Shown here: one piece after another, positions 1 to 64,000 of the stretch | How the letters are laid out: every line of letters starts with the position of its first letter | Position numbering within the stretch: the stretch's first letter is position 1 | Assembly (NCBI GenBank): GCA_021647785.1 | Contig: JAKIUC010000006.1 | Location: forward strand, 1-64,000 | Source of the DNA: Melioribacteraceae bacterium | GTDB lineage: Bacteria > Bacteroidota > Ignavibacteria > Ignavibacteriales > Melioribacteraceae | Length of the DNA: 64,000 bases | Direction: 5' to 3' | Translations under genes and position numbers: made by a program | The notes under the pieces: generated by a model | What the model was told of the DNA's origin: nothing | The model's input: the letters and a program-made list of their open reading frames with translations, nothing else | Database searches by the model: none

Positions 1-90
1 GCTGATATTGAGGCGATGGAACGGGGGTAGCCCGGTGCGGGAAAGTCGCACGCCGGTAAATACAGGGAATTAACCCTGTCGCTACAACGG
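1..90 (+). mobile_element. Probable 3' end of a group II intron (end of the maturase frame, domain V-like and VI-like hairpins)
   Basis: Bases 1-30 can be read as the end of an open frame (ADIEAMERG then TAG). An AGC triplet at 29-31 is followed by a hairpin with arms CCGGTGCG and CGCA-CG-CCGG, a GAAA tetraloop and a two-base CG bulge in the 3' arm. That layout (AGC, GNRA loop, 3' bulge) is the domain V signature of group II introns. A second small hairpin CAGGG/CCCTG at 63-78, followed by TCGCTACAAC, sits where domain VI would be. The segment is clearly more GC-rich than the DNA around it. The intron body and reverse transcriptase lie outside the window, so the call rests on this short stretch. 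Another structured RNA or REP element is possible. Confidence 0.4.
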
Positions 91-96
91 GGAGGT

Positions 97-124
97 AGTG
101 GCTAGACTTAACCCTCTAGCCACT
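97..124. repeat. Perfect 9-bp inverted repeat just after the intron-like segment
   Basis: AGTGGCTAG (97-105) and CTAGCCACT (116-124) form a hairpin with a 10-nt loop. It lies between the intron-like segment and the first recognisable HsdM codons. It may belong to the intron insertion site or to its last domain. Confidence 0.5.
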
Positions 125-419
125 GCTTTACCCACTCAGAGTTCAGTCCTCTTCCGAACCGCCCCCGAAGTCTGGCGACTCCGGCTACCAGGACATCCCC
201 GGCTTTTGCAAAAGCTCAACACTCGAAGACATCAAAGCCAACGACTACGTATTGACGCCCGGACGTTATGTCGGCTTGCCCGTAGAAGAAGACGATTTCG
301 ATTTTGCCGAACGTTTCACAGAATTACAAAAAGAATTTGCGGAGCAACTCGAAGAAGAAAACCGTTTGAATACGATCATTCAGGAGAATTTGGCAAAGGT
401 GGAAATAACCAATGGATGA
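120..419 (+). pseudogene. hsdM: HsdM C-terminal fragment (type I DNA methyltransferase subunit)
   Basis: HsdM is the N6-adenine methyltransferase subunit of type I restriction-modification enzymes. Only its C-terminus is visible. The frame ends YQDIPGFCKSSTLEDIKAND, then YVLTPGRYVGLPVEEDDFDF and a Glu-rich helical tail; the GFCKS and VLTPGRYVG blocks are characteristic of the HsdM C-terminus. The frame is open only from 120 (TAG at 117-119), and clear HsdM similarity starts near 171, directly after the intron-like segment. The methyltransferase core is absent from the window. Either an intron splits the gene and splicing restores it, or this is a truncated remnant. The stop codon (417-419) overlaps the start of the next frame by 8 bp, as in an operon. 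Confidence 0.7.
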
Positions 420-873
420 AATCTTAGATATGGTTAAGGCTGCTTTAGCTAGAATCTACGATGCACACATTTATCTAATTGAAAATAGAGTAAGTGAGCG
501 GAGTATCGTTTTTTGGTTTGGAGTTTATCTTCGTGAACTATTGAAGGAAACGGAATTTGAAACGCTTGATTTAGATTTGGAATATAACAGAAATTTTCAA
601 AGAGCGAAAAGAACTCGGAACTTTCCGCGTGGCACATACCCAGACTTTATACTACATAGACGCGGTAGTAACGATGAAAATCTCCTGATTATTGAATTTA
701 AACCTTGGTGGAACCAGACAACAGATGATGATCTCAGGTAGTTGAAAGACTTTACCGCCTCCGACAGCAAATATAAATACGAAATTGGTTTATCTATTCT
801 TCTAGGTCGTGAAGTCCCAAGCTGGACGATTGTGGAGAATGGTGAAATTGTGGCGGAGTCCGAAGATGAGTGA
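412..873 (+). pseudogene. Small PD-(D/E)XK nuclease-like protein of a type I RM locus, interrupted by one TAG codon
   Basis: The frame from ATG 412 runs 109 codons to TAG at 739-741, then stays open for another 43 codons to TGA at 871-873. The two parts read as one protein: ...QTTDDDLR-stop-LKDFTASDSKYKYEIGLS.... A single C-to-T change (CAG to TAG) would explain the stop. Residues 77-97 contain PDFI followed after 15 residues by IIEFK, the PD...ExK pattern of PD-(D/E)XK nuclease folds. Small proteins of this kind are found inside type I RM operons. The gene overlaps hsdM at its start and hsdS at its end, so it was once translationally coupled to both. It is probably dead, but amber read-through cannot be excluded. 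Confidence 0.65.
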
Positions 874-1972
874 GTGGCGAGAACAGAAACTCGATTCAAT
901 AGCTACTTTATCAAAAGACACATGGAAAGTTGGGGACGAAGATGCCCCGTATATTGGTATGGAACACATTGCTGAAGGCACGCTAAGATTATCAGGAATC
1001 GGAGACTCTAATAGCGTAAATAGCAACAAATACCGGTTTAACAAAGGACAATTCCTATTTGGGAAATTACGCCCCTATTTCAGAAAAGTAGTTCGTCCAA
1101 AATTTGATGGTGTTTGTTCTACAGATATTTGGGTTATTCAGCCAAGAAACAACATTGATGCCGATTTTGCCTTCTATCTTTTTGCGTCTCAGGAGTTTGT
1201 GGATTTAGCATATTCTAGTGCCTCTGGAACTAGAATGCCGAGGGCTGACTGGAATTTCATGAAAGAAACGGAATGGTTTATTCCAATGGAGGAAAAAGAA
1301 CAACGCGCCATCGCCGCCGTGCTCAGCAGTTTGGACGACAAAATAGACCTGCTCCACCGCCAAAACAAAACCCTTGAACAAATGGCGGAAACGCTTTTTA
1401 GGCAGTGGTTTATTGAACCTGTCCGCCGTGGTGGAGAGGCTAAGGAGGATTGGAAGGACGGGAAATTAGGTGATGTCATAGAACTTATTTACGGTAAAGG
1501 ACTAAAAAAAGAAATTCGTACAGGTATTGGATTTCCAGTTGTTGGTTCAAGTGGGGTTGTCGATTACCATTCAGAATTTCTAGTTGAAGCCCCCGGAATA
1601 GTAATTGGTAGAAAGGGTACGCTTGGGAAAACTATTTACTTATGGGATAACTTCTTCCCGATTGATACGACATATTATGTAAAATCAAAAGTTGAGTCAG
1701 CCGGATTATTATATGAGTACTTTTTATTGAAAACACTTAATTTTGAAGAAATGAACTCTGATTCAGCAGTTCCCGGTTTAAATCGAGATATAGCATTGTC
1801 AACAGAAATAAAAATAGCTCCTTTTGAAAAGTTAGTTGAGTTTAATAAAATTGTAACTGAGCTGTTTAATAAAATGCGTTTAAACTCAAATCAAATCCGC
1901 ACCCTTGAAAAATTACGGGATACATTGCTACCGAAATTTATGAGTGGGGAGAATAGAATAGAAATGAACTAA
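866..1972 (+). CDS. hsdS: Type I restriction enzyme specificity subunit HsdS
   Basis: HsdS is the DNA-recognition subunit shared by the methylase (M2S) and restriction (R2M2S) complexes. The 368-residue protein has the usual plan: target-recognition domain 1 (from MSEWREQKLDSIATL, with VGDEDAPYIGMEHI), a central conserved helix around residues 140-180 (KEQRAIAAVLSSLDDKIDLL, then LEQMAETLFRQWF), target-recognition domain 2, and a closing helix (NQIRTLEKLRDTLLPKFMSG). ATG 866 is chosen because it overlaps the stop of the preceding frame (ATGAGTGA) and has a GGCGGAG-like ribosome site upstream. An in-frame ATG at 809 would add 19 residues that look like out-of-frame DNA of the upstream gene. The two recognition halves suggest a bipartite target. 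Confidence 0.93.
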   Translation: MSEWREQKLDSIATLSKDTWKVGDEDAPYIGMEHIAEGTLRLSGIGDSNSVNSNKYRFNKGQFLFGKLRPYFRKVVRPKFDGVCSTDIWVIQPRNNIDADFAFYLFASQEFVDLAYSSASGTRMPRADWNFMKETEWFIPMEEKEQRAIAAVLSSLDDKIDLLHRQNKTLEQMAETLFRQWFIEPVRRGGEAKEDWKDGKLGDVIELIYGKGLKKEIRTGIGFPVVGSSGVVDYHSEFLVEAPGIVIGRKGTLGKTIYLWDNFFPIDTTYYVKSKVESAGLLYEYFLLKTLNFEEMNSDSAVPGLNRDIALSTEIKIAPFEKLVEFNKIVTELFNKMRLNSNQIRTLEKLRDTLLPKFMSGENRIEMN

Positions 1973-1976
1973 TACT

Positions 1977-3962
1977 ATGAGTAAACTTAAATTTTATTTA
2001 ACCAATCGCTTTATACTCTTCATTTTATGTGTTGGAATTTTTCTTATTGTTAATTACTTATTTACCGGCAATTATTTACCAACAACCGAAACAAAAGACA
2101 TTTGGTTTTATTCTGGCTTATTTATGGTTTTATTTTCTGTTTTGTTCATAGAACCATTCTACTCATCACCAAAAAATGTAATAACCAATTCAATACCATT
2201 ATTGCTTGTATATATAGCAATTCAGCAATCATTTAAAAGCGAAGTTCTTTGGTGGTTGTCAATTGGAGTAATCTTATTTCTAATAATAATTTCAATTCTT
2301 GCAATGGCTCTCAGTAAAACTGATGAAAGCGAAGATTCTACTCAGAATAAAATTTCTGAAAAATTGAAATCTGTAGCAGTGTTATTGGGACAAGGCAAAG
2401 TAATATATTCAGCAGTATTTCTATCGGTATTATTTCTTTACAAAATTGAACTTATCAATACTATTTCGGATACTTACTATTTTGTATTAGTCATCCTTTG
2501 GGGCTGTTTACTACTTATTAATACAAAATCTATTCATAGCCAATTTTCAATAATCGAACCTAATAAAAGCAATAATTCAATAGGCGAAATATTTAGTGTT
2601 CAATCGGAGAGAATGTTTTTAGTTAAACTTTTTGAAGACAAAAAGTATATCAAGAAATTTGATATCGTAAATTTCAAATATCAGATGGATGATTATGCAG
2701 ATATTGTAAATAAAGGGTTTGTATTTGACACTTATAATCTAAACAAACAAAAATGGGCTAAAGTTCTACTGCTCAAAAAGGATAAAGAAAATAGCACCAA
2801 GTTAAAGAGTAATACTGTTTACAAAATAACAAGCAATGAAAGCATAGTCCAATTAACTCAAGAATTGAAAGTTGAATCATTTGTCGGAGTAATAATTGAA
2901 GGTTCAAAGATTGGAACGATAAAGTTTGAATACTCAAAAAAAACTAATGATATACAGGAAGGAGACCTTTTAGAGCTATTTGTTGGGGAAACCAAAATCT
3001 ATTATCAAGTATTTGGGGGTATTACTGATTCTGAAAATCTTGAACTTAAGGATGAATTTGGTTTTATTAAGGGTGAAGCAATCCAGTTAGGCACTTGGAA
3101 CAATGAGACATTGTCATTTGAAAAATATGGATGGATTCCGCAAATAAATACGCCAATTTTTACAGCCGATACTGAAAATATAATTGTTCCCGAATTTGAT
3201 TTACCTGAATACCAATTGGGCGTAATTCCAAATACAAGTTTGCCTTCAGTTATCAATCTTGATAATGCAATAAGTCATCATACTGCTTTAATTGGAGTAA
3301 CAGGGTCAGGAAAGTCTTTTTTGGCAAAAGAGATAATTGAAAAATTAAAAATTGATACCAAGGTAATCTGCATTGATTTTACGGGAGAATGGAAAAAGAA
3401 TTTAGAACTTACAACCCTGAATAAAGAAAATTTAGATGGATTTCTTTCTTCTAAAGATAATGAAATTGGTTTAGTTGAATTACCTGTTGTAAGTAACACA
3501 GTTAAAGTTATTCAATCAACGGAAAATTTCATTAGTTTAATATTTGATAAAGCGAGGGCAGCATTTGAAGCAGATAGTCCATTGAAAATTTGTTTAGTAT
3601 TGGAAGAAGCTCACACGATTGTTCCAGAGGGTAGTTTTTTAGGCGTAAATGACTGGGATAGCAAGGCTGTGGTAAATAAAATGGGACAAGTTGCACTACA
3701 AGGGCGTAAATATGGCGTAGGTCTTTTGGTTATTGCTCAAAGAACCGCAAATGTTTCAAAGACGGTACTTACTCAATGTAATACGATAATTTGTTTTCAG
3801 GCATTTGATGAAACAAGTTTTACCTTTCTTGGAAATTATATTGGAAAAGATTTGGTGCAAGCATTACCAAATCTGAAACAATATCACGCCATAGTTACAG
3901 GTAAAGCAATTAAATCCAATATTCCTATGATTGTCAATTTAGAAAGAGAAACAGATGATTAA
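1977..3962 (+). CDS. Membrane-anchored HerA/DUF87-type ATPase inside the type I RM locus
   Basis: This 661-residue protein has about five or six hydrophobic segments in residues 9-190, a soluble middle region, and a HerA/FtsK-like ATPase domain. The ATPase shows a Walker A GVTGSGKS near residue 440, a Walker B/glutamate segment ICLVLEEAH near 538-546, and a QGRKYGVGLLVIAQR segment typical of HerA-VirB4 pumping ATPases (DNA translocases). It starts 4 bp after hsdS and its stop overlaps the hsdR-start duplication, so it is part of the operon. It is not a standard type I RM subunit. HerA-like ATPases occur in other phage-defence systems, usually with a nuclease; a membrane-bound version could act on incoming DNA at the envelope. 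That role is inference; the family call is firm. Confidence 0.8.
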   Translation: MSKLKFYLTNRFILFILCVGIFLIVNYLFTGNYLPTTETKDIWFYSGLFMVLFSVLFIEPFYSSPKNVITNSIPLLLVYIAIQQSFKSEVLWWLSIGVILFLIIISILAMALSKTDESEDSTQNKISEKLKSVAVLLGQGKVIYSAVFLSVLFLYKIELINTISDTYYFVLVILWGCLLLINTKSIHSQFSIIEPNKSNNSIGEIFSVQSERMFLVKLFEDKKYIKKFDIVNFKYQMDDYADIVNKGFVFDTYNLNKQKWAKVLLLKKDKENSTKLKSNTVYKITSNESIVQLTQELKVESFVGVIIEGSKIGTIKFEYSKKTNDIQEGDLLELFVGETKIYYQVFGGITDSENLELKDEFGFIKGEAIQLGTWNNETLSFEKYGWIPQINTPIFTADTENIIVPEFDLPEYQLGVIPNTSLPSVINLDNAISHHTALIGVTGSGKSFLAKEIIEKLKIDTKVICIDFTGEWKKNLELTTLNKENLDGFLSSKDNEIGLVELPVVSNTVKVIQSTENFISLIFDKARAAFEADSPLKICLVLEEAHTIVPEGSFLGVNDWDSKAVVNKMGQVALQGRKYGVGLLVIAQRTANVSKTVLTQCNTIICFQAFDETSFTFLGNYIGKDLVQALPNLKQYHAIVTGKAIKSNIPMIVNLERETDD

Positions 3963-4080
3963 AATAACCGAAAACAGAACAGAAGAATTTGCAATAGAAT
4001 TATTGGAGCGATTGGGCTATCTGTACATTTGCACACAGAGAGAGAATGAAAAATTAATAATGGTTAATTGTGAAAAATAA
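3955..4080 (+). pseudogene. Duplicated, truncated 5' end of hsdR
   Basis: ATG 3955 opens a 41-codon frame starting MIKITENRTEEFAIELLERL, which mirrors the start of hsdR at 5094 (MSNKITENRIEEFAIELLVR). At DNA level, 46 bases from 3961 match the hsdR copy at 5103 with one mismatch, then similarity fades over the next ~30 bases. The frame leaves the hsdR sequence near GYLYICTQ and ends at TAA 4078. It overlaps the ATPase stop and the rhuM start. The simplest reading is that hsdR once followed the ATPase directly and a rhuM module was inserted with duplication or re-creation of the hsdR start. Confidence 0.75.
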
Positions 4081-5104
4081 AAACAACCAACTTCAAAAAT
4101 TCTCAAACTTTGTCATTTTTGAAACTGCTACAGGCAAAGTGAATGTTGAGGTATTTGTAAAAGACGAAACAGTTTGGCTTACTCAAAAAACAATGGGACA
4201 GCTTTTCGGAGTTGAAAGCCATACTATTACATATCATCTAAAAGAGATTTATAAGACTGGTGAACTTGATGAAAAATCAACTACTCGAAAAATTCGAGCA
4301 GTTCAAACAGAAGGCAAAAGAGAGGTTGCCAGAAGTCTTGATTTTTATAATCTTGATAGCATAATATCCGTTGGCTATCGGGTAAACTCCTATCAGGCAA
4401 CTCAATTCCGAATTTGGGCAACAAAAACTTTAAAAGAATATATTATCAAAGGTTTTGTAATGGATGATGAACGCCTTAAACAGGGTGGAATCATTTTTGG
4501 CAAAGATTATTTTGATGAACTCCTTGAACGAATACGAGAAATCCGGGCAAGTGAACGGAAATTCTATCAGAAAATCACAGATATTTACGCCCTTTCCGCT
4601 GATTATGATAAGAATGCTCCCATTACAAAAGAGTTCTTTTCAACTGCTCAAAACACACTCCATTGGGCAATTACAGGGAAAACCGCTGCAGAAATTATAT
4701 ACAGTGAAGCCGATGCAAAAAAAATCTATATGGGTCTTACTAATTGGAAACAAGCACCCGATGGAAAAATTCTCAAATCAGATGTTTCTATTGCAAAAAA
4801 CTATCTGAATAAAACACATATTGACGAGCTTAACCAAATTGTATCTGGTTACCTTGATCTTGCAGAACTTCGAGCTAAACGACACATTATTACTAATATG
4901 GAAGAATGGGTAATTTTACTAAATGATTTTCTAAAATTAGCTCAATTTCCTATTCTAAAGCACAAGGGGAAGGTATCCGCATTAGAAGCAAAATTAAAAG
5001 CTGAACAGGAGTTTGAAGAATATCGGGTTAAACAGGATAATAATTTCATATCAGATTTTGATAAGGAAATAAAACGAATAACTGGTAAAAAGGATGAGCA
5101 ATAA
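4070..5104 (+). CDS. rhuM: RhuM-family protein (virulence RhuM/Fic-associated family), inserted in the RM operon
   Basis: This 344-residue protein belongs to the RhuM family, common in genomic islands and type I RM loci, with no firmly established biochemical role. Family hallmarks visible are VWLTQKTMGQLFGVESHTIT near residues 30-50 (a putative DNA-binding helix-turn-helix), the block DFYNLDSIISVGYRVNS followed by FRIWATKTLKEYIIKGF, and a long helical C-terminal half. The start is GTG at 4070; no ATG is available in this frame nearby. Its stop overlaps the start of hsdR by 11 bp, so expression is coupled to hsdR. It is flanked by two copies of the hsdR 5' end. A paralogue with a different C-terminal domain lies at 29288. 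Confidence 0.85.
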   Translation: MKNKNNQLQKFSNFVIFETATGKVNVEVFVKDETVWLTQKTMGQLFGVESHTITYHLKEIYKTGELDEKSTTRKIRAVQTEGKREVARSLDFYNLDSIISVGYRVNSYQATQFRIWATKTLKEYIIKGFVMDDERLKQGGIIFGKDYFDELLERIREIRASERKFYQKITDIYALSADYDKNAPITKEFFSTAQNTLHWAITGKTAAEIIYSEADAKKIYMGLTNWKQAPDGKILKSDVSIAKNYLNKTHIDELNQIVSGYLDLAELRAKRHIITNMEEWVILLNDFLKLAQFPILKHKGKVSALEAKLKAEQEFEEYRVKQDNNFISDFDKEIKRITGKKDEQ

Positions 5105-8100
5105 AATAACCGAAAACAGAATAGAAGAATTTGCAATAGAATTATTGGTGCGTTTGGGTTATCAATACATCTTTGCACCTGATATTGCTCCCGATGCTTC
5201 GACTTCGCTCAGCATCCCTGTTCCAAGCTCCTTGAGCGGTGTCGAAAGGAGGAATTCTTATGAAGAAGTTTTGTTAGCTGAAAGGTTGCAAAATGCCATT
5301 AGTAGAATCAATCCAACAATTCCCATAGATGCACAAGAAGAAGCATTCAAAGAAATTCAAAGAATTAACTCCCCCGAATTGCTTGCGAATAATGAAACTT
5401 TTCATCGAATGTTAACTGAGGGAATTAATGTTTCATATCAAAAAGATTACGTACATAGAGGCGATTTGGTTTGGCTAATAGATTTTGAAAACCCTGAAAA
5501 CAACGAATTTATTGTTGCCAATCAATTTACAGTTATTGAAAATGGTAATAACAAACGCCCTGATATAATTCTGTTTGTTAATGGAATTCCTTTAGTGGTT
5601 ATTGAATTAAAAAATCCTGCTGATGAAAATGCAACTGTAAAATCAGCATTTAAACAATTAGAGACTTACAAAGCAATTATCCCGAGCCTGTTTACTTATA
5701 ATGGCTTAATGATTATCTCAGATGGATTGGAAGCAAAAGCAGGTTCTTTATCCGCAGGATTAACCCGTTTTATGGCTTGGAAATCGGCAGATGGAAAAGA
5801 AGAAGCATCAAACTTGGTTAGCCAGTTAGAAACTCTAATAAATGGAATGCTCAACAAAGAAACTTTGTTGGACTTGATTCGTCATTTTATTGTTTTTGAA
5901 AAATCTAAAAAGGTTGAGTTTACGAAATCCCGAGACGAAGGAATCGGGAAAGACACCAAAACAGGAATTGTAAGTATTTCAACAGTTAAAAAACTTGCAG
6001 CTTATCATCAATACTATGCTGTAAACCGAGCAGTTGAATCAGCTTTAAGGGCAACTGGATATTCTTTTGAAAAACGCCTTAGTAGTAGAGTAACACCTGT
6101 AAGTATGGTAATGGAAGACCCAGTAAGTTATGGAGTTGCAGGAGTAAAATTACAACCAAAAGGGGATAGAAAAGGTGGAGTTGTTTGGCATACGCAAGGA
6201 AGTGGAAAATCCCTTTCAATGGTTTTCTTTACAGGTAAAATTGTTTTGGCTTTGGATAATCCAACAATTTTGGTAATTACAGACCGTAACGATTTGGACG
6301 ACCAGTTGTTTGATACATTTGCATCATCAACACAGCTTTTAAGACAAGAACCAAAGCAAGTTGAAAACCGAGAAGATTTAAAAGAAAAATTAAAAGTTGC
6401 TTCGGGTGGTGTCATTTTTTCAACCATTCAAAAATTCCAACCTGATAATGGAAATGTTTACGAAACTTTATCGGGAAGAGAAAACATTGTTGTAATTGCC
6501 GATGAAGCACACAGAACACAATATGGTTTTAAAGCAAAAACAATAGACGCCAAAGATTATCAAGGAAATGTAATTGGAAAGAAAATCGTTTACGGTTTTG
6601 CAAAATATATGCGTGATGCTTTACCTAATGCAACTTATATTGGCTTTACAGGAACCCCTATTGAAAACACCGATGTAAATACACCCGCTGTTTTTGGAAA
6701 TTACATTGATGTTTATGATATAGCCCAAGCGGTTGAAGATGGTGCAACGGTTCGTATTTATTATGAAAGTCGTTTAGCAAAGGTGAATTTAAGTAAGGAA
6801 GGCAAGCAACTTGTTGAAGATTTAGATGAAGAACTTGACCAAGAAGATTTAACAAATACTCAAAAAGCCAAAGCAAAGTGGACACAACTTGAAGCTTTGA
6901 TTGGCAGTGAAAACCGAGTTAAAAATATTGCAAAAGATATTGTTTATCATTTTGAACAACGCCAAGAAGTTTTTGACGGTAAGGGAATGATTGTTTCAAT
7001 GTCGAGAAGAATTGCAGCCGATCTTTACGATGAAATTATTAAAATAAGACCTGATTGGCATTCAGATGATTTGGACAAAGGAGTTATTAAAGTTGTAATG
7101 ACTTCTGCAAGTTCTGATGGACCAAAAATTGCCAAACATCATACAACCAAACAACAAAGAAAAACTCTTGCCGACCGTATGAAAGATACGGAAGATAAAC
7201 TAAAATTAGTTATTGTTCGTGATATGTGGCTTACTGGTTTTGATGCTCCAAGTCTGCACACTTTGTACATTGATAAACCAATGAAAGGTCATAACCTGAT
7301 GCAAGCGATTGCAAGGGTTAATAGAGTTTACAAAGATAAACCTGGTGGATTGGTTGTTGATTATCTGGGAATTGCTTCTGACTTGAAAAAGGCACTTTCT
7401 TTTTATTCTGATGCAGGTGGTAAAGGAGACCCAACAATTCTACAAGAACAGGCAGTAGAATTAATGCTTGAAAAATTAGAAGTTGTCTCTCAAATGTTTC
7501 ATAAATTTCCTTACGAAGAATATTTTGAAGCCGAGACTTCTAAAAAATTATCAATGATTCTTTCGGCAGAAGAACATATACTTGGTTTAGAAGATGGAAA
7601 GAGAAGATACATCAATGAAGTAACAGCACTTTCAAAGTCTTTTGCAATTGCCATTCCACACGAGCAGGCAATGGATGTAAAAGATGAAGTTGCATTTTTT
7701 CAGGCAGTAAAAGCACGATTAGCAAAATTTGACGGAACAGGTGCAGGTAGAACGGATGAAGAAATTGAAACTACAATCCGGCAGGTAATAGACAAAGCAT
7801 TAGTTTCCGAACAAGTGATTGATATTTTTGATGCAGCAGGAATAAAGAAACCTGATATTTCTATTCTTTCAGAAGAATTCTTATTAGAATTGAAAGGAAT
7901 GGAACATAAAAATGTTGCATTGGAAGTTTTGAAAAAACTATTAAATGATGAGATAAAATCTCGCTTGAAAAAGAATTTGGTTAAGAGTAAAACATTAATG
8001 GAAATGCTCGAAAACGCCATTAAAAAATATCACAACAAAATATTAACAGCAGCCGAAGTGATGGACGAACTCATTAAATTGAGTAAGGAAATCGTCAATA

Positions 8101-8417
8101 TGGACAGTGAAGCCAAAGCACTTGGCTTAACTGATTTTGAATATGCTTTTTATACCGCAGTATCAGACAATGACAGTGCAAAAGAATTAATGCAGAAAGA
8201 CAAATTAAGGGAACTTGCGGTAATCTTGACTGAAAGAGTAAAAGCAAACGCATCAATTGACTGGACAATAAAAGAGAGTGTAAGAGCAAAATTGAAAGTG
8301 ATAATAAAACGTACATTGAGACAATTTGGATATCCACCAGATATGCAAAAACTAGCAACAGAAACCGTATTAAAACAAGCTGAATTAATTGCAAATGAAT
8401 TGACAATGGATAATTAA
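5094..8417 (+). CDS. hsdR: Type I restriction endonuclease subunit HsdR
   Basis: HsdR translocates DNA using ATP and cuts it at a distance from the recognition site. The 1107-residue product has the expected order: a PD-(D/E)XK nuclease domain (RPDIILF...VVIELKNPAD, about residues 153-175), Walker A TQGSGKS near 365, DEAH box IADEAHRTQYG near 468, FTGTPIE near 517, a second RecA-like motor domain (IVRDMWLTGFDAPSLHTLY, ARVNRVYKDKPGG), and a helical C-terminal domain that binds HsdM. Length is normal for the family. It overlaps rhuM by 11 bp. An in-frame palindromic insert lies in codons about 35-52, just before the conserved SYEEVLLAERL. It probably forms a surface loop and does not break the frame. 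Confidence 0.95.
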   Translation: MSNKITENRIEEFAIELLVRLGYQYIFAPDIAPDASTSLSIPVPSSLSGVERRNSYEEVLLAERLQNAISRINPTIPIDAQEEAFKEIQRINSPELLANNETFHRMLTEGINVSYQKDYVHRGDLVWLIDFENPENNEFIVANQFTVIENGNNKRPDIILFVNGIPLVVIELKNPADENATVKSAFKQLETYKAIIPSLFTYNGLMIISDGLEAKAGSLSAGLTRFMAWKSADGKEEASNLVSQLETLINGMLNKETLLDLIRHFIVFEKSKKVEFTKSRDEGIGKDTKTGIVSISTVKKLAAYHQYYAVNRAVESALRATGYSFEKRLSSRVTPVSMVMEDPVSYGVAGVKLQPKGDRKGGVVWHTQGSGKSLSMVFFTGKIVLALDNPTILVITDRNDLDDQLFDTFASSTQLLRQEPKQVENREDLKEKLKVASGGVIFSTIQKFQPDNGNVYETLSGRENIVVIADEAHRTQYGFKAKTIDAKDYQGNVIGKKIVYGFAKYMRDALPNATYIGFTGTPIENTDVNTPAVFGNYIDVYDIAQAVEDGATVRIYYESRLAKVNLSKEGKQLVEDLDEELDQEDLTNTQKAKAKWTQLEALIGSENRVKNIAKDIVYHFEQRQEVFDGKGMIVSMSRRIAADLYDEIIKIRPDWHSDDLDKGVIKVVMTSASSDGPKIAKHHTTKQQRKTLADRMKDTEDKLKLVIVRDMWLTGFDAPSLHTLYIDKPMKGHNLMQAIARVNRVYKDKPGGLVVDYLGIASDLKKALSFYSDAGGKGDPTILQEQAVELMLEKLEVVSQMFHKFPYEEYFEAETSKKLSMILSAEEHILGLEDGKRRYINEVTALSKSFAIAIPHEQAMDVKDEVAFFQAVKARLAKFDGTGAGRTDEEIETTIRQVIDKALVSEQVIDIFDAAGIKKPDISILSEEFLLELKGMEHKNVALEVLKKLLNDEIKSRLKKNLVKSKTLMEMLENAIKKYHNKILTAAEVMDELIKLSKEIVNMDSEAKALGLTDFEYAFYTAVSDNDSAKELMQKDKLRELAVILTERVKANASIDWTIKESVRAKLKVIIKRTLRQFGYPPDMQKLATETVLKQAELIANELTMDN
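5197..5248. repeat. REP-like palindrome inserted in frame within hsdR
   Basis: TTCGACTTCGCTCA (5198-5211) and TGAGCGGTGTCGAA (5233-5246) are inverted repeats with two mismatches in 14, around GCATCCCTGTTCCAAGCTCCT. This TTCGAC...GCTCA type of palindrome recalls dispersed intergenic repeats of Bacteroidota and Chlorobi. Here it lies inside a coding region and adds about 17 residues rich in Ser, Pro and Thr without shifting the frame. The second arm also carries an AAAGGAGGAATTCTTATG stretch resembling a ribosome site and start within the gene. Confidence 0.7.
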
Positions 8418-8465
8418 AAAGTACATTTGCCATTGTTTGAATAAGCTTCAAAAAAATGTACTTTT
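8417..8465 (+). terminator. Hairpin after hsdR, probable transcription terminator
   Basis: AAAAGTACATTT (8417-8428) and AAATGTACTTTT (8454-8465) are perfect 12-bp inverted repeats with a 25-nt loop. The hairpin begins at the last base of the hsdR stop codon, and the right arm ends in TTTT. The long loop makes efficiency uncertain. Confidence 0.5.
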
Positions 8466-8532
8466 CAATAATGGAAAAAAGAACAAAACCATTTTGCGGG
8501 GGAAAAGCTTCAAGACGACACCTCGAAACATT

Positions 8533-8597
8533 GGCTAACAAAAGCTATAAGCAATCCCGAAAAAGAATCGGGACTGCTCATAGCAAGGTCGTTAGCG
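8533..8597 (+). repeat. attC-like site 1, closing the type I RM locus
   Basis: A nested imperfect palindrome: outer arms GCTAAC (8534-8539) and GTTAGC (8591-8596); unpaired spacers AAAA and AAGGTC; inner arms GCTATAAGCA (8544-8553) and TGCTCATAGC (8575-8584), differing at one pair; then a variable terminal stem TCCCGA/TCGGGA around AAAAGAA. Outer box, spacer, inner box and variable tip is the architecture of integron attC recombination sites (R''-L''-tip-L'-R', with cutting at G/TT). The outer boxes depart from the textbook RYYYAAC/GTTRRRY consensus at one position. The inner arms recur at 11576 and 14231. No integrase gene is in the window, so function is inferred. Confidence 0.65.
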
Positions 8598-8629
8598 GTC
8601 ATTATAAAAAAATAGTTAATAAATTAAAT

Positions 8630-8660
8630 AAATAATTTTCTATAAAAAACCTTAGTTTTG
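8630..8660 (+). promoter_or_regulatory. Bacteroidota-type promoter of the ABC-3C operon
   Basis: TAGTTTTG at 8653-8660 fits the TAnnTTTG -7 element used by the Bacteroidota primary sigma factor. Only 5 bases separate it from ATG 8666, so the transcript would be leaderless or nearly so. The same TAGTTTTGTATAT string precedes the AbiE operon at 11958. Confidence 0.5.
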
Positions 8661-8665
8661 TATAT

Positions 8666-9586
8666 ATGAATACGCAAGAGAAAGCATTAGCAAGAATACT
8701 TTTTGAGAATAAATTATTTAGATCTGATGGACAGAGTTTCGAAGACTTATTTACTGAAATAATGTCGCTCTCAGAATTAAATTTTCGGAAAATTAAAGCT
8801 TGGGGGAATATTGGAGACAGAAAAAATGATGGTTACATCTCTGACAAAGGTATTTATTTTCAAGTTTTTGCCCCAGAGGATATAAGGAAAAGTTATCCCA
8901 ACGTTATAAAAAAAATTAAAACTGATTTTGCTAAATTATTAGACCAATGGAAACCTGTAAATGAATTTTATTTCGTTGTAAATGATAAATTCAATGGCGT
9001 AAATGCTGATTCTGAAAAAACACTAAAATCATTAACTGATAAATATAAGTTACAAAAAAGTGGATTTCTTACTTCTGATGATTTAGCAAGAAAAGTATTT
9101 TCTCTTGATGAAGACCAAATCCTAAAAATTGTTAGTTGTCTTCCAAATGTTGAAAATGTTGAAAATGTAGTTAATTTAGATTATTCCACTTTAAAAGAAG
9201 TCATTGGATTTATTATGAAAATGCCTTTATCCCCAGAAGAAGGTGAAATAAAATTTCCAGATTGGGATAAAAAAATTGAGTTCAACAAACTTAGTTCATA
9301 TTCTGCACACTTGTTGAATAATGGGTCTACAAAATTAGGGAACTTAAATAAATATCTTGCAAACCAATCTTTCTTGGCAGAAGAGTTACAACGGCAACTA
9401 ATTGGTATATATGAAAAAATAAAAACAGAATGGTCAAATTTAGATTATGTTGGTGAGAATATATTTTGGGAAATAGTAAATGAATGTTCGCCAAAACACG
9501 AAAACACCTATCAATCAGCTGTTATAACTATTTTGTCTAAATATTTTGAAAGCTGTGATATTTTTGAAGAACCAACTAAAGAGTAA
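8666..9586 (+). CDS. ABC-three-component (ABC-3C) system protein, probable effector component
   Basis: This 306-residue soluble protein is the first gene of a three-gene set. Its N-terminus (QSFEDLFTEIMSL...FRKIKAWGNIGDRKNDGYIS then GIYFQVFAPED) has the short Gly-Asp-x-x-Asn-Asp-Gly signature seen at the start of ABC-3C effector proteins, probably a small nuclease-like or sensor domain. The C-terminal half is helical and matches the shared ABC-3C C-terminal region in position. The family call rests on this signature and on the neighbours (small middle component, then DUF2326 ATPase). The role is phage defence by inference. It is 4 bp from the next gene. The promoter box lies just upstream and no conventional ribosome site is seen. 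Confidence 0.65.
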   Translation: MNTQEKALARILFENKLFRSDGQSFEDLFTEIMSLSELNFRKIKAWGNIGDRKNDGYISDKGIYFQVFAPEDIRKSYPNVIKKIKTDFAKLLDQWKPVNEFYFVVNDKFNGVNADSEKTLKSLTDKYKLQKSGFLTSDDLARKVFSLDEDQILKIVSCLPNVENVENVVNLDYSTLKEVIGFIMKMPLSPEEGEIKFPDWDKKIEFNKLSSYSAHLLNNGSTKLGNLNKYLANQSFLAEELQRQLIGIYEKIKTEWSNLDYVGENIFWEIVNECSPKHENTYQSAVITILSKYFESCDIFEEPTKE

Positions 9587-9589
9587 TTT

Positions 9590-9832
9590 ATGATAATGCC
9601 TTCTAAACATATTAATTTTTCACAGTCCTTATTAGGATTTGGAAGTTATATCCTATCAAAATTAAATACCCCAAAAACTATTGATGATTTGTGGAAAGAA
9701 TATCAGTTTGATTTAAAAAATGAATTGTATATGGCATCACATTCTTTTGATAGTTTAGTCTTAACTTTAATATTTTTATATGGAGTTAATACTATTGAAG
9801 AACAAAACGGAATTATAAAAAAATGCGTTTAA
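9590..9832 (+). CDS. ABC-3C system middle component (MC6-like)
   Basis: This 80-residue protein reads MPSKHINFSQSLLGFGSYIL, then LNTPKTIDDLWKEYQF, and ends with a helix and strand (FDSLVLTLIFLYGVNTIEEQ). Small proteins with a hydrophobic LLG helix followed by a TIDDLW-type motif are the middle component of ABC-three-component systems, bridging effector and ATPase. ATG 9590 is used; a second in-frame ATG follows two codons later and may be the true start. Its 3' end overlaps the ATPase gene by 10 bp, which implies translational coupling. Confidence 0.65.
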   Translation: MIMPSKHINFSQSLLGFGSYILSKLNTPKTIDDLWKEYQFDLKNELYMASHSFDSLVLTLIFLYGVNTIEEQNGIIKKCV

Positions 9833-11559
9833 TAGAATTATCAGCAAATAAAAAGAGTTTTAAAACAGTTCAATTTAAAAATCATATTGGGCTAAACATT
9901 ATTGTTGCTAAAATAAAAAATCCAGAGCAATCTAAAAAAGGAGATACAACTAACGGAGTAGGGAAATCATTATCAATCTCACTAATTCATTTTTGCCTTG
10001 GGTCTTCATCTAATAAAGAATTCGAAGAAAAATTAAGCGGTTGGATTTTTAAGTTGAAATTTTCTATTAAGGAGAATGAATACATTGCCGAACGTTCAAC
10101 CGATAATCAAAAGACAATAAAATTAAATGGTAGAGAGCTTAAACAAAGAGAATTTAATTTAGAATTACAGCAACTACTTTTTGATATACCAGAAAATGTT
10201 AGTCAGCTTTCTTTTCGTTCTTTATTACCTTTCTTTATTCGCCCAAACAAAGCTTCTTATACTGAATTTAAAAACCCAAATGCTGTAAAAAATGATTTTC
10301 AAATACTTATCACTAATGCCTTCCTTTTAGGTTTAGATGTTATACTTGCTGAGAGTAAATTCAAATTAAGGAAAGAAAAGGAAAGAATAAGGAAGTTAGT
10401 AAAAGAGCTAAGTGATGATAGGTTATTAAAAGATTTTTTTATTGGGAAAAGAGATATTCGTTTAGCCTCTCAAGAATTAGACGAACAAATTAAATTACTT
10501 GACAACAATTTAAAAAACTTTGAAGTTGCAGAAGATTACAATGAAATCAAAATAGAAGCCGATAAAATAAAAAGAAAATTAGATAAAATTCAAAATCAAA
10601 TAATTCTTTATAAAAACCAAATAGAAAATATTGAAGAAAGCAGGAAAATATCTCCTGATATCAAAAAAGAAAATATTGAAAAAATTTACAAAGAAGCAAC
10701 GGTTATTATTAAGAAAGAATCAATAAAACAACTTTCTGAATTAGAGAAGTTTTATCAACATATCACGGTAAATAGAGAAAAAAGATTACTTCTTCAAAAA
10801 AATGAATTTATCCGTAAAATAGAAGATTTAACAATTCAAAAGGAAGAAAAAGGCAATAGCTTAGATGAAAAATTGAAATATCTTGATACTCATCAAGCAT
10901 TAGATATTTTTGTGAAACTCACTAATAAATTATCTGAACTAACAAGAGAAAAAGAAAATATAAATAATTACAATAATCTATTAAAAGGATATAGCGAAGA
11001 GAAACTTAGAATAAATGAAAGCTTTATTAATGAAACAAAAAAGACGACAAGTTATTTAAGTGAGGCAGAAGAAACTATCAATTCTCTTATGTTATTTTTT
11101 AGAGAGTTATCAAAAAGGTTTTATCCAAACTCGGCTGCTGGTATAACTGTTTATAATAACGATGGCGATAACCAACTCCGATATAATTTTGATGCTAAAA
11201 TTGAAGCTGATGCTTCAGATGGTATTAATAGTGTCAAAATATTTTGTTATGATTTAACTATTCTACTACAGGGATTTGCTCATAGTCTCAATTTTATATA
11301 CCACGATAGCAGACTTTTGGATGGAATTGACCCAAGACAAAAAGCCGAATTGTTTTTGATTCTAAATGATTTAATAGAGCCAAACGGAAAGCAATATATT
11401 CTATCATTAAATCAAAATCAGCTTGATGATACAAGAAATTATTTGACTGATGAGGAATATAAAACAACAATTGAAAGCAACATTATTCTACAATTAAAAG
11501 ATGACTCACCAGAAGACAAATTGCTTGGTATTCAAGTTGATTTGCATTACGAAAAATAA
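9823..11559 (+). CDS. ABC-3C system ATPase with DUF2326 domain (SMC/RecN-like)
   Basis: This 578-residue P-loop ATPase has a Walker A TNGVGKSL at residues 43-50, followed by SISLIHFCLG. A long coiled coil (roughly 170-420, rich in Lys, Glu and Ile) separates the two halves of the ATPase head. The C-terminal half carries SDGINSVKIFCYDLTILLQG and FIYHDSRLLDGIDPRQ, hallmarks of DUF2326 proteins, where the HDS/D-loop region completes the ATP site. Such SMC/RecN-like proteins are the motor or sensor of ABC-three-component defence systems. It is the last gene of the set and is followed after 6 bp by attC-like site 2. Confidence 0.75.
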   Translation: MRLIELSANKKSFKTVQFKNHIGLNIIVAKIKNPEQSKKGDTTNGVGKSLSISLIHFCLGSSSNKEFEEKLSGWIFKLKFSIKENEYIAERSTDNQKTIKLNGRELKQREFNLELQQLLFDIPENVSQLSFRSLLPFFIRPNKASYTEFKNPNAVKNDFQILITNAFLLGLDVILAESKFKLRKEKERIRKLVKELSDDRLLKDFFIGKRDIRLASQELDEQIKLLDNNLKNFEVAEDYNEIKIEADKIKRKLDKIQNQIILYKNQIENIEESRKISPDIKKENIEKIYKEATVIIKKESIKQLSELEKFYQHITVNREKRLLLQKNEFIRKIEDLTIQKEEKGNSLDEKLKYLDTHQALDIFVKLTNKLSELTREKENINNYNNLLKGYSEEKLRINESFINETKKTTSYLSEAEETINSLMLFFRELSKRFYPNSAAGITVYNNDGDNQLRYNFDAKIEADASDGINSVKIFCYDLTILLQGFAHSLNFIYHDSRLLDGIDPRQKAELFLILNDLIEPNGKQYILSLNQNQLDDTRNYLTDEEYKTTIESNIILQLKDDSPEDKLLGIQVDLHYEK

Positions 11560-11565
11560 CGAAAC

Positions 11566-11689
11566 GCTAACATAAGCTATAAGCAATAGCGGTTGAAGTT
11601 ACAACTTCATACAACCTGTTCAATAAATTTATCAGCGATTATAAGTATTACTAATTTTTCCGCTACTGCTCATAGCAAGGTCGTTCGAG
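11566..11689 (+). repeat. attC-like site 2, closing the ABC-3C cassette
   Basis: The left outer box CGCTAAC (11565-11571), inner arms GCTATAAGCA (11576-11585) and TGCTCATAGC (11667-11676), tip stem TAGCGG/CCGCTA (11587-11592, 11660-11665) and spacer AAGGTC followed by GTTCGAG (11683-11689) repeat the plan of site 1 with a longer loop. The left box does not pair with its downstream GTTCGAG, but is an exact 7-base complement of GTTAGCG at the beginning of this cassette (8591-8597). That is expected if the cassette was once circular and recombined at G/TT. Confidence 0.65.
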
Positions 11690-11862
11690 TCAATCTTCCC
11701 TTCGGGAAAGATTGACTCGAACGGCTCGGGGACAAGTCCCTTGTCCTGTGCTCTCTTCCCTTCGGTCAGACAGCCCAGAACAAGGGATATACAGAATCCA
11801 AAATACCAGAGTTCTCCGAACTCCGTATTTTGAACTCTGCATATCCCCGAGCCGTTATGGGC
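11683..11862 (+). repeat. Gene-less palindromic cassette with a second kind of attC-like site
   Basis: GTTCGAGTCAATCTT (11683-11697) and its exact complement AAGATTGACTCGAAC (11708-11722) form a 15-bp stem. It is followed at once by GGCTCGGGGA (11723-11732), which pairs with TCCCCGAGCC (11844-11853). Inside are further stems (TCCCTTGT/ACAAGGGA, AAAATAC/GTATTTT, GAGTTC/GAACTC). After the right arm comes GTTATGGGC. No open frame of note exists here. Read as an integron cassette, it begins TTCGAG and its left box CTCGAAC complements that start exactly. As a plain repeat it is a cruciform-forming MITE. Unlike the other sites it has no spacer between outer and inner arms. Confidence 0.55.
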
Positions 11863-11934
11863 AAGGCGAAAAGTTGATGGTATACTAAAGTTTCAATTTT
11901 ATACAACAAAAAAAACTCTTCCAAATATTGGCAA

Positions 11935-11965
11935 AATTATTCTTTACTGCCATAATATAGTTTTG
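11935..11965 (+). promoter_or_regulatory. Bacteroidota-type promoter of the AbiE operon
   Basis: TAGTTTTG at 11958-11965 fits TAnnTTTG, with a TTGG about 25 bases upstream as a possible -33 element. It is followed by TATAT, exactly as upstream of the ABC-3C operon. Transcription would start near 11972, about 18 bases before the first plausible AbiEi codon. Confidence 0.5.
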
Positions 11966-11989
11966 TATATTTAAACAAACTATTTTGAA

Positions 11990-12730
11990 ATTGTTATCGC
12001 AAAGAGCAAATTACATATCGAAAAACTAAAATCATTTTTTATCAAAAAGGATGATTTTACTACAAAAGACATTGGTAATTTTTATAAAAAGTTCGAACCG
12101 TTTATAAAACGCACAACTATAAATTGGCGTATTTATATTTTGGCACGAAACGGTATAATAACTCGTATAGGCAGAGGAAAATACACACTTTCAAAAAAAC
12201 GTATTTATATACCGGAAATTTCACGTAGAGCAAAACTACTTAATGGTAGATTAAAAAAGCAATTCCCTTTTTCTTCGGCTTGCTTATGGGATACTTCAAT
12301 CCTAAATGAATTCGCAATTCACCAGGCAAACAAGACATTTTTATTAATTGAAGTAGAAAAAGAAATAACTCAATCTGTGTTTTATTTTTTAACCGAAAAA
12401 GGTTATAAGGTTTTTATTGAACCATCAAAAGATATTATTGACAAATACGCATCACGCAATAATAATTATCTCATTGTTAAAACATTAATATCGGAGGCTC
12501 CAACACAAAAAGTTAATAATATAAATACAGTTACGTTGGAAAAACTTTTGGTGGATATATTTTGTGATAAAACAATTTTCCTCGCATATCAAGGGAATGA
12601 AATGAAAAGAATATTTTCATCTGCTTTCAAAAAGTATATAGTAAACGGAAGTAAATTATTACGATATGCAAACAGACGTGGAAGGAAAAAGGAAATCGAA
12701 AACTACACAAACCTAATTAACGGCAAGTAA
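11990..12730 (+). CDS. abiEi: AbiEi-like antitoxin of a type IV toxin-antitoxin / abortive infection system
   Basis: AbiEi binds DNA and antagonises the AbiEii nucleotidyltransferase. The frame encodes an N-terminal winged helix (IEKLKSFFIKKDDFTTKDIG, then NWRIYILARNGIITRIGRGK, i.e. a recognition helix and a GRGKY wing) followed by the AbiEi C-terminal domain (SSACLWDTSILNEFA..., NTVTLEKLLVDIFCDK...). The reading frame is open from 11975, but has no in-frame ATG or GTG; the only TTG (12140) would delete the winged helix. Translation probably begins at an ATT near 11990, or the start has been lost. It lies 25 bp before abiEii and behind a promoter shared in sequence with the ABC-3C cassette. 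Confidence 0.75.
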   Translation: MVIAKSKLHIEKLKSFFIKKDDFTTKDIGNFYKKFEPFIKRTTINWRIYILARNGIITRIGRGKYTLSKKRIYIPEISRRAKLLNGRLKKQFPFSSACLWDTSILNEFAIHQANKTFLLIEVEKEITQSVFYFLTEKGYKVFIEPSKDIIDKYASRNNNYLIVKTLISEAPTQKVNNINTVTLEKLLVDIFCDKTIFLAYQGNEMKRIFSSAFKKYIVNGSKLLRYANRRGRKKEIENYTNLINGK

Positions 12731-12755
12731 TAGAAACATTGCCAAAATATAGATA

Positions 12756-13829
12756 ATGATAAACCAAGAAAAAATAAATATCGAATGGATAAAGAAAATC
12801 TCAAAAGAAAATAGAAATGCAGATAAAATTCTGATTGAAAAAGTTATTCGTGCATTACTATTATTAGAAGGACTTGTAAAACAAAAGGCAAATTTTGTTT
12901 TTAAAGGTGGTACAGCATTAATGTTGCATTTCAAATCCACCAAAAGGCTTTCAATTGATATTGATATAATACTGCCGGAAGAGAGTAAAAATATTGATGT
13001 TATATTAGATGAAGTAGTAAGCCAACAAGGTTTTACAAGAAAAGAATTTCAAACAAGGACATCATCATCAAAAATTAAAAAAGCTCATTTTAAATTTTTC
13101 TATACGCCGTTTTATAAAACGAACAAAACGGAAGATTATGTTCTGCTGGATATACTATTTGAAAAATCGAACTATCAAAATATTGTTCAGTTGCCAATAA
13201 CATCTACTTTCGTTCCGATTATCAATAATCCCATTTTGGTAAAGGTACCCTCGTTGGAAGATATTCTCGGCGATAAACTCACAGCATTTGCTCCTAACAC
13301 TACCGGAATTCCATATTTCAAAAACAAAAATAGCATGAGTATGGAGATAATTAAACAGCTTTATGATATCGGGAATTTATTTGATAGAGTTGAAAACGTA
13401 GATGTTATTAAAAATACTTTTCAAAAATTTGCAAAAACAGAATTAAGATACAGAAATATTAAAGATTGCACTGAGCAAGATGTAATTGAAGACATTTATC
13501 AAACGGCTTTAACTATTGCAAGCAGAGGAATTGACGGAAAGGGAAATTTTGAACAATTGCAACTTGGAGTACAAAGGATTAAAACCTTTATTTTTTCTGA
13601 AAGTTACAATATAGAAAAAGCGATTGTACATGCTTCTAAAGCTGCATATCTTGCAATGTTAATAAAAACCGATTCAAAAATAATTGAAAGATTTAGCAAC
13701 CCGTTAGAAATGAAAGATTGGCTTATTGATAAGCCGATGAATAATAAATTAAACAAACTAAAAAAATCTAATCCCGAAGCTTTTTTCTATTGGTATAAGA
13801 TTTATGAATTAAAAACGGAAGTAGAATAA
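12756..13829 (+). CDS. abiEii: AbiEii-like nucleotidyltransferase toxin
   Basis: This 357-residue protein is a DUF1814/AbiEii nucleotidyltransferase. The diagnostic motif FVFKGGTALMLHF at about residues 47-59, then STKRLSIDIDIILPE, gives the nucleotidyltransferase GG...S and DxD metal site. The next block LVKVPSLEDILGDKLTAFAP is the second conserved family motif. AbiEii toxins modify tRNA or other targets with nucleotides and are released from AbiEi control during phage infection, causing growth arrest. It follows abiEi by 25 bp, the usual bicistronic arrangement. Start ATG 12756 gives the normal family length. Confidence 0.9.
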   Translation: MINQEKINIEWIKKISKENRNADKILIEKVIRALLLLEGLVKQKANFVFKGGTALMLHFKSTKRLSIDIDIILPEESKNIDVILDEVVSQQGFTRKEFQTRTSSSKIKKAHFKFFYTPFYKTNKTEDYVLLDILFEKSNYQNIVQLPITSTFVPIINNPILVKVPSLEDILGDKLTAFAPNTTGIPYFKNKNSMSMEIIKQLYDIGNLFDRVENVDVIKNTFQKFAKTELRYRNIKDCTEQDVIEDIYQTALTIASRGIDGKGNFEQLQLGVQRIKTFIFSESYNIEKAIVHASKAAYLAMLIKTDSKIIERFSNPLEMKDWLIDKPMNNKLNKLKKSNPEAFFYWYKIYELKTEVE

Positions 13830-13831
13830 TT

Positions 13832-14237
13832 AAAAAAAAATTCAACCCTAAATTTCTATTTAATATTTGTGTGCTTGGCGAAGTTTCAGAAGTATTTCAA
13901 ATACGAAAAGAGTTAAATAATTATTTTGAAAAAATAGGGATTAAAACTACCGATTGGAATATAGATTTAATTTAATAATAAGAAATTGCAAAGTAGTAAT
14001 ATTTTACGCGCCCTTTATAAAGGTCAAAGTAAATATTCTGTTATAATAACATGGCAAATTTTTCATCATTCAGGAAAAGGTAATACAAAAGCAAATATAA
14101 TTTCAGAATTAAAAAATGATAAATATATTCCTTACTGTATAGGTAGTAATCCTAAAGATTTATTAACTCCTGAAAAAATGATAGAAACAATAAATAACTA
14201 TTTAAAGGAAAAGCCCAGCCTACAACAAAAGCTATAA
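13832..14237 (+). pseudogene. Broken gene of unknown family between abiEii and attC-like site 3
   Basis: Two adjacent frames look protein-like but lack a start and are out of register. Bases 13841-13975 read FNPKFLFNICVLGEVSEVFQ...DWNIDLI and stop. Bases 13986-14237, one frame over, read SSNILRALYKGQSKYSVIIT, then QIFHHSGKGNTKANIISELK and a closing helix. Together they would make one roughly 135-residue protein cut by a frameshift near 13975. There is no ATG in either part, only a TTG at 13986. The frame ends inside attC-like site 3, as cassette genes often do. I do not recognise the family. Confidence 0.4.
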
Positions 14238-14288
14238 GCAATCCCGCAAAGAGAGCGAGTCTGCTCATAGCAAGACCGTTGGCTGCGT
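14219..14288 (+). repeat. attC-like site 3, closing the AbiE cassette
   Basis: CTACAAC (14220-14226), AAAA, inner arm GCTATAAGCA (14231-14240), a tip with TCCCGC and GCGAGTC, inner arm TGCTCATAGC (14262-14271), AAGACC and GTTGGCTGC (14278-14286). The inner arms are identical to those of sites 1 and 2. The left box GCCTACAAC pairs 7 of 9 with the start of its own cassette (GTTATGGGC at 11854) and 6 of 9 with the adjacent GTTGGCTGC, so here the exchange test is not decisive. Confidence 0.6.
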
Positions 14289-14588
14289 TAAAGAATTACT
14301 ATTTGTCAATGCAAATAGCTGATATGATAAATCAGTTATTAGTCTTAGGGCAAAACTTAAAAAGGCATCTAAAATAAAACAACACCAAAGAGAGCCCTAT
14401 GGGACAATTAAACATAGCGCAACAAGTTGCAGAAATGAGATAATAGATTTGAGATATGAGACAAAAGCAAAGGAATAAAACCTTGTTAAAATTCTTTACA
14501 AAAAAACAAGGATTTAGGTTGTAATACTATATATGGACAGAACTAATTGCTTTCTTAAAAGCACTGTGTTTGTAGGAGTTGACGGGGG
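14289..14588. other. Intergenic region between the defence island and core genes
   Basis: No open frame, RNA or clear repeat was recognised. It contains fragments such as GATATGATAAATCAGTTA and an A-rich tract, and marks the junction where gene orientation switches to the minus strand. Confidence 0.5.
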
Positions 14589-15488
14589 TCAAAACTTTAA
14601 ACCATACCAAACAACATTAGGATATACTTTTACCGCAGGTGCAGGGAAATGATAAAAATTTAACCATCGTTTTATTGTTTTCCAAAGTTTTCCTTCACCT
14701 GGCAATGCTTCAAAATCCCAATCTAACCCAATAAACAACTCATGATTTCCACCACCAAAACCATCCAAGTTTTTTACGCTATGCCCAATTGCAATATTAA
14801 TAAAATCTGGAAAAATCTCTTTGGCTGATTTCGGCAGTAATCCGTTCACATCAATTGAAAGCCAATTATATGTGCTTTCATAATCATCAAGTATATATGC
14901 GTGTTCACCACTTTTATATTTCTCCGATGGATAAAAACTAATCTTAAAATTGAACGGCTTCAAAGCCGGATAGTATTCCTGCATACTTGGATAAGCAGCA
15001 CCAAGAAAGTTGGCAGCAAAATCGCCCCAGCTAAAACCGTACCCTTTTGAGAAACCATCGCGAACTTCAGTAAACGTCTGAAATGTAAATGCAACCAACC
15101 CACCGTACAACAGAGCCTTTTTCTTTTTTATTCCTGCCCACTGAAATAAATCAGAATAAATATTTGTGGTAAGATAAGCAAAATAGAAATGACCAAGTTT
15201 GTCGGCATTAAGTGCATATTTGTAATCCTGACTATTGTTGAAATGGAAATCGCTTTGTTCTCCTTTCCACCAAATATTATTTTGAATAACATATCCGTAT
15301 GTAAAAAATGCAATAGTTGTTCCTCCAATAATTGCCAGTTTTGTTGTGTTAGCTTTAGTACTATCAGAAGTGTTGTTATTACTTTGAGCTTGTATTGTTC
15401 CCGGATTATAGAAAACAAAAATTAAGAAGTAGAAAAGTAAAAATAAAATTAGGCGATATTCTATTCGGGCTTTTGCAGCAAAAATCAT
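14589..15488 (-). CDS. DUF2279 (YfiM-like) membrane or lipoprotein-like protein
   Basis: The protein, 299 residues from the chosen start, begins with a hydrophobic helix (EYRLILFLLFYFLIFVFY), then a polar linker and the DUF2279 region: a second hydrophobic segment, NADKLGHFYFAYLTTNIYSD, and YGFSWGDFAANFLGAAYPSM. The conserved DK-GH and D-x-x-AN-x-x-GA residues are typical of this family of unknown function. The start at 15488 is chosen because its ATG overlaps the TGA of the upstream kinase gene (ATGA), implying coupling; an earlier ATG (15599) would overlap that gene by over 100 bp. Probably envelope-located. Confidence 0.75.
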   Translation of the reverse strand: MIFAAKARIEYRLILFLLFYFLIFVFYNPGTIQAQSNNNTSDSTKANTTKLAIIGGTTIAFFTYGYVIQNNIWWKGEQSDFHFNNSQDYKYALNADKLGHFYFAYLTTNIYSDLFQWAGIKKKKALLYGGLVAFTFQTFTEVRDGFSKGYGFSWGDFAANFLGAAYPSMQEYYPALKPFNFKISFYPSEKYKSGEHAYILDDYESTYNWLSIDVNGLLPKSAKEIFPDFINIAIGHSVKNLDGFGGGNHELFIGLDWDFEALPGEGKLWKTIKRWLNFYHFPAPAVKVYPNVVWYGLKF

Positions 15489-16330
15489 GATACATATGTT
15501 TTGATAATAGAAATTGTTTGCGAGTAATACCCGCTTCCAAATAGATTTAAATGATTTAAAACATGATAAAGCATGTATAAATTTATTCTGTATTCCCACT
15601 TGTCTGGCAAAGGATATTCATCATTGTAAGCAGAATAGAAGTCTGAATTGAACCCACCAAACAATTTTGTCATTGCCAAATCTGCTTCTCTGTTTCCATA
15701 ATATACTGCCGGGTCAATCAACACAGGGCTACTCTTTTCGTCCACTAAATAATTACCGCCCCACAAATCTCCGTGTAATAGAGTTGGTGGCTCCTCCGCT
15801 CCCTCTAAAATGGATGGAAATAATTTTTCTAATTTGTTGAACAGACTCCTAAATTCAGAATTTACATATCCATTTTGCTCTGCAAGTTTGAATTGAAAAA
15901 GAAGGCGGTTCTCCCAAAAGAAATCAATCCAACGGGTACTTGTAGGTAAGTTTATTTGTGGATTGGAGCCAATGAAATTGTTCTCATAAAATCCGAATTT
16001 ATCGGAAGTGATTCTGTGCATTTTAGCAAATTGTTTTCCAAATAATTGTGAGAAAGCACGGTCTCTCTTTCCAGTTTCAATAAATTCTAAAAGGAGACAA
16101 TCGTCAGTAACAGCAATAACTTTGGGTGTTCTAATGGCATCCGATTTTGAAAGCTCGTTTAATCCATTGGCTTCGTTCTGCAGAATTGCTCTGTTGCTTC
16201 CATACGATTTAACAAAATATTTTTCTCCACTTTCTGTTTTAATAATATGAGAATCCGCAATGGAGCCACCACCAATTGAGGATGTTGAGATTATTTTTTC
16301 TTCAAGTATTTCTTCAAGTTTTTTAAGCAT
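15485..16330 (-). CDS. Fructosamine/ketosamine-3-kinase family protein
   Basis: This 281-residue protein is of the aminoglycoside-phosphotransferase-like fructosamine kinase family, which phosphorylates sugar adducts on protein amines and so triggers deglycation. Visible motifs are SIGGGSIADSHII at the N-terminal nucleotide loop, KYFVKSY (lysine), NEANGL (glutamate), the catalytic loop LLHGDLWGGNYLV near residue 186, and the metal site LIDPAVYYGNREADLAMTKL. Length matches the family (about 290). It is the first gene of a two-gene unit with the DUF2279 protein, joined by an ATGA overlap. Confidence 0.88.
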   Translation of the reverse strand: MLKKLEEILEEKIISTSSIGGGSIADSHIIKTESGEKYFVKSYGSNRAILQNEANGLNELSKSDAIRTPKVIAVTDDCLLLEFIETGKRDRAFSQLFGKQFAKMHRITSDKFGFYENNFIGSNPQINLPTSTRWIDFFWENRLLFQFKLAEQNGYVNSEFRSLFNKLEKLFPSILEGAEEPPTLLHGDLWGGNYLVDEKSSPVLIDPAVYYGNREADLAMTKLFGGFNSDFYSAYNDEYPLPDKWEYRINLYMLYHVLNHLNLFGSGYYSQTISIIKTYVS

Positions 16331-16461
16331 GTTTTAAAGTTAAGAAAACTTGATGCTAGATTCTTGATTCTTGATGCTGGTTTTTCAGCACGAAATGTTA
16401 TAAAGAAAAAAGGCAACAAATTGTTTTAACATATAGTTCATGACTTTCGTTTCACATTTGA

Positions 16462-16489
16462 CTTTTCACTTTTCACTTTTCACTTTTAA
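16462..16489. repeat. Short tandem repeat, CTTTTCA unit
   Basis: The 7-base unit CTTTTCA is repeated three times, followed by a partial fourth copy. It lies in the 222-bp gap between the divergent kinase and tex genes, about 60 bp before the tex start. It could vary in copy number. Confidence 0.7.
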
Positions 16490-16552
16490 TCTTTTTCAAG
16501 TAGATATTCTAGTTTATTATTTTAAACTTGTTCTTTCAAATATTAAGGCATT

Positions 16553-18721
16553 ATGGATATTCAAAAACAAATAGCAGCGGAATTAAATTTAGAAGAATCT
16601 CAAGTTAAAAGTGCGGCGGAACTTTTTGCAGAAGATGCAACGGTACCCTTTATTTCCCGCTATAGAAAAGAGAAAACAGGCGGGTTGGATGAAGACCAGC
16701 TTAGAGATATTGAAGATAAATTAAATTATTATCAATTACTTGAAGATAGAAAAGAATCGATACTTAAAAGCATTGAAGAGCAAGGCAAACTTACTGACGA
16801 ATTAAAAGAGAAAATTGTTTCCTCTATTCGGTTGCGAGAGATTGAGGATTTGTATCTTCCGTATAAAAGAAAAAGAAAAACTCGCGGAACAGTTGCAAAA
16901 GCAAAAGGCTTAGAACCTTTGGCGTTATTGATGATTAACACTCCAAATTATGAGGATGATTTTGATGCAGAGATTGAAAAATATATTGATGCTGAAAAAG
17001 GTGTAAATACTCCAGCCGAAGCAGTGCAGGGCGCTAAAGATATAATTGCAGAAATGATTAGTGATGATGCCGATGTTCGAGAAGCAGTGCGTAACGAGTT
17101 GCTTGACCACTCAACGGTTGCATCGCTTAAAGCGAAAACTCCTCCAAAAGAAACAGAGAGGAAAAAAGATGTTTACGATATTTATCACGATTTTAAAATA
17201 GAGATAACCCGAATAAAACCGTATCAATTATTGGCTATTAACAGAGGTGAGAAAGAGGGTTTTATAAAGGTTAACCTTGGCTTTAATAAGGATTCTCTCC
17301 TTTCAATTATTACTGAAACGTATTTTAAATTCTCCAATAGTGCATTTATGGATTTACTTGATGAAGCTGTTGATGATTCTTTTTCGCGGTTAGTTTTTCC
17401 ATCCATTGAAAGAGAAGTGCGAAATTACCTTATAGAGGTTGCGGATAGGCACGCCATCGATATTTTCACATCCAATTTACGCCAACTTCTTTTGCAGCCG
17501 CCTTTAATGAATAAAATAATTATGGGAATTGATCCGGGATTTGTATCTGGTTCAAAAATTGCAATTATAGATGTAACAGGAAAATATTTGGAGGGCGATA
17601 CAATCTACCCGCACCCGCCCCAACGCCGCACAGAAGATTCAAAAAGAACGATTTTGGCTTTCATCAAAAAACACAATGTTGAGTTAATTGCAATTGGTAA
17701 TGGAACAGCAAGTAGAGAAACAGAATTGCTGGTTGCTAATATTATTAAAGAAAATAATTTGAGTTGTCATTACTTAATTGTCAGTGAAGCTGGGGCTTCG
17801 GTCTATTCGGCATCCCCTATTGCAAAACAAGAGTTTCCTGATTTGGAAGCCTCGCAGCGAGGGAATATTTCAATTGCACGCCGTGTGTTAGACCCGCTTG
17901 CTGAGCTTGTAAAGATTGATGCAAAGTCAATTGGTGTTGGATTATATCAGCACGATGTTGACCAAAAGCAGCTCCGCAAAAATTTGGATGATGTAGTTGA
18001 TAGTTGTGTAAATTATGTTGGTGTTGATGTTAATACTGCCTCAGCCCCTTTACTGACATATGTTTCCGGGTTGAACAAACGACTTGCCGAAAATGTTGTA
18101 AAATATAGAGAAGAAAATGGAGAGTTTAAAAACAGAAATGAATTATTAAGTGTTACAGGAATTGGTGCAAAATCATTTGAGCAATCTGCGGGATTCCTAA
18201 AAATTAGGAATGGAGAGAACCCGCTTGATAACACATTTATTCATCCTGAGAGTTATAACGCAACAGAGAAACTATTTAAACTTGTAGGAACATCAAACAG
18301 TGAAATAGAAAAATCTAGCCATACAATAAAATCATTTGTGGAAAGAAGCGGTACACTTAAAATTGCAGATAAACTCGGAGTTGGTGAGCCAACCTTAATA
18401 GATATTGTTGAAAACCTATTAAAACCTGGTCGCGATCCACGCGAAGAGATGCCCAAACCAATTCTGCGAAGTGATGTTTTAAAAATGGAGGATTTAACAG
18501 AGGGAATGACTTTGACAGGAACTGTAAGAAATGTTGTTGATTTTGGAGCCTTTGTTGATATTGGAGTAAAGCAAGATGGGTTGTTGCATATTTCTCAAAT
18601 TGCAAACAAATTTGTGAAAAACCCATTGGATTTATTGAACGTTGGGGATATTATTGATATTAGAATTATTGGCATTGATATTAAAAAAGGCAGAATTTCT
18701 CTAAGTATGAAAAGTGAATAA
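16553..18721 (+). CDS. tex: Tex, RNA-binding transcription accessory protein
   Basis: This 722-residue protein is homologous to Tex, a nucleic-acid-binding protein tied to transcription. Domains in order: the helical Tex N-terminus (AELNLEESQVKSAAELF, FISRYRKEKTGGLDEDQLRD), a YqgF/RNase H-like domain from about residue 323 (IMGIDPGFVSGSKIAIID), helix-hairpin-helix motifs (LLTYVSGLNKRLAENVVKYR; LLSVTGIGAKSFEQ), and a C-terminal S1 domain (MTLTGTVRNVVDFGAFVDIG, then DGLLHISQIA). Length is slightly below that of E. coli Tex, and all parts are present. Confidence 0.96.
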   Translation: MDIQKQIAAELNLEESQVKSAAELFAEDATVPFISRYRKEKTGGLDEDQLRDIEDKLNYYQLLEDRKESILKSIEEQGKLTDELKEKIVSSIRLREIEDLYLPYKRKRKTRGTVAKAKGLEPLALLMINTPNYEDDFDAEIEKYIDAEKGVNTPAEAVQGAKDIIAEMISDDADVREAVRNELLDHSTVASLKAKTPPKETERKKDVYDIYHDFKIEITRIKPYQLLAINRGEKEGFIKVNLGFNKDSLLSIITETYFKFSNSAFMDLLDEAVDDSFSRLVFPSIEREVRNYLIEVADRHAIDIFTSNLRQLLLQPPLMNKIIMGIDPGFVSGSKIAIIDVTGKYLEGDTIYPHPPQRRTEDSKRTILAFIKKHNVELIAIGNGTASRETELLVANIIKENNLSCHYLIVSEAGASVYSASPIAKQEFPDLEASQRGNISIARRVLDPLAELVKIDAKSIGVGLYQHDVDQKQLRKNLDDVVDSCVNYVGVDVNTASAPLLTYVSGLNKRLAENVVKYREENGEFKNRNELLSVTGIGAKSFEQSAGFLKIRNGENPLDNTFIHPESYNATEKLFKLVGTSNSEIEKSSHTIKSFVERSGTLKIADKLGVGEPTLIDIVENLLKPGRDPREEMPKPILRSDVLKMEDLTEGMTLTGTVRNVVDFGAFVDIGVKQDGLLHISQIANKFVKNPLDLLNVGDIIDIRIIGIDIKKGRISLSMKSE

Positions 18722-18833
18722 GATATTTTTTATTGATAAAAATTTGTATTTTGTGATGTGGGGTACGGGAACTTATTGTTACTTATTATATATTAAATTT
18801 TGCTTAAATTAATAATTGATAAAAATAGAGTTT

Positions 18834-19592
18834 ATGGAAGTTCAAGAAAAAATAAATAAAACTATTTTAGAAAAAGGAGCCGCTTACTTAGTGCTAATAG
18901 ATCCTGATGAAATAAGTGGTGAAAGATTAATAAACTTTGTTCACCATTGTGAAAAATCGGGAGTGGATGGCTTTTTAGTTGGCGGTAGTTTAATGATGTC
19001 AGATATTTTGGATGATGTTCTTGAAACAATTTCGTCTGTAAGCTCACTTCCATCAATATTGTTTCCTGGCAGCGTAAGTCAGATATCTTCAAAAGCAGAT
19101 GCCATTCTTTTTATATCCTTGATTAGTGGTAGAAACGCAGAGCATCTAATAGGAACGCATGTTATAGCTGCACCAATAGTAAAAAAATGTGGTGTTGAAC
19201 CGATATCAACTGGTTATATGTTGATTGAATCTGGAAGCAAAACAACCGCCGAATATATGAGCGGAAGCTCTCCAATTCCAAGAAACAAACCTGAAATTGC
19301 CACCGCAACAGCATTAGCTGCGGAATATCTTGGGATGAACTTTGTTTATCTTGAGGGTGGTTCGGGAGCGGAAAAATCTGTTCCAAACGAAATGGTTAAA
19401 ATGGTTTCTTCTGCACTATCAATTCCGGTAATAGTTGGTGGTGGAATTAGAGATAGTAAAACAGCACGAGAGAAAGTAGAGAACGGGGCGAGCGTTGTTA
19501 TTACTGGTAATTTCTTTGAGGATGATAACAATTGGCATTTAGTTAAAGAATTTGCAGATGCCATTCATGTAAAAGAAACGGTTGTAGTTTAA
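18834..19592 (+). CDS. Geranylgeranylglyceryl/heptaprenylglyceryl phosphate synthase family protein
   Basis: This 252-residue TIM-barrel enzyme of the PcrB/GGGP synthase family joins a polyprenyl diphosphate to glycerol-1-phosphate, forming an ether lipid precursor. Motifs: LVLIDPDE at strand 1, GVDGFLVGGSL, LFPGSVSQISSKADAILFIS, the family block NFVYLEGGSGAEKSVP, and the phosphate loop VIVGGGIRDSKTARE followed by VVITGNFFED. The start ATG 18834 is preferred over an upstream TTG (18816). Bacteroidota-type members of this family are known; the natural product in this organism cannot be read from the sequence. Confidence 0.88.
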   Translation: MEVQEKINKTILEKGAAYLVLIDPDEISGERLINFVHHCEKSGVDGFLVGGSLMMSDILDDVLETISSVSSLPSILFPGSVSQISSKADAILFISLISGRNAEHLIGTHVIAAPIVKKCGVEPISTGYMLIESGSKTTAEYMSGSSPIPRNKPEIATATALAAEYLGMNFVYLEGGSGAEKSVPNEMVKMVSSALSIPVIVGGGIRDSKTAREKVENGASVVITGNFFEDDNNWHLVKEFADAIHVKETVVV

Positions 19593-19598
19593 TCAAAC

Positions 19599-20870
19599 CT
19601 ACCCTAAATTATTTTTAACCAATTTTTCAATCTTATTGTGATTTGCAGAATCAGTTTTAAATATCATTTCAACTTTATCATCAACATACTCTGTGCTAAG
19701 TACATCAGCAATTTCATGAATTTGAGCAATGAGTTTTGATTGAGTCATACTCAGAACAATCCTTTTTTCTTTATGGTTGTTTTCGTAAAGTTCGAGAAGT
19801 TTCTCTCTAACTTCAGTAATATTTATTCCACGATGGGCAGAAATTAAAATAGAATTATCATATTTGTTTTTAACGTAACTGATTCTATCCTTATCATCCA
19901 AGACATCAATTTTGTTGAATAGTTTTATTTGTGTCTTATCGGTACAGCCAAGCTCCTCAAGGGTTTCATTAACAACCCGAATGTGGTCTTCATAAAATGG
20001 ATGAGAGATGTCTATCACATGAATTATTATATCAGCCTCTTTAACAACATTTAATGTAGTTTTAAAAGAGGCAACCAAATTATGCGGAAGCTTTCTTATA
20101 AAACCAACAGTATCACTAATTAAAACATTTTTGTTTTTCTCTATTTCAAACGAGCGTGTTGTAGAATCAAGCGTTGCAAAGAGTTTGTTTTCAGCAAGCA
20201 CATCTGCATCTGTTAAAAGATTAATAAGAGTTGATTTTCCAGCATTAGTATAACCAACAAGAGAAGCTGTAAGAAAATCTTGCCGCTTCATGCTTTTGGT
20301 TTTATTTTGGTTTTCAATTTTACGCAGCAGCTCTTTGAGCTTACTAATTCTTGTTCTAATTAATCTTCTGTCTGTTTCTATCTGAGTTTCACCAGGACCT
20401 TTAGTGCCAATGCCACCATGCTGTTTCGATAGGTGAGTCCATGCACGAGTTAACCGTGGAAGCATATATTGCAATTGTGCTAACTCTACCTGAGTCTTTG
20501 CCTGTTTTGTTTTTGCATGTGAAGCAAAGATGTCAAGAATTAAACCACTGCGGTCAAGAATTTTTCTATCCAAAAGCTTTTCAAGATTACGAACTTGGGT
20601 TGGAGACAAATCGGCATCAAAAATAATTAGAACTATATCATTTAACTTAACCAATTCAGCCAACTCCTCAGCTTTTCCCTTGCCGACATAATGGGCTTTG
20701 TCAGGTGTTGGTCTATCTTGAATTACTTTTAAAATAGTTTCAGCACCAGCAGTATCAGCAAGCATCTCTAATTCATTAAGGTGTTCCTCAACAAGATGTT
20801 TTGTTTCGTTCTTCAATTTTAGAGAAACCAACATTGCTCTCTCTAAAATAGTTTCTTTTCTATCTAACAT
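19599..20870 (-). CDS. hflX: GTPase HflX
   Basis: This 423-residue ribosome-associated GTPase splits stalled ribosomes under stress. It has the HflX N-terminal domain (IVLIIFDADLSPTQVRNLEK-type segment, then LDRSGLILDIFASHAKTKQA), the glycine-rich linker (GGIGTKGPGETQIETDRRLI), and the G domain: G1 GYTNAGKS near residue 205, G3 DTVGF, and G4 NKID. It ends 7 bp from the convergent GGGP synthase gene. The BatA-like gene lies 7 bp upstream on the same strand. Confidence 0.95.
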   Translation of the reverse strand: MLDRKETILERAMLVSLKLKNETKHLVEEHLNELEMLADTAGAETILKVIQDRPTPDKAHYVGKGKAEELAELVKLNDIVLIIFDADLSPTQVRNLEKLLDRKILDRSGLILDIFASHAKTKQAKTQVELAQLQYMLPRLTRAWTHLSKQHGGIGTKGPGETQIETDRRLIRTRISKLKELLRKIENQNKTKSMKRQDFLTASLVGYTNAGKSTLINLLTDADVLAENKLFATLDSTTRSFEIEKNKNVLISDTVGFIRKLPHNLVASFKTTLNVVKEADIIIHVIDISHPFYEDHIRVVNETLEELGCTDKTQIKLFNKIDVLDDKDRISYVKNKYDNSILISAHRGINITEVREKLLELYENNHKEKRIVLSMTQSKLIAQIHEIADVLSTEYVDDKVEMIFKTDSANHNKIEKLVKNNLG

Positions 20871-20877
20871 GTTTATC

Positions 20878-22947
20878 CTAATTTTCTATAGTAGCCAAAT
20901 CTTTTTTAGCGCTTCGTGCAATATACATTTCTAAAAGAGCAAGGAGAAGAGCAATTATCAAAAATAACTTCCAAAGCTCTGAACCATAACGAGCAGTGGT
21001 GATTTTTGAAATGTAATCATCCGATGGGATTATTTTTATGACACTGTTATTCAGCATCTCTAATTGATCTGCAAATTTATCCTGTGAAATTTTTTCAAAA
21101 TTTGATTCAAGCGGATTTACATTTACACTCTTTACATCCAATAGCTCAGAGCTGGAGTAAAACATGTAAGTTCCAACGGTGCTGCTGTTTTTATATTTTA
21201 AATAATTTCCAGATTCAAAATCGTGATTGATGAACTCCGCAGTTTTATCAGGTTTAATAACTTTTATCTGAGCAGATTTTCTTTTTGAAACATTAACATC
21301 AATTTCATCCCCAGCAAACAACCTTTCGGTAGAATTAATGTTTGTATTCAAGTAACTTATTGAACGATTAATTAAGGGGGCAAAAATATTCTTCACAGGA
21401 AATGTTGACCATGTGAGCAAAGGACTTGTTCCAAAAAACAACACCTTGCCCTTACCAACTATATATTCGCTTAGGAAAGGAGAGCCATCTTGCAGCAGAA
21501 TAATAGAACGCCCACTACTTGAAATATTAAACTTCAAATATTTATAAATTTGTGGAGATTCAATCTCATGTTTGTTGTCAGCAAATAGTCCTGCAAAGAT
21601 TGGGTGCTTATAATCAATGCTCTCAAATTCAATAGCAGAAGTTGCATCACTTAACTTAACAACACTCTTTGTTTGCGGAAGATTTAAGGAGAGCAATAAT
21701 TTGTTAAAGTCAGACAAAATAAAACCATCACCCGGAAAGAGAAGCACACTACCGCCGCTGTTTATATAGCTGTTAAGGTTTTCCGAATACTCATACAGTT
21801 CAGACCCAATAACCACAACAGTATTGTAGTCACTCAAGTTTGTGTTCATAAAATCATTTGGATGAATCTCTTTAATCTTAAACTTGGTGTTCTTGCTCGT
21901 GCTTAATGCAGCCCTTATAAATTTTGATTCTCCTTTTACACTACTCACAATTAGCAGGCTAATATCGGAGGGAACAAAAAAGTGGGAATAAAAACTATTG
22001 TCATGCTCAATAGCGTCATCCTCAATTGTAGAGAGAACCTCAACTAATCCAGTGTTTTCAATGGTGGCTTGAAAATTAATCTGGATAGTTCCATTATTTA
22101 AAACAGAAAAGTTTTTTTGAGCTACTCGGTTATTATTTAAAAAGAGCGAAACTAATTTATCAACCTCATTTATACTGCTGGTCGTTTTTATTTCTGAAGT
22201 TATAGTAATCTCTTTGTTGAGTTCAAAAATCTGATTATTAAAAAACGTATTGGTTATGGAATAGTTCTGGATTTGATTTTCGCCAAAATTGAAAAGATAG
22301 AATTTTGCATTTTTAATTTTAAGATTAAAATTGGTTGAATCTTTTTCAAGGAATGTGCTCTTCTGAAAATCAGAAAAGATAAAAACTTCTTTATTAAAGT
22401 TGTTGGATGTGTTTAGAATTTGAGAAGCAATTTTAAGTGATTTAACAAACGGTTTTGTAACAGAGGAAACATCAACATTTTCAATTTCTTTAAACGATTT
22501 GAAAGTATTAACCTCTTTGCTCAATTCGGATGTTAAGATAAGAAAGAGATCGTCACCACTTTGAAAGTTAGACATGATGTTTTTAATTTGTTCTTTTGCT
22601 TGATTTAAATAGGAGCCATTGGCGTCTATTACCGACATGCTAAATGAATTATCCAAAATAAAGACGGCGGTGGTTTTAGCCTTTGACCCCACTGAGGCAA
22701 GGGTTGTGGACTCCAGCGTAGGGCGGGCAAAGGAAGCAACAAGAAATAAAATTATCAATATTCTTAGAAGCAGCAAAAGCAGTTGCTTAATTTTAATCTT
22801 TCTAATTTTAGACTTTTGTAATTCCTTAAGAAAAGCAAGAGTGCTGAACTCAATTTTTTTAATTTTACGCAAGTTCAGAAAATGTAAAACTATCGGAATT
22901 GATGCAGCTAAAAGTCCGAAAAGAATTGTTGGGTTAAGAAAAATCAT
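20878..22947 (-). CDS. BatA-domain / vWA membrane protein
   Basis: This 689-residue protein starts with the BatA N-terminal domain: a first helix (LNPTILFGLLAASIPIVLHF), the basic NLRKIKKIEFSTLAFLKELQ segment and a second helix (LLLLLLRILIILFLVASFAR). A von Willebrand A-like domain follows (AVFILDNSFSMS, the DxSxS metal site), then a large extracytoplasmic region with a GATase-like segment (GGSVLLFPGDG) and a C-terminal anchor (LWKLFLIIALLLALLEMYIA). Such proteins are common in Bacteroidota, often near Bat genes or the MoxR ATPase, which are not here. The role is probably envelope stress, by family inference. Confidence 0.85.
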   Translation of the reverse strand: MIFLNPTILFGLLAASIPIVLHFLNLRKIKKIEFSTLAFLKELQKSKIRKIKIKQLLLLLLRILIILFLVASFARPTLESTTLASVGSKAKTTAVFILDNSFSMSVIDANGSYLNQAKEQIKNIMSNFQSGDDLFLILTSELSKEVNTFKSFKEIENVDVSSVTKPFVKSLKIASQILNTSNNFNKEVFIFSDFQKSTFLEKDSTNFNLKIKNAKFYLFNFGENQIQNYSITNTFFNNQIFELNKEITITSEIKTTSSINEVDKLVSLFLNNNRVAQKNFSVLNNGTIQINFQATIENTGLVEVLSTIEDDAIEHDNSFYSHFFVPSDISLLIVSSVKGESKFIRAALSTSKNTKFKIKEIHPNDFMNTNLSDYNTVVVIGSELYEYSENLNSYINSGGSVLLFPGDGFILSDFNKLLLSLNLPQTKSVVKLSDATSAIEFESIDYKHPIFAGLFADNKHEIESPQIYKYLKFNISSSGRSIILLQDGSPFLSEYIVGKGKVLFFGTSPLLTWSTFPVKNIFAPLINRSISYLNTNINSTERLFAGDEIDVNVSKRKSAQIKVIKPDKTAEFINHDFESGNYLKYKNSSTVGTYMFYSSSELLDVKSVNVNPLESNFEKISQDKFADQLEMLNNSVIKIIPSDDYISKITTARYGSELWKLFLIIALLLALLEMYIARSAKKDLATIEN

Positions 22948-22961
22948 TAGATAAATTTGGC

Positions 22962-24305
22962 TTAGTCGTAAATTCGTTTGATATCAGTATTCTTAAAATA
23001 ATGAAGTAAAATAACATCGAAAGTAAATCCCATTTCACCCATTACTGCGGCGCCAATTTGGCATAGACCAACCCCATGACCCCAGCCAGAGCCAATTAAA
23101 ACAAACTTGGAAGGAACACCATCAATCTCTTTCCCTTTGTCCACAACAAACCCCGAACTATAAAGATGGCTTTCAGATAAAATTTTTCGTATCTCCAACT
23201 CCTTCCCAATAGTTAATACTTTGTTTGAACCAACAATTTTAAGTTTAATTAAACGACCAGAGTACCCACGCTCAATAGGAATTAAATCAATGATATTTCC
23301 AAAATCAATTCCTGAACGTTTTTTAATTATTGCAGAAATTTCTTCCTGAGTATATTCAACTCGCCAGCGATAAAAGTCTGTAGTGTCGCGGTCATAATCA
23401 ACTAATACTTGAGAAAGAATTCTTTCGTCTGTTGTGTTGCAGTATGCTGAGGGATTATTTCTAATCCATTTGTCAGCAGCGGCTTCTTTTCTTAAATCAA
23501 GTTCATATTCTTCCGGGTCATATTTGTAATCAACAACTTTTTGTAAATACGGGTGTTCTATTGGCTCCCAAACGTTTTCAAATGATTCTGAAATACCACC
23601 GCACGATTTTGAAAACCGAGTATCGCAAATTTTATCATCATATTTTAATACTATACCACGTGTTGAAGCAACAGCTTCTTGAGCATTATGTTCGGTGAGC
23701 TTAGTAATGCCTTGATATCGTTGGCAATGGTCATCGGCACAAACATCATACAGGGTGTGATCTTCTTTGTCGTACCATTTAATTAATTCGTTGTTTGTTT
23801 TAATTTCCGATTCATATTCTTGATTAGAGGCAATTATATCTTTGCTTTTGTCTGTTTGAGCAAGAAGCCAACTTCGAGAAATAATTGAATGAGCCTTGAG
23901 GAGTTCGTGTGAACTGGTGGCATTCATCTCGGAGGAAATAACACTAGTTAGATAACTTTCAATGGGAAGCACATTAACCGCAGTTAAAACGCCATCTTCA
24001 ATTAAAAACTTTAGTGAACCCTGGAACCGTTGATTCTCTTTTTGCTGCCAGTGGAAGTTTTTACCAATTAAAACCTCTCTTAAAAGAAACGTATTAGCTC
24101 CAATATCATCAGAGTAAAAAGTTGTGTTGTTTTCAACGGTATGGGTTTCAGAGTCATTAGAAATTGTAATAATATCATTTTCATATTTGGCTATATACTT
24201 TCCACTCCAGGGTTTTCCGTTACATGAACATTCAAAATCACCATGTAATTCAAAAGTGATTTCGTTGTTAGACATAATTGCAACACTAACATTAGGTTCG
24301 GTCAT
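22962..24305 (-). CDS. SpoIID/LytB-domain protein
   Basis: This 447-residue protein has the SpoIID domain found in lytic transglycosylases and amidase enhancers acting on peptidoglycan. Motifs: VLPIESYLTSVISSEMNATS, then LLKAHSIISRSWLLAQT (the conserved E and AR/SR block), VASTRGIVLKY, FSKSCGGISESFENVW, and the C-terminal GSGWGHGVGLCQIGAAVM. No signal peptide is visible at the N-terminus (MTEPNVSVAIMSNNEITFEL), unusual for an enzyme expected to act in the envelope. It follows a 90-bp gap from the cold-shock-like gene and precedes the BatA gene. Confidence 0.88.
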   Translation of the reverse strand: MTEPNVSVAIMSNNEITFELHGDFECSCNGKPWSGKYIAKYENDIITISNDSETHTVENNTTFYSDDIGANTFLLREVLIGKNFHWQQKENQRFQGSLKFLIEDGVLTAVNVLPIESYLTSVISSEMNATSSHELLKAHSIISRSWLLAQTDKSKDIIASNQEYESEIKTNNELIKWYDKEDHTLYDVCADDHCQRYQGITKLTEHNAQEAVASTRGIVLKYDDKICDTRFSKSCGGISESFENVWEPIEHPYLQKVVDYKYDPEEYELDLRKEAAADKWIRNNPSAYCNTTDERILSQVLVDYDRDTTDFYRWRVEYTQEEISAIIKKRSGIDFGNIIDLIPIERGYSGRLIKLKIVGSNKVLTIGKELEIRKILSESHLYSSGFVVDKGKEIDGVPSKFVLIGSGWGHGVGLCQIGAAVMGEMGFTFDVILLHYFKNTDIKRIYD

Positions 24306-24398
24306 ACTCTTCCTTCAAATTGTTCTTTTTTTTGGAAAACAAATATAATGATATGGAACTTAATATTGAAAAATATAGTGTAACTACTTAGCCAAAAA

Positions 24399-24944
24399 TT
24401 ATTTTTTACATATAACATGTTTAGCTTCAGAAAGACTTCTATCATTTAGCTCATCCAAAAAAGAAACAAGTTCTTTTAAAACGGTTTTTTCGTTATCCGA
24501 GATTAATTTTAATAAAATGTGTGGGTTTTTTTGAATCTTTTCAGAAGCAATAATATCGGAATAATTTTGCTCTGTAAGTTTATCTATTTTTCTTAGCTGA
24601 TTTAGAGCATCAATAATTTCAAATGGGTTTGTTTTCCCATCCTTCAACTCTAAAAGCAATCTACCAATAAAATCACTAATAAGATTTTCTGGCACATCTG
24701 CGGCATTCAACCAAATTTTATCAACTTTTCTTTTTCCATTAAATAGTTTGGAAGTATAAAAGACCGAAACCACACCACGCTTTAGGGTTGAAAGAGCTTC
24801 TCTTTTTTCCTCATCTTTAATTTTGGAAAAATGGAAGAAGACGTTTTCATAGTGGTATAGACTTGTAAGAAAACCAAATCCTTTTTCAAAAATTTTCTTT
24901 ACTCGGCAGAAGTCTAAAACTTTCTTTTCAATATTTCTGTTCAT
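24399..24944 (-). CDS. Cold-shock-domain-like protein with a helical C-terminal extension
   Basis: The protein, 181 residues from the chosen start, begins with a region resembling a cold-shock OB fold: VKKIFEKGFGFLTSLYHYEN (RNP1-like KGFGF) and NVFFHFSKI (RNP2-like VFFHF), then a basic strand ending KVDKIWLN. The C-terminal 110 residues are helical with no recognised family. The start at 24944 (MNRNIEKK) avoids overlap with the upstream racemase gene; an alternative start at 24992 would add 16 Lys-rich residues and overlap by 38 bp. A role in RNA binding is inferred from the motifs. Confidence 0.6.
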   Translation of the reverse strand: MNRNIEKKVLDFCRVKKIFEKGFGFLTSLYHYENVFFHFSKIKDEEKREALSTLKRGVVSVFYTSKLFNGKRKVDKIWLNAADVPENLISDFIGRLLLELKDGKTNPFEIIDALNQLRKIDKLTEQNYSDIIASEKIQKNPHILLKLISDNEKTVLKELVSFLDELNDRSLSEAKHVICKK

Positions 24945-24954
24945 ACTTTTGTTT

Positions 24955-25866
24955 TTATTTAATAGACTCTTTGCCGTTTTGCTCTTTGGCAAAAAGGTTT
25001 TTGATAAACTCGTAATTCCTCAATGCTGCCGTAGTCTTTGGAGAATTGGTTATTAAAATGTTTGACAATAATTCTATTTCACTCTTCTTTAATTCAACTT
25101 GGGAAACAACCTTAACCGCTACATTGCTATGGCTGTACAGTTTCTTTGTCTCTGCAAAAAGAAAATCGATCATTTTATTATTCGGATTTAGTATTTCAAA
25201 ATCACTTTTTAAATTATTATAAAATTCATTTGCGAATAGAGACTCACTATATCCATAGTGTGTGCAGCAAAATCCGACATGAGTTTTTTGTGGAATAGAA
25301 CCCAATTTCTTTACGGCTTCTTTCACAAATCTGTTTATAGAATTTTGAGTTTCAATACTATTGGGGTTATTTTGAATTTGAGTCTCTAAATTGGGACATG
25401 CTTGATTTATAATTTGTGCTTCATTAATTCCAAGTTTAATTAATTCATCCTTATAAACATTGGAGTTAATTGTTGTTGGTGTTCCAAAAAGAATTGTTTT
25501 TTCATCACTATTTTTAATGCTATTTCTAAAGAGATTAATTCCACAATCAAGAATACCTTTAATATTTATTTTGGAATTAGATGCGAACTCTGTATGTGGA
25601 AAAATTACTGAGAGGGTGTTGCATGCAATTAAAATTAGATCCGGATTGTAGTTTGCTTCAATAGAAGTTAACGCATTATTAAAGATTGTAACTTTTTCAG
25701 AAAAATCAATATTAGAATTATATCCATATTTGGAACTATAGAGGGAGTTAAAAAAAATCAATTCAGCACTTTCAAATATTGGTAGTTCGTTTAATCGTTT
25801 TTCTAATTCAGCAACAACCGAAAGCCCACCCAATCCAGAGTCTGTTATAACTATTCGCACATTCAA
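24955..25866 (-). CDS. murI: Glutamate racemase family protein
   Basis: This 303-residue Asp/Glu racemase makes D-glutamate for peptidoglycan. It has the MurI opening VITDSGLGGLSVV, the first catalytic cysteine in LILIACNTLSV near residue 83, and the second in VGFCCTHYGYSES near residue 200. Length is about 40 residues above typical MurI, and the segment after IACNT is more divergent than usual, so a paralogous racemase is possible. The gene lies 11 bp upstream of the cold-shock-like gene on the same strand. Confidence 0.8.
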   Translation of the reverse strand: MNVRIVITDSGLGGLSVVAELEKRLNELPIFESAELIFFNSLYSSKYGYNSNIDFSEKVTIFNNALTSIEANYNPDLILIACNTLSVIFPHTEFASNSKINIKGILDCGINLFRNSIKNSDEKTILFGTPTTINSNVYKDELIKLGINEAQIINQACPNLETQIQNNPNSIETQNSINRFVKEAVKKLGSIPQKTHVGFCCTHYGYSESLFANEFYNNLKSDFEILNPNNKMIDFLFAETKKLYSHSNVAVKVVSQVELKKSEIELLSNILITNSPKTTAALRNYEFIKNLFAKEQNGKESIK

Positions 25867-25956
25867 CCGTCAAATTATTTACTTTACAATATTACTCTTT
25901 TTAGTTATAAATAAATGTGCTATTATTAAAAATTGATTCTCGACAGGAAATATAAA

Positions 25957-26973
25957 ATGAAATTTTTAACACTACTATTTTTATCCACTACTTTTGTGTT
26001 TATCTCGTGTACCTCTACAGAAAACACGCAATCAGGTCCCATTGTTGATGAATATACAACAATTTTTCCGAACAATGATGTTGCGGATGAATTGGAGCTA
26101 ATTAGCAAATCAATTCGGTTAATTAATAATCTTACATTTTATAAAACATACACGTTTTTGGATAGCTCAATAACCGATGAAAACCTAACGGACTTTGATT
26201 TGTTAGAGCGGGCAATTCTTAAAAACACAATTAGCAAAACCTCCTCAGGCACAGGAACTATTATTAATATTTCAGGAAACAAGGTTGCACTTCTTACAGC
26301 GGCACATATAGTTAGTTATCCCGATACCATTGTTGCCTATTATTCGGTAAATGGGAGGAGGTCAAAATATATTGAGTCTATTCTTTATAAAGAGAGACAA
26401 AAAATTTATTCCGATTTACCCGGAGGAGGAATGTTAAAAATAATTGCAAAAGATGATAGGAACGATATTGCTATTGTTGGTAACGCATTCAACACAATTA
26501 CACCAATAAGATTTCCTGTTTTTGACTTTATTTTTGGAAATGCCAAAGAACTTAAGTGGGGAAGTTTTGTCTATCTTCTCGGATTTCCAATGCACCACAA
26601 AATGGTTACTAGCGGAATTGTTAGCAACCCAAATTATAATGGAACAGGTAATTTTCTTGTTGATGCCCCGATAAATAGAGGTTCAAGCGGTGGTTTGGTT
26701 TTGGCTATTAGAGGCACAGCTCCAAACTTTGAACTTGTTGGAATTGTTTCATCAGTTCCTGCAGAAAAAAGAACTATACTTACGCCCAACAATCCATCTC
26801 GTGATATAACTTTTCTGACAGGCACAATATATCGTGGAGAGATGACAATTGAAAAACTTGATGGAATTAAATATGGAATTGGTAAAATAGTCTCTTCGGA
26901 AAAGATTAAAACATTCATCAAAGAGAATGAAGCCGAACTAATTAATAACGGGTATCAAATAAGAGTTGAATAA
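25957..26973 (+). CDS. Lipoprotein trypsin-like serine protease
   Basis: The protein (338 residues) carries a lipoprotein signal peptide (MKFLTLLFLSTTFVFISC, lipobox FISC) and a chymotrypsin-fold protease domain. The catalytic triad is readable: His in LLTAAHIVSYPD, Asp in RNDIAIVG, and Ser in NRGSSGGLV. No PDZ domain follows, unlike DegP. Start ATG 25957 is used because it begins the signal peptide and has AGGAAA upstream; an upstream in-frame ATT or ATG-like codon would place charged residues first. Probably anchored in the envelope and acting on exported proteins. Confidence 0.85.
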   Translation: MKFLTLLFLSTTFVFISCTSTENTQSGPIVDEYTTIFPNNDVADELELISKSIRLINNLTFYKTYTFLDSSITDENLTDFDLLERAILKNTISKTSSGTGTIINISGNKVALLTAAHIVSYPDTIVAYYSVNGRRSKYIESILYKERQKIYSDLPGGGMLKIIAKDDRNDIAIVGNAFNTITPIRFPVFDFIFGNAKELKWGSFVYLLGFPMHHKMVTSGIVSNPNYNGTGNFLVDAPINRGSSGGLVLAIRGTAPNFELVGIVSSVPAEKRTILTPNNPSRDITFLTGTIYRGEMTIEKLDGIKYGIGKIVSSEKIKTFIKENEAELINNGYQIRVE

Positions 26974-27066
26974 AAATGTTAGAAATTGTTCTATAGCCTC
27001 ATTGTTAAAACAAGTAATTTTTGTATAACAACTTTTGCATATCCGACCTATACAGACACACTTTTT

Positions 27067-27714
27067 TTATTCATATTTATTAATCAACCCAAAATCGAAT
27101 GGAGTCCAAAGTGAGGATTTTAAGCCACTCTCTTTAAACGCACTATTCACCCAGGAGTTACAAGTTTTGAAACAAGAATAACTACCATTTGCTTTATAAA
27201 AGTCATCATTCCTTGAATATCCACTATTAGCAATAATAATTTTATTTCCACTCTCATCTTTTTTGAATGATTCAGATATGAATTGATTTAGTTTTTCCAA
27301 TTCAGATTCACTTAAAACTACCTTTGTCCAAAACGTATTAATGTGTTTATATTTAGTTAAATGGATTACGGATGAACTATTTAAAAACAATGCTTTAAAA
27401 GTGTTGCCAAAAGTCAAATCGTTCCAAGTTGGTGTGTTTAAATAAAAGTTTTCGTCTCCCCACCCAAACGAGAAATATTTTTCGTCTTGTGTAAACCTTA
27501 AACCCTTCTTGAGTTCAACATTCAGTTCGTCAATATAAATTATAATGTTAAGATGAACACCATTGGTGCTTAAATATATTTCCTTGTTTTTTTCAATGTT
27601 TAATTCTGTTTTGTTTACCGTGATAAAAGTTAAAATTAAAGATATTATTATATAGCCAATAGGTATGCAAAGAAAATATAAAAACCACTTTGCTATTTTT
27701 TGAAGTATTTTCAT
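27067..27714 (-). CDS. DUF2459 family protein (TIGR02117-like)
   Basis: This 215-residue protein has an N-terminal transmembrane helix (WFLYFLCIPIGYIIISLILT) and the DUF2459 region: IYLSTNGVHLNIIIYI, YFSFGWGDENFYLNTPTWND, and YSCFKTCNSWVNSAFKESGL. The NGxH, GWGD and CxTCNxW motifs suggest a catalytic Cys-His pair as in NlpC/P60-like peptidases, but no reaction is established for the family. It stands alone between convergent and unrelated genes. Confidence 0.8.
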   Translation of the reverse strand: MKILQKIAKWFLYFLCIPIGYIIISLILTFITVNKTELNIEKNKEIYLSTNGVHLNIIIYIDELNVELKKGLRFTQDEKYFSFGWGDENFYLNTPTWNDLTFGNTFKALFLNSSSVIHLTKYKHINTFWTKVVLSESELEKLNQFISESFKKDESGNKIIIANSGYSRNDDFYKANGSYSCFKTCNSWVNSAFKESGLKSSLWTPFDFGLINKYE

Positions 27715-27848
27715 TAGATGTTCACTATTGCTAAGTGTATAACAAACAGAACGAACTTTGCAGAATTATTACTAAATATTATTAGATGCTGCATTGCTGA
27801 AAACATTTGTGAACTTAAAAAACATTTTCACTGAGTTTAGGTTTTTTA

Positions 27849-28823
27849 TTATTCATCTAAATACTTATCCGTAATTAAATAATTTTTTACATAATCCGTT
27901 ATTCCATCTTCGAGGGATGAAATTTCTTGTGTGTATCCGGCATTTTTAATTTTATCAATATTAGCTTCTGTGAAATATTGATACTTCTCTTTTAAATATT
28001 CTGGCATATCAATAAATTCAATGTTCACCGGTTTTCCCATTGCGTTAAAAACAGAAGTTACAAGATCAACCCAAGTGCGAGCCTTTCCCGTTCCAACATT
28101 GAAGAGACCATTTACATCCTTGTTTTCATAAAAATGTAGAGTCATATCAACAGCATCTTTAACAAAAATAAAATCACGTTTCTGTTCACCATCTTTGTAA
28201 TCATCTTTGTACGATTTAAAAAGTTTAACGGAGCCAGTCTCCATAATTTGTCCGAACGATTTATGCACAACGCTGCGCATATCATCTTTATGAGATTCAT
28301 TTGGTCCGTAAACATTAAAATATTTTAATCCCACAACCTCTTCGTTATAACCTGTTTTATGAAGCCATAAATCAAGGAGATGTTTGGAATAGCCATACAT
28401 ATTAAGGGGGCGGAGTTTGTTTAACTCGCGTTCGTCATCCAAGTAGCCCATAGAGCCATCGCCATAGGTTGCGGCAGAGGATGCATAAATAAATCGTGCA
28501 CGATGAGTAATGGCATACTTTGCAAGGTCCTGCGAATAGTGGTAATTATTCTGAAGAAGATAATCGGCATCTTTTTCTGTTGTAGAAGAACACGCCCCAA
28601 GATGAAAAAATGTATCAACCTCAAAAGGGACAGCATCATTAATGATTAATTCAATAAATTCATTTGGATGGTAGATATCAATAAAACGAAGCCCAGTTAA
28701 GTTTTTCCATTTCTCATCTGTTCCTAATTCATCAACAATAATTATTTCTTCTTCACCCATTTGGTTTAACTTCCAAACCAACGCACTTCCTATAAAACCT
28801 GCACCACCGGTTACTGTTATCAT
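27849..28823 (-). CDS. hldD: ADP-L-glycero-D-manno-heptose 6-epimerase
   Basis: HldD (RfaD) makes ADP-L-glycero-D-manno-heptose for the lipopolysaccharide inner core. The 324-residue short-chain dehydrogenase-fold enzyme has the NAD(P) loop TGGAGFIGSALVW at residues 4-16, FHLGACSSTTEKDADYLLQN, the YxxxK pair in YGYSKHLLDLW, and the substrate block GLKYFNVYGPNESHKDDMRS typical of the family. It implies heptose-containing LPS, consistent with a Gram-negative cell. Confidence 0.93.
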   Translation of the reverse strand: MITVTGGAGFIGSALVWKLNQMGEEEIIIVDELGTDEKWKNLTGLRFIDIYHPNEFIELIINDAVPFEVDTFFHLGACSSTTEKDADYLLQNNYHYSQDLAKYAITHRARFIYASSAATYGDGSMGYLDDERELNKLRPLNMYGYSKHLLDLWLHKTGYNEEVVGLKYFNVYGPNESHKDDMRSVVHKSFGQIMETGSVKLFKSYKDDYKDGEQKRDFIFVKDAVDMTLHFYENKDVNGLFNVGTGKARTWVDLVTSVFNAMGKPVNIEFIDMPEYLKEKYQYFTEANIDKIKNAGYTQEISSLEDGITDYVKNYLITDKYLDE

Positions 28824-29164
28824 TTCTGCTCCAAACTATTCTTAAAACCTATTGAAACAAATTTAGGTATATTTGCAATTATCTTCAAAAAATAGATGCA
28901 GTACGGCTTGATTTATTTATGAGATAATAGAGCTTGAAGGTGAGACTCTTGGGAGAAGGTTAAATGGATATTGGAAGAGATTAGAGAGAGATAAAGAAAA
29001 AACATCCACGAAGCCTCAAAGAGACAAGGAAATGATTATAAAAGTGAATGTTCCATCCCGATAAAAATAATCGGGACAAGTTATGGCAAAAATATAAATA
29101 TTATTAACACATGAAACATTCATGACTCTTCGAGCCAAACTAGGAGATGATTATAAAAAAAGCC
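28824..29164. other. Intergenic region upstream of the RhuM-PLD gene
   Basis: No gene is visible. It contains a TCCCGAT/ATCGGGA hairpin (29056-29062, 29070-29076) and two similar short phrases ending GATTATAAAA (around 29030 and 29150), suggesting decayed repeat DNA. Confidence 0.4.
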
Positions 29165-29266
29165 TGTCATTCCGGCAATTTTTTAGCCGGAATCTAAAAA
29201 ATAAAGCGAGATTCCGTCTAAACCTGTCCCGTGATGTTTTTACACGGGAAGCATGACGGAATGACA
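29165..29266. repeat. Nested palindromic element (MITE/REP-like)
   Basis: The outer arms TGTCATTCCG (29165-29174) and CGGAATGACA (29257-29266) are perfect inverted repeats. Inside are two more stems: ATTCCGGC/GCCGGAAT (29169-29176, 29086-style tip ending 29193) and CCCGTG/CACGGG (29228-29233, 29243-29248). The element ends about 20 bp before the RhuM-PLD start codon and could affect its expression. Confidence 0.7.
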
Positions 29267-29287
29267 AGTTTTAGGAATTATAAACAG

Positions 29288-30151
29288 ATGAATAATGAAA
29301 TAATTATATACCAAACAGAAAAACTTACATCCCGAATAGAAGTAAGAATTGAAGATGAAACGGTTTGGCTTAACCGACTGCAAATAGCTTCTCTTTTTGA
29401 TAGAGATGTAAAAACCATTGGAAAACACATAAACAATGTTTTTTCTGAAGGAGAATTGGAAAAAATTGCAACAGTCGCAAATTTTGCGACTGTTCAAAAT
29501 GAAGGCGGTAGAAAAGTTGAAAGACAAATAGAATTCTACAACCTTGATGTAATTATTTCGGTTGGCTATAGAGTAAAATCTAAACAAGGTACACAGTTTA
29601 GAATATGGGCAAATAGAATATTGAAAGATTATTTACTAAAAGGCTATTCTCTTAACCAAAGAATGAACAGAATAGAAGGCAATATGTTTTCTATAATGAA
29701 AAAAGTAGATGAAATTGATATTCAAATAAATGCAAATTTACCCCACACACAAGGCGTGTTTTTTAACGGAGAAGTGTTTGACGCTTACACCCTAATGGCG
29801 AACATTGTACGCTCTGTAAAAAAAACCATTGTACTGATTGATAATTATATTGACGATACCGTATTGACCCATTTATGCAAAAAGAAACCTACAGTTAGTG
29901 CAATCCTTTTAACCAAAAGCATAGGCAAACAATTACAATTAGATGTTGAAAAAGCCAATACACAATACCCAAGTGTTAAAGTTAAAGAATTTAAAGATGC
30001 TCACGACCGTTTTTTAATTATTGATGAAAAAGAAGTGTACCACATTGGGGCTTCTTTAAAAGATTTAGGTAAAAAATGGTTCGCATTTTCTAAAATGGAT
30101 GTTTCTTCTGTAAAAACTTTAGATAAACTAAAAAAAGGAGAACTTGTGTAA
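29288..30151 (+). CDS. RhuM-like N-terminal domain fused to a phospholipase D-like domain
   Basis: The product (287 residues from ATG 29288) starts like RhuM proteins: VRIEDETVWLNRLQIASLFD, IEFYNLDVIISVGYRVKSKQ, FRIWANRILKDYLLKGYSLN. The C-terminal 140 residues instead form a PLD-like fold (FNGEVFDAYTLMANIVRSVK, IVLIDNYIDDTVL, and HDRFLIIDEKEVYHIGASLK, the degenerate HxR...D...GxS active-site motif). Such fusions are found as stand-alone genes in Bacteroidota islands. PLD-like domains include nucleases, so a toxin or defence role is plausible but unproven. It resembles rhuM at 4070 only over the N-terminal half. Confidence 0.8.
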   Translation: MNNEIIIYQTEKLTSRIEVRIEDETVWLNRLQIASLFDRDVKTIGKHINNVFSEGELEKIATVANFATVQNEGGRKVERQIEFYNLDVIISVGYRVKSKQGTQFRIWANRILKDYLLKGYSLNQRMNRIEGNMFSIMKKVDEIDIQINANLPHTQGVFFNGEVFDAYTLMANIVRSVKKTIVLIDNYIDDTVLTHLCKKKPTVSAILLTKSIGKQLQLDVEKANTQYPSVKVKEFKDAHDRFLIIDEKEVYHIGASLKDLGKKWFAFSKMDVSSVKTLDKLKKGELV

Positions 30152-30225
30152 TGGAGAATGTGAAATTACCAGAATGCGATGTCTTAGGGGTTGTCAAGTT
30201 ATTAAGGGCAATCACCAGAAAGTAA
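30151..30225 (+). CDS. Possible 24-residue peptide coupled to the RhuM-PLD gene
   Basis: A 24-codon frame (MENVKLPECDVLGVVKLLRA then ITRK) begins at the ATG of TAATG, overlapping the preceding stop by one base. No homologue is recognised. It might be a remnant of another gene's start rather than a real peptide. Confidence 0.2.
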   Translation: MENVKLPECDVLGVVKLLRAITRK

Positions 30226-30272
30226 AAATTATAACAATAAAGGTGATGGTTAACCATTGTTAGGAGATATTT

Positions 30273-33200
30273 ATGAATAGAATAAACGAATTAAAAGAAA
30301 TTCTTAGCAAAAGAATTTTGGTTTTAGATGGTGCCATGGGAACAATGATACAGAGGCACAAACTAACTGAGGAAGATTTTCGGGGTGAAAAATTTAAAAA
30401 TCACTCTACAAATTTAAAGGGAAATAATGACCTGCTCTCCTTAACTCAACCAGAAATAATTTTAGATATCCACCGTGAGTACCTTAAAGCAGGTGCAGAT
30501 ATTATTGAAACAAATACATTTAATAGCACATCCATTTCACAATCTGATTATGAACTGGAAGAGTATGTTTATGATATAAATTATGAATCGGCAAAACTCG
30601 CTAAAATTGCTGCGGATGAGTTCACAAAGCAGAACCCGAAAAAGCCTCGTTTTGTTGCTGGTTCAATAGGACCAACAAATACAACTCTCTCGCTCTCCTC
30701 CGATGTAAATAACCCAGGATTTAGAGCAGTTGCTTTTGATGAAGTTAAGGTTAGTTTTAAAGAGCAAGCAAAGGGTTTGGTTAATGGTGGTGCAGATATT
30801 CTTTTGGTTGAAACAGTCTTTGATACACTTGTTGCCAAAGCTGCACTAATTGGTATTGAAGAATTATTTAATGAAATGAATCTTACGTTACCAATAATGA
30901 TTTCGGGAACTATTGTTGACCAAAGCGGCAGAACGCTTTCCGGACAGACAACAGAGGCTTTTTACATCTCTATTGCCAACACAAAAAATCTTTTAAGTAT
31001 TGGGCTTAACTGTTCGCTTGGTCCTAAGCAGATGCGTCCGCACATCGAAGAACTATCGCGAATATCAGATTGTTATGTTTCGCTATACCCTAATGCTGGC
31101 TTGCCGAATGAGTTTGGCGGGTATGATGAAACTCCGGAAGTTATGCGATATGTTTTAGATGATTATACACAAAATGGCTTTTTCAATATTGTTGGCGGTT
31201 GCTGCGGTACAACACCAGAACACATCAAAGCATTTGTAGAAATGGTTGAAACAGTAACACCTCGTATTCCAAAGAGAGTTGAAAAGTATCTTCGCCTTAG
31301 CGGAATGGAATCTTTTATAATTAATGATAATTCAATCTTTGCAAATATAGGTGAACGTACCAACGTAGCAGGTTCCCGCATGTTTGCTCGTTTAATAAAA
31401 GAAGAAAAGTTTGAAGAAGCGTTGGATGTTGCACGTCATCAAGTTGAAGGTGGTGCACAAATTATAGATGTAAATATGGATGATGCAATGTTAGATGCAG
31501 AAGAATCAATGACGAACTTTTTAAATATGGTATCTTCCGAACCAGATATTGCAAAACTTCCGATAATGATTGATTCATCCAAGTGGTCAGTAATTGAAGC
31601 GGGTCTTAAATGCTTGCAGGGTAAAGGGATTGTAAATTCGATTAGTTTAAAGGAAGGGGAAGAGGAATTTATAGCTCATGCAAAAAAAATAATGGTATAT
31701 GGTGCAGCAGCCATTATAATGGCTTTCGACGAGCAAGGGCAAGCCGATACGTACCAACGTAAAATTGAAATTTGTGAAAGAGCTTATAAAATACTAATTA
31801 ACGAAGTTGGCTTTCCTGCTGAGGATATTGTTTTTGACCCGAACATATTTGCAGTTGCTACCGGAATTGAAGATCATAACTCTTACGCTTTGGATTATAT
31901 TAATGCAGTAAAGTGGATAAAGAAGAATTTACCATTTGCAAAAATTTCTGGTGGTGTTAGTAATTTATCTTTTTCATTTAGAGGCAACAACAGAATTAGA
32001 GAAGCAATGCACTCCGCTTTCCTTTATCATGCAGTAAAAGCTGGTATGGATATGGGTATTGTTAATGCTGGGCAGTTGGAAGTTTATGAGGAAATTCCTA
32101 AGGACCTATTGGAGCGAGTAGAAGATGTTATACTTAACAGAAGGGATGATGCAACAGAGCGTTTAATTGAAATAGCAGAGAGTGTAAAAGGTGAAGTGAA
32201 GGATGAGGCTAAAGTCCTTGAGTGGCGTAGCAATTCGGTTGAGGAACGCTTGAAGCACGCACTAATACGGGGTATTACGGAATTCATTGAAGAGGATGTT
32301 GAAGAAGCACGTTTAAAACTTAACTCGCCAGTAAAAGTTATTGAAGAACCACTAATGGCTGGGATGAATGTAGTTGGCGATTTATTTGGAGAGGGGAAAA
32401 TGTTTTTGCCTCAAGTTGTAAAGAGTGCCCGTGTTATGAAAAAAGCAGTTGCGTATTTACTTCCCTATATTGAAGAGGATAAACTTAGTTCTGGTAATAT
32501 TGAAAAGGCTTCAAAAATACTACTTGCAACGGTTAAGGGTGATGTACACGATATTGGCAAAAATATTGTTGGAGTAATTTTAGGCTGCAACAATTTTGAA
32601 ATAATTGATTTAGGAGTTATGGTTCCCACAGATAAAATAATCCAAGCGGCTATAGATAACAAAGTGGATGCAATTGGTCTTAGCGGCTTAATCACCCCGT
32701 CATTAGAGGAGATGGTATATGTTGCTTCCGAAATGGAAAGACAAGGTTTAAAAATCCCACTTCTAATTGGAGGTGCAACTACATCGAAAGCACATACTGC
32801 ATTGAAGATTGCAACAGAGTATTCTGGAATTACAATCTATGTAATTGATGCATCGCGAAGTGTTCAAATAACAAGTAATTTACTGAACAAATCTACTAAA
32901 GCAGAATTCGGGAAAAAGATTGCTGAAGAGTACTCAAATTTAAGAGAGGAGTATTTAAAGCGAGCTGAAAAGAAAGAGTATATATCTATAGAGGAAGCAC
33001 GTAATAATAAATTCCAAATTGATTGGAGTAAACAAGAGATTGCGATTCCGAAAAAAATGGGAATTACAATATTAAATAACTTTCCTCTTGCAGAGCTAAT
33101 TGAATTTATTGACTGGACTCCGTTTTTCAGAACTTGGGAATTAAAGGGAAAGTATCCGGAAATACTCGAGGATGAAAAATATGGGAAGGAAGCTGCAAAA

Positions 33201-33953
33201 TTATTTAATGATGCTCAACTTCAACTAAAAAAAATAATTGAAGAGAATAGCCTTACAGCCAATGGAGTTGCCGGAGTTTTTCCTGCAAACTCAAGTGGGG
33301 ATGATATCGAAATATACACCGATGAAGCAAGAACAGTATGTGAGAACAAGCTCTATTCAATCCGCCAGCAGAATAAAAAATCAGTCAATGCAAAAAACAT
33401 TGCTTTAGCTGATTTTGTTGCTCCAAAAGAGAGTGGAGTAAATGATTACATCGGAGCTTTTGCAGTAACTGCTGGTATTGGAATTGAAAAGATAATTGCA
33501 AAATATCAATCAGAGAACGATGATTATAATATTATAATGATAAAGGCTCTTGCCGATAGGCTTGCAGAGTCATTTGCGGAACTACTGCATCAAAAAGTTA
33601 GAAGAGAGTATTGGGGATATTCTTCAGATGAAAAACTTTCCAGCAAAGAGATAATTAGCGAAAAGTATATTGGAATAAGACCAGCCCCTGGTTATCCGGC
33701 TCAGCCAGATCATACTGAGAAGCTAACAATTTTTGAGTTACTGGATGTAGAAAATAATTGTGGAATTAAATTAACCGAAAACCTTTCAATGTATCCTGCA
33801 GCTTCTGTTAGCGGATTGTACTTTGGGAACAGGGAAGCAAAATATTTCTCTGTCGGTAAAATATCAAAAGACCAAGTGGAAGATTATGCCATAAGAAAAA
33901 ACCAAAGTATTGAGAAGACAGAAAAATGGTTAAAACCAAATTTGAATTATTAG
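30273..33953 (+). CDS. metH: Cobalamin-dependent methionine synthase
   Basis: MetH transfers the methyl group of methyltetrahydrofolate to homocysteine through methylcobalamin. The 1226-residue protein has all four modules: homocysteine-binding ([10 protein letters not shown] at the start; zinc cysteines in GLNCSLGP and [10 protein letters not shown] near residue 309), pterin-binding ([17 protein letters not shown] near 355), cap and B12-binding ([16 protein letters not shown], with the cobalt-ligand His near residue 759), and the AdoMet reactivation domain ([15 protein letters not shown] near 1136). AGGAGA lies 8 bp before ATG 30273. The organism must make or import B12. No B12 riboswitch was recognised in the 120-bp leader. 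Confidence 0.97.
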
Positions 33954-34130
33954 TAGAGTCCTTTGGACAAAGCTTTCTATTATAATATACCGACAATGAA
34001 ATGTTTGGTAAAAGTGTCTCCAAAGAGGAGAAACTCGCATTATCCCACTCAGAACGAGATTACATAAAAAAACCTCTCGCGAGAAGATGCCGAAAAAAGT
34101 CGTTTCGCTAAAGGAGATGCCGTAAAAAAA

Positions 34131-34164
34131 GTCCCCTCTTGGGAGGGGATTTAGGGGTGGGTTT
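34131..34164. repeat. Short repeat with TCCCCTC/GAGGGGA hairpin
   Basis: TCCCCTCTTGGGAGGGGA forms a compact stem, followed by TTTAGGGGTGGGTTT. Just upstream two similar copies of a GAGATGCCG-plus-A-tract phrase occur (34084 and 34114). This looks like dispersed repeat debris downstream of metH. Confidence 0.5.
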
Positions 34165-34243
34165 AGTATCTTACCAGTAATATTTATTTGTAATTTATCT
34201 TTTTGAGATTTGTCTTTTCCAGTTCATCTGGGTTAGGATATAT

Positions 34244-34497
34244 GGCTAAGTTCTCCCAGGGGATACCTGTTTGGTGTAATTATGACAGCAATATTTAAAG
34301 AGAGTAATATCGTGCCTATGGCACTTGTTTTTGTTTCGGTGATTTTATTTACCATAATTTCGTACCTACGGTACTCAAAGTTCCAGAGGAGCGATATTAT
34401 GGTGATATCATAATAAGATAGATACAAAAGTGCCATAGGCACGACATTATTTGCTGAGTTAATTATGCCAAAGGCATCCTTGTAGGAGAACTTAGCC
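34244..34497. repeat. 254-bp nested inverted-repeat element (MITE-like), copy A
   Basis: The terminal inverted repeats GGCTAAGTTCTCC (34244-34256) and GGAGAACTTAGCC (34485-34497) are perfect over 13 bp. Nested inside are perfect 16-bp arms CGTGCCTATGGCACTT (34311-34326) and AAGTGCCATAGGCACG (34428-34443), and an inner ACCATAAT/ATTATGGT pair. The whole element can fold into one long branched hairpin. It has no gene. It ends 25 bp before the hydrolase start. A diverged relative lies at 38430. Confidence 0.7.
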
Positions 34498-34522
34498 AAC
34501 TAAATTAAGTGTGAGAGCCAAA

Positions 34523-36367
34523 ATGAAAAATAAAACAAAACATCTTCTGCTGTTTGTAATTATCAATTTAACTCTTTTTGCACAGTCGCAAACCCTTAAA
34601 GAACTATACACCAAACAAAATTTTATGATTGAAATGAGAGATGGTGTAAAATTATATACTGTCGTCTATTCTCCAAAAGATATTTTGGTGCAATATCCAA
34701 TCTTGATAACTCGCACTCCTTATAGCTCTCGTCCTTATGAAACCGATAAGTTTAGAAGATTTCCTACTCACTTAGTTGAGGAAAAATTCATTTTTGTTTA
34801 TCAGGATGTTCGAGGAAAATATATGTCAGAAGGTGATTTTGTTAATATGCGACCGTACATCCCAAATAAAAAAGATAAGGAGTTTGATGAAGCTTCCGAT
34901 GCATTTGATACAATAGAATGGCTTATTAATAATATTCCAAATAATAATGGTAACGTGGGGATTTATGGAATTTCGTATCCCGGATTTTATTCAGCAATGT
35001 CATTGAATGATTCTCATCCAGCATTAAAGGCAGTTTCACCACAAGCCCCAATTGCAGATTGGTTTGTCGGTGATGATATGCATCACAACGGTGCTTTTGC
35101 ACTTTCACTTTCTTATGTTTTCTTCTCCACTTTTGGAGTAGAAAGATTAGAGCCTACAACTTCGCGAAGTACACGAATAGTTGATTTAACAGGTGATTCG
35201 TACAACTACTTTTTAAATATTGGTCCAATAAAAAATGTTAACAAAAATTATTTTCATAACTCAATTTCATTTTGGAATGATTTTGTACAACACGGAACTT
35301 ATGATGAGTTTTGGAAATCTCGAAACACTTTAAACCATTTCAACAATGTTAAACCAGCAGTAATGACTGTTGGCGGGTGGTACGATAATGAGGATTTATA
35401 CGGTTCACTGAATACGTACAAAACTATTGAGAGAAAAAATAGAGATGCTTATAATATTTTAGTTATGGGTCCATGGTCGCACGGTGGTTGGGCAAGAAGT
35501 GATGGAAGTTCTTTTGGAGATTTAGAGTTTGAATCAAACACAAGTCAATATTACAAAAATAATTTGGAGTTAAAGTTTTTTCAGTACCACTTAAAAGGTA
35601 AAGGAGAAAATAAACTCGCGGAAATCACTGTTTTTGAAACTGGAAAAAATAAGTGGAATTATTTTGATGAATGGCCTCCTAAAAATTCGGAGTTGGTAAA
35701 TTTTTATTTAGGCGAGAACTCAAAACTGCTAAATAGAAAAACAAACTATAAACAAAGTTTTACGGAATATATTAGTAACCCAGCAAATCCAGTACCTTAC
35801 ACATCAAAATCTCATCAAACAAGAACCATGTATAACAAAACATATATGGTGGAAGATCAAAGATTTGCCTCTTCGCGACCTGATGTAATCTCTTTTGAAA
35901 GCGATAAGTTGAGTGAGGCATTAACTTTGGCTGGTCAGATAGAAGTTGAACTTTATCTCTCTACATCGGGAACAGACTCGGACTGGATTGTAAAATTAAT
36001 TGATGTTTATCCCGATGTTTTAGATGAAACCAATTTGGAAGGAGTTGGAATGGCAAATTATCAGATGCTGGTTAGAGGTGAAATAATGCGTGGCAAATTC
36101 AGAAACAGTCTTGAGCATCCTGAACCATTTATTCCAAACAAAGCAACAAAAGTTAAGTTTACATTAAATGATGCACACCACACATTTTTGGAAGGGCATA
36201 AAATAATGGTACAAATACAAAGTAGTTGGTTTCCTTTGTTTGATAGAAACCCACAAATATTCTGTGATATTTATAATGCAGATGAAAGTGATTTTATGAA
36301 GGCAACTCAGAGGATTTATCATTCAGAAGAATATCCTTCAAAAATTGTTTTGAGGGTTTTGGAGTGA
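34523..36367 (+). CDS. CocE/NonD family hydrolase (X-Pro dipeptidyl-peptidase-like), secreted
   Basis: The 614-residue protein has a signal peptide (KHLLLFVIINLTLFAQSQ) and an alpha/beta-hydrolase domain. The nucleophile serine sits in VGIYGISYPGFYSAMS near residue 150, with VSPQAPIADWF following. The Asp region is VGGWYDNEDLYG and the His region LVMGPWSHGGWARSDG. The C-terminal jelly-roll domain typical of CocE/X-Pro peptidases follows (AGQIEVELYLSTSGTDSDWI). Substrate could be peptides or esters. The start is ATG 34523, the first codon of the signal peptide; an upstream GTG at 34511 would add four residues. Confidence 0.9.
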   Translation: MKNKTKHLLLFVIINLTLFAQSQTLKELYTKQNFMIEMRDGVKLYTVVYSPKDILVQYPILITRTPYSSRPYETDKFRRFPTHLVEEKFIFVYQDVRGKYMSEGDFVNMRPYIPNKKDKEFDEASDAFDTIEWLINNIPNNNGNVGIYGISYPGFYSAMSLNDSHPALKAVSPQAPIADWFVGDDMHHNGAFALSLSYVFFSTFGVERLEPTTSRSTRIVDLTGDSYNYFLNIGPIKNVNKNYFHNSISFWNDFVQHGTYDEFWKSRNTLNHFNNVKPAVMTVGGWYDNEDLYGSLNTYKTIERKNRDAYNILVMGPWSHGGWARSDGSSFGDLEFESNTSQYYKNNLELKFFQYHLKGKGENKLAEITVFETGKNKWNYFDEWPPKNSELVNFYLGENSKLLNRKTNYKQSFTEYISNPANPVPYTSKSHQTRTMYNKTYMVEDQRFASSRPDVISFESDKLSEALTLAGQIEVELYLSTSGTDSDWIVKLIDVYPDVLDETNLEGVGMANYQMLVRGEIMRGKFRNSLEHPEPFIPNKATKVKFTLNDAHHTFLEGHKIMVQIQSSWFPLFDRNPQIFCDIYNADESDFMKATQRIYHSEEYPSKIVLRVLE

Positions 36368-36404
36368 TGGTTGTTTTTTTTGGAGGAATAGCGAACTTTT
36401 TTTT

Positions 36405-36564
36405 AATCCCAGAAGGATTATATTTTATTAGATAATGATCTAAGATGTAACCCAATCCCAGCGGGATTGTATTTTTTCTTTTGCATTTAAAAAATGGAAT
36501 CCCGATGGGATTCATATTGTTTTAATTTTATTGTTCTCTATTAAAATGAAACTCCAACGGAGTT
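36405..36564. repeat. Cluster of four REP-like palindromes
   Basis: Four short palindromes of one type occur within 160 bp: AATCCC-AGA-AGGATT (36405), AATCCCAGCGGGATT (36454-36468), GGAATCCCGATGGGATTC (near 36496-36513) and AACTCCAACGGAGTT (36550-36564). A fifth, ACCAATCCCGCC...GGGATTGGT, is at 40652. They lie directly before the transposase remnant, as REPs do near their RAYT gene. Confidence 0.7.
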
Positions 36565-36632
36565 AAAATAGAAATAAGTTAAATTTGTAGTTGTTTTTTA
36601 TAAGTAATCATCTTATAAATTAGAGGTTAATA

Positions 36633-37054
36633 ATGGCAAATACATATTCAAGAATGTATGTACAAATCGTGTTTTCTACATTAAATCGTAATCCTTTGTT
36701 GCATAAAAATTATCGCAATGAAGTCTTTAAGTATATTAGCGGCATAGTTAACAAAATGGGAATGAAATCAATGGCTGTTAATGGTGTTGAAGACCATGTT
36801 CATATTTTCTGTGGGTTTAATCCAACAATAAGAGTCTCTGATTGTGTTAGAGATATAAAACGATTTTTATAAAGGAGAAGAAGTTTATTAATCAAAAACT
36901 TCAGTGGCAGAAAGGTTATGGGGCGTTTACATATTCTGCTTCGCAACTTGATCGTGTTATTAAATACATTCGTAATCAGGAAGAACATCATAAAAAGCAA
37001 AGTTTTAAAGAAGAATATTTTGAATTTCCGAAAACCATTTCATTGTCGGTATAA
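36633..37054 (+). pseudogene. REP-associated tyrosine (IS200/IS605-like) transposase, frameshifted
   Basis: The first 79 codons read YSRMYVQIVFSTLNRNPLLH and VEDHVHIFCGFNPTIRVSD, which contains the HUH-type metal motif (HVHIF) of Y1 transposases. The frame then stops at 36870-36872. In another frame the protein resumes as FINQKLQWQKGYGAFTYSAS and VIKYIRNQEEHHKKQSFKEE, the catalytic helix region, to TAA 37052. So a frameshift near 36875-36890 disables it, and the C-terminus beyond KEEYFEF also looks abnormal. The HUH single-strand transposase family and the adjacent REPs fit the RAYT group, which mobilises REP palindromes. Confidence 0.8.
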
Positions 37055-37100
37055 AACCATGTTTACAATGTATTACATATTGGTTGTTTTGTCAAGTAAT

Positions 37101-37140
37101 AAAAAAGGCTAATAAACATTTTTAGTTTATTAGCCTTTAT
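37101..37140 (-). terminator. Rho-independent terminator of the pilin-like genes
   Basis: AAAGGCTAATAAAC (37104-37117) and GTTTATTAGCCTTT (37125-37138) form a perfect 14-bp stem with a 7-nt loop. Read on the minus strand it is followed by a run of T (TTTTTTATT), and it lies 30 bp after the stop of the downstream pilin-like gene. Confidence 0.8.
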
Positions 37141-37170
37141 AAAGATTGTTTTAAGCAATTACTTTTCCGT

Positions 37171-37563
37171 CTATGGATTCGGGAATGTAGTAGCAGTAAT
37201 TGCATTTGGTGAAAATACCATTTGAACAGTACACTTGCTTCCATTGGCACCATTTTCTGTTCCTGTTGCAAGTAAAGTTACTTGTTGTGCTACAACTGTC
37301 GTTGTTAGTGGTGCACTCATATTTGCAGTTGAATCTAAAGAGGCAGGAACTGTCCAGCCAGTAAAAGTGTTTCCGCCGCCGCCCATTGCAGCTGGTTTTC
37401 TGTAATATTGCTGAGCCATTGAGCCAATTGTTTGTAAATCAGCTACAAGAGCACTTTTGTTAGCCTCTAAACTGCTTGCAGTAAATACATTAATACCTAC
37501 AACTACTGCGATACCTACTATGATTACACCAAGAACGATTAGTAATAATTGTTGTTGTCCCAT
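37171..37563 (-). CDS. Pilin-like protein B (single N-terminal helix)
   Basis: This 130-residue protein starts MGQQQLLLIVLGVIIVGIAV, a long hydrophobic helix directly at the N-terminus like that of a mature type IV pilin, but with no basic leader peptide before it. The rest has LVADLQTIGSMAQQYYRKPA, a GGGG stretch, and a beta-rich C-terminal domain. It is a tandem paralogue of the gene at 37611: the first 20 residues and the MGGG...FTGW block are shared, while the C-terminal ends differ. AGGAG lies upstream. It looks like a small surface or fibre protein. Family membership is inferred from architecture only. Confidence 0.7.
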   Translation of the reverse strand: MGQQQLLLIVLGVIIVGIAVVVGINVFTASSLEANKSALVADLQTIGSMAQQYYRKPAAMGGGGNTFTGWTVPASLDSTANMSAPLTTTVVAQQVTLLATGTENGANGSKCTVQMVFSPNAITATTFPNP

Positions 37564-37610
37564 TTGTTACTCCTTTGTTTGTTATTGAAAGTGTTAATTT
37601 GTAAATATAT

Positions 37611-37991
37611 TTAATTAATAATTTCTGTTAAATAACTATCTGCTGTTACCGTCATTTTAACTTCTACTGAATCAGTGCCTTGTACAACTTCATTTCCAAT
37701 TCCAATTAAAACAACTTTTTGTGCTGTAACAGTGGCTGAAAAACTTCCGTCCGCATTTGATACTAAACCTGCTGGAATTTCCCATCCAGTGAATTTGCTT
37801 GAACCACCACCCATTGCTGTAGGTGTTTTGTAGTACTTTTGTGCTTCACTTGCAAGATGTAAAAGATCATTTGTTACGTTGTTTCTTTTAGCTTCAATGG
37901 CATGTGCAGTAAACATGTTAATACCAACAACAACTGCTACACCAACAATAATTATACCAAGTACTATTAGTAATAATTGTTGTTGTCCCAT
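37611..37991 (-). CDS. Pilin-like protein A (single N-terminal helix)
   Basis: This 126-residue paralogue of the next gene starts MGQQQLLLIVLGIIIVGVAV, then LLHLASEAQKYYKTPTAMGG, SSKFTGWEIPAGL and a beta-rich tail. The identical QQYY/QKYY-Pro-Ala-MGGG-FTGW spacing shows gene duplication. A glycine at position 2 directly before the hydrophobic helix recalls the cleaved end of prepilins. AAAGGAAT precedes the ATG. A sigma-54-like promoter sits about 40 bp upstream and a strong terminator follows the second gene, so the two form an operon. Confidence 0.7.
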   Translation of the reverse strand: MGQQQLLLIVLGIIIVGVAVVVGINMFTAHAIEAKRNNVTNDLLHLASEAQKYYKTPTAMGGGSSKFTGWEIPAGLVSNADGSFSATVTAQKVVLIGIGNEVVQGTDSVEVKMTVTADSYLTEIIN

Positions 37992-38030
37992 TTTTAATTC
38001 CTTTTGTTCATTTAATAAGGTTGCATACTA

Positions 38031-38046
38031 AACAAGTATAATGCCA
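38031..38046 (-). promoter_or_regulatory. Possible sigma-54 promoter of the pilin-like operon
   Basis: On the minus strand the sequence TGGCATTATACTTGTT resembles the -24/-12 promoter TGGCAC-N5-TTGCW, with C replaced by T at the -12 GC. The distance to ATG 37991 leaves a leader of about 30 nt. Pilins are often sigma-54 controlled. The match is imperfect and stands alone. Confidence 0.35.
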
Positions 38047-38429
38047 CAACAAAAATTATTAATTGGATATTATAATAAGGCATTGAATTAGAAATATAAG
38101 AGAACAATTTGTTTTTTACTAATTCTATTTAGATAAGAAAAACCGAAAAGTTGTATTCTAAATAAATTATAGAGAAACTTATAAACAACTAAATGCTTTA
38201 CACTAATTGGTGATTATTAATTAATAAGAGAGGAAAAATGGGAAACTCTACTGGTAATAATTACATGTTAAACATTGTGGTGGTAAAAGTTACGTGTAAC
38301 AATTACACATGTGGTAATAATTACGGCTAAGGTAAAAGCTATTGGGATAGATTAAAGTTTCTGCAAAATATATATTGAAAAGTTAAAAACTCAGTATTTC
38401 TATAGGCTTTAATTGATATCAATTTTATT
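38047..38429. other. Intergenic region with GTAATAATTAC repeats
   Basis: No gene is visible. GGTAATAATTAC occurs twice, 60 bp apart (38253-38264, 38313-38324), around GTGTAACAATTACAC (38294-38308), a perfect palindrome with a 3-nt centre. This may be a binding site cluster or decayed repeat. Confidence 0.45.
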
Positions 38430-38647
38430 GGCTAAGTTCTAACAATCACAACACAATATATTCTTCTCATTTGCGATTGCTATAAAAAACCAACGTTTAT
38501 GAATTTTCAGCATTTTTAAGTTATTAAAATATTGAATTAATCCGCCTTGGCGGACTAAACAAAGAAATTGGGCTTTTGGTACCGCACAGACATGATTAAA
38601 TTTTCTCTATTATTTACGCCTACGGCATCCTTAAAGGAGAACTCAAC
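38430..38647. repeat. MITE-like element, diverged copy B
   Basis: The left end GGCTAAGTTCT (38430-38440) and right end GCCTACGGCATCCTTAAAGG then AGAACTCAACC (to 38647) match the ends of copy A at 34244-34497 (right end GCCAAAGGCATCCTTGTAGG then AGAACTTAGCC). The interior differs and contains TCCGCC-TT-GGCGGA. Confidence 0.55.
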
Positions 38648-38652
38648 CTTTT

Positions 38653-40419
38653 CTATTTAACCTTAATGTGCAATTCTCTTAATTGGTCTTCATCAACATT
38701 GGATGGTGAGTCGTCCATAAGTGAAGAAGCACTGCTTGTTTTAGGAAATGCAATTACATCGCGGATTGAATCTTCACCGGCAAAAAGCATTGCAAGTCTA
38801 TCAAACCCGAAAGCAATTCCACCATGAGGGGGAGCACCATATTTAAACGCATTCATCAAAAAGCCAAATTTTCTATCTGCCTCCTCTTTGGAAATTCCAA
38901 GAGTATCAAACATTTTGGATTGTAATTCAGCATCGTGAATTCTGATAGAACCACCAGCAATTTCGTTTCCATCTAAAACTAAATCGTATGCTCTGGCATT
39001 TATATCTCCAGGGTTATTATCTAATTTATCCAACTCATCAAGATTTGGGGAAGTAAATGGGTGGTGCATTGCATAGAATCGTTTTGTATCTTCATCCCAT
39101 TCGAGAAGGGGAAAATTTGTTACCCATAAAAGAGATGGTTTTGCATCTGGCTTAATTAAATCTAATCTTCGTGCCATTTCCAAACGGAGTGACCCCATAT
39201 ATGAGAGAGATTTCATTTTGGGACCAGAAATTATAAATATTAAGTCTCCAGGTTTTGCACTTAGACTATCTATTATTCCTTCTTTTTCTTCATCTGACAT
39301 AAATTTTGCTACAGGAGCTTCAAGACCATCCTCTTTAACTCGCATCCAAATTAAACCACCTGCACCAAGTTGTTTAACGTAATTTGTGAGAACGTCAAGT
39401 TGGTTTCTCGTGAAATCACCGCAACCCTCCGCAAGTAAACCAGTTATTATTCCATTATTATCTATAGCATCTTTGAAAACCTTAAACTCAGTATTTTCAA
39501 AAACATGATTTAGTGTTTTCAGTTCCATATTAAACCGAAGGTCAGGTTTATCACTTCCATACTTTTCCATTGCTTCATGGAAGCTAATGCGTTTAATAGG
39601 TGTTTCTAATTCTTGATTTTTTGTTTCCTTAAATAGTTTGACCATCAACCCTTCAACGAGTGAGAAAATATCTTCTTGATCAACAAATGACATTTCAATA
39701 TCAATTTGAGTAAACTCCGGTTGACGATCGGCACGTAAATCTTCATCTCTAAAACATTTTACTATTTGAAAATATTTATCAAATCCGGAAACCATTAAAA
39801 GTTGTTTATAAGTTTGAGGGGATTGTGGTAAAGCATAAAATTTTCCTCTGTGTATTCTGCTAGGAACTAAAAAATCTCTAGCGCCTTCGGGAGTTGATTT
39901 CATTAAATAAGGGGTTTCTATTTCGAGGAACTCTTGATCGTTAAAAAAGTTTCTTACGGAATTATACATTTTACTACGCATTAGCATGTTTTTCTGCATT
40001 TTTTCGCCGCGTAAATCGAGATAACGATATTCTAATCTAATATCCTCATTTACATCACCACTTTTCTTGATTGGGAATGGTGGTGTTTTTGCTTCATTCA
40101 ATAGTATTACTTTATCAACCATTACATCAATCATCCCAGTGGGAAGGTTAGGGTTTTCTGTATCGGCAGGGCGCTTGCGAACTGTTCCTTCAATTGCAAC
40201 CACATATTCTGAACGCAGCTTTGAGCCTTCTTTGTGCATTTCCTCATTATAAGTTGGCTCAAATATAACTTGTGTAATTCCATATCTATCTCGCAAATCG
40301 ATAAATATAACTCCACCTAAATCACGGCGAGTATCAACCCATCCATTTAATACTATTTTTTCACCAATGTTTGTTTCACTTAATTCACCACAAGTGTGGG
40401 TTCTTCTTTTAAACGTCAT
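38653..40419 (-). CDS. aspS: Aspartyl-tRNA synthetase
   Basis: AspS charges tRNA-Asp. The 588-residue enzyme is of the bacterial type: an N-terminal OB fold (LNGWVDTRRDLGGVIFIDLR), class II motif 2 (KYFQIVKCFRDEDLRADRQP then EFTQIDIEMSF), the bacterial GAD insertion domain (residues ~280-410), and motif 3 (GAPPHGGIAFGFDRLAMLFA). FTSPNLDELDKLDNNPGDIN and the flipping loop region are present. Length matches the family. Whether it is discriminating cannot be told. Confidence 0.97.
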   Translation of the reverse strand: MTFKRRTHTCGELSETNIGEKIVLNGWVDTRRDLGGVIFIDLRDRYGITQVIFEPTYNEEMHKEGSKLRSEYVVAIEGTVRKRPADTENPNLPTGMIDVMVDKVILLNEAKTPPFPIKKSGDVNEDIRLEYRYLDLRGEKMQKNMLMRSKMYNSVRNFFNDQEFLEIETPYLMKSTPEGARDFLVPSRIHRGKFYALPQSPQTYKQLLMVSGFDKYFQIVKCFRDEDLRADRQPEFTQIDIEMSFVDQEDIFSLVEGLMVKLFKETKNQELETPIKRISFHEAMEKYGSDKPDLRFNMELKTLNHVFENTEFKVFKDAIDNNGIITGLLAEGCGDFTRNQLDVLTNYVKQLGAGGLIWMRVKEDGLEAPVAKFMSDEEKEGIIDSLSAKPGDLIFIISGPKMKSLSYMGSLRLEMARRLDLIKPDAKPSLLWVTNFPLLEWDEDTKRFYAMHHPFTSPNLDELDKLDNNPGDINARAYDLVLDGNEIAGGSIRIHDAELQSKMFDTLGISKEEADRKFGFLMNAFKYGAPPHGGIAFGFDRLAMLFAGEDSIRDVIAFPKTSSASSLMDDSPSNVDEDQLRELHIKVK

Positions 40420-40651
40420 AATGTATATTCTTGCATAATTATAAAAAAATTAACTACAAAAATAATGAAATCGTATTCCTATTCAAAGCATTATTAGTTA
40501 CAGAACTTCTTTATGAATATTTATTTTCTCTTTTCTTCATTTTATTGAAAAAGTATGAATATTTATCCAATCAAAGTATTTAAAAAGTTAACTCACATCT
40601 AAATTATCAGATAAACCAGTAAACTGGTTATACGGTTTTCTAATTCTTTGT

Positions 40652-40677
40652 ACCAATCCCGCCACAGCGGGATTGGT
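40652..40677. repeat. REP-like palindrome
   Basis: ACCAATCCCGC and GCGGGATTGGT flank a CACA centre. It has the same AATCCC/GGGATT core as the cluster at 36405-36564. It lies in the gap between divergent aspS and mlaE. Confidence 0.75.
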
Positions 40678-40790
40678 AAATATTTGGCTCTGAATCGCTG
40701 CCGTGCAGTATTTCTTCAGAAAAACAATTTGGGTTGTGTATATTATCAACTAATTGTTATTTTACGGAGTTATATTTTAGATATAAATAG

Positions 40791-41600
40791 ATGGACATTC
40801 CTAAAATTAAATATCGAAGAGATGCAGCATTTGTTGAAAAACTTAATAACTTTTTCACGAATATTAGCGGGCTAACAATTTTTAACATTGAGTTTTTCAA
40901 GCAGTTATTTTCACTTCCAATTGAAATTGAACAAATAAAGAAACACATGAATGAGCTGGGTGTGAAGACATTCTCAATTGTAAGCATTATGGGTATAATA
41001 TTAGGATTTGTTTTAGCACTCCAATCACATCCAGTATTGGAGAGGTTTGGAGCTACTGATTTTTTGCCGGCAACCGTTGCACTTACAATTATAAGGGAAT
41101 TGGGGCCAATTTTAACAGCACTAATTTTTGCAGGTCGTGTAAGTTCTGGTATCGGTGCAGAGATTTCTTCAATGAGAGTAACTGAGCAAATTGATGCTAT
41201 GGAGGTTTCGGCTATTAATCCGTTTAAGTATCTTGTGGTTTCTCGTGTAGTTGCTACAACTTTAATTTTACCAATTTTGTCAATCTACGTTATTATGCTC
41301 TCACTTTTAGGGGCTTTTGTAGCAGTAATTATGACGGATAATATGAGTTTTATCTATTTCAAAAATGCTGTAGTCTCTTCAATTACTTTTGGAGATTTAA
41401 TTCCTGCATTGGTTAAAACGGTTTTTTTTGGTTATATAGTTGGAATTGTTGGTGCGTACAAAGGTTATACTGCTGATGGCGGAACCGAGGGAGTTGGACG
41501 TGCATCAACAACGGCTGTTGTAATGGCATCCTTATTAATATTAATTGTTGATATGATTATGGTTAAACTAACAATATGGCTTTGGCCAACTTTAGGGTAA
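40791..41600 (+). CDS. mlaE: MlaE-family ABC transporter permease
   Basis: This 269-residue membrane protein has about five transmembrane segments after a soluble N-terminus. The family hallmark IRELGPILTALIFAGRVSSG then IGAEISSMRVTEQIDAMEVS near residues 105-145 is present, as is LVVSRVVATTLILPILSIYV. MlaE permeases move phospholipids or other hydrophobic molecules between the two membranes. It heads a three-gene operon with mlaF 6 bp downstream. The start ATG 40791 is preceded by an ACGGAGTTATA region. Confidence 0.92.
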   Translation: MDIPKIKYRRDAAFVEKLNNFFTNISGLTIFNIEFFKQLFSLPIEIEQIKKHMNELGVKTFSIVSIMGIILGFVLALQSHPVLERFGATDFLPATVALTIIRELGPILTALIFAGRVSSGIGAEISSMRVTEQIDAMEVSAINPFKYLVVSRVVATTLILPILSIYVIMLSLLGAFVAVIMTDNMSFIYFKNAVVSSITFGDLIPALVKTVFFGYIVGIVGAYKGYTADGGTEGVGRASTTAVVMASLLILIVDMIMVKLTIWLWPTLG

Positions 41601-41606
41601 ATATTT

Positions 41607-42353
41607 ATGAGTAAACCATTAATTGAAATAGTAGATTTAAAGAAAAGTTTTGAAAATTTAACTGTGTTAAATGGTATTTCGATAGATGTTTTTGAAGGGG
41701 ATAATTTTGTTGTTTTTGGTCAGAGCGGTACAGGCAAAAGTGTTTTATTAAAATGTATTGTTGGTCTTTTACAACCTGATGGTGGCGATATTTTAGTAAA
41801 TGGCGAAAGTATAATAAATTTATCTTCCGATAAATTAAGTGAGTTTCGAAAATCACTTGGGTTTTTGTTTCAAGGTGCAGCGTTGTACGACTCAATGTCA
41901 GTAAGGGAAAATTTAGAATTTCCACTTAAACGAAATTTTGATTTTACCCAAGATGAAATAGATCAAAAAGTGATTTCAACACTTAGCATGGTTGGTTTAG
42001 AGGAATCTGTTGATAAAATGCCATCCGAACTTTCTGGCGGAATGAGAAAAAGAATAGGACTTGCTCGCTCCATTATAACCGAACCAAAAATAATGTTGTA
42101 CGATGAACCAACAACTGGTCTAGATCCAATAACATCAAAGGAAATAAGCGTTCTTATTTTAGAATTGCAAAAAAAATTAAATATGACTTCAATTGTTGTA
42201 ACTCACGATTTACTTTGTGCTGAAATAATTGCCAATAAAGCAATTGTTCTGCATAATGGAGATATAATAGAAGAGGGAACTATTGATGAATTAACTTCAT
42301 CGGATAATAAATTGTTAAGAAACTTTTTTAGTAGTGAAATTATAAAAGAGTAG
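41607..42353 (+). CDS. mlaF: MlaF-family ABC transporter ATP-binding protein
   Basis: This 248-residue ABC ATPase has Walker A GQSGTGKSVLLKC near residues 38-50, the Q loop FLFQGAALYDSMSVRENLEF, the signature LSGGMRKRIGLARSI, Walker B IMLYDEPTTGLDP and the H-loop TSIVVTHD. The GAALYDSMSVRENL and GGMRKR blocks are typical of MlaF. It powers lipid transfer through MlaE, with MlaD as the periplasmic partner. It lies between mlaE (6 bp) and mlaD (18 bp). Confidence 0.94.
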   Translation: MSKPLIEIVDLKKSFENLTVLNGISIDVFEGDNFVVFGQSGTGKSVLLKCIVGLLQPDGGDILVNGESIINLSSDKLSEFRKSLGFLFQGAALYDSMSVRENLEFPLKRNFDFTQDEIDQKVISTLSMVGLEESVDKMPSELSGGMRKRIGLARSIITEPKIMLYDEPTTGLDPITSKEISVLILELQKKLNMTSIVVTHDLLCAEIIANKAIVLHNGDIIEEGTIDELTSSDNKLLRNFFSSEIIKE

Positions 42354-42371
42354 TTTTTTTAGGAGAGAATT

Positions 42372-43403
42372 ATGTTAAAATCATTTGAAGGAGCAAAGCT
42401 CGGTATCTTTATTTTTATTGGCTCTTTTTTAATTGTAATATCAATTTTTACAATTGGGAATAAAGAATCTCTTTTTGTTGAAACTGTAATTATCAATTCA
42501 AAATTTGAGAATGTTGAGGGTCTTAAAACAGGGGCGCCTGTTCGTTTAAGTGGTTTTACAATTGGAAGTGTGAACAATATAGTGCTTTCAGGAGATTCCT
42601 TAGGAACCGTAATTGTAACAATGCACATCGATAAATCTCTACAGCATTTTATACGATTAGATAGTGAAGCATCTATTATTACAGAGGGTTTAGTTGGAAA
42701 AAAAGTTGTTGCTATTAGACCAGGTTCACCAAGCCAAGCAATTGTAGGGGAAGGGAGTTTTATCAAATCGAAAACGCCTCTTAATATTTCTCAGGTAATA
42801 GAAGATACTCAAGCTATTATTATTTATGTAAGGGATCTCACAAAGGATTTTGCTGATATTGTGCAAAAAGTAAATGTGGGTGATGGTTCAATAGGAAAAC
42901 TTGTAAATGATGATGAACTCTATTATGCTGCTGTGGATATTACAAAAAGTGCAAAAACAAGTTTGGATACAATAACCACAAAAATGGATCAGATTGCTGA
43001 GTTGATTGTTCAGACAAACAATACCGCCGCTAAGGTTTTTACTGATATTGATACATCAATGACAGCAATAAAAAACATTGTAATGAAGGTAGAAAGAGGA
43101 GAAGGCACAATAGGGAAACTTATTAATGATGAAGGTTCATACGATTCGTTAAGTTTAATGATTAGCAACTTAACTACATCAACAGAAGCTGCCAAAATGG
43201 GGCTGGTTGCGTTCTCGGAAAATATGGAAGCCCTAAAACACAATTGGTTATTTAAAAAATATTTTGAAGAACGTGGATACTGGAACCAAGAAGAAATTGA
43301 TGATAAGATTAAAAAACTTGAAGAACAAAATAAATTGTTAGATGAAAAGTTAGATGAGTTGAAAGGGCTTGGGGTTGATGTCGAAAAATTGAAATCTGAT
43401 TAA
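42372..43403 (+). CDS. mlaD: MlaD/MCE-family protein
   Basis: The 343-residue protein has an N-terminal membrane anchor (KLGIFIFIGSFLIVISIFTI) and an MCE domain (FENVEGLKTGAPVRLSGFTI then GSVNNIVLSGD, residues ~45-115), the lipid-binding periplasmic domain. The long C-terminal part is helical and repetitive (two GSIGKLVNDD / GTIGKLINDE segments) and ends in a charged coiled coil. It forms the substrate-binding ring of the transporter. The shorter-than-E. coli gene set (no mlaB, mlaC) is usual in Bacteroidota. AGGAGAG precedes ATG 42372. Confidence 0.92.
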   Translation: MLKSFEGAKLGIFIFIGSFLIVISIFTIGNKESLFVETVIINSKFENVEGLKTGAPVRLSGFTIGSVNNIVLSGDSLGTVIVTMHIDKSLQHFIRLDSEASIITEGLVGKKVVAIRPGSPSQAIVGEGSFIKSKTPLNISQVIEDTQAIIIYVRDLTKDFADIVQKVNVGDGSIGKLVNDDELYYAAVDITKSAKTSLDTITTKMDQIAELIVQTNNTAAKVFTDIDTSMTAIKNIVMKVERGEGTIGKLINDEGSYDSLSLMISNLTTSTEAAKMGLVAFSENMEALKHNWLFKKYFEERGYWNQEEIDDKIKKLEEQNKLLDEKLDELKGLGVDVEKLKSD

Positions 43404-43447
43404 GAATATCACTGATAAGCGAGCACATTACAACTATCGAAAAATCG

Positions 43448-43765
43448 ATGAAGAAAATAGTTGAGTTATCTGAGGAGACACCTTCTAATTATAATCAGTT
43501 AGTTCGCTGGGTTGTTAACAAAGAGGAACACGCAAAAAAGACACAGGAAATAGTGAGTCAATATTTTGTACATCAAAGAATTAAATTAACCGACTCATCC
43601 GAAAAAGAAAAATATAATAGATATATTCAACAACTCACTACGTTACATGAGATAGTGGTTTATGCAATGAAGGCAAAGCAAAGTACAAATTTGGAACAGA
43701 TAGAAAATTTAAGAAAAAGTTTAAAGGCATTTGAGAAGCCATATTTTCATACTCACAAACATTAA
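43448..43765 (+). CDS. Hypothetical helical protein downstream of mlaD
   Basis: This 105-residue soluble protein is not recognised. It is rich in Lys, Glu and Gln, with predicted helices throughout (VNKEEHAKKTQEIVSQYF, EKYNRYIQQLTTLHEIVVYA) and a His-rich end (YFHTHKH). It follows mlaD by 44 bp on the same strand and is bounded by a strong hairpin at 43774, so it may be the last gene of that operon. Confidence 0.55.
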   Translation: MKKIVELSEETPSNYNQLVRWVVNKEEHAKKTQEIVSQYFVHQRIKLTDSSEKEKYNRYIQQLTTLHEIVVYAMKAKQSTNLEQIENLRKSLKAFEKPYFHTHKH

Positions 43766-43773
43766 TTTGTAAG

Positions 43774-43812
43774 TAGCCGTAGGAACATAGCGGGCTATGT
43801 TCCTACGGGCTA
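43774..43812. terminator. Hairpin between convergent genes
   Basis: TAGCCGTAGGAACATAG and CTATGTTCCTACGGGCTA pair over 17 bp with one bulge and a CGGG loop. It sits between the stop of the helical protein and the stop of the convergent DUF2147 gene, so it could serve both strands. No T-run follows, so it might instead be a dispersed palindrome. Confidence 0.55.
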
Positions 43813-43839
43813 AAGTAATTTATTCAGAATTTATCTCTG

Positions 43840-44292
43840 TTAAATCTCACCATCATATCTAAGCCACTCTTGGGTGCGGTAGAAGAACACAATGTAACCA
43901 CGCACTTGAAGTTTTCCATCTTCAATCCATAGTTTACAGTCGTATGTTTTCCCTTTTTTGGGATCAAGAATTTCACCATCTTCCCATTCGTCATCGTCAA
44001 ATTCCATATCCTTTAGAATTGTCATTCCAAGAATCTTTTGGTCTTTGCGTGGGTCGTCGTCATCGCATTTGTCGCATATTGGGTCAGGGTCTTCGCCAGG
44101 TTTTCTAAACAATTTAACAATGTCACCATAGAGTTTTCCATCTTCCAAATATAACTTCACAACAGATTTTGGATTTCCAGTTTCGTCATCAATTGTTTTC
44201 CATAATCCCGTTATGTCTTCATGCTGTGCAAATAGCACATTTGAGATTAATAGGAACATAATTGATACTGATAAGATAAATAGTCGTTTCAT
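43840..44292 (-). CDS. DUF2147 secreted protein
   Basis: The 150-residue protein has a signal peptide (LFILSVSIMFLLISNVLFAQ) and a lipocalin-like DUF2147 domain: ITGLWKTIDDETGNPKSVVK, GKLYGDIVKLF, ILDPKKGKTYDCKLWIEDGK and LQVRGYIVFFYRTQEWLRY. A CDKCDDDDP segment adds two cysteines. The function of this family is unknown; it is exported to the periplasm. The start at 44292 (MKRLF) begins the signal peptide; the upstream ATG at 44313 adds seven charged residues. Confidence 0.88.
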   Translation of the reverse strand: MKRLFILSVSIMFLLISNVLFAQHEDITGLWKTIDDETGNPKSVVKLYLEDGKLYGDIVKLFRKPGEDPDPICDKCDDDDPRKDQKILGMTILKDMEFDDDEWEDGEILDPKKGKTYDCKLWIEDGKLQVRGYIVFFYRTQEWLRYDGEI

Positions 44293-44542
44293 TCTTTCTC
44301 CTTTTATTATCAATGAGTTAATAGATTCTGCAAAATATGAATTTTTAGATAATTCTCAAAGTTCTATAAAATTCAATGTTAAATCGAGATTATACAAAAG
44401 TTATCATTCCTTACTCCAGGTAGAGCGTTTTGCATCCCGCAAAAGCTGGGTAAAAGTTAGAAACTGAATTTTTAAAATAAGTCATATAGTTTTACTAATT
44501 TTAGATAGTATATATAAAGCTAACAATTTAGAAGAAAATAAG

Positions 44543-45532
44543 ATGAAATATATTTTATTGGTTATCCTATTATTAAGTAACATCCTTTTTGCACAATCTC
44601 CTATTGGAAAAGAGACACTTGCCCATACTTATTCAATAGTTGCACGAGATGAAAATACTGGAGAAATGGGAGTAGCTGTTCAATCACATTGGTTCTCTGT
44701 GGGAACCTTGGTTTCGTGGGGCGAAGCTGGAGTGGGAGTAGTGGCAACACAATCATTTATTAATCCAGCATTTGGACCAGAAGGATTAAAAATAATTAAA
44801 GATGGGAAATCTGCTAAGGAGGCATTAGAAATATTAATTAAAAATGATGAAGGAAGAGATGTTAGACAATTGGCAATTCTTGATAAAAGCGGAAACACAG
44901 CTGCATATACTGGAAGTAGATGTATTCCTTTTGCTGGGCATATAGAAGGTGTAAATTATTCAGTTCAAGCAAATCTAATGGAATCAGAAACCGTTTGGGG
45001 AGCAATGGAGAAAGCATTTTTAGAAACTAAAGATTTACCATTAGCAGAGAGACTATTGGCAGCATTGGAAGCAGCTCAAGCAGAGGGTGGAGATATTCGC
45101 GGAAAACAATCTGCAGCAATTTTGGTTGTACGAAGTGAATCAACTGGAAAAATATGGGAAGATAGATTGGTTGATTTACGGATTGATGATCATTCTAATC
45201 CGATACAAGAGATGAAGCGGTTACTAAAAGTTCACAGAGCTTATGAGCACATGAACAAAGGTGATTTGGAGATAGAACATGGAAACATAGAAGAAGCTAT
45301 AAAAGAATATAGCACTGCAGAAGAAATGTTCCCAGAAAATTTAGAAATGAAATTCTGGCATGCTGTAACCCTTGCTAATGCTGGTGAAATGGATGAAGCT
45401 TTAAAGTTATTTAAAATAGTATTTTCTAAAAACAAAAAATGGCATACGTTAACGCCAAGACTAATAAAGCCCAAACTGCTAACAGTTAGTAAGTTGGATT
45501 TAGAAAAAATAATAAATTTAATCTATAATTAA
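44543..45532 (+). CDS. DUF1028 secreted protein with C-terminal TPR-like repeat
   Basis: This 329-residue protein has a signal peptide (ILLVILLLSNILFAQS), then the DUF1028 domain (TYSIVARDENTGEMGVAVQS, SWGEAGVGVVATQSFINPAF, residues 28-230). DUF1028 resembles the Ntn-hydrolase fold. A TPR-like stretch (YEHMNKGDLEIEHGNIEEAI, AVTLANAGEMDEALKLFKIV) ends the protein. This DUF1028-TPR layout occurs in Bacteroidota secreted proteins. The substrate is unknown. Confidence 0.85.
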   Translation: MKYILLVILLLSNILFAQSPIGKETLAHTYSIVARDENTGEMGVAVQSHWFSVGTLVSWGEAGVGVVATQSFINPAFGPEGLKIIKDGKSAKEALEILIKNDEGRDVRQLAILDKSGNTAAYTGSRCIPFAGHIEGVNYSVQANLMESETVWGAMEKAFLETKDLPLAERLLAALEAAQAEGGDIRGKQSAAILVVRSESTGKIWEDRLVDLRIDDHSNPIQEMKRLLKVHRAYEHMNKGDLEIEHGNIEEAIKEYSTAEEMFPENLEMKFWHAVTLANAGEMDEALKLFKIVFSKNKKWHTLTPRLIKPKLLTVSKLDLEKIINLIYN

Positions 45533-45583
45533 AATATTATACTATACCAATTCGATTATAAAACAGATAAAAGAGAAATTAAA

Positions 45584-47071
45584 ATGAAAACGAAAATTTA
45601 TTTACAAGTTATAATTGCTACTCTGTTATTGGTGAATATAACAATTGCTCAAACTGGGAAGCCGCAATATGTGATAAGAACAGAACAAAACGGAGTTGAT
45701 TTCGGTACATTCACAATTGAACTATTTCCGCAAATTGCACCGTTGCACTCAGCCTATTTCGATAGTTTAGTGAATATCAGTTTTTTTGATTCCACTGCAT
45801 TTCATAGAGTAATACCAGATTTTGTGATTCAGGGCGGCGACCCAAACTCTAAACACTTACCACGCAATACTTGGGGCGAAGGTGATACATCTCAAGCAAC
45901 TATTCCAGCCGAGTTCTCGGCAGTTTCACATTTGCGTAGTATTATTGGCGCTGCTAGGGATACGGATATTAATAGTGCTAGTTCTCAATTTTATGTGAAC
46001 GTTGGTGATAATGGATTTTTAGATAGCAACTACACAGCCTTTGGTAGAGTAATAAGTGGAATGGATATTGTTGATTTAATTGTAAGTGTTCCAAGAGATG
46101 CTAATGATAACCCCAATGATAAAATTGAAATGTTTATAACAAAAGGGGGTTCAACAAATATAGTTCCTACAGTTCCTCTCCTTACCTACCCTGCAAATAT
46201 GGGAATAGGGTTAATTGTTGGTGATACACTACGATGGGAATCTGATGAAGATGCTGTGCTGTTTTCTCTTCAAATATCTACAAACCAAAATTTTGATTCT
46301 CTCTATCTTAACACAAATGTGGGAAGGGATTTTCATAGACTCAGTTTTCTGGAATTAGGGAATATAAAATATTATTGGAGAGTTAAAGCCAGCAATGGCG
46401 GTAATGTTAGCGAGTATTCCACTCCGCAAGTGTTTTATTCATCCATTACTGCCCCTATCCTAATAGCCCCCGTAATGAATGAAGATAGTGTTTCGGTTAC
46501 TCCAAAATTAGAGTGGCAGCCTGTTGATGGTGCCACTGGCTACAAAGTTTTAGTTTCGAGAGCACCGCAATTTTATGATAGGTACATAGTTGTTAATGTT
46601 GATACAATTACAATAACTTCATTTGTTACACCAGAATTGCAAGAGACAAAAAGTCATTACTGGAAAGTATATAGTTTGACTGATGAATATGTTGGCCCAA
46701 GTTCTGGTTTTAGTAGATTCGTAACATGGAGTTTAACTTCAATAAAATCAGCAGATAAATTTCTGCATAAATATTCACTTGCACAAAATTATCCAAATCC
46801 ATTTAATCCATCTACTACAATCGAGTTTTCAATTCCTAAAGTATCGCAAGTTACGCTTGAAGTCTTTGATATTAAAGGGGAAAGAGTTAGTCAACTATTA
46901 AATGAAGAATTAAATGCTGGAACTTATCAATTCAAATTTGATGGTTCGCAATTAAGTAGTGGTTTATATTTTTATAAAATTATTGTTTCAACATTTCCTC
47001 AAAACAAATATATTTCAAGTTCAGCTACAGCAAGTTTTGTTGAAGTGAAAAAAATGTTACTTATCAAATAA
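45584..47071 (+). CDS. Secreted cyclophilin-type peptidyl-prolyl isomerase with T9SS sorting tail
   Basis: This 495-residue protein has a signal peptide (VIIATLLLVNITIAQT), a cyclophilin domain (FFDSTAFHRVIPDFVIQGGD near residue 65, containing the FHRVIPxFxxQGGD active-site loop; SSQFYVNVGDN), then two fibronectin-like segments, and a C-terminal type IX secretion tail (QNYPNPFNPSTTIEFSIPKV, with SGLYFYKI). The tail targets the protein across the outer membrane and may anchor it to the surface. It is one of the clearest taxonomic markers in the window. Confidence 0.93.
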   Translation: MKTKIYLQVIIATLLLVNITIAQTGKPQYVIRTEQNGVDFGTFTIELFPQIAPLHSAYFDSLVNISFFDSTAFHRVIPDFVIQGGDPNSKHLPRNTWGEGDTSQATIPAEFSAVSHLRSIIGAARDTDINSASSQFYVNVGDNGFLDSNYTAFGRVISGMDIVDLIVSVPRDANDNPNDKIEMFITKGGSTNIVPTVPLLTYPANMGIGLIVGDTLRWESDEDAVLFSLQISTNQNFDSLYLNTNVGRDFHRLSFLELGNIKYYWRVKASNGGNVSEYSTPQVFYSSITAPILIAPVMNEDSVSVTPKLEWQPVDGATGYKVLVSRAPQFYDRYIVVNVDTITITSFVTPELQETKSHYWKVYSLTDEYVGPSSGFSRFVTWSLTSIKSADKFLHKYSLAQNYPNPFNPSTTIEFSIPKVSQVTLEVFDIKGERVSQLLNEELNAGTYQFKFDGSQLSSGLYFYKIIVSTFPQNKYISSSATASFVEVKKMLLIK

Positions 47072-47085
47072 AATGAAGAACAATT

Positions 47086-47712
47086 ATGAGTAAAGAGAAC
47101 AAAAGCAAAAAACTTTCACGAAGAGATTTTATAGGAAGGGCTAGTACTGGTGCGGTTGGAAGCATTGTATTGTTCCCAGCAATATCAAGTGGAAATGATA
47201 AAAGAGAGGAGAAGATTAGTAAAACTAATTTTAAAATGTTAGGCACAAACTCTCTTACACTAAAAGTAAATGGTAAAAAGATTTCAGCAAAAGTTAATGC
47301 TAATACTACATTGGTCGAGCTTCTGAGAGATCACTTAAACCTGACAGGAACTAAGGTTGCGTGTAATAGTGGAGAGTGTGGGAGCTGCTCGGTGTTGTTG
47401 GATGGAGAGGTAGTCTATTCGTGCCATATGCTTGCTCTTGATGCTCAAGGTAAATCGGTTACTACAGTTGAAGGCTTGATGGATGGTGAAAAATTTCATC
47501 CGGTTCAAGAAGCCTTTGTTGAGGAAGATGGGCTACAGTGTGGATTCTGTACGCCAGGACAAGTGATGGCTGCAGTTTCATTACTCAACAATAATCCGAC
47601 ACCAACAAAAGGAGAAGTGATGAATGGAATGGCTGGCAATATTTGCCGCTGTGCAGCTTATCCAAAAATAATTGATTCTGTTTTAAGTGCTTCGAAAAAA
47701 ATGAAAGTTTAA
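47086..47712 (+). CDS. PaoA-like [2Fe-2S] subunit of a periplasmic molybdenum oxidoreductase, Tat signal
   Basis: This 208-residue electron-transfer subunit has a Tat signal (KKLSRRDFIGRASTGAVGSI). The first [2Fe-2S] site is KVACNSGECGSCSVLLDGEV plus a later VVYSCHM; the second is LQCGFCTPGQVMAA and NICRCAAYPKI. The Tat signal marks the whole complex as periplasmic, since the other two subunits lack signals and would be carried along. It is the first gene of the three-gene operon, with 18 bp to the molybdopterin subunit. Confidence 0.93.
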   Translation: MSKENKSKKLSRRDFIGRASTGAVGSIVLFPAISSGNDKREEKISKTNFKMLGTNSLTLKVNGKKISAKVNANTTLVELLRDHLNLTGTKVACNSGECGSCSVLLDGEVVYSCHMLALDAQGKSVTTVEGLMDGEKFHPVQEAFVEEDGLQCGFCTPGQVMAAVSLLNNNPTPTKGEVMNGMAGNICRCAAYPKIIDSVLSASKKMKV

Positions 47713-47730
47713 AATTTAACTGAGAAAACT

Positions 47731-50031
47731 ATGGCTCAAAAAATAATTAGATCGCAATACCATCTCTATGATGAAAAGATTGATACAATGGCAGAAGTTC
47801 CGGATAGCGAGCTAAAGCCGTTACCCAAAAACAAAGACTTAAAAGTTATTGGAAAAAGTATTCCGCGAATTGATGGAAATGAAAAAGTAACTGGTGCCGC
47901 TATATATACCTTTGATAAAACATTTGTGAACATTGCTCACGGAAGGACTTTGCGGTCACCATACCCCTTTGCAACAATTACTAAAATAGATACATCAAAA
48001 GCGGAAAAATTAAAGGGGGTTATTAAAATTATTCATACTTATAATACGAATGAGATAAGCTGGTATTGGGGAAATTCAAAACTGTTTGATAAAACAACAA
48101 GGTACGAAGGGGAGGAAGTTGCGTTTGTAGTTGCAGAGACGGAGGCTATTGCTGAAAAAGCAGTACGCTTAATAAAGGTTGAATATAAAGAACTTGATTT
48201 TGTAATTAATCCTGTTGATGCTGCAAAGGAAGATGCCCCGAAAATACACGAAGGTGGTAATATACCAAAGCGAAGAGGTCATAGTACTTATAGTAGAGGT
48301 GATTTTGAAGAGGGGATTAAAAATGCAGATGTTGTTGTTGAAGAAAAGTATATTACAGAGGTTGCAGTTCATAATCCGACAGAGCCATTTTGTAGTGTTG
48401 TTAAATGGGATGATGAACAGCTAACTATTTGGGATTCAACCCAAGGAATATTTTCTGTACGTGATTCAATTGCAAGTAGTTTGAAAATTCCGCAAAGTAA
48501 AGTTCGAGTAATTACAGAATATATGGGAGGAGGCTTTGGTGCAAAGCTGGAAGCTGGAAAATATTCAGTAATGGCAGCCCTTGTATCAAAAGAAATAAAG
48601 CGACCTGTAAAAGTTGTTCTTGATAGAAGGGAGATGAACTTAGCTGTTGGTAATAGACCAAACTCATATCAAACAATAAAAGTAGGAGCAAAAAGAGATG
48701 GAACTTTAATGGCTCTCGGACTTACAAACTATGGCTCAATGGGTGCGTATCCTGCAGGGGCGGGGGCACATTGGCCATTACGCTCTTTATACAAATGCGA
48801 AAATGTTACCACAAGTGAGTATAGTGTTTTCACAAATACCGGACGAGCTAGAGCTTTCAGAGCACCGGGGCATGTTCAGGGAACATTTGCACTTGAATCT
48901 ATATTGGATGATGTAGCGGAAAAGCTTAAAATTAATCCGTTAGATTTTAGAATAAAAAACTTTGCTCCAATTGATCAGGATTCGGAACGCCCATATACAA
49001 GCAAAAAATTATTAGAGGCTTATGAAGTTGGTGCAAAAGCAATAGGCTGGGAAAACAGAAAAACTTCTGGCTCAGATAAAGGATTTATTAAAAGAGGCTT
49101 TGGGCTGGCATCTCAAATTTGGTGGGGTGGTGGTTACCCTCCCGCATACGCAACTGTAAAAATGAATAGAGATGGAAGTGTTCAAGTCCTTTGTGGTACT
49201 CAAGATTTGGGAACGGGTACCTATACAATAATTGCTCAAGTAGCTGCTGAGGTTCTCGAAATCCCGATTGAAAAGATTGATGTTTTAATTGGAGATACTC
49301 AAGCAACACCATACGCTCCATCAAGTGGAGGTAGTAATACAGCTCCTTCAATTACGCCGGCTGTCTATGATGGGGCTTTGCAAATAAAAGAGAAGTTGAT
49401 GTCGGGTGCATCTGCACTATTGGAAGTATCACAGGAAAAACTGGTCTATTCCAAAGGCGAAATATTTGAAAGTGATAATAAATCAAACTCACTTAAAGCA
49501 TCAGAAATAGTTAGGAAAATGCGTGAACGTGTTCTTGTTGCTACAGGTTCACGAAATGAAAGTACGAGTGGTTATAGAGTTAATACATTTGGAGTTCAAT
49601 TTGCTGATGTTGAAGTAAATACATTAACAGGAAAAATAAAGGTAAACAAAATTGTTGCTGCACATGATATTGGAAGAACACTTAATCGTCAAACTCTCGA
49701 AAATCAATTTCATGGTGGAGTTATTATGGGATTAAGTTATGCACTTCATGAAGAGAGAGTAGTTGATGAATTTACCGGAAAAGTTGTGAATGCAAACTTA
49801 CTTGATTACAAAATTGCGACTATGCTTGACACTCCAGAGATTGATGTAATAATTGTAAGTGAAGCCGATGAATTGGTTAGTGCTGTTGGAGCTAAAGGAA
49901 TTGGTGAACCAGCAATTATTCCAACACCAGGTGCAATTGCCAATGCTGTTTATAATGCAATTGGAGTAAGAATTAACTCACTACCTATTACACCAGATAA
50001 AGTATTAATGGCTTTGAATAAGGAAGTATAA
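47731..50031 (+). CDS. PaoC-like molybdopterin-binding subunit
   Basis: The 766-residue catalytic subunit belongs to the xanthine dehydrogenase family. Blocks: a hammerhead domain (GKSIPRIDGNEKVTGAAIYT), YMGGGFGAKLEAGKYSVMAA, then RAFRAPGHVQGTFALESILD, GTQDLGTGTYTIIAQVAAEV and the active-site glutamate region GAKGIGEPAIIPTPGAIANA. It has no signal peptide, in line with export by the Tat partner. Substrate is unclear: aldehydes, by similarity to PaoABC, are most likely, but purines or other N-heterocycles cannot be excluded. Only 2 bp separate it from the FAD subunit. Confidence 0.92.
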   Translation: MAQKIIRSQYHLYDEKIDTMAEVPDSELKPLPKNKDLKVIGKSIPRIDGNEKVTGAAIYTFDKTFVNIAHGRTLRSPYPFATITKIDTSKAEKLKGVIKIIHTYNTNEISWYWGNSKLFDKTTRYEGEEVAFVVAETEAIAEKAVRLIKVEYKELDFVINPVDAAKEDAPKIHEGGNIPKRRGHSTYSRGDFEEGIKNADVVVEEKYITEVAVHNPTEPFCSVVKWDDEQLTIWDSTQGIFSVRDSIASSLKIPQSKVRVITEYMGGGFGAKLEAGKYSVMAALVSKEIKRPVKVVLDRREMNLAVGNRPNSYQTIKVGAKRDGTLMALGLTNYGSMGAYPAGAGAHWPLRSLYKCENVTTSEYSVFTNTGRARAFRAPGHVQGTFALESILDDVAEKLKINPLDFRIKNFAPIDQDSERPYTSKKLLEAYEVGAKAIGWENRKTSGSDKGFIKRGFGLASQIWWGGGYPPAYATVKMNRDGSVQVLCGTQDLGTGTYTIIAQVAAEVLEIPIEKIDVLIGDTQATPYAPSSGGSNTAPSITPAVYDGALQIKEKLMSGASALLEVSQEKLVYSKGEIFESDNKSNSLKASEIVRKMRERVLVATGSRNESTSGYRVNTFGVQFADVEVNTLTGKIKVNKIVAAHDIGRTLNRQTLENQFHGGVIMGLSYALHEERVVDEFTGKVVNANLLDYKIATMLDTPEIDVIIVSEADELVSAVGAKGIGEPAIIPTPGAIANAVYNAIGVRINSLPITPDKVLMALNKEV

Positions 50032-50033
50032 AA

Positions 50034-50996
50034 ATGAACGACTTTAAATACATACAACCAGAAAATTTAAATGATGCAATATCAGCTTTGTCAAAAGATT
50101 CAATCCCCTTAGCTGGTGGTACTGATATACTAAGTTTAGCCAAAGAGAATTTGTTGGATTCAGCAAATGTTGTAAATTTAAAAAACATTGATGGGCTTGA
50201 TAAAATTGAAAAGACCAATGCAGGAGTAAGAATTGGAGCGTTGACAAGATTAGCTGCCATTGCAAGTGATGTTTTTTTAATCAAAGATTTTACAATACTC
50301 TCTGAAGCAGCAAGTTGTGTTGCTTCAACACAAATAAGAAATGTTGGAACCATTGGCGGCAATATAGCCCAACGCCCACGCTGCTGGTATTTCAGAGGTG
50401 ATTTTGATTGTTTAAAGAAAGGTGGAGATTTTTGTTACGCAGAGGTTGGTAAGAATAAATACCACGCTATCATTGGGGGTTCTCCATGTTATATCGTTCA
50501 CCCATCGGATACTGCTGTGGCTCTTCTAACATTAGATGCATCACTTACAATTGCATCAAAAGATGGAAGTAGAGATATTAAAATTAGTAGCTTTTTTGTG
50601 AGACCAGATGTTGATGTTACCGTAGAAAATTTGTTAAAACCGGGCGAAATATTAACGCATATAAATATTCCTAAATTATCAAATAAATTTCAATCGGCAT
50701 TTACTAAGTTTACTGAAAGGGGAGTTTGGGATTTTGCATTAGTATCCGTTGGTGCTGTAATAGAGAGGGATGCTGGAAATATTAAAAAGGGGAGCCTTGC
50801 TTTCGGTGGCGTTGCTCCAATTCCTTGGGTAGATAAAGAGTTAAATAAAAAACTTACTGGTCTTTCGCTTAATGAAGATTCGATATTAAAATTTTCAAAT
50901 GAAGTTATGAAAGGTGCAGAACCACTTGAGCATAATGAATATAAAGTAAAACTATCTCAAGGCTTGGTTGTTGAATTACTTTCTAAATTTATATAA
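50034..50996 (+). CDS. PaoB-like FAD subunit with extra cysteine motif
   Basis: This 320-residue FAD-binding subunit has LAGGTDILSLAKENLL for the FAD fold and IRNVGTIGGNIAQ. It contains four cysteines in a loop (QRPRCWYFRGDFDCLKKGGD then FCYAEVGKNKYHAIIGGSPC) followed by YIVHPSDTAVALLTLDA. This loop resembles the [4Fe-4S]-binding insert of PaoB and 4-hydroxybenzoyl-CoA reductase, an uncommon trait in this family. It completes the three-subunit enzyme, in the order Fe-S, molybdopterin, FAD. Confidence 0.9.
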   Translation: MNDFKYIQPENLNDAISALSKDSIPLAGGTDILSLAKENLLDSANVVNLKNIDGLDKIEKTNAGVRIGALTRLAAIASDVFLIKDFTILSEAASCVASTQIRNVGTIGGNIAQRPRCWYFRGDFDCLKKGGDFCYAEVGKNKYHAIIGGSPCYIVHPSDTAVALLTLDASLTIASKDGSRDIKISSFFVRPDVDVTVENLLKPGEILTHINIPKLSNKFQSAFTKFTERGVWDFALVSVGAVIERDAGNIKKGSLAFGGVAPIPWVDKELNKKLTGLSLNEDSILKFSNEVMKGAEPLEHNEYKVKLSQGLVVELLSKFI

Positions 50997-51047
50997 AGCT
51001 ACGGTTCTCTAACAGTGATAGAATTTTGGAGAACCATAACTTCCTTA

Positions 51048-52337
51048 TTATAATAACTCCTTTAAAGAAAGATAGTTTGCTTCAATTGTTTTATCCAAAT
51101 CATCAGTTGAATGTGCGGTGGATATAAACATAGCTTCAAACTGTGAAGGTGCAAGATAAATTCCTCTTTCTAACATTTTATGAAAATACTTTCCATACAA
51201 TTCTGTATCTGATTTTAATGCAGTAGCAAAATTATTTACAGAATGTTCTGTGAAGAAAAGACAACTCATTGAGCCAACCCTTGTCATAGCATAGGTTTTA
51301 TTCAGTTTCTTCATGTTTTCTTTTAAGCCAGTTTCTAGGTATTTGCTTTTTTCTTCCAAAATATTATATAGGTTTGCATTCTTCTTAATGTGAGTAAGGG
51401 CAGCCAATCCTGCACTCATGGCAAGAGGATTTCCACTCAATGTTCCTGCTTGGTAAACAGGTCCAATTGGTGCAAGCGTATCCATAATCTCCTTTTTTCC
51501 GCCAAATGCACCAACCGGAAGTCCGCCCCCGATTATTTTTCCAAATGTTGTCATGTCAGATTCAATACCATAAACTTCTTGGGCTCCACCTTTTGCAACT
51601 CTAAATCCGGACATCACTTCATCAAATATTAAAATAATACTTTCTTCATCGCAAAGAGTTCTTAACTCGGTTAAGAACTCTTTGTTTGCTGGCACAACAC
51701 CCATGTTTCCAGCAATAGGTTCAATTATAATAGCAGCAATTTCATTTTTGTACTCCAGAATTAAAGATTTAACTGAATCAATATCATTATAATCAGCAAC
51801 AAGAGTATCGGCAGCATTTCCCTTTGTTACACCAGGACTTGTTGGTACTCCAAATGTTAATGCACCAGAGCCAGCTTTGATAAGGAAATAATCGGCATGA
51901 CCGTGATAGCAGCCTTCAAACTTTATAAACTTATTTCTATTTGTAAAACCACGAGCAGCTCTTATGGCACTCATTGTGGCTTCCGTTCCACTATTTACCA
52001 TACGTATTTTTTCTATTGATGGAACAAGTTCAGTTATAATCTTAGCCATCTTAATTTCAAGTTCAGTCGGCGCTCCAAAACTTGTTCCATTTTTAAGACT
52101 ACTCTTTAAAGCATCCATAATAAAACTTGGATTGTGACCAAAGAGATGTGGTCCCCAACTTCCAATGTATTCAATATATTCATTCCCATCTGCATCATAA
52201 ATTCGAGAACCCTCACCTCGCTCAATAAACAAAGGGGTTCCGCCAACCGAAGTAAATGCACGGACAGGAGAATTTACTCCACCTGGAATATAATGTTTTG
52301 CCTCTTCAAATAATTCTTTACTTTTTGTATAGTTCAT
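51048..52337 (-). CDS. hemL: Glutamate-1-semialdehyde 2,1-aminomutase
   Basis: HemL makes 5-aminolevulinate from glutamate-1-semialdehyde. The 429-residue PLP enzyme has [20 protein letters not shown] at the start, [53 protein letters not shown] and the PLP lysine in [20 protein letters not shown]. It is the last gene of the heme operon, 14 bp after hemB. Its presence with HemA confirms the C5 route. Confidence 0.96.
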
Positions 52338-52351
52338 TATGTTTCCTGTAA

Positions 52352-53329
52352 TTAATCTTTTAATAATTTTGCAACATCTTTTGCAAAATATGTCAGTATC
52401 ATATCAGCCCCTGCACGCTTTATTCCAACAAGAGATTCAAGCATTACACGCTCTTCATCAATCCAATCGAGCTTACCGCCAGCTTTAATAATGGAATACT
52501 CACCACTCACTTGATATGCTGCAAGAGGAATGTTGAATTCATCTTTTATACGGCGGATAACATCCATGTATGGACCAGCGGGCTTTACCATAATAATATC
52601 AGCACCTTCATTTATGTCTGATTCCGCTTCACGTATTGCTTCATCACTATTTGCTTCATCCATTTGATGTGAGCGTCTATCACCAAAAGATGGAGCAGAA
52701 TCTGCTGCATCACGAAACGGACCATAGTAACCCGATGAGTATTTTACAGCATAACTCATAATAGGAATTTTGTTAAATCCATTTTCATCAAGCCCTTGGC
52801 GTATTGCAGCAACCCTACCATCCATCATATCAGATGGAGCAATTATATCAGCCCCTGATTTAGCATGAGATATTGCTTCCTTAACAAGTAGCTCAACAGT
52901 TTCGTCGTTTAATATTTCTCCATCCTTCAAAAGTCCGCAATGACCGTGTGAGGTGTATTCGCAAAGGCAAACATCAGTGATAACTAAGAGATTATTTACT
53001 TCCTTTTTAATAGCACGGACAGCACGCTGGATTATTCCTTCATCGTCATAGGCTTCAGAGCCAACTTCATCTTTATGTTCAGGAATTCCGAAAAGAATAA
53101 TTGCAGGAATACCAAGTGCAGCAACTTCTTTGCATTCCTCCACAAGTATATCAATAGACATTTGATAAACACCAGGCATTGAGCGAACTTCATTTTTTAC
53201 ATCACTTCCCGGAACGACAAATAAAGGATATATCAAATCTGCTTTTCGCAAATGTGTTTCTCTAATCATATCACGCACAATAGGGTTGTGTCGTAATCGC
53301 CTTAATCTTACTGTTGGATATTCTGACAT
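52352..53329 (-). CDS. hemB: Delta-aminolevulinic acid dehydratase
   Basis: HemB condenses two 5-aminolevulinates into porphobilinogen. The 325-residue enzyme has [18 protein letters not shown] at the start, the metal-binding region [20 protein letters not shown] (three cysteines, as in zinc-dependent HemB), the first lysine in [20 protein letters not shown] and the catalytic lysine in [16 protein letters not shown]. It lies 14 bp after the protoporphyrinogen oxidase gene and 14 bp before hemL. Confidence 0.96.
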
Positions 53330-53343
53330 TCTATTCTCCTAAA

Positions 53344-54717
53344 TTATTTTAATCTCTCTTTTGCTTTATTAAAAAGTATTTCTGAATTCTTAATACAATC
53401 TCCAACCGAAATACCACCAACATAATTACCACCTAAAATTATTCCTGGATTATTACTTTCAAATTCTCTGAAATAGTTTTCGTGCTCAACATATCCAATG
53501 TTATATTGAGGAATAGCATATTTCCAAAATTTGGACTTAACAAATTCATGCCTCCCAGTAATGTTCATTAGAGTTTCAAATTCTTTTATTACTTCATCTA
53601 TAAGTTTGCTGTTATCATTACTAAAAAGTTCTGGCGAGCGAGCACCACCAATAAATAATGTGAAAGCAGCCTTCCCTTCGGGTGAGCGGTTATCAAATAT
53701 AACTGAACTCCACAAAGCACCAAGAAATTTCTTTTTCTCCTTTGAGGGTATTAAAAATCCAAAACCATCTAACGGTTGTTCAATATCTTTTTTGTCATAT
53801 CCCAAATAGAGTACCATTACAGGTGGGTAGTAAATATCGTTAAGATGGCTGCTTATATTAGAATCGAGATTACTAAGAAAACTTGATGCAATGTATGAGG
53901 GTACTGTTGAAATTACAACATCAGCTTCAAGTTTTGTTTTAGAATTATTCTGCTCATAAGTAATTTGATATTTATCATTCAAATTAGTAACTGAAGTAAC
54001 AGTAGAGTTGAGCAGCACCTTATCGCCTAATTCAGAATGGAGTGCCTTGGGTAAAGTTACCATGCCATCAACGAACGAAAACATAGCTGCATCTTGTTTC
54101 GATTTTTCACCGCTCCTTTTCCGTTCTCTGGCTCCTTTAATAGTTCCTTTTATTAAACCACCGTAGAGTTCTTCAAGTCTATATAATTTAGGGAATGCTG
54201 ATTTAACACTTAGTTTATCAGGGTTACCAGCATAAACCCCAGCAACGAAAGGGTTTATAGCGTAATCCAAAAACTCTCTTCCTAATCTACGGGTAACAAA
54301 CTCAGAGATAGATTGATTATATCCATCTTTCGATTTTCCAATAAACGGCTCCAAAGCAAGTCTCAGCTTGGCTTTTGTGGAAAACAACTTGGTAGATAAA
54401 AAATCTTTGAGATTCATTGGGAGTGCTTGAAGTGTATTGTTTTTAAGAATATATCTTTTATTCCCTGCCTTGCTGCCATATATAAATTGCTCGCGAAGAT
54501 TTAAATCTTCCACAAGAATTTTTATTAATGGTGTAGTTTCTAAACCGCTGTTAGGACCAAAATCAATCAAGTACCCATCCACCCTCTCTGTAACCATTGA
54601 GCCGCCAACCTCAGAGTTAGATTCAATAACAGTTACATAGTATCCATCTTTTTTTAACCAGTGTGCAGTAGCAAGTCCTGTTATACCAGCACCAATTATT
54701 ACAACTTCTTTATTCAT
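53344..54717 (-). CDS. hemG: Protoporphyrinogen oxidase (HemY/HemG-type, FAD)
   Basis: This 457-residue flavoprotein oxidises protoporphyrinogen (or coproporphyrinogen) IX. It has the dinucleotide motif VVIIGAGITGLATAHWL at residues 5-21, SEVGGSMVTERVDGYLIDFG, a helical middle, and the C-terminal FAD block GIILGGNYVGGISVGDCIKN. It lies directly before hemB and overlaps hemH by 8 bp, so the protoporphyrin route is most likely. It is HemY-like, so the gene name hemY would also fit. Confidence 0.93.
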   Translation of the reverse strand: MNKEVVIIGAGITGLATAHWLKKDGYYVTVIESNSEVGGSMVTERVDGYLIDFGPNSGLETTPLIKILVEDLNLREQFIYGSKAGNKRYILKNNTLQALPMNLKDFLSTKLFSTKAKLRLALEPFIGKSKDGYNQSISEFVTRRLGREFLDYAINPFVAGVYAGNPDKLSVKSAFPKLYRLEELYGGLIKGTIKGARERKRSGEKSKQDAAMFSFVDGMVTLPKALHSELGDKVLLNSTVTSVTNLNDKYQITYEQNNSKTKLEADVVISTVPSYIASSFLSNLDSNISSHLNDIYYPPVMVLYLGYDKKDIEQPLDGFGFLIPSKEKKKFLGALWSSVIFDNRSPEGKAAFTLFIGGARSPELFSNDNSKLIDEVIKEFETLMNITGRHEFVKSKFWKYAIPQYNIGYVEHENYFREFESNNPGIILGGNYVGGISVGDCIKNSEILFNKAKERLK

Positions 54718-55675
54718 TTTTAATCTCGTTTAATATTAGATCGTGCAGTTGTTCAATAAACATAGGTGAATCATTTAATCCGGTCATAACTTTATAATTT
54801 GTAATGTTATTTTCTTCCGCTATTTTGCGGTATTCAATATTCAACTCATACAATGTTTCAATATGGTCGGAAACGAAACTGATTGGAATTACAAGTAAGT
54901 TTTTAACGCCAGCTTTACCAAGCTCATTTACCTTTTCTTCTGTAGATGGTTTAAGCCATTTCACAGGTCCCACTTTGCTTTGATAACTAATATGATGCTT
55001 CTCAGAATAATTACGCAGTTCCATTATTGAACGGATGCTTTCCAATATTTGCGATTGATAGGGGTCACCATTTGCAATTAAACTCTGCGGAACACTATGG
55101 GCACTGAAAAGAAGTTCAACACTATTTTGCAATTCTTTTGAGAACATCTCTATTCCCTCATCAATTCTTTTACTAATTGCCAATAAATATTTTTGCTGAT
55201 TATGATAATTGTTAATCACTATTACTTTCCTTTTATCTCCATCATAATGCCTCCACCACTCATTGAAAGATGAGCCAGTTGTAACGGATGAAAAATGTGG
55301 ATAGAGTGGCAGTAAAATTATTTTGTCATAATTATTTTCATTTATAATTTTAATCGATTCTTCAGAAAGAGGTTTCCAATATCGCATTGCTATAAGTACG
55401 TCAGCATTGATGTTCCCACTACTCAATGATTTTTCAAGCAACTCTCGTTGCCTCTCAGTATGCTCATTCTGAGGTGACTTGCCACCTATCAACTTATATT
55501 GTTCAGCAACTTTTGGAGCACGGAGTTTTGAAATAATTTTTGCAAATATTTTTTGACCAAATGGGATTTTAAAAATATCATGGTCTTGAAACAAATTATA
55601 CAAAAATGGTTCAATTGATTCAAGTGAATCGGGACCACCCATATTTAGCAATATAACAGCAATTTTATTATTCAT
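54710..55675 (-). CDS. hemH: Ferrochelatase
   Basis: Ferrochelatase inserts iron into porphyrin. The 321-residue protein has AVILLNMGGPDSLESIEPFL, IAMRYWKPLSEE, LLPLYPHFSSVTTGSSFNEW (the conserved metal-binding histidine), LLFSAHSVPQSL and KVGPVKWLKPSTEEKV, with IPISFVSDHIETLYELNIEY near the C-terminus. It overlaps the oxidase gene by 8 bp and follows hemN by 11 bp. The set with HemG indicates the protoporphyrin-dependent path rather than HemQ. Confidence 0.95.
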   Translation of the reverse strand: MNNKIAVILLNMGGPDSLESIEPFLYNLFQDHDIFKIPFGQKIFAKIISKLRAPKVAEQYKLIGGKSPQNEHTERQRELLEKSLSSGNINADVLIAMRYWKPLSEESIKIINENNYDKIILLPLYPHFSSVTTGSSFNEWWRHYDGDKRKVIVINNYHNQQKYLLAISKRIDEGIEMFSKELQNSVELLFSAHSVPQSLIANGDPYQSQILESIRSIMELRNYSEKHHISYQSKVGPVKWLKPSTEEKVNELGKAGVKNLLVIPISFVSDHIETLYELNIEYRKIAEENNITNYKVMTGLNDSPMFIEQLHDLILNEIKNE

Positions 55676-55686
55676 TCTTCTATCTT

Positions 55687-57063
55687 CTATACCGTTCTCG
55701 AATAGCGAACTTTGCCAGTCTCATTTTCTAAGAATCTGTCAAAGCACATTGCAATATTTCTGATTAATAATCTCCCCATCTCAGTTACTTTAATATTATC
55801 CTCTTCTATTACTACTAAATTATCGGGAAGAAATCCCTTTAGTTTTTCTAAACCTTTTGAGAAGTATTCCTTAAAGTTAATTTTGTAACTGTCCTCAATC
55901 GTTTTAAAGTGTAATTCAAAATCACACATTAAACTCATAATTACATCTCGTCTTAATATATCATCGTCAGACATTAAGTATCCTTTGGCAAGAGGAAGAA
56001 TTCCTTTATCAATTTTATCAAAATATTCTTTCTCAGTTTTGATATTCTGCGAATAGACATTTCCAAATTGGCTTATGCTTGTAATTCCAAGTGCGTAAAG
56101 GTCAGTACCAGCTTGGGTAGAGTAGCCTTGAAAATTGCGATATAGTTTTTTCTCATTCAGAGCAATTGCTAACTCATCATCTGGTTTTGCAAAGTGATCC
56201 ATTCCAATAAAAACATATCCAGCATAGGTTAGTGTTTCAATAGTATGTTTTAATATTTGTAATTTTACATCAGGTGTTGGCAGGTCTTCGGGTTTAATTA
56301 ATTCCATATGTTTTTTCATCCAAGGAACGTGAGCGTAGTTGAAGACCGCAATTCTATTGGGCGATATATCAATTATCTTTTCTAATGTATCGCTGAATGA
56401 TTCCAAAGTTTGGTGTGGTAATCCATACATCAAATCGAGATTAATACTTTCAAACCCCAATTCGCGAATCCATTCCACAGTTTGTCGAGTAATATCTTCG
56501 GGTTGAATTCTATTAACAGCAACTTGCACTTTATGAGTAAAATCCTGAACCCCCATGCTTATACGGTTAAAACCACCTTTACGTAATGCACTCAAATGTT
56601 CAAATGTTAATTCTCTTGGGTCTATTTCGCAGCTTGCTTCAACGTTTTGGGCAATGTTAAAATTAGAATTTATGAATGATAACAAATCAACAATCTCATC
56701 TGATGTTAAATGTGTTGGGGTTCCTCCTCCCCAATGGAGTTGTGTAATTAGTCTATCATCAGATAAGTAATTCTTAAGTAAGAGTATCTCCTTTTTTAAA
56801 TAATCCACATAGTTCGCAATTCTACTACGGTTGTTACTTATAATCATATTACAACCGCAGAAGTAACAGAGTGTGTCGCAAAAGGGAATATGAAAATAGA
56901 GTGATATAGGAGTTTTATTACTCTCCATATTGTTCTCCGTTATAGATGCACGATACTGTTCATCAGAAAAGTTCTCAGAGAAGTGAGGAGCAGTAGGATA
57001 ACTCGTGTAACGAGGTCCAGGCTTATCATATTTTTTTATTAAATCTATATCTATGTTAAACAT
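55687..57063 (-). CDS. hemN: Oxygen-independent coproporphyrinogen III oxidase
   Basis: This 458-residue radical-SAM enzyme has RYTSYPTAPHFSENF at the start, the cluster motif YFHIPFCDTLCYFCGCNMII (CxxxCxxC plus a fourth cysteine) near residues 55-75, LHWGGGTPTHL, GFNRISMGVQDF and NLDLMYGLPHQT. It indicates an anaerobic or facultative lifestyle. hemE lies 13 bp upstream and hemH follows. The length and N-terminus match true HemN, not HemW. Confidence 0.96.
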   Translation of the reverse strand: MFNIDIDLIKKYDKPGPRYTSYPTAPHFSENFSDEQYRASITENNMESNKTPISLYFHIPFCDTLCYFCGCNMIISNNRSRIANYVDYLKKEILLLKNYLSDDRLITQLHWGGGTPTHLTSDEIVDLLSFINSNFNIAQNVEASCEIDPRELTFEHLSALRKGGFNRISMGVQDFTHKVQVAVNRIQPEDITRQTVEWIRELGFESINLDLMYGLPHQTLESFSDTLEKIIDISPNRIAVFNYAHVPWMKKHMELIKPEDLPTPDVKLQILKHTIETLTYAGYVFIGMDHFAKPDDELAIALNEKKLYRNFQGYSTQAGTDLYALGITSISQFGNVYSQNIKTEKEYFDKIDKGILPLAKGYLMSDDDILRRDVIMSLMCDFELHFKTIEDSYKINFKEYFSKGLEKLKGFLPDNLVVIEEDNIKVTEMGRLLIRNIAMCFDRFLENETGKVRYSRTV

Positions 57064-57076
57064 TAAAACATCCTTT

Positions 57077-58123
57077 CTAGTGAAAGCGTTTGCTCTCTTC
57101 TTTTACAATATCAACAAGGGCTTTAGTATTTGCCGGTGAAATATCTGGTAATATTCCATGACCTAAGTTAAAAATATGCCCGCTACCTTTTCCGTATGAA
57201 GCCAGAACTTTGACCGCCTCTCTTTTTATAACATCTGTAGTACCGTACAGAACGGTTGGGTCCATGTTCCCCTGTATAGCAACTTTATCACCAATTTGTT
57301 TTCGCACTTCACCAATGTTGTGAGTCCAATCAATGCTAATTACATCAGTACCTGAATCTGCAAGTTCATCAAGTGAATGATGAATTCCCTTGGCATAACA
57401 GATGATTGGTTCATCTGCTCTTTCAACACTAACTATCACGTCTTGAATATATTTAAGAGAAAACTCTTTATATAAATCTGGCGAGAGTAATCCACCCCAT
57501 GTATCAAATATTTGAATAGCATTGACACCACTTTTAATTTTAAGTGATAGATATTCAGCAACTGTCTCTGAAATTAAACTTAATAGTTTATGAGCAAGAG
57601 CAGGATTGTTAAAAATTAAACTCTTTATTTTGCTGAAGTTTTTAGAACCACCCCCCTCTACCATATAAGTAAGCAAAGTCCACGGAGACCCGCTAAATCC
57701 AATTAAAGGAACCCGTCCATTTAGCTCATGCTTTGTTAACTTAAGGGCTTCAAATACATAACTTAATTTATCGCTTAAATCTAATTTTGATAATTTATCA
57801 AAATCGCTTTCGTTAGAAATTGTCCAATCAAAACTTGGTCCTCTCGATTCAACCATTTCGTAATTCATTCCTAATGCTTCAGGTATAACCAAAATATCTG
57901 AAAATATTATAGCAGCATCAACCCCAATAATATCAATAGGTTGAAGCGTTACTTCAGTTGCAAGCTCGGGAGTTTTAACCATAGTTTTGAAATCAGAATT
58001 TGCTCTAACTTTTCTATATTCTGGCAAATAGCGTCCTGCTTGCCGCATAATCCAGATTGGTGTTCTATCAATTGGTTCCTTTTTGCATGCTCGTAAAAAG
58101 ATATCGTTTTTTAAATTTTCCAA
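57077..58123 (-). CDS. hemE: Uroporphyrinogen decarboxylase
   Basis: HemE decarboxylates uroporphyrinogen III to coproporphyrinogen III. The 348-residue protein has FLRACKKEPIDRTPIWIMRQ then AGRYLPEYR near its start, IIFSDILVIPEALGMNYEMV, LIGFSGSPWTLLTYMVEGGG and the C-terminal GHIFNLGHGILPDISPANTK. All residues typical of the active site are seen. It lies 8 bp after hemD. Confidence 0.96.
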   Translation of the reverse strand: MENLKNDIFLRACKKEPIDRTPIWIMRQAGRYLPEYRKVRANSDFKTMVKTPELATEVTLQPIDIIGVDAAIIFSDILVIPEALGMNYEMVESRGPSFDWTISNESDFDKLSKLDLSDKLSYVFEALKLTKHELNGRVPLIGFSGSPWTLLTYMVEGGGSKNFSKIKSLIFNNPALAHKLLSLISETVAEYLSLKIKSGVNAIQIFDTWGGLLSPDLYKEFSLKYIQDVIVSVERADEPIICYAKGIHHSLDELADSGTDVISIDWTHNIGEVRKQIGDKVAIQGNMDPTVLYGTTDVIKREAVKVLASYGKGSGHIFNLGHGILPDISPANTKALVDIVKEESKRFH

Positions 58124-58131
58124 ATTTATAC

Positions 58132-58902
58132 TCAGTTTAATTTATAATAATTTCTAATTTCTGTAGTTAGTGAATTTAAGTTGTATTTACTTGGTAATAT
58201 TTCTACACTCAAATTCTCTTGTTCCAATGCCCTCTTAGTTACTGGTCCCAATGTAGCAATTACCTTGTCGGAGAAATACTCTTTCACATCATCAACATTA
58301 AAAATGGAAACAAAATTATAAAATGTTGATGGACTTGTAAAAACAATTAAATTTATTTTAGTATTCCTAATCTTTTCTTTTTCAATATTAGAAATTTTCT
58401 CTGGAATTTCATTTTCATAAATTGTAATGAAATCAACCATAGCTCCTTTAACTTTAAGGGAGTTAAATAAATTTACTCTTGATAACCTTGAGCCAGGAAT
58501 GAGAATAGTTTTTTTACTCACTAACTTTTCTGTTAACAATTCATCAAGGCTTTCCGACGAAGAATTGTTTGAAATTAAATCAACATCAATATTGTTGTTA
58601 AGTAGTACTGACGCAGTCTTTTCACCAATTGCCACAATATTAGTTGTATAACTAAGCGTAGAGAAATCATTTTCATAAAGTTGCAGAAAATACTTAGCTG
58701 CATTTATTGATGTAAATATTAAGAAATCGTAACTATCTGCATTATTTATTTTATTCTTTTCCTCTCTTGATAATTCCGATTTTCTAATTTCAATTGTAGG
58801 AAAATGAATAAAATTAACTTTGTCAGATTTAATCAAAGATTGAAGTGCAGAATCATTTCCGCTTAGTCCTGTAAATAAAATATTTATTTTATTTGAATTC
58901 AT
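58132..58902 (-). CDS. hemD: Uroporphyrinogen-III synthase
   Basis: HemD closes hydroxymethylbilane into uroporphyrinogen III. This 256-residue protein is divergent, as the family usually is. Visible blocks are YDFLIFTSINAAKYFLQLYE, NIVAIGEKTASVLL, LIPGSRLSRVNLFNSLKVKG, NLIVFTSPSTFYNFVSIF and VIATLGPVTKRALEQENLSV. It overlaps hemC by 4 bp (ATGA). The assignment rests on these blocks and on position in the operon. Confidence 0.9.
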   Translation of the reverse strand: MNSNKINILFTGLSGNDSALQSLIKSDKVNFIHFPTIEIRKSELSREEKNKINNADSYDFLIFTSINAAKYFLQLYENDFSTLSYTTNIVAIGEKTASVLLNNNIDVDLISNNSSSESLDELLTEKLVSKKTILIPGSRLSRVNLFNSLKVKGAMVDFITIYENEIPEKISNIEKEKIRNTKINLIVFTSPSTFYNFVSIFNVDDVKEYFSDKVIATLGPVTKRALEQENLSVEILPSKYNLNSLTTEIRNYYKLN

Positions 58903-59849
58903 TGTTGTTCGTAAACTTCCGCTAAAACTTTTTTTCCGCCAGCCTTCAGAATATCTTTTGCAAGAGCTTTGCCAAGATTTTCTGCATCACTTATTTTTCC
59001 GCGGATTGTTTTTGTAAATGTTATTGTTCCATCAGGAGAGCCAACAAATCCGCTTAAATACAATCCATTACTTTTAATTTCAGCGTATGCACCAATGGGT
59101 ACTTGACATCCGCCGCCAAGCGTTTTAAGAAATGCACGTTCGGCAGTAATAGTTGTCTCTGTAGCAGTATCGTGAATGCCGAGTGCAATCTTTTTTGCAA
59201 AGATATTCTTGGAAGATATTTCAATTGCAACAGCGCCTTGTCCCACAGCGGGAATAATTTGATCAGTTGGAATTATTGAAGAAATATGTTTTTTCAATTT
59301 CAATCTTTCTAAACCAGCACGGGCGAGAATCATTCCATCCCATTTGGATGCTGCAAACTTTTTTAATCTCGTTTGAACATTTCCTCTAATATCAACAATA
59401 GTAATGTCGGGGCGTAAATGCAAAACCTGGCTTGCCCTTCGTAGAGAGCCAGTTGCTATAGTAGCACCAACTGGGAGGCTATCCAAAGTAACTCTTTTTT
59501 TATTTGCAACTAATACATCTTCAACATCGTGTCGCTTTGTAACGGCTGCAAGCTCTAAGCCTTTGGGTAAAAGAGTTGGAAGGTCTTTCAAACTGTGAAC
59601 CGCTATATCAATAGTACCAGCAAGTAGTTCGTTCTCAATCTCTTTTGTGAACAATCCTTTATCACCAATTTTAGAGAGTGCAACATCAAGAATTTTATCA
59701 CCTTTTGTACTAATCTTTTTTATTTCTACTTCAACAGATTTGAATTTTCTCTCAATCTCTTTCTTTACAAAGTGAGCCTGCCAAAGGGCTAATTCACTTT
59801 TACGAGTTCCGATAATTATTTTTTCACTTCTCAATTTACTTTTCTCCAT
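58899..59849 (-). CDS. hemC: Hydroxymethylbilane synthase
   Basis: HemC joins four porphobilinogens. The 316-residue protein starts MEKSKLRSEKIIIGTRKSEL (the IGTRxSxLAxxQ motif), with GLFTKEIENELLAGTIDIAV, HSLKDLPT, RGNVQTRLKK, and the dipyrromethane-binding cysteine in GGGCQVPIGAYA. ATG 59849 is chosen because it overlaps hemA by 14 bp and gives the standard N-terminus. An upstream ATG at 59885 would overlap hemA by 50 bp. Confidence 0.95.
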   Translation of the reverse strand: MEKSKLRSEKIIIGTRKSELALWQAHFVKKEIERKFKSVEVEIKKISTKGDKILDVALSKIGDKGLFTKEIENELLAGTIDIAVHSLKDLPTLLPKGLELAAVTKRHDVEDVLVANKKRVTLDSLPVGATIATGSLRRASQVLHLRPDITIVDIRGNVQTRLKKFAASKWDGMILARAGLERLKLKKHISSIIPTDQIIPAVGQGAVAIEISSKNIFAKKIALGIHDTATETTITAERAFLKTLGGGCQVPIGAYAEIKSNGLYLSGFVGSPDGTITFTKTIRGKISDAENLGKALAKDILKAGGKKVLAEVYEQQ

Positions 59850-61122
59850 TGTTTCTGTTCTTATTATCCAAATTGAATAATTCACGAATTATATCAGAAT
59901 ATTTCTTTGCTGTTTCATAGTCAGTTCCAGTTTCCGAGAGGTGTTTTAAGTTCCATGTTGGATGGTGTAGTATTCTTCCAATAATTCTTTTTGTCATATT
60001 GTCAACTTTTTCAAATTCATAATCGTGAACTTTATGACGAATTTTTCCAATTTCATCGAGACGAATCTCTTCAAAGAAATCGCGAAAATCTTTTATTGTT
60101 GGTACAACATCCAATGTGTTAGCCCACTTAAAGAAAGTTGTCATCTCTTCCAAAATTATTTTGTTTACTTTCGGAATCTCTTTTTCACGTTTTTGTAAAT
60201 TTTCATTAACAATTATATTTAGTGAGTCAATGTCATTGTAAAACATTCCATCAAGCTCTGAAACTTTAGGGTTTATATCTCGTGGAACAGCAATATCCAT
60301 AATACAAGTAAGAACACCTTTTCGTTTTTTCATCATAGATTTAATTTCATCATACTCAATTATGTAATGGTCGGAACTAGTTGCACTAATAATTATATCA
60401 AAGTCTTCAAGTGAATCTTTCAAGGAGTTAAAATTGACTATGCTTCCATTTACTTTTGATGCAAGAACTTCTGTCTTCGATAGCGTTCTATTTGTAATAG
60501 ATAGTTTTCCAATCCCCATTTCTCTAAGGTGTACTGCTGCTAAAGTACCTGTTTCACCGGCACCAATAACCAATGCACTTTTTGATTGAAAAGAGGAAAA
60601 TATTTTTTCGAGTACTTTTATAGCTGCAAAGCTTATAGTTACAGCACCTTGTCCGATTGTGGTTTCATTAATTGAGCGTTTACCTACATGAACTGAAGCC
60701 TCGTAGAGTTTATGAAAAACTGTTTTTGAAAAACCCAACTCGTCTGATAGATAGAACGCATCTTTAACTTGTCCAAGAATTTGTCCGTCACCAACAATTA
60801 AAGAATCAATAGATGAAGCCACTTCAAGAATATGTTTTACAGCACTGCACGAAAAATAATTGTGGAAATGCTTAGATGCCAAGCCTTCAACGTGTTTAAA
60901 TTTCAGCAAACATTTTTGGATATCCTCAAAGGTTATATTGTCTCTCTTCGGAACTCCAAATATCTCGGTTCTATTGCACGTGGAAAGAATAAATCCCTCA
61001 AAAAATATTGACTCTTTTAGAATTGGAATAAATTCTTTAATCTCATCAACACTTAAGTGAAGCGACTCTCTTAACTCAATAGATGCCGTTTTATGATTTA
61101 TTGAAATGCCAAAAATATCCAT
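59836..61122 (-). CDS. hemA: Glutamyl-tRNA reductase
   Basis: HemA reduces glutamyl-tRNA to glutamate-1-semialdehyde. The 428-residue protein has the catalytic cysteine in FILSTCNRTEIFG near residue 48, VASSIDSLIVGDGQILGQVK, the NADP-binding SALVIGAGETGTLAAVHLRE near 195, and a C-terminal dimerisation helix. It lies 17 bp after the ccsA-like gene. Since heme flux begins here, this gene probably sets expression of the whole operon. Confidence 0.96.
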   Translation of the reverse strand: MDIFGISINHKTASIELRESLHLSVDEIKEFIPILKESIFFEGFILSTCNRTEIFGVPKRDNITFEDIQKCLLKFKHVEGLASKHFHNYFSCSAVKHILEVASSIDSLIVGDGQILGQVKDAFYLSDELGFSKTVFHKLYEASVHVGKRSINETTIGQGAVTISFAAIKVLEKIFSSFQSKSALVIGAGETGTLAAVHLREMGIGKLSITNRTLSKTEVLASKVNGSIVNFNSLKDSLEDFDIIISATSSDHYIIEYDEIKSMMKKRKGVLTCIMDIAVPRDINPKVSELDGMFYNDIDSLNIIVNENLQKREKEIPKVNKIILEEMTTFFKWANTLDVVPTIKDFRDFFEEIRLDEIGKIRHKVHDYEFEKVDNMTKRIIGRILHHPTWNLKHLSETGTDYETAKKYSDIIRELFNLDNKNRNNGEK

Positions 61123-61139
61123 AAAAAAACGTTTAAATC

Positions 61140-61967
61140 TTAATTAACAAAATCGTGAAAACTGTTGAGAACAGTATTGGTAAAGAGCAAAGAAAGGATT
61201 GAAAAGATAAATCCATAAAGAGAATATTTTGCAAATCTTTTTCCAATAATTTTTTTTCGCAACTTTAAAATAATTTCCACACAGTAAACTAACCATACCA
61301 CCATAGTAGTAATAATTTTTGGGTCCCAATAACTAAATTCTGGAAATGCCGAGGGCATCCAAGTTAAACCAATTACTATTGCAATTGTTAAGAGAATAAA
61401 TCCTATAATAATTGCATAGAAGTTAAGTAGTTCCAATATTTCTAAATTTGGAAGTCTCTTAAAAATGGTAGTGAATTTATTACTCTTTATATTTTTGTAG
61501 AGAAGCAAATACATTAAAGCATACGCAGCAGAAATTGAAATTGCGGAAAATCCTAAGATTGCAGTAATAACATGTGTGCCAAGCGGATAGTTTTGCAGGA
61601 TGCTATGAACTTGGTAATCATCCTGAATAAATAGAGTGGACTGCATCTGAAAAATAAAAGCAACAATCAAAATAAAAACGCCTGTACCTCTTATATCGGT
61701 TAACAACTCAATTAGGAAATAAGTAAATCCTATTGAAAAAGCCAGAAGAGAAAAAATTTCAAACTGAGTTACAATGGGAAGATGACCAAGAAAAATGGTT
61801 CTTTCAACAAGATAGACAACGTGGAACAATAGTGTTACAAATAGAAAAAGTCTTTTTGCATTATGCAAAAATTTCTTGTCAGCAAAAAAATCATAAAGAT
61901 AGCCCGCAAACGTTATAAAATATAACCCTAAAAGCCAGTAAGACATTATTTGCATAACTTGTAACAT
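61140..61967 (-). CDS. CcsA/HemX-like cytochrome c assembly membrane protein
   Basis: This 275-residue integral membrane protein has about eight hydrophobic segments (LLGLYFITFAGYLYDFF, LFLFVTLLFHVVYLV, FSLLAFSIGFTYFLIELL, HVITAILGFSAISISAAYAL, etc.) and the WDPK segment (YWDPKIITTMVVWLVYCVEI) near the C-terminus typical of CcsA/HemX family proteins. These handle heme for cytochrome c assembly or stabilise HemA. It is the first gene of the heme operon, 17 bp before hemA. The start is uncertain between 61967, 61955 and 61946. Confidence 0.85.
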   Translation of the reverse strand: MLQVMQIMSYWLLGLYFITFAGYLYDFFADKKFLHNAKRLFLFVTLLFHVVYLVERTIFLGHLPIVTQFEIFSLLAFSIGFTYFLIELLTDIRGTGVFILIVAFIFQMQSTLFIQDDYQVHSILQNYPLGTHVITAILGFSAISISAAYALMYLLLYKNIKSNKFTTIFKRLPNLEILELLNFYAIIIGFILLTIAIVIGLTWMPSAFPEFSYWDPKIITTMVVWLVYCVEIILKLRKKIIGKRFAKYSLYGFIFSILSLLFTNTVLNSFHDFVN

Positions 61968-62186
61968 ATCGGAATAATATTTAAAATTGTAAAATTAAAG
62001 TTCTTGCTATTATCTCTAAAAGTCAATGTAAATGGAATTTGCCAGTGATGCAGGGTCAAAATAATTCTCCGCTACAAAATAAAAACACATACACCACATA
62101 AGAGTCGTTGGTTGGCAATAACTTAGCCCATATATCCCAACCACTTACAAATACTACAATTATCAAAATATTTTGACCAAAAAAAA
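61968..62186. other. Divergent intergenic region upstream of the heme operon
   Basis: No gene is visible. It must hold the heme operon promoter on the minus strand. A GGCAATAACTTAGCCC phrase at 62115 recalls the ends of the MITE-like element at 34244. Confidence 0.35.
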
Positions 62187-62249
62187 GGGCTACATTTTAT
62201 TTTGTCCGTAGAACTCCGCGAGATGTGCTGGAAAAATAAAATGTAGCCC
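62187..62249. repeat. 17-bp perfect hairpin element
   Basis: GGGCTACATTTTATTTT (62187-62203) and AAAATAAAATGTAGCCC (62233-62249) are exact inverted repeats around a 29-nt GC-richer loop that holds a smaller CTC-CGC-GAG stem. It lies 90 bp before the methyltransferase-like gene. No coding content. Confidence 0.75.
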
Positions 62250-62339
62250 AAACACTTATAATTTAGAAAATGTAATTGAGTATATTTGCAGTTCAAAAAA
62301 AAGCACTTAGACAGACTTAATGCAACACAGGAATTGTAA

Positions 62340-63050
62340 ATGGAAAACAAACTAAACATATTTTTACCAGGGCTCGATAATCAAATTCGTTTTGTTCGTA
62401 GGCAGTTAGAGTTGGAAGGAAAAACCACTTTAACACTCGGTTCGGCAAGTGAGGGCATTGTGAAAACCTTTGCAAATGAAACGAGTAAAAAAGCTGAGTT
62501 AGTAGTTGAAGACTACAGTTCCCTAATGAATTCGAGGCTTCTGCTTGGGGATGATAAAAATGTAAACATAAGATTAATGGATTATGAATATACAGATTTT
62601 GAGGATAGCACATTTGATGTTGTATATACTCAAGGTGGAATTTCAAATCCGCGAAGAAATAAAATTGTTAAAGAGATAAAACGAATATTAAAGCCGAATG
62701 GAGTTTTTTGTGTTGGCGAGGTTGTTAGCTTAAATGAAAATCTTCCTCAATTTGTTATAGATATATATGACTCTTCAGAATTAGAGCCACTTCAATTAAA
62801 CAAAATTGAGAATTATTATTTAGAAAGAAATTTTGAAATAATTGAGAAGAAAGATTTATCGTTTACACTCAAAGATTATTATTCGAAAAATTTATATGAG
62901 TTAAAAAAATCTGTTAATGAGATGGCGGAGAATGAAAAATCGTATTACAAAAAATTAATAAAAATGATTAGCCACGAAGCCAAAGCATTTTTAAGCGAGG
63001 GTGCCGATAAATATATTGGGTTTTATTTGTTGATATTAAAGAGAAAGTAA
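62340..63050 (+). CDS. SAM-dependent methyltransferase-like protein
   Basis: This 236-residue protein has a class I methyltransferase-like core: TLTLGSASEGIVKTFANETS (a degenerate motif I), LVVEDYSSL (motif I-post acidic residue), DFEDSTFDVVYTQGGISNPR and IKRILKPNGVFCVGEVVSLN (post motif). The usual G-x-G loop is replaced by GSASEG, so activity is uncertain. The C-terminal part is helical and Lys-rich. It stands alone after the hairpin element. Confidence 0.7.
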   Translation: MENKLNIFLPGLDNQIRFVRRQLELEGKTTLTLGSASEGIVKTFANETSKKAELVVEDYSSLMNSRLLLGDDKNVNIRLMDYEYTDFEDSTFDVVYTQGGISNPRRNKIVKEIKRILKPNGVFCVGEVVSLNENLPQFVIDIYDSSELEPLQLNKIENYYLERNFEIIEKKDLSFTLKDYYSKNLYELKKSVNEMAENEKSYYKKLIKMISHEAKAFLSEGADKYIGFYLLILKRK

Positions 63051-63324
63051 AAGAAAACCGCTAAGGCACTACCAAAGGTATGCATACTGCAAAAGATGCA
63101 GAGAAAACAGACATTAGAATTTCTGCAAATAATTTTTATTTCTGTTTATTGCGATGGTTTTGCAACTAAGATTTTACTGCATAACAGTTTCCCGAAATGT
63201 GGGGGTCTAATTTACACGATTTAACTGCCAGATTAATAACAATAATTATATATTTCGCAGAGCGAAAACCAGACACTTATTATTTAAGACTCGTTTTTTA
63301 CACATTTACTATTTTAGGTTTACT

Positions 63325-64000
63325 ATGAAAATATTAACAAAATTATCTTTAATCATATTTTTTATTACAATAAATTTAACCGCACAAGTTGTTGTTTCAA
63401 ATCCAGAATTTGCAACAGAGAGTGATTCTATTGTCATAATTTTTGATGCAACTCAAGGAGGACAAGGTTTGATGGGATATACTGGTAATGTCTATGCCCA
63501 TACTGGAGTTTATACTAGTCTTAACAATACAAATTGGCAACATGTTATTGGATCGTGGGGTAATAATGCAACACAACCAAAGCTAATTCGCATTGATACT
63601 GATTTATATAAACTTGTCATTGGATATCCAAGAGAGTTTTATGGAGTATTCTCATATGAAGAAATCCAACAACTTAATTTTGTTTTTAGGAGTGCCGATG
63701 GAGGTTCACAAACGGGAGATGTTTTTATTCCAATTTTTCAAAGTGGTTTAAACGTATCAATCATTAAACCAACCGAGCGAAATCTATTAGTTCTGTTAAA
63801 TGATGAGATTGATGTTGTTGTTAAGAGTGTTGATTCTGATTCTCTCTTTCTCTATCTGGACGAAACCCTTCTTACCTCTAATGCAGCAGATTCTATTGGA
63901 TATACAATTACCGTTAATAGTGAGAATGACCATAATATAATTGCAAAAGCGTATTCAAGCAAGCAGGGATTTGTGTATGATACAGTCTCCTATTCAGTTA
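63325..64000 (+). CDS. Secreted alpha-amylase-family-like protein, 5' part only
   Basis: An open frame from ATG 63325 runs to the window end (225 codons). It has a signal peptide (MKILTKLSLIIFFITINLTA) and then a domain reading VVVSNPEFATESDSIVIIFD, DATQGGQGLMGYTGNVYAHT and LYKLVIGYPREFYGVFSYEE. This layout matches the N-terminal carbohydrate-associated domain in secreted alpha-amylase-type enzymes of Ignavibacteria, and the QQLNFVFRSADGG segment fits the starch-binding fold. The catalytic domain would lie beyond the window. Family call is tentative. Confidence 0.6.
   Translation, partial: MKILTKLSLIIFFITINLTAQVVVSNPEFATESDSIVIIFDATQGGQGLMGYTGNVYAHTGVYTSLNNTNWQHVIGSWGNNATQPKLIRIDTDLYKLVIGYPREFYGVFSYEEIQQLNFVFRSADGGSQTGDVFIPIFQSGLNVSIIKPTERNLLVLLNDEIDVVVKSVDSDSLFLYLDETLLTSNAADSIGYTITVNSENDHNIIAKAYSSKQGFVYDTVSYSV

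Follow-up and report, generated by a model that had tools for sequence, protein, structure and literature searches.

A short non-coding element in the 64,000-nucleotide stretch analysed here (the window; contig JAKIUC010000006.1 of a Melioribacteraceae bacterium) is probably a gene-less integron cassette that would be moved by the integron integrase (IntI). It carries hardly anything beyond its recombination site and is most likely a passenger spread by the integron. Gene-less cassettes are already known; what is new is that nearly the whole unit forms a hairpin, whose outer fold is predicted to shut the attC spacer. If this reading is correct, an integron can spread a non-coding cassette consisting almost entirely of a recombination site, and the element provides a natural test of the effect of spacer pairing on attC use. 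The features considered are listed below in window coordinates.

8537-8593, plus strand: attC site (attC model; in the training set of the model)
9823-11559, plus strand: DUF2326 protein of 578 aa, encoded in the upstream cassette (ORF and domain search)
11569-11685, plus strand: attC site immediately preceding the cassette (attC model; in the training set)
11683-11722, plus strand: hairpin 1, a perfect 15-bp stem with arms 11683-11697 and 11708-11722
11684-11854, plus strand: putative gene-less cassette, 171 bp (ends common to copies on other contigs; circular fold)
11720-11856, plus strand: outer AAC...GTT unit with two branches inside its stem (fold and alignment of copies)
11771-11864, minus strand: inner attC-like site, with AAC at 11779-11781 and GTT at 11854-11856 (attC model R1)
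12140-12730, plus strand: DUF6577 protein, downstream of the element (domain search)
12756-13829, plus strand: AbiEii-family protein, downstream of the element (domain search)
14224-14280, plus strand: attC site after the genes of the next cassette (attC model; in the training set)

The unit between the two G^TT points, 171 bp long, begins with the TT that follows the upstream crossover G and ends with its own final G. The preliminary description had placed the element at 11683-11862; the unit itself was retained, but its right end was revised, since position 11862 takes in the first bases of the next cassette. The perfect 15-bp stem that was said to run straight into a second stem, with further stems nested inside, was indeed present: hairpin 1 continues without a gap into an outer stem with the arms GGCTCGGGGA (11723-11732) and TCCCCGAGCC (11844-11853), inside which two more branches are nested. 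Folding of 173 nt gave -50.4 kcal/mol for the top strand (z -11.3) and -60.4 kcal/mol for the bottom strand (z -12.7), and none of 200 shuffles folded as well in either case. Perfect 15-bp hairpins with loops no longer than 30 nt gave four matches in the window, two of them hairpin 1, and none in six first-order Markov sequences simulated at the same length. Taken by themselves, the outer 10-bp arms are not rare, with 26 such matches in the window versus 7 to 24 across the six simulations under slightly different counting rules; it is the combination of stems that stands out. A coding reading of the element was tried and rejected, as each of the two frames that are open throughout in this genome holds a stop in the copy from G002, a genome of the same genus; the earlier statement that the element carries no gene thus held. 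Nowhere in the window was the gathering threshold of an Rfam family attained.

In the circular form, hairpin 1 is the helix between the beginning of the cassette and its outer R'' box. Folding of the circle was predicted to pair 146 of the 171 bases of the bottom strand, at -61.2 kcal/mol, compared with 136 of the top strand, at -50.9 kcal/mol. Because the start pairs with the outer R'' box in the circle, most of the bottom strand could close into a single branched hairpin. We infer that IntI would excise the unit and insert it at attC sites through the folded bottom strand, as with other cassettes; once inserted, the outer fold would pair the attC spacer.

An integron integrase gene is present in the genome. 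The TIGR02249 profile matched at C95:103130, on the contig that carries the window, with 390.8 bits against a cut-off of 265, but the reading frame of the gene (L045:3071-4094, at about 103 kb of C95) is broken near its 3' end. Within the genus, three of five genomes exceeded the curated TIGR02249 cut-off (this genome, G003, and G001); all 14 control genomes also matched the profile, none of them above it. In the 47 kb read around the integrase (C95:60000-106861), the attC model detected no attC site.

A similarity search of the genome for further occurrences of the motif, as suggested in the preliminary description, found the element, whole or in part, at eight places. These eight places account for 14 matches together with five reverse self-matches of hairpin 1 and one 25-nt match on C10. 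The element is complete on C95 (the window copy), C16, and C65; the C65 copy differs from that of the window at five positions, and the C16 copy is identical to it over 174 nt, with unrelated flanks. Since the C95 and C16 copies agree exactly and yet sit in different flanks, the unit itself must have moved or been copied. The same observation argues against a decayed remnant of an attC cluster that is now immobile and was copied by recombination or by duplication of flanking DNA. That explanation, which we regard as very improbable, would account for several truncated copies (30 nt kept on C14; 45 nt kept at C52:3018, followed by an ORF6N gene whose profile match starts at position 10) and for one copy that was probably split by an insertion sequence. 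In the latter case, the copies on C58 and C92 both break off at the same CTC, where similar insertion-sequence ends begin, and an rve-domain protein is encoded beyond the cut on C92 (L030); a single copy was probably split into these two parts, with a 3-bp duplication. In addition, contig C52 begins inside an element copy.

The attC model was built from 12 sites of this genome, and its scan of the genome gave 24 matches at E ≤0.01, or 22 after removal of two on the opposite strand, a count that is possibly a lower bound since 150 of 9467 first-look candidates were scored and the E-values are rough. These 22 sites scored 35.5 to 131.9 bits. Their distribution around the window copy agreed with the attC flanks described earlier, with one site directly upstream of the element, another further upstream, and a third downstream. 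Five of six preserved left ends adjoined an attC site (C95, C65, C52, C58, and C14), the sites on C58 and C14 lying outside the training set of the model and the other three inside it, and the orientation relative to attC was identical at all five junctions. Bounded by G^TT points, the element is thus found next to attC sites except on C16, where the best upstream score was 7.4 bits and no attC was detected by the model. The C16 copy (L026:9253-9426) is located behind an rRNA operon, with a 5S rRNA gene at 8938-9054.

These junctions bear on a second explanation, in which the element is non-autonomous, MITE-like or otherwise, inserts at the R' end of attC sites with duplication of GTT, and is moved by a transposase rather than by IntI. 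Like a MITE, the element is short, rich in strong hairpins, gene-less, and present in several near-identical copies; the GTT found at each end can be explained equally well by a 3-bp duplication and by cassette recombination, and the C16 copy sits outside any detected attC. However, the ends of the element are not inverted repeats of each other (judged by eye), and a single orientation was observed at the five attC junctions. The random scatter with target-site duplications that had been proposed as the mark of a MITE was not found among the six left ends, C16 apart. With the two further observations given below, namely an attC of the local family inside the element and complementarity of its start to its own outer R'' box, the transposase reading is disfavoured, and we consider it unlikely.

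On its bottom strand, the right part of the element is scored by the attC model as a divergent member of the family to which the flanking attC sites belong. For the right-hand 94 nt (11771-11864), 33.9 bits were obtained on the bottom strand versus 4.0 on the top. The inner sites of the other copies scored 32.0 (C92), 31.8 (C16), 28.3 (C65), and 25.8 bits (G002_C49), and the copy at the end of contig C52, absent from the list obtained with default filters, reached 28.9 bits for the bottom strand, compared with 4.0 for the top, with filters off. The score was strand-specific in all five copies of this genome with a right end (28.3 to 33.9 bits). A predicted attC is thus present at the 3' end of the unit, although all of the inner-site scores fall below the weakest of the 22 genomic sites (35.5 bits). 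The claim of a gene-less cassette beside attC sites was supported, while the assignment of its recombination site to a different sequence family was not. An attC of the local family in the right place and on the right strand counts against a MITE.

Two folds compete for this region. On the inserted bottom strand, the outer fold was predicted at -61.2 kcal/mol and the forced inner fold at -54.3 kcal/mol, the outer being about 7 kcal/mol more stable. The central spacer is unpaired in the predicted inner fold and absent from the more stable outer fold; accordingly, the earlier remark that the element has no spacer applies to the outer stem and fails for the inner one. Folding of both strands, which had been suggested as a check for the extrahelical bases of attC sites, gave a mixed outcome: no such base was seen near the spacer, and a single additional base is predicted on the R''-L'' arm of the inner stem, close to the tip. 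The flanking attC at 8537-8593 has no extrahelical base in its L stem. An unpaired central spacer is described for attC sites in PMC2727003, where deletion of the extrahelical bases of a Vibrio cholerae repeat, combined with pairing of its spacer, reduced bottom-strand insertion at attI1 8.5x10^4-fold. By analogy, a similar effect may apply to the element. A self-locking site can be imagined, in which the outer fold shuts the attC spacer and the R' box, and refolding into the inner form would free a normal attC. The cassette would then set its own mobility and act as a minimal parasite of integron arrays; this elaboration is possible, yet we would not expect it to be correct.

The right ends were consistent with cassette structure. 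At four of the five preserved right ends, the next cassette begins at the GTT of the element and its start matches its own R'' box at six or seven of seven positions (C16 7/7, C92 7/7, C65 6/7, and C52 6/7); the cassette that follows in the window matches at 4/7. The C65 cassette measures about 4.5 kb, with four frames of at least 90 aa on the strand of the array. The start of the element itself matches its own outer R'' box at 7/7 within the 15-bp stem, and its inner R'' box at 6/9, including GTT. A match of 8/9 between the inner R'' box and the next cassette of the window copy was given no weight. For the nine cassettes with both ends in hand, the element included, own start/R'' pairs matched at 48 of 63 positions (permutation P ~1.5e-5), whereas non-own pairs averaged about 2.15 of 7; with the element left out, the count was 41 of 56 (P ~1.8e-4), the remaining three cassettes contributing 5, 3, and 3 of 7. 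Cassette starts in these arrays thus tend toward complementarity with their own R'' box. The element shares this property through its outer R'' box, which counts against movement by a transposase.

Conservation was examined with the copies in G002, which are incomplete (three fragments), and no attC was detected alongside them by the attC model. The G002 sequence differs at 15 of 146 positions (90% identity). Seven stem pairs are changed, four of them on both sides, and all seven stay paired. The four two-sided pairs compare with a mean of 1.3 in shuffled versions (reached in 6 of 500 shuffles) and with 0 or 1 in slid versions, the covariation being based on only three distinct sequences. Of 58 pairs, the G002 copy keeps all on the bottom strand and 54 on the top, and the C65 copy 56 and 53, respectively; the strand-specific changes do not uniformly favour the bottom strand, as two pairs break there in C65.

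The strand on which pairing is kept also bears on a regulatory cassette, one that would serve its neighbours as a promoter, terminator, RNA structure, or insulator. The ATG of the next cassette lies 28 (C16), 37 (C65), and 28 nt (C92, by eye) past the end of the element, two terminator-like stem-loops, one per strand, were predicted at 11807-11825 (shuffles gave a mean of 0.5 for the whole scanned region of 1 kb), and gene-less Vibrio cassettes with promoter activity are described in PMC11014356. However, no sigma-70-like match was found within the unit, and neither of the two Bacteroidota-type patterns tried begins within it. Moreover, in three of four aligned rows, two of which are identical, four pairs out of 58 can form on the bottom strand alone, which does not agree with an RNA transcribed in the direction of the array. 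We therefore judge a regulatory role to be improbable and retain the gene-less, IntI-moved cassette as the preferred explanation.

The element has a narrow distribution. Sequence searches matched two of 58 relatives and two of 79 genomes of the family, this genome being counted in both, and a covariance model of the element found the same two among 164 genomes of the order under stricter filters. No match at E ≤0.01 was obtained in plasmids or phages. The exact two-arm pattern was absent from viral contigs and occurred in one record among genome contigs, an uncultured Ignavibacteriales contig, in a set from which records of this genome may have been excluded. For an empty-site comparison, one gene beside a G002 copy had no match in this genome or in G001 and only 27-33% matches in G004 and G003, and no empty site was obtained.

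With respect to known systems, the closest likeness is to the ORF-less cassettes of Vibrio, which also carry an attC without a gene. Those tested were 491-666 bp long and their attC sites 101-127 bp (PMC11014356), whereas the element measures 171 bp, is mostly self-complementary, and occurs at several places in one genome. It differs from attC sites in that its outer stem would pair the spacer and in the placement of its single candidate extrahelical base, near the tip rather than near the spacer. Literature searches limited to open-licence papers gave no title or abstract opening that mentions an attC-only or fully self-complementary cassette, which is weak evidence of absence.

Defence-type genes were observed in and before the array between 1977 and 13829 of the window, comprising a type I restriction R subunit, the ABC-3C domain CTD10, a HerA-like helicase domain, and the AbiEii-family protein; a RhuM-family protein (PF13310; 4070-5104) is located immediately ahead of the R subunit. 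In another genome of the same order (G037:C58, L102:3426-4750), three attC-like sites were found within 1.4 kb, the third scoring 30.3 bits, in the form of a compact cassette array.
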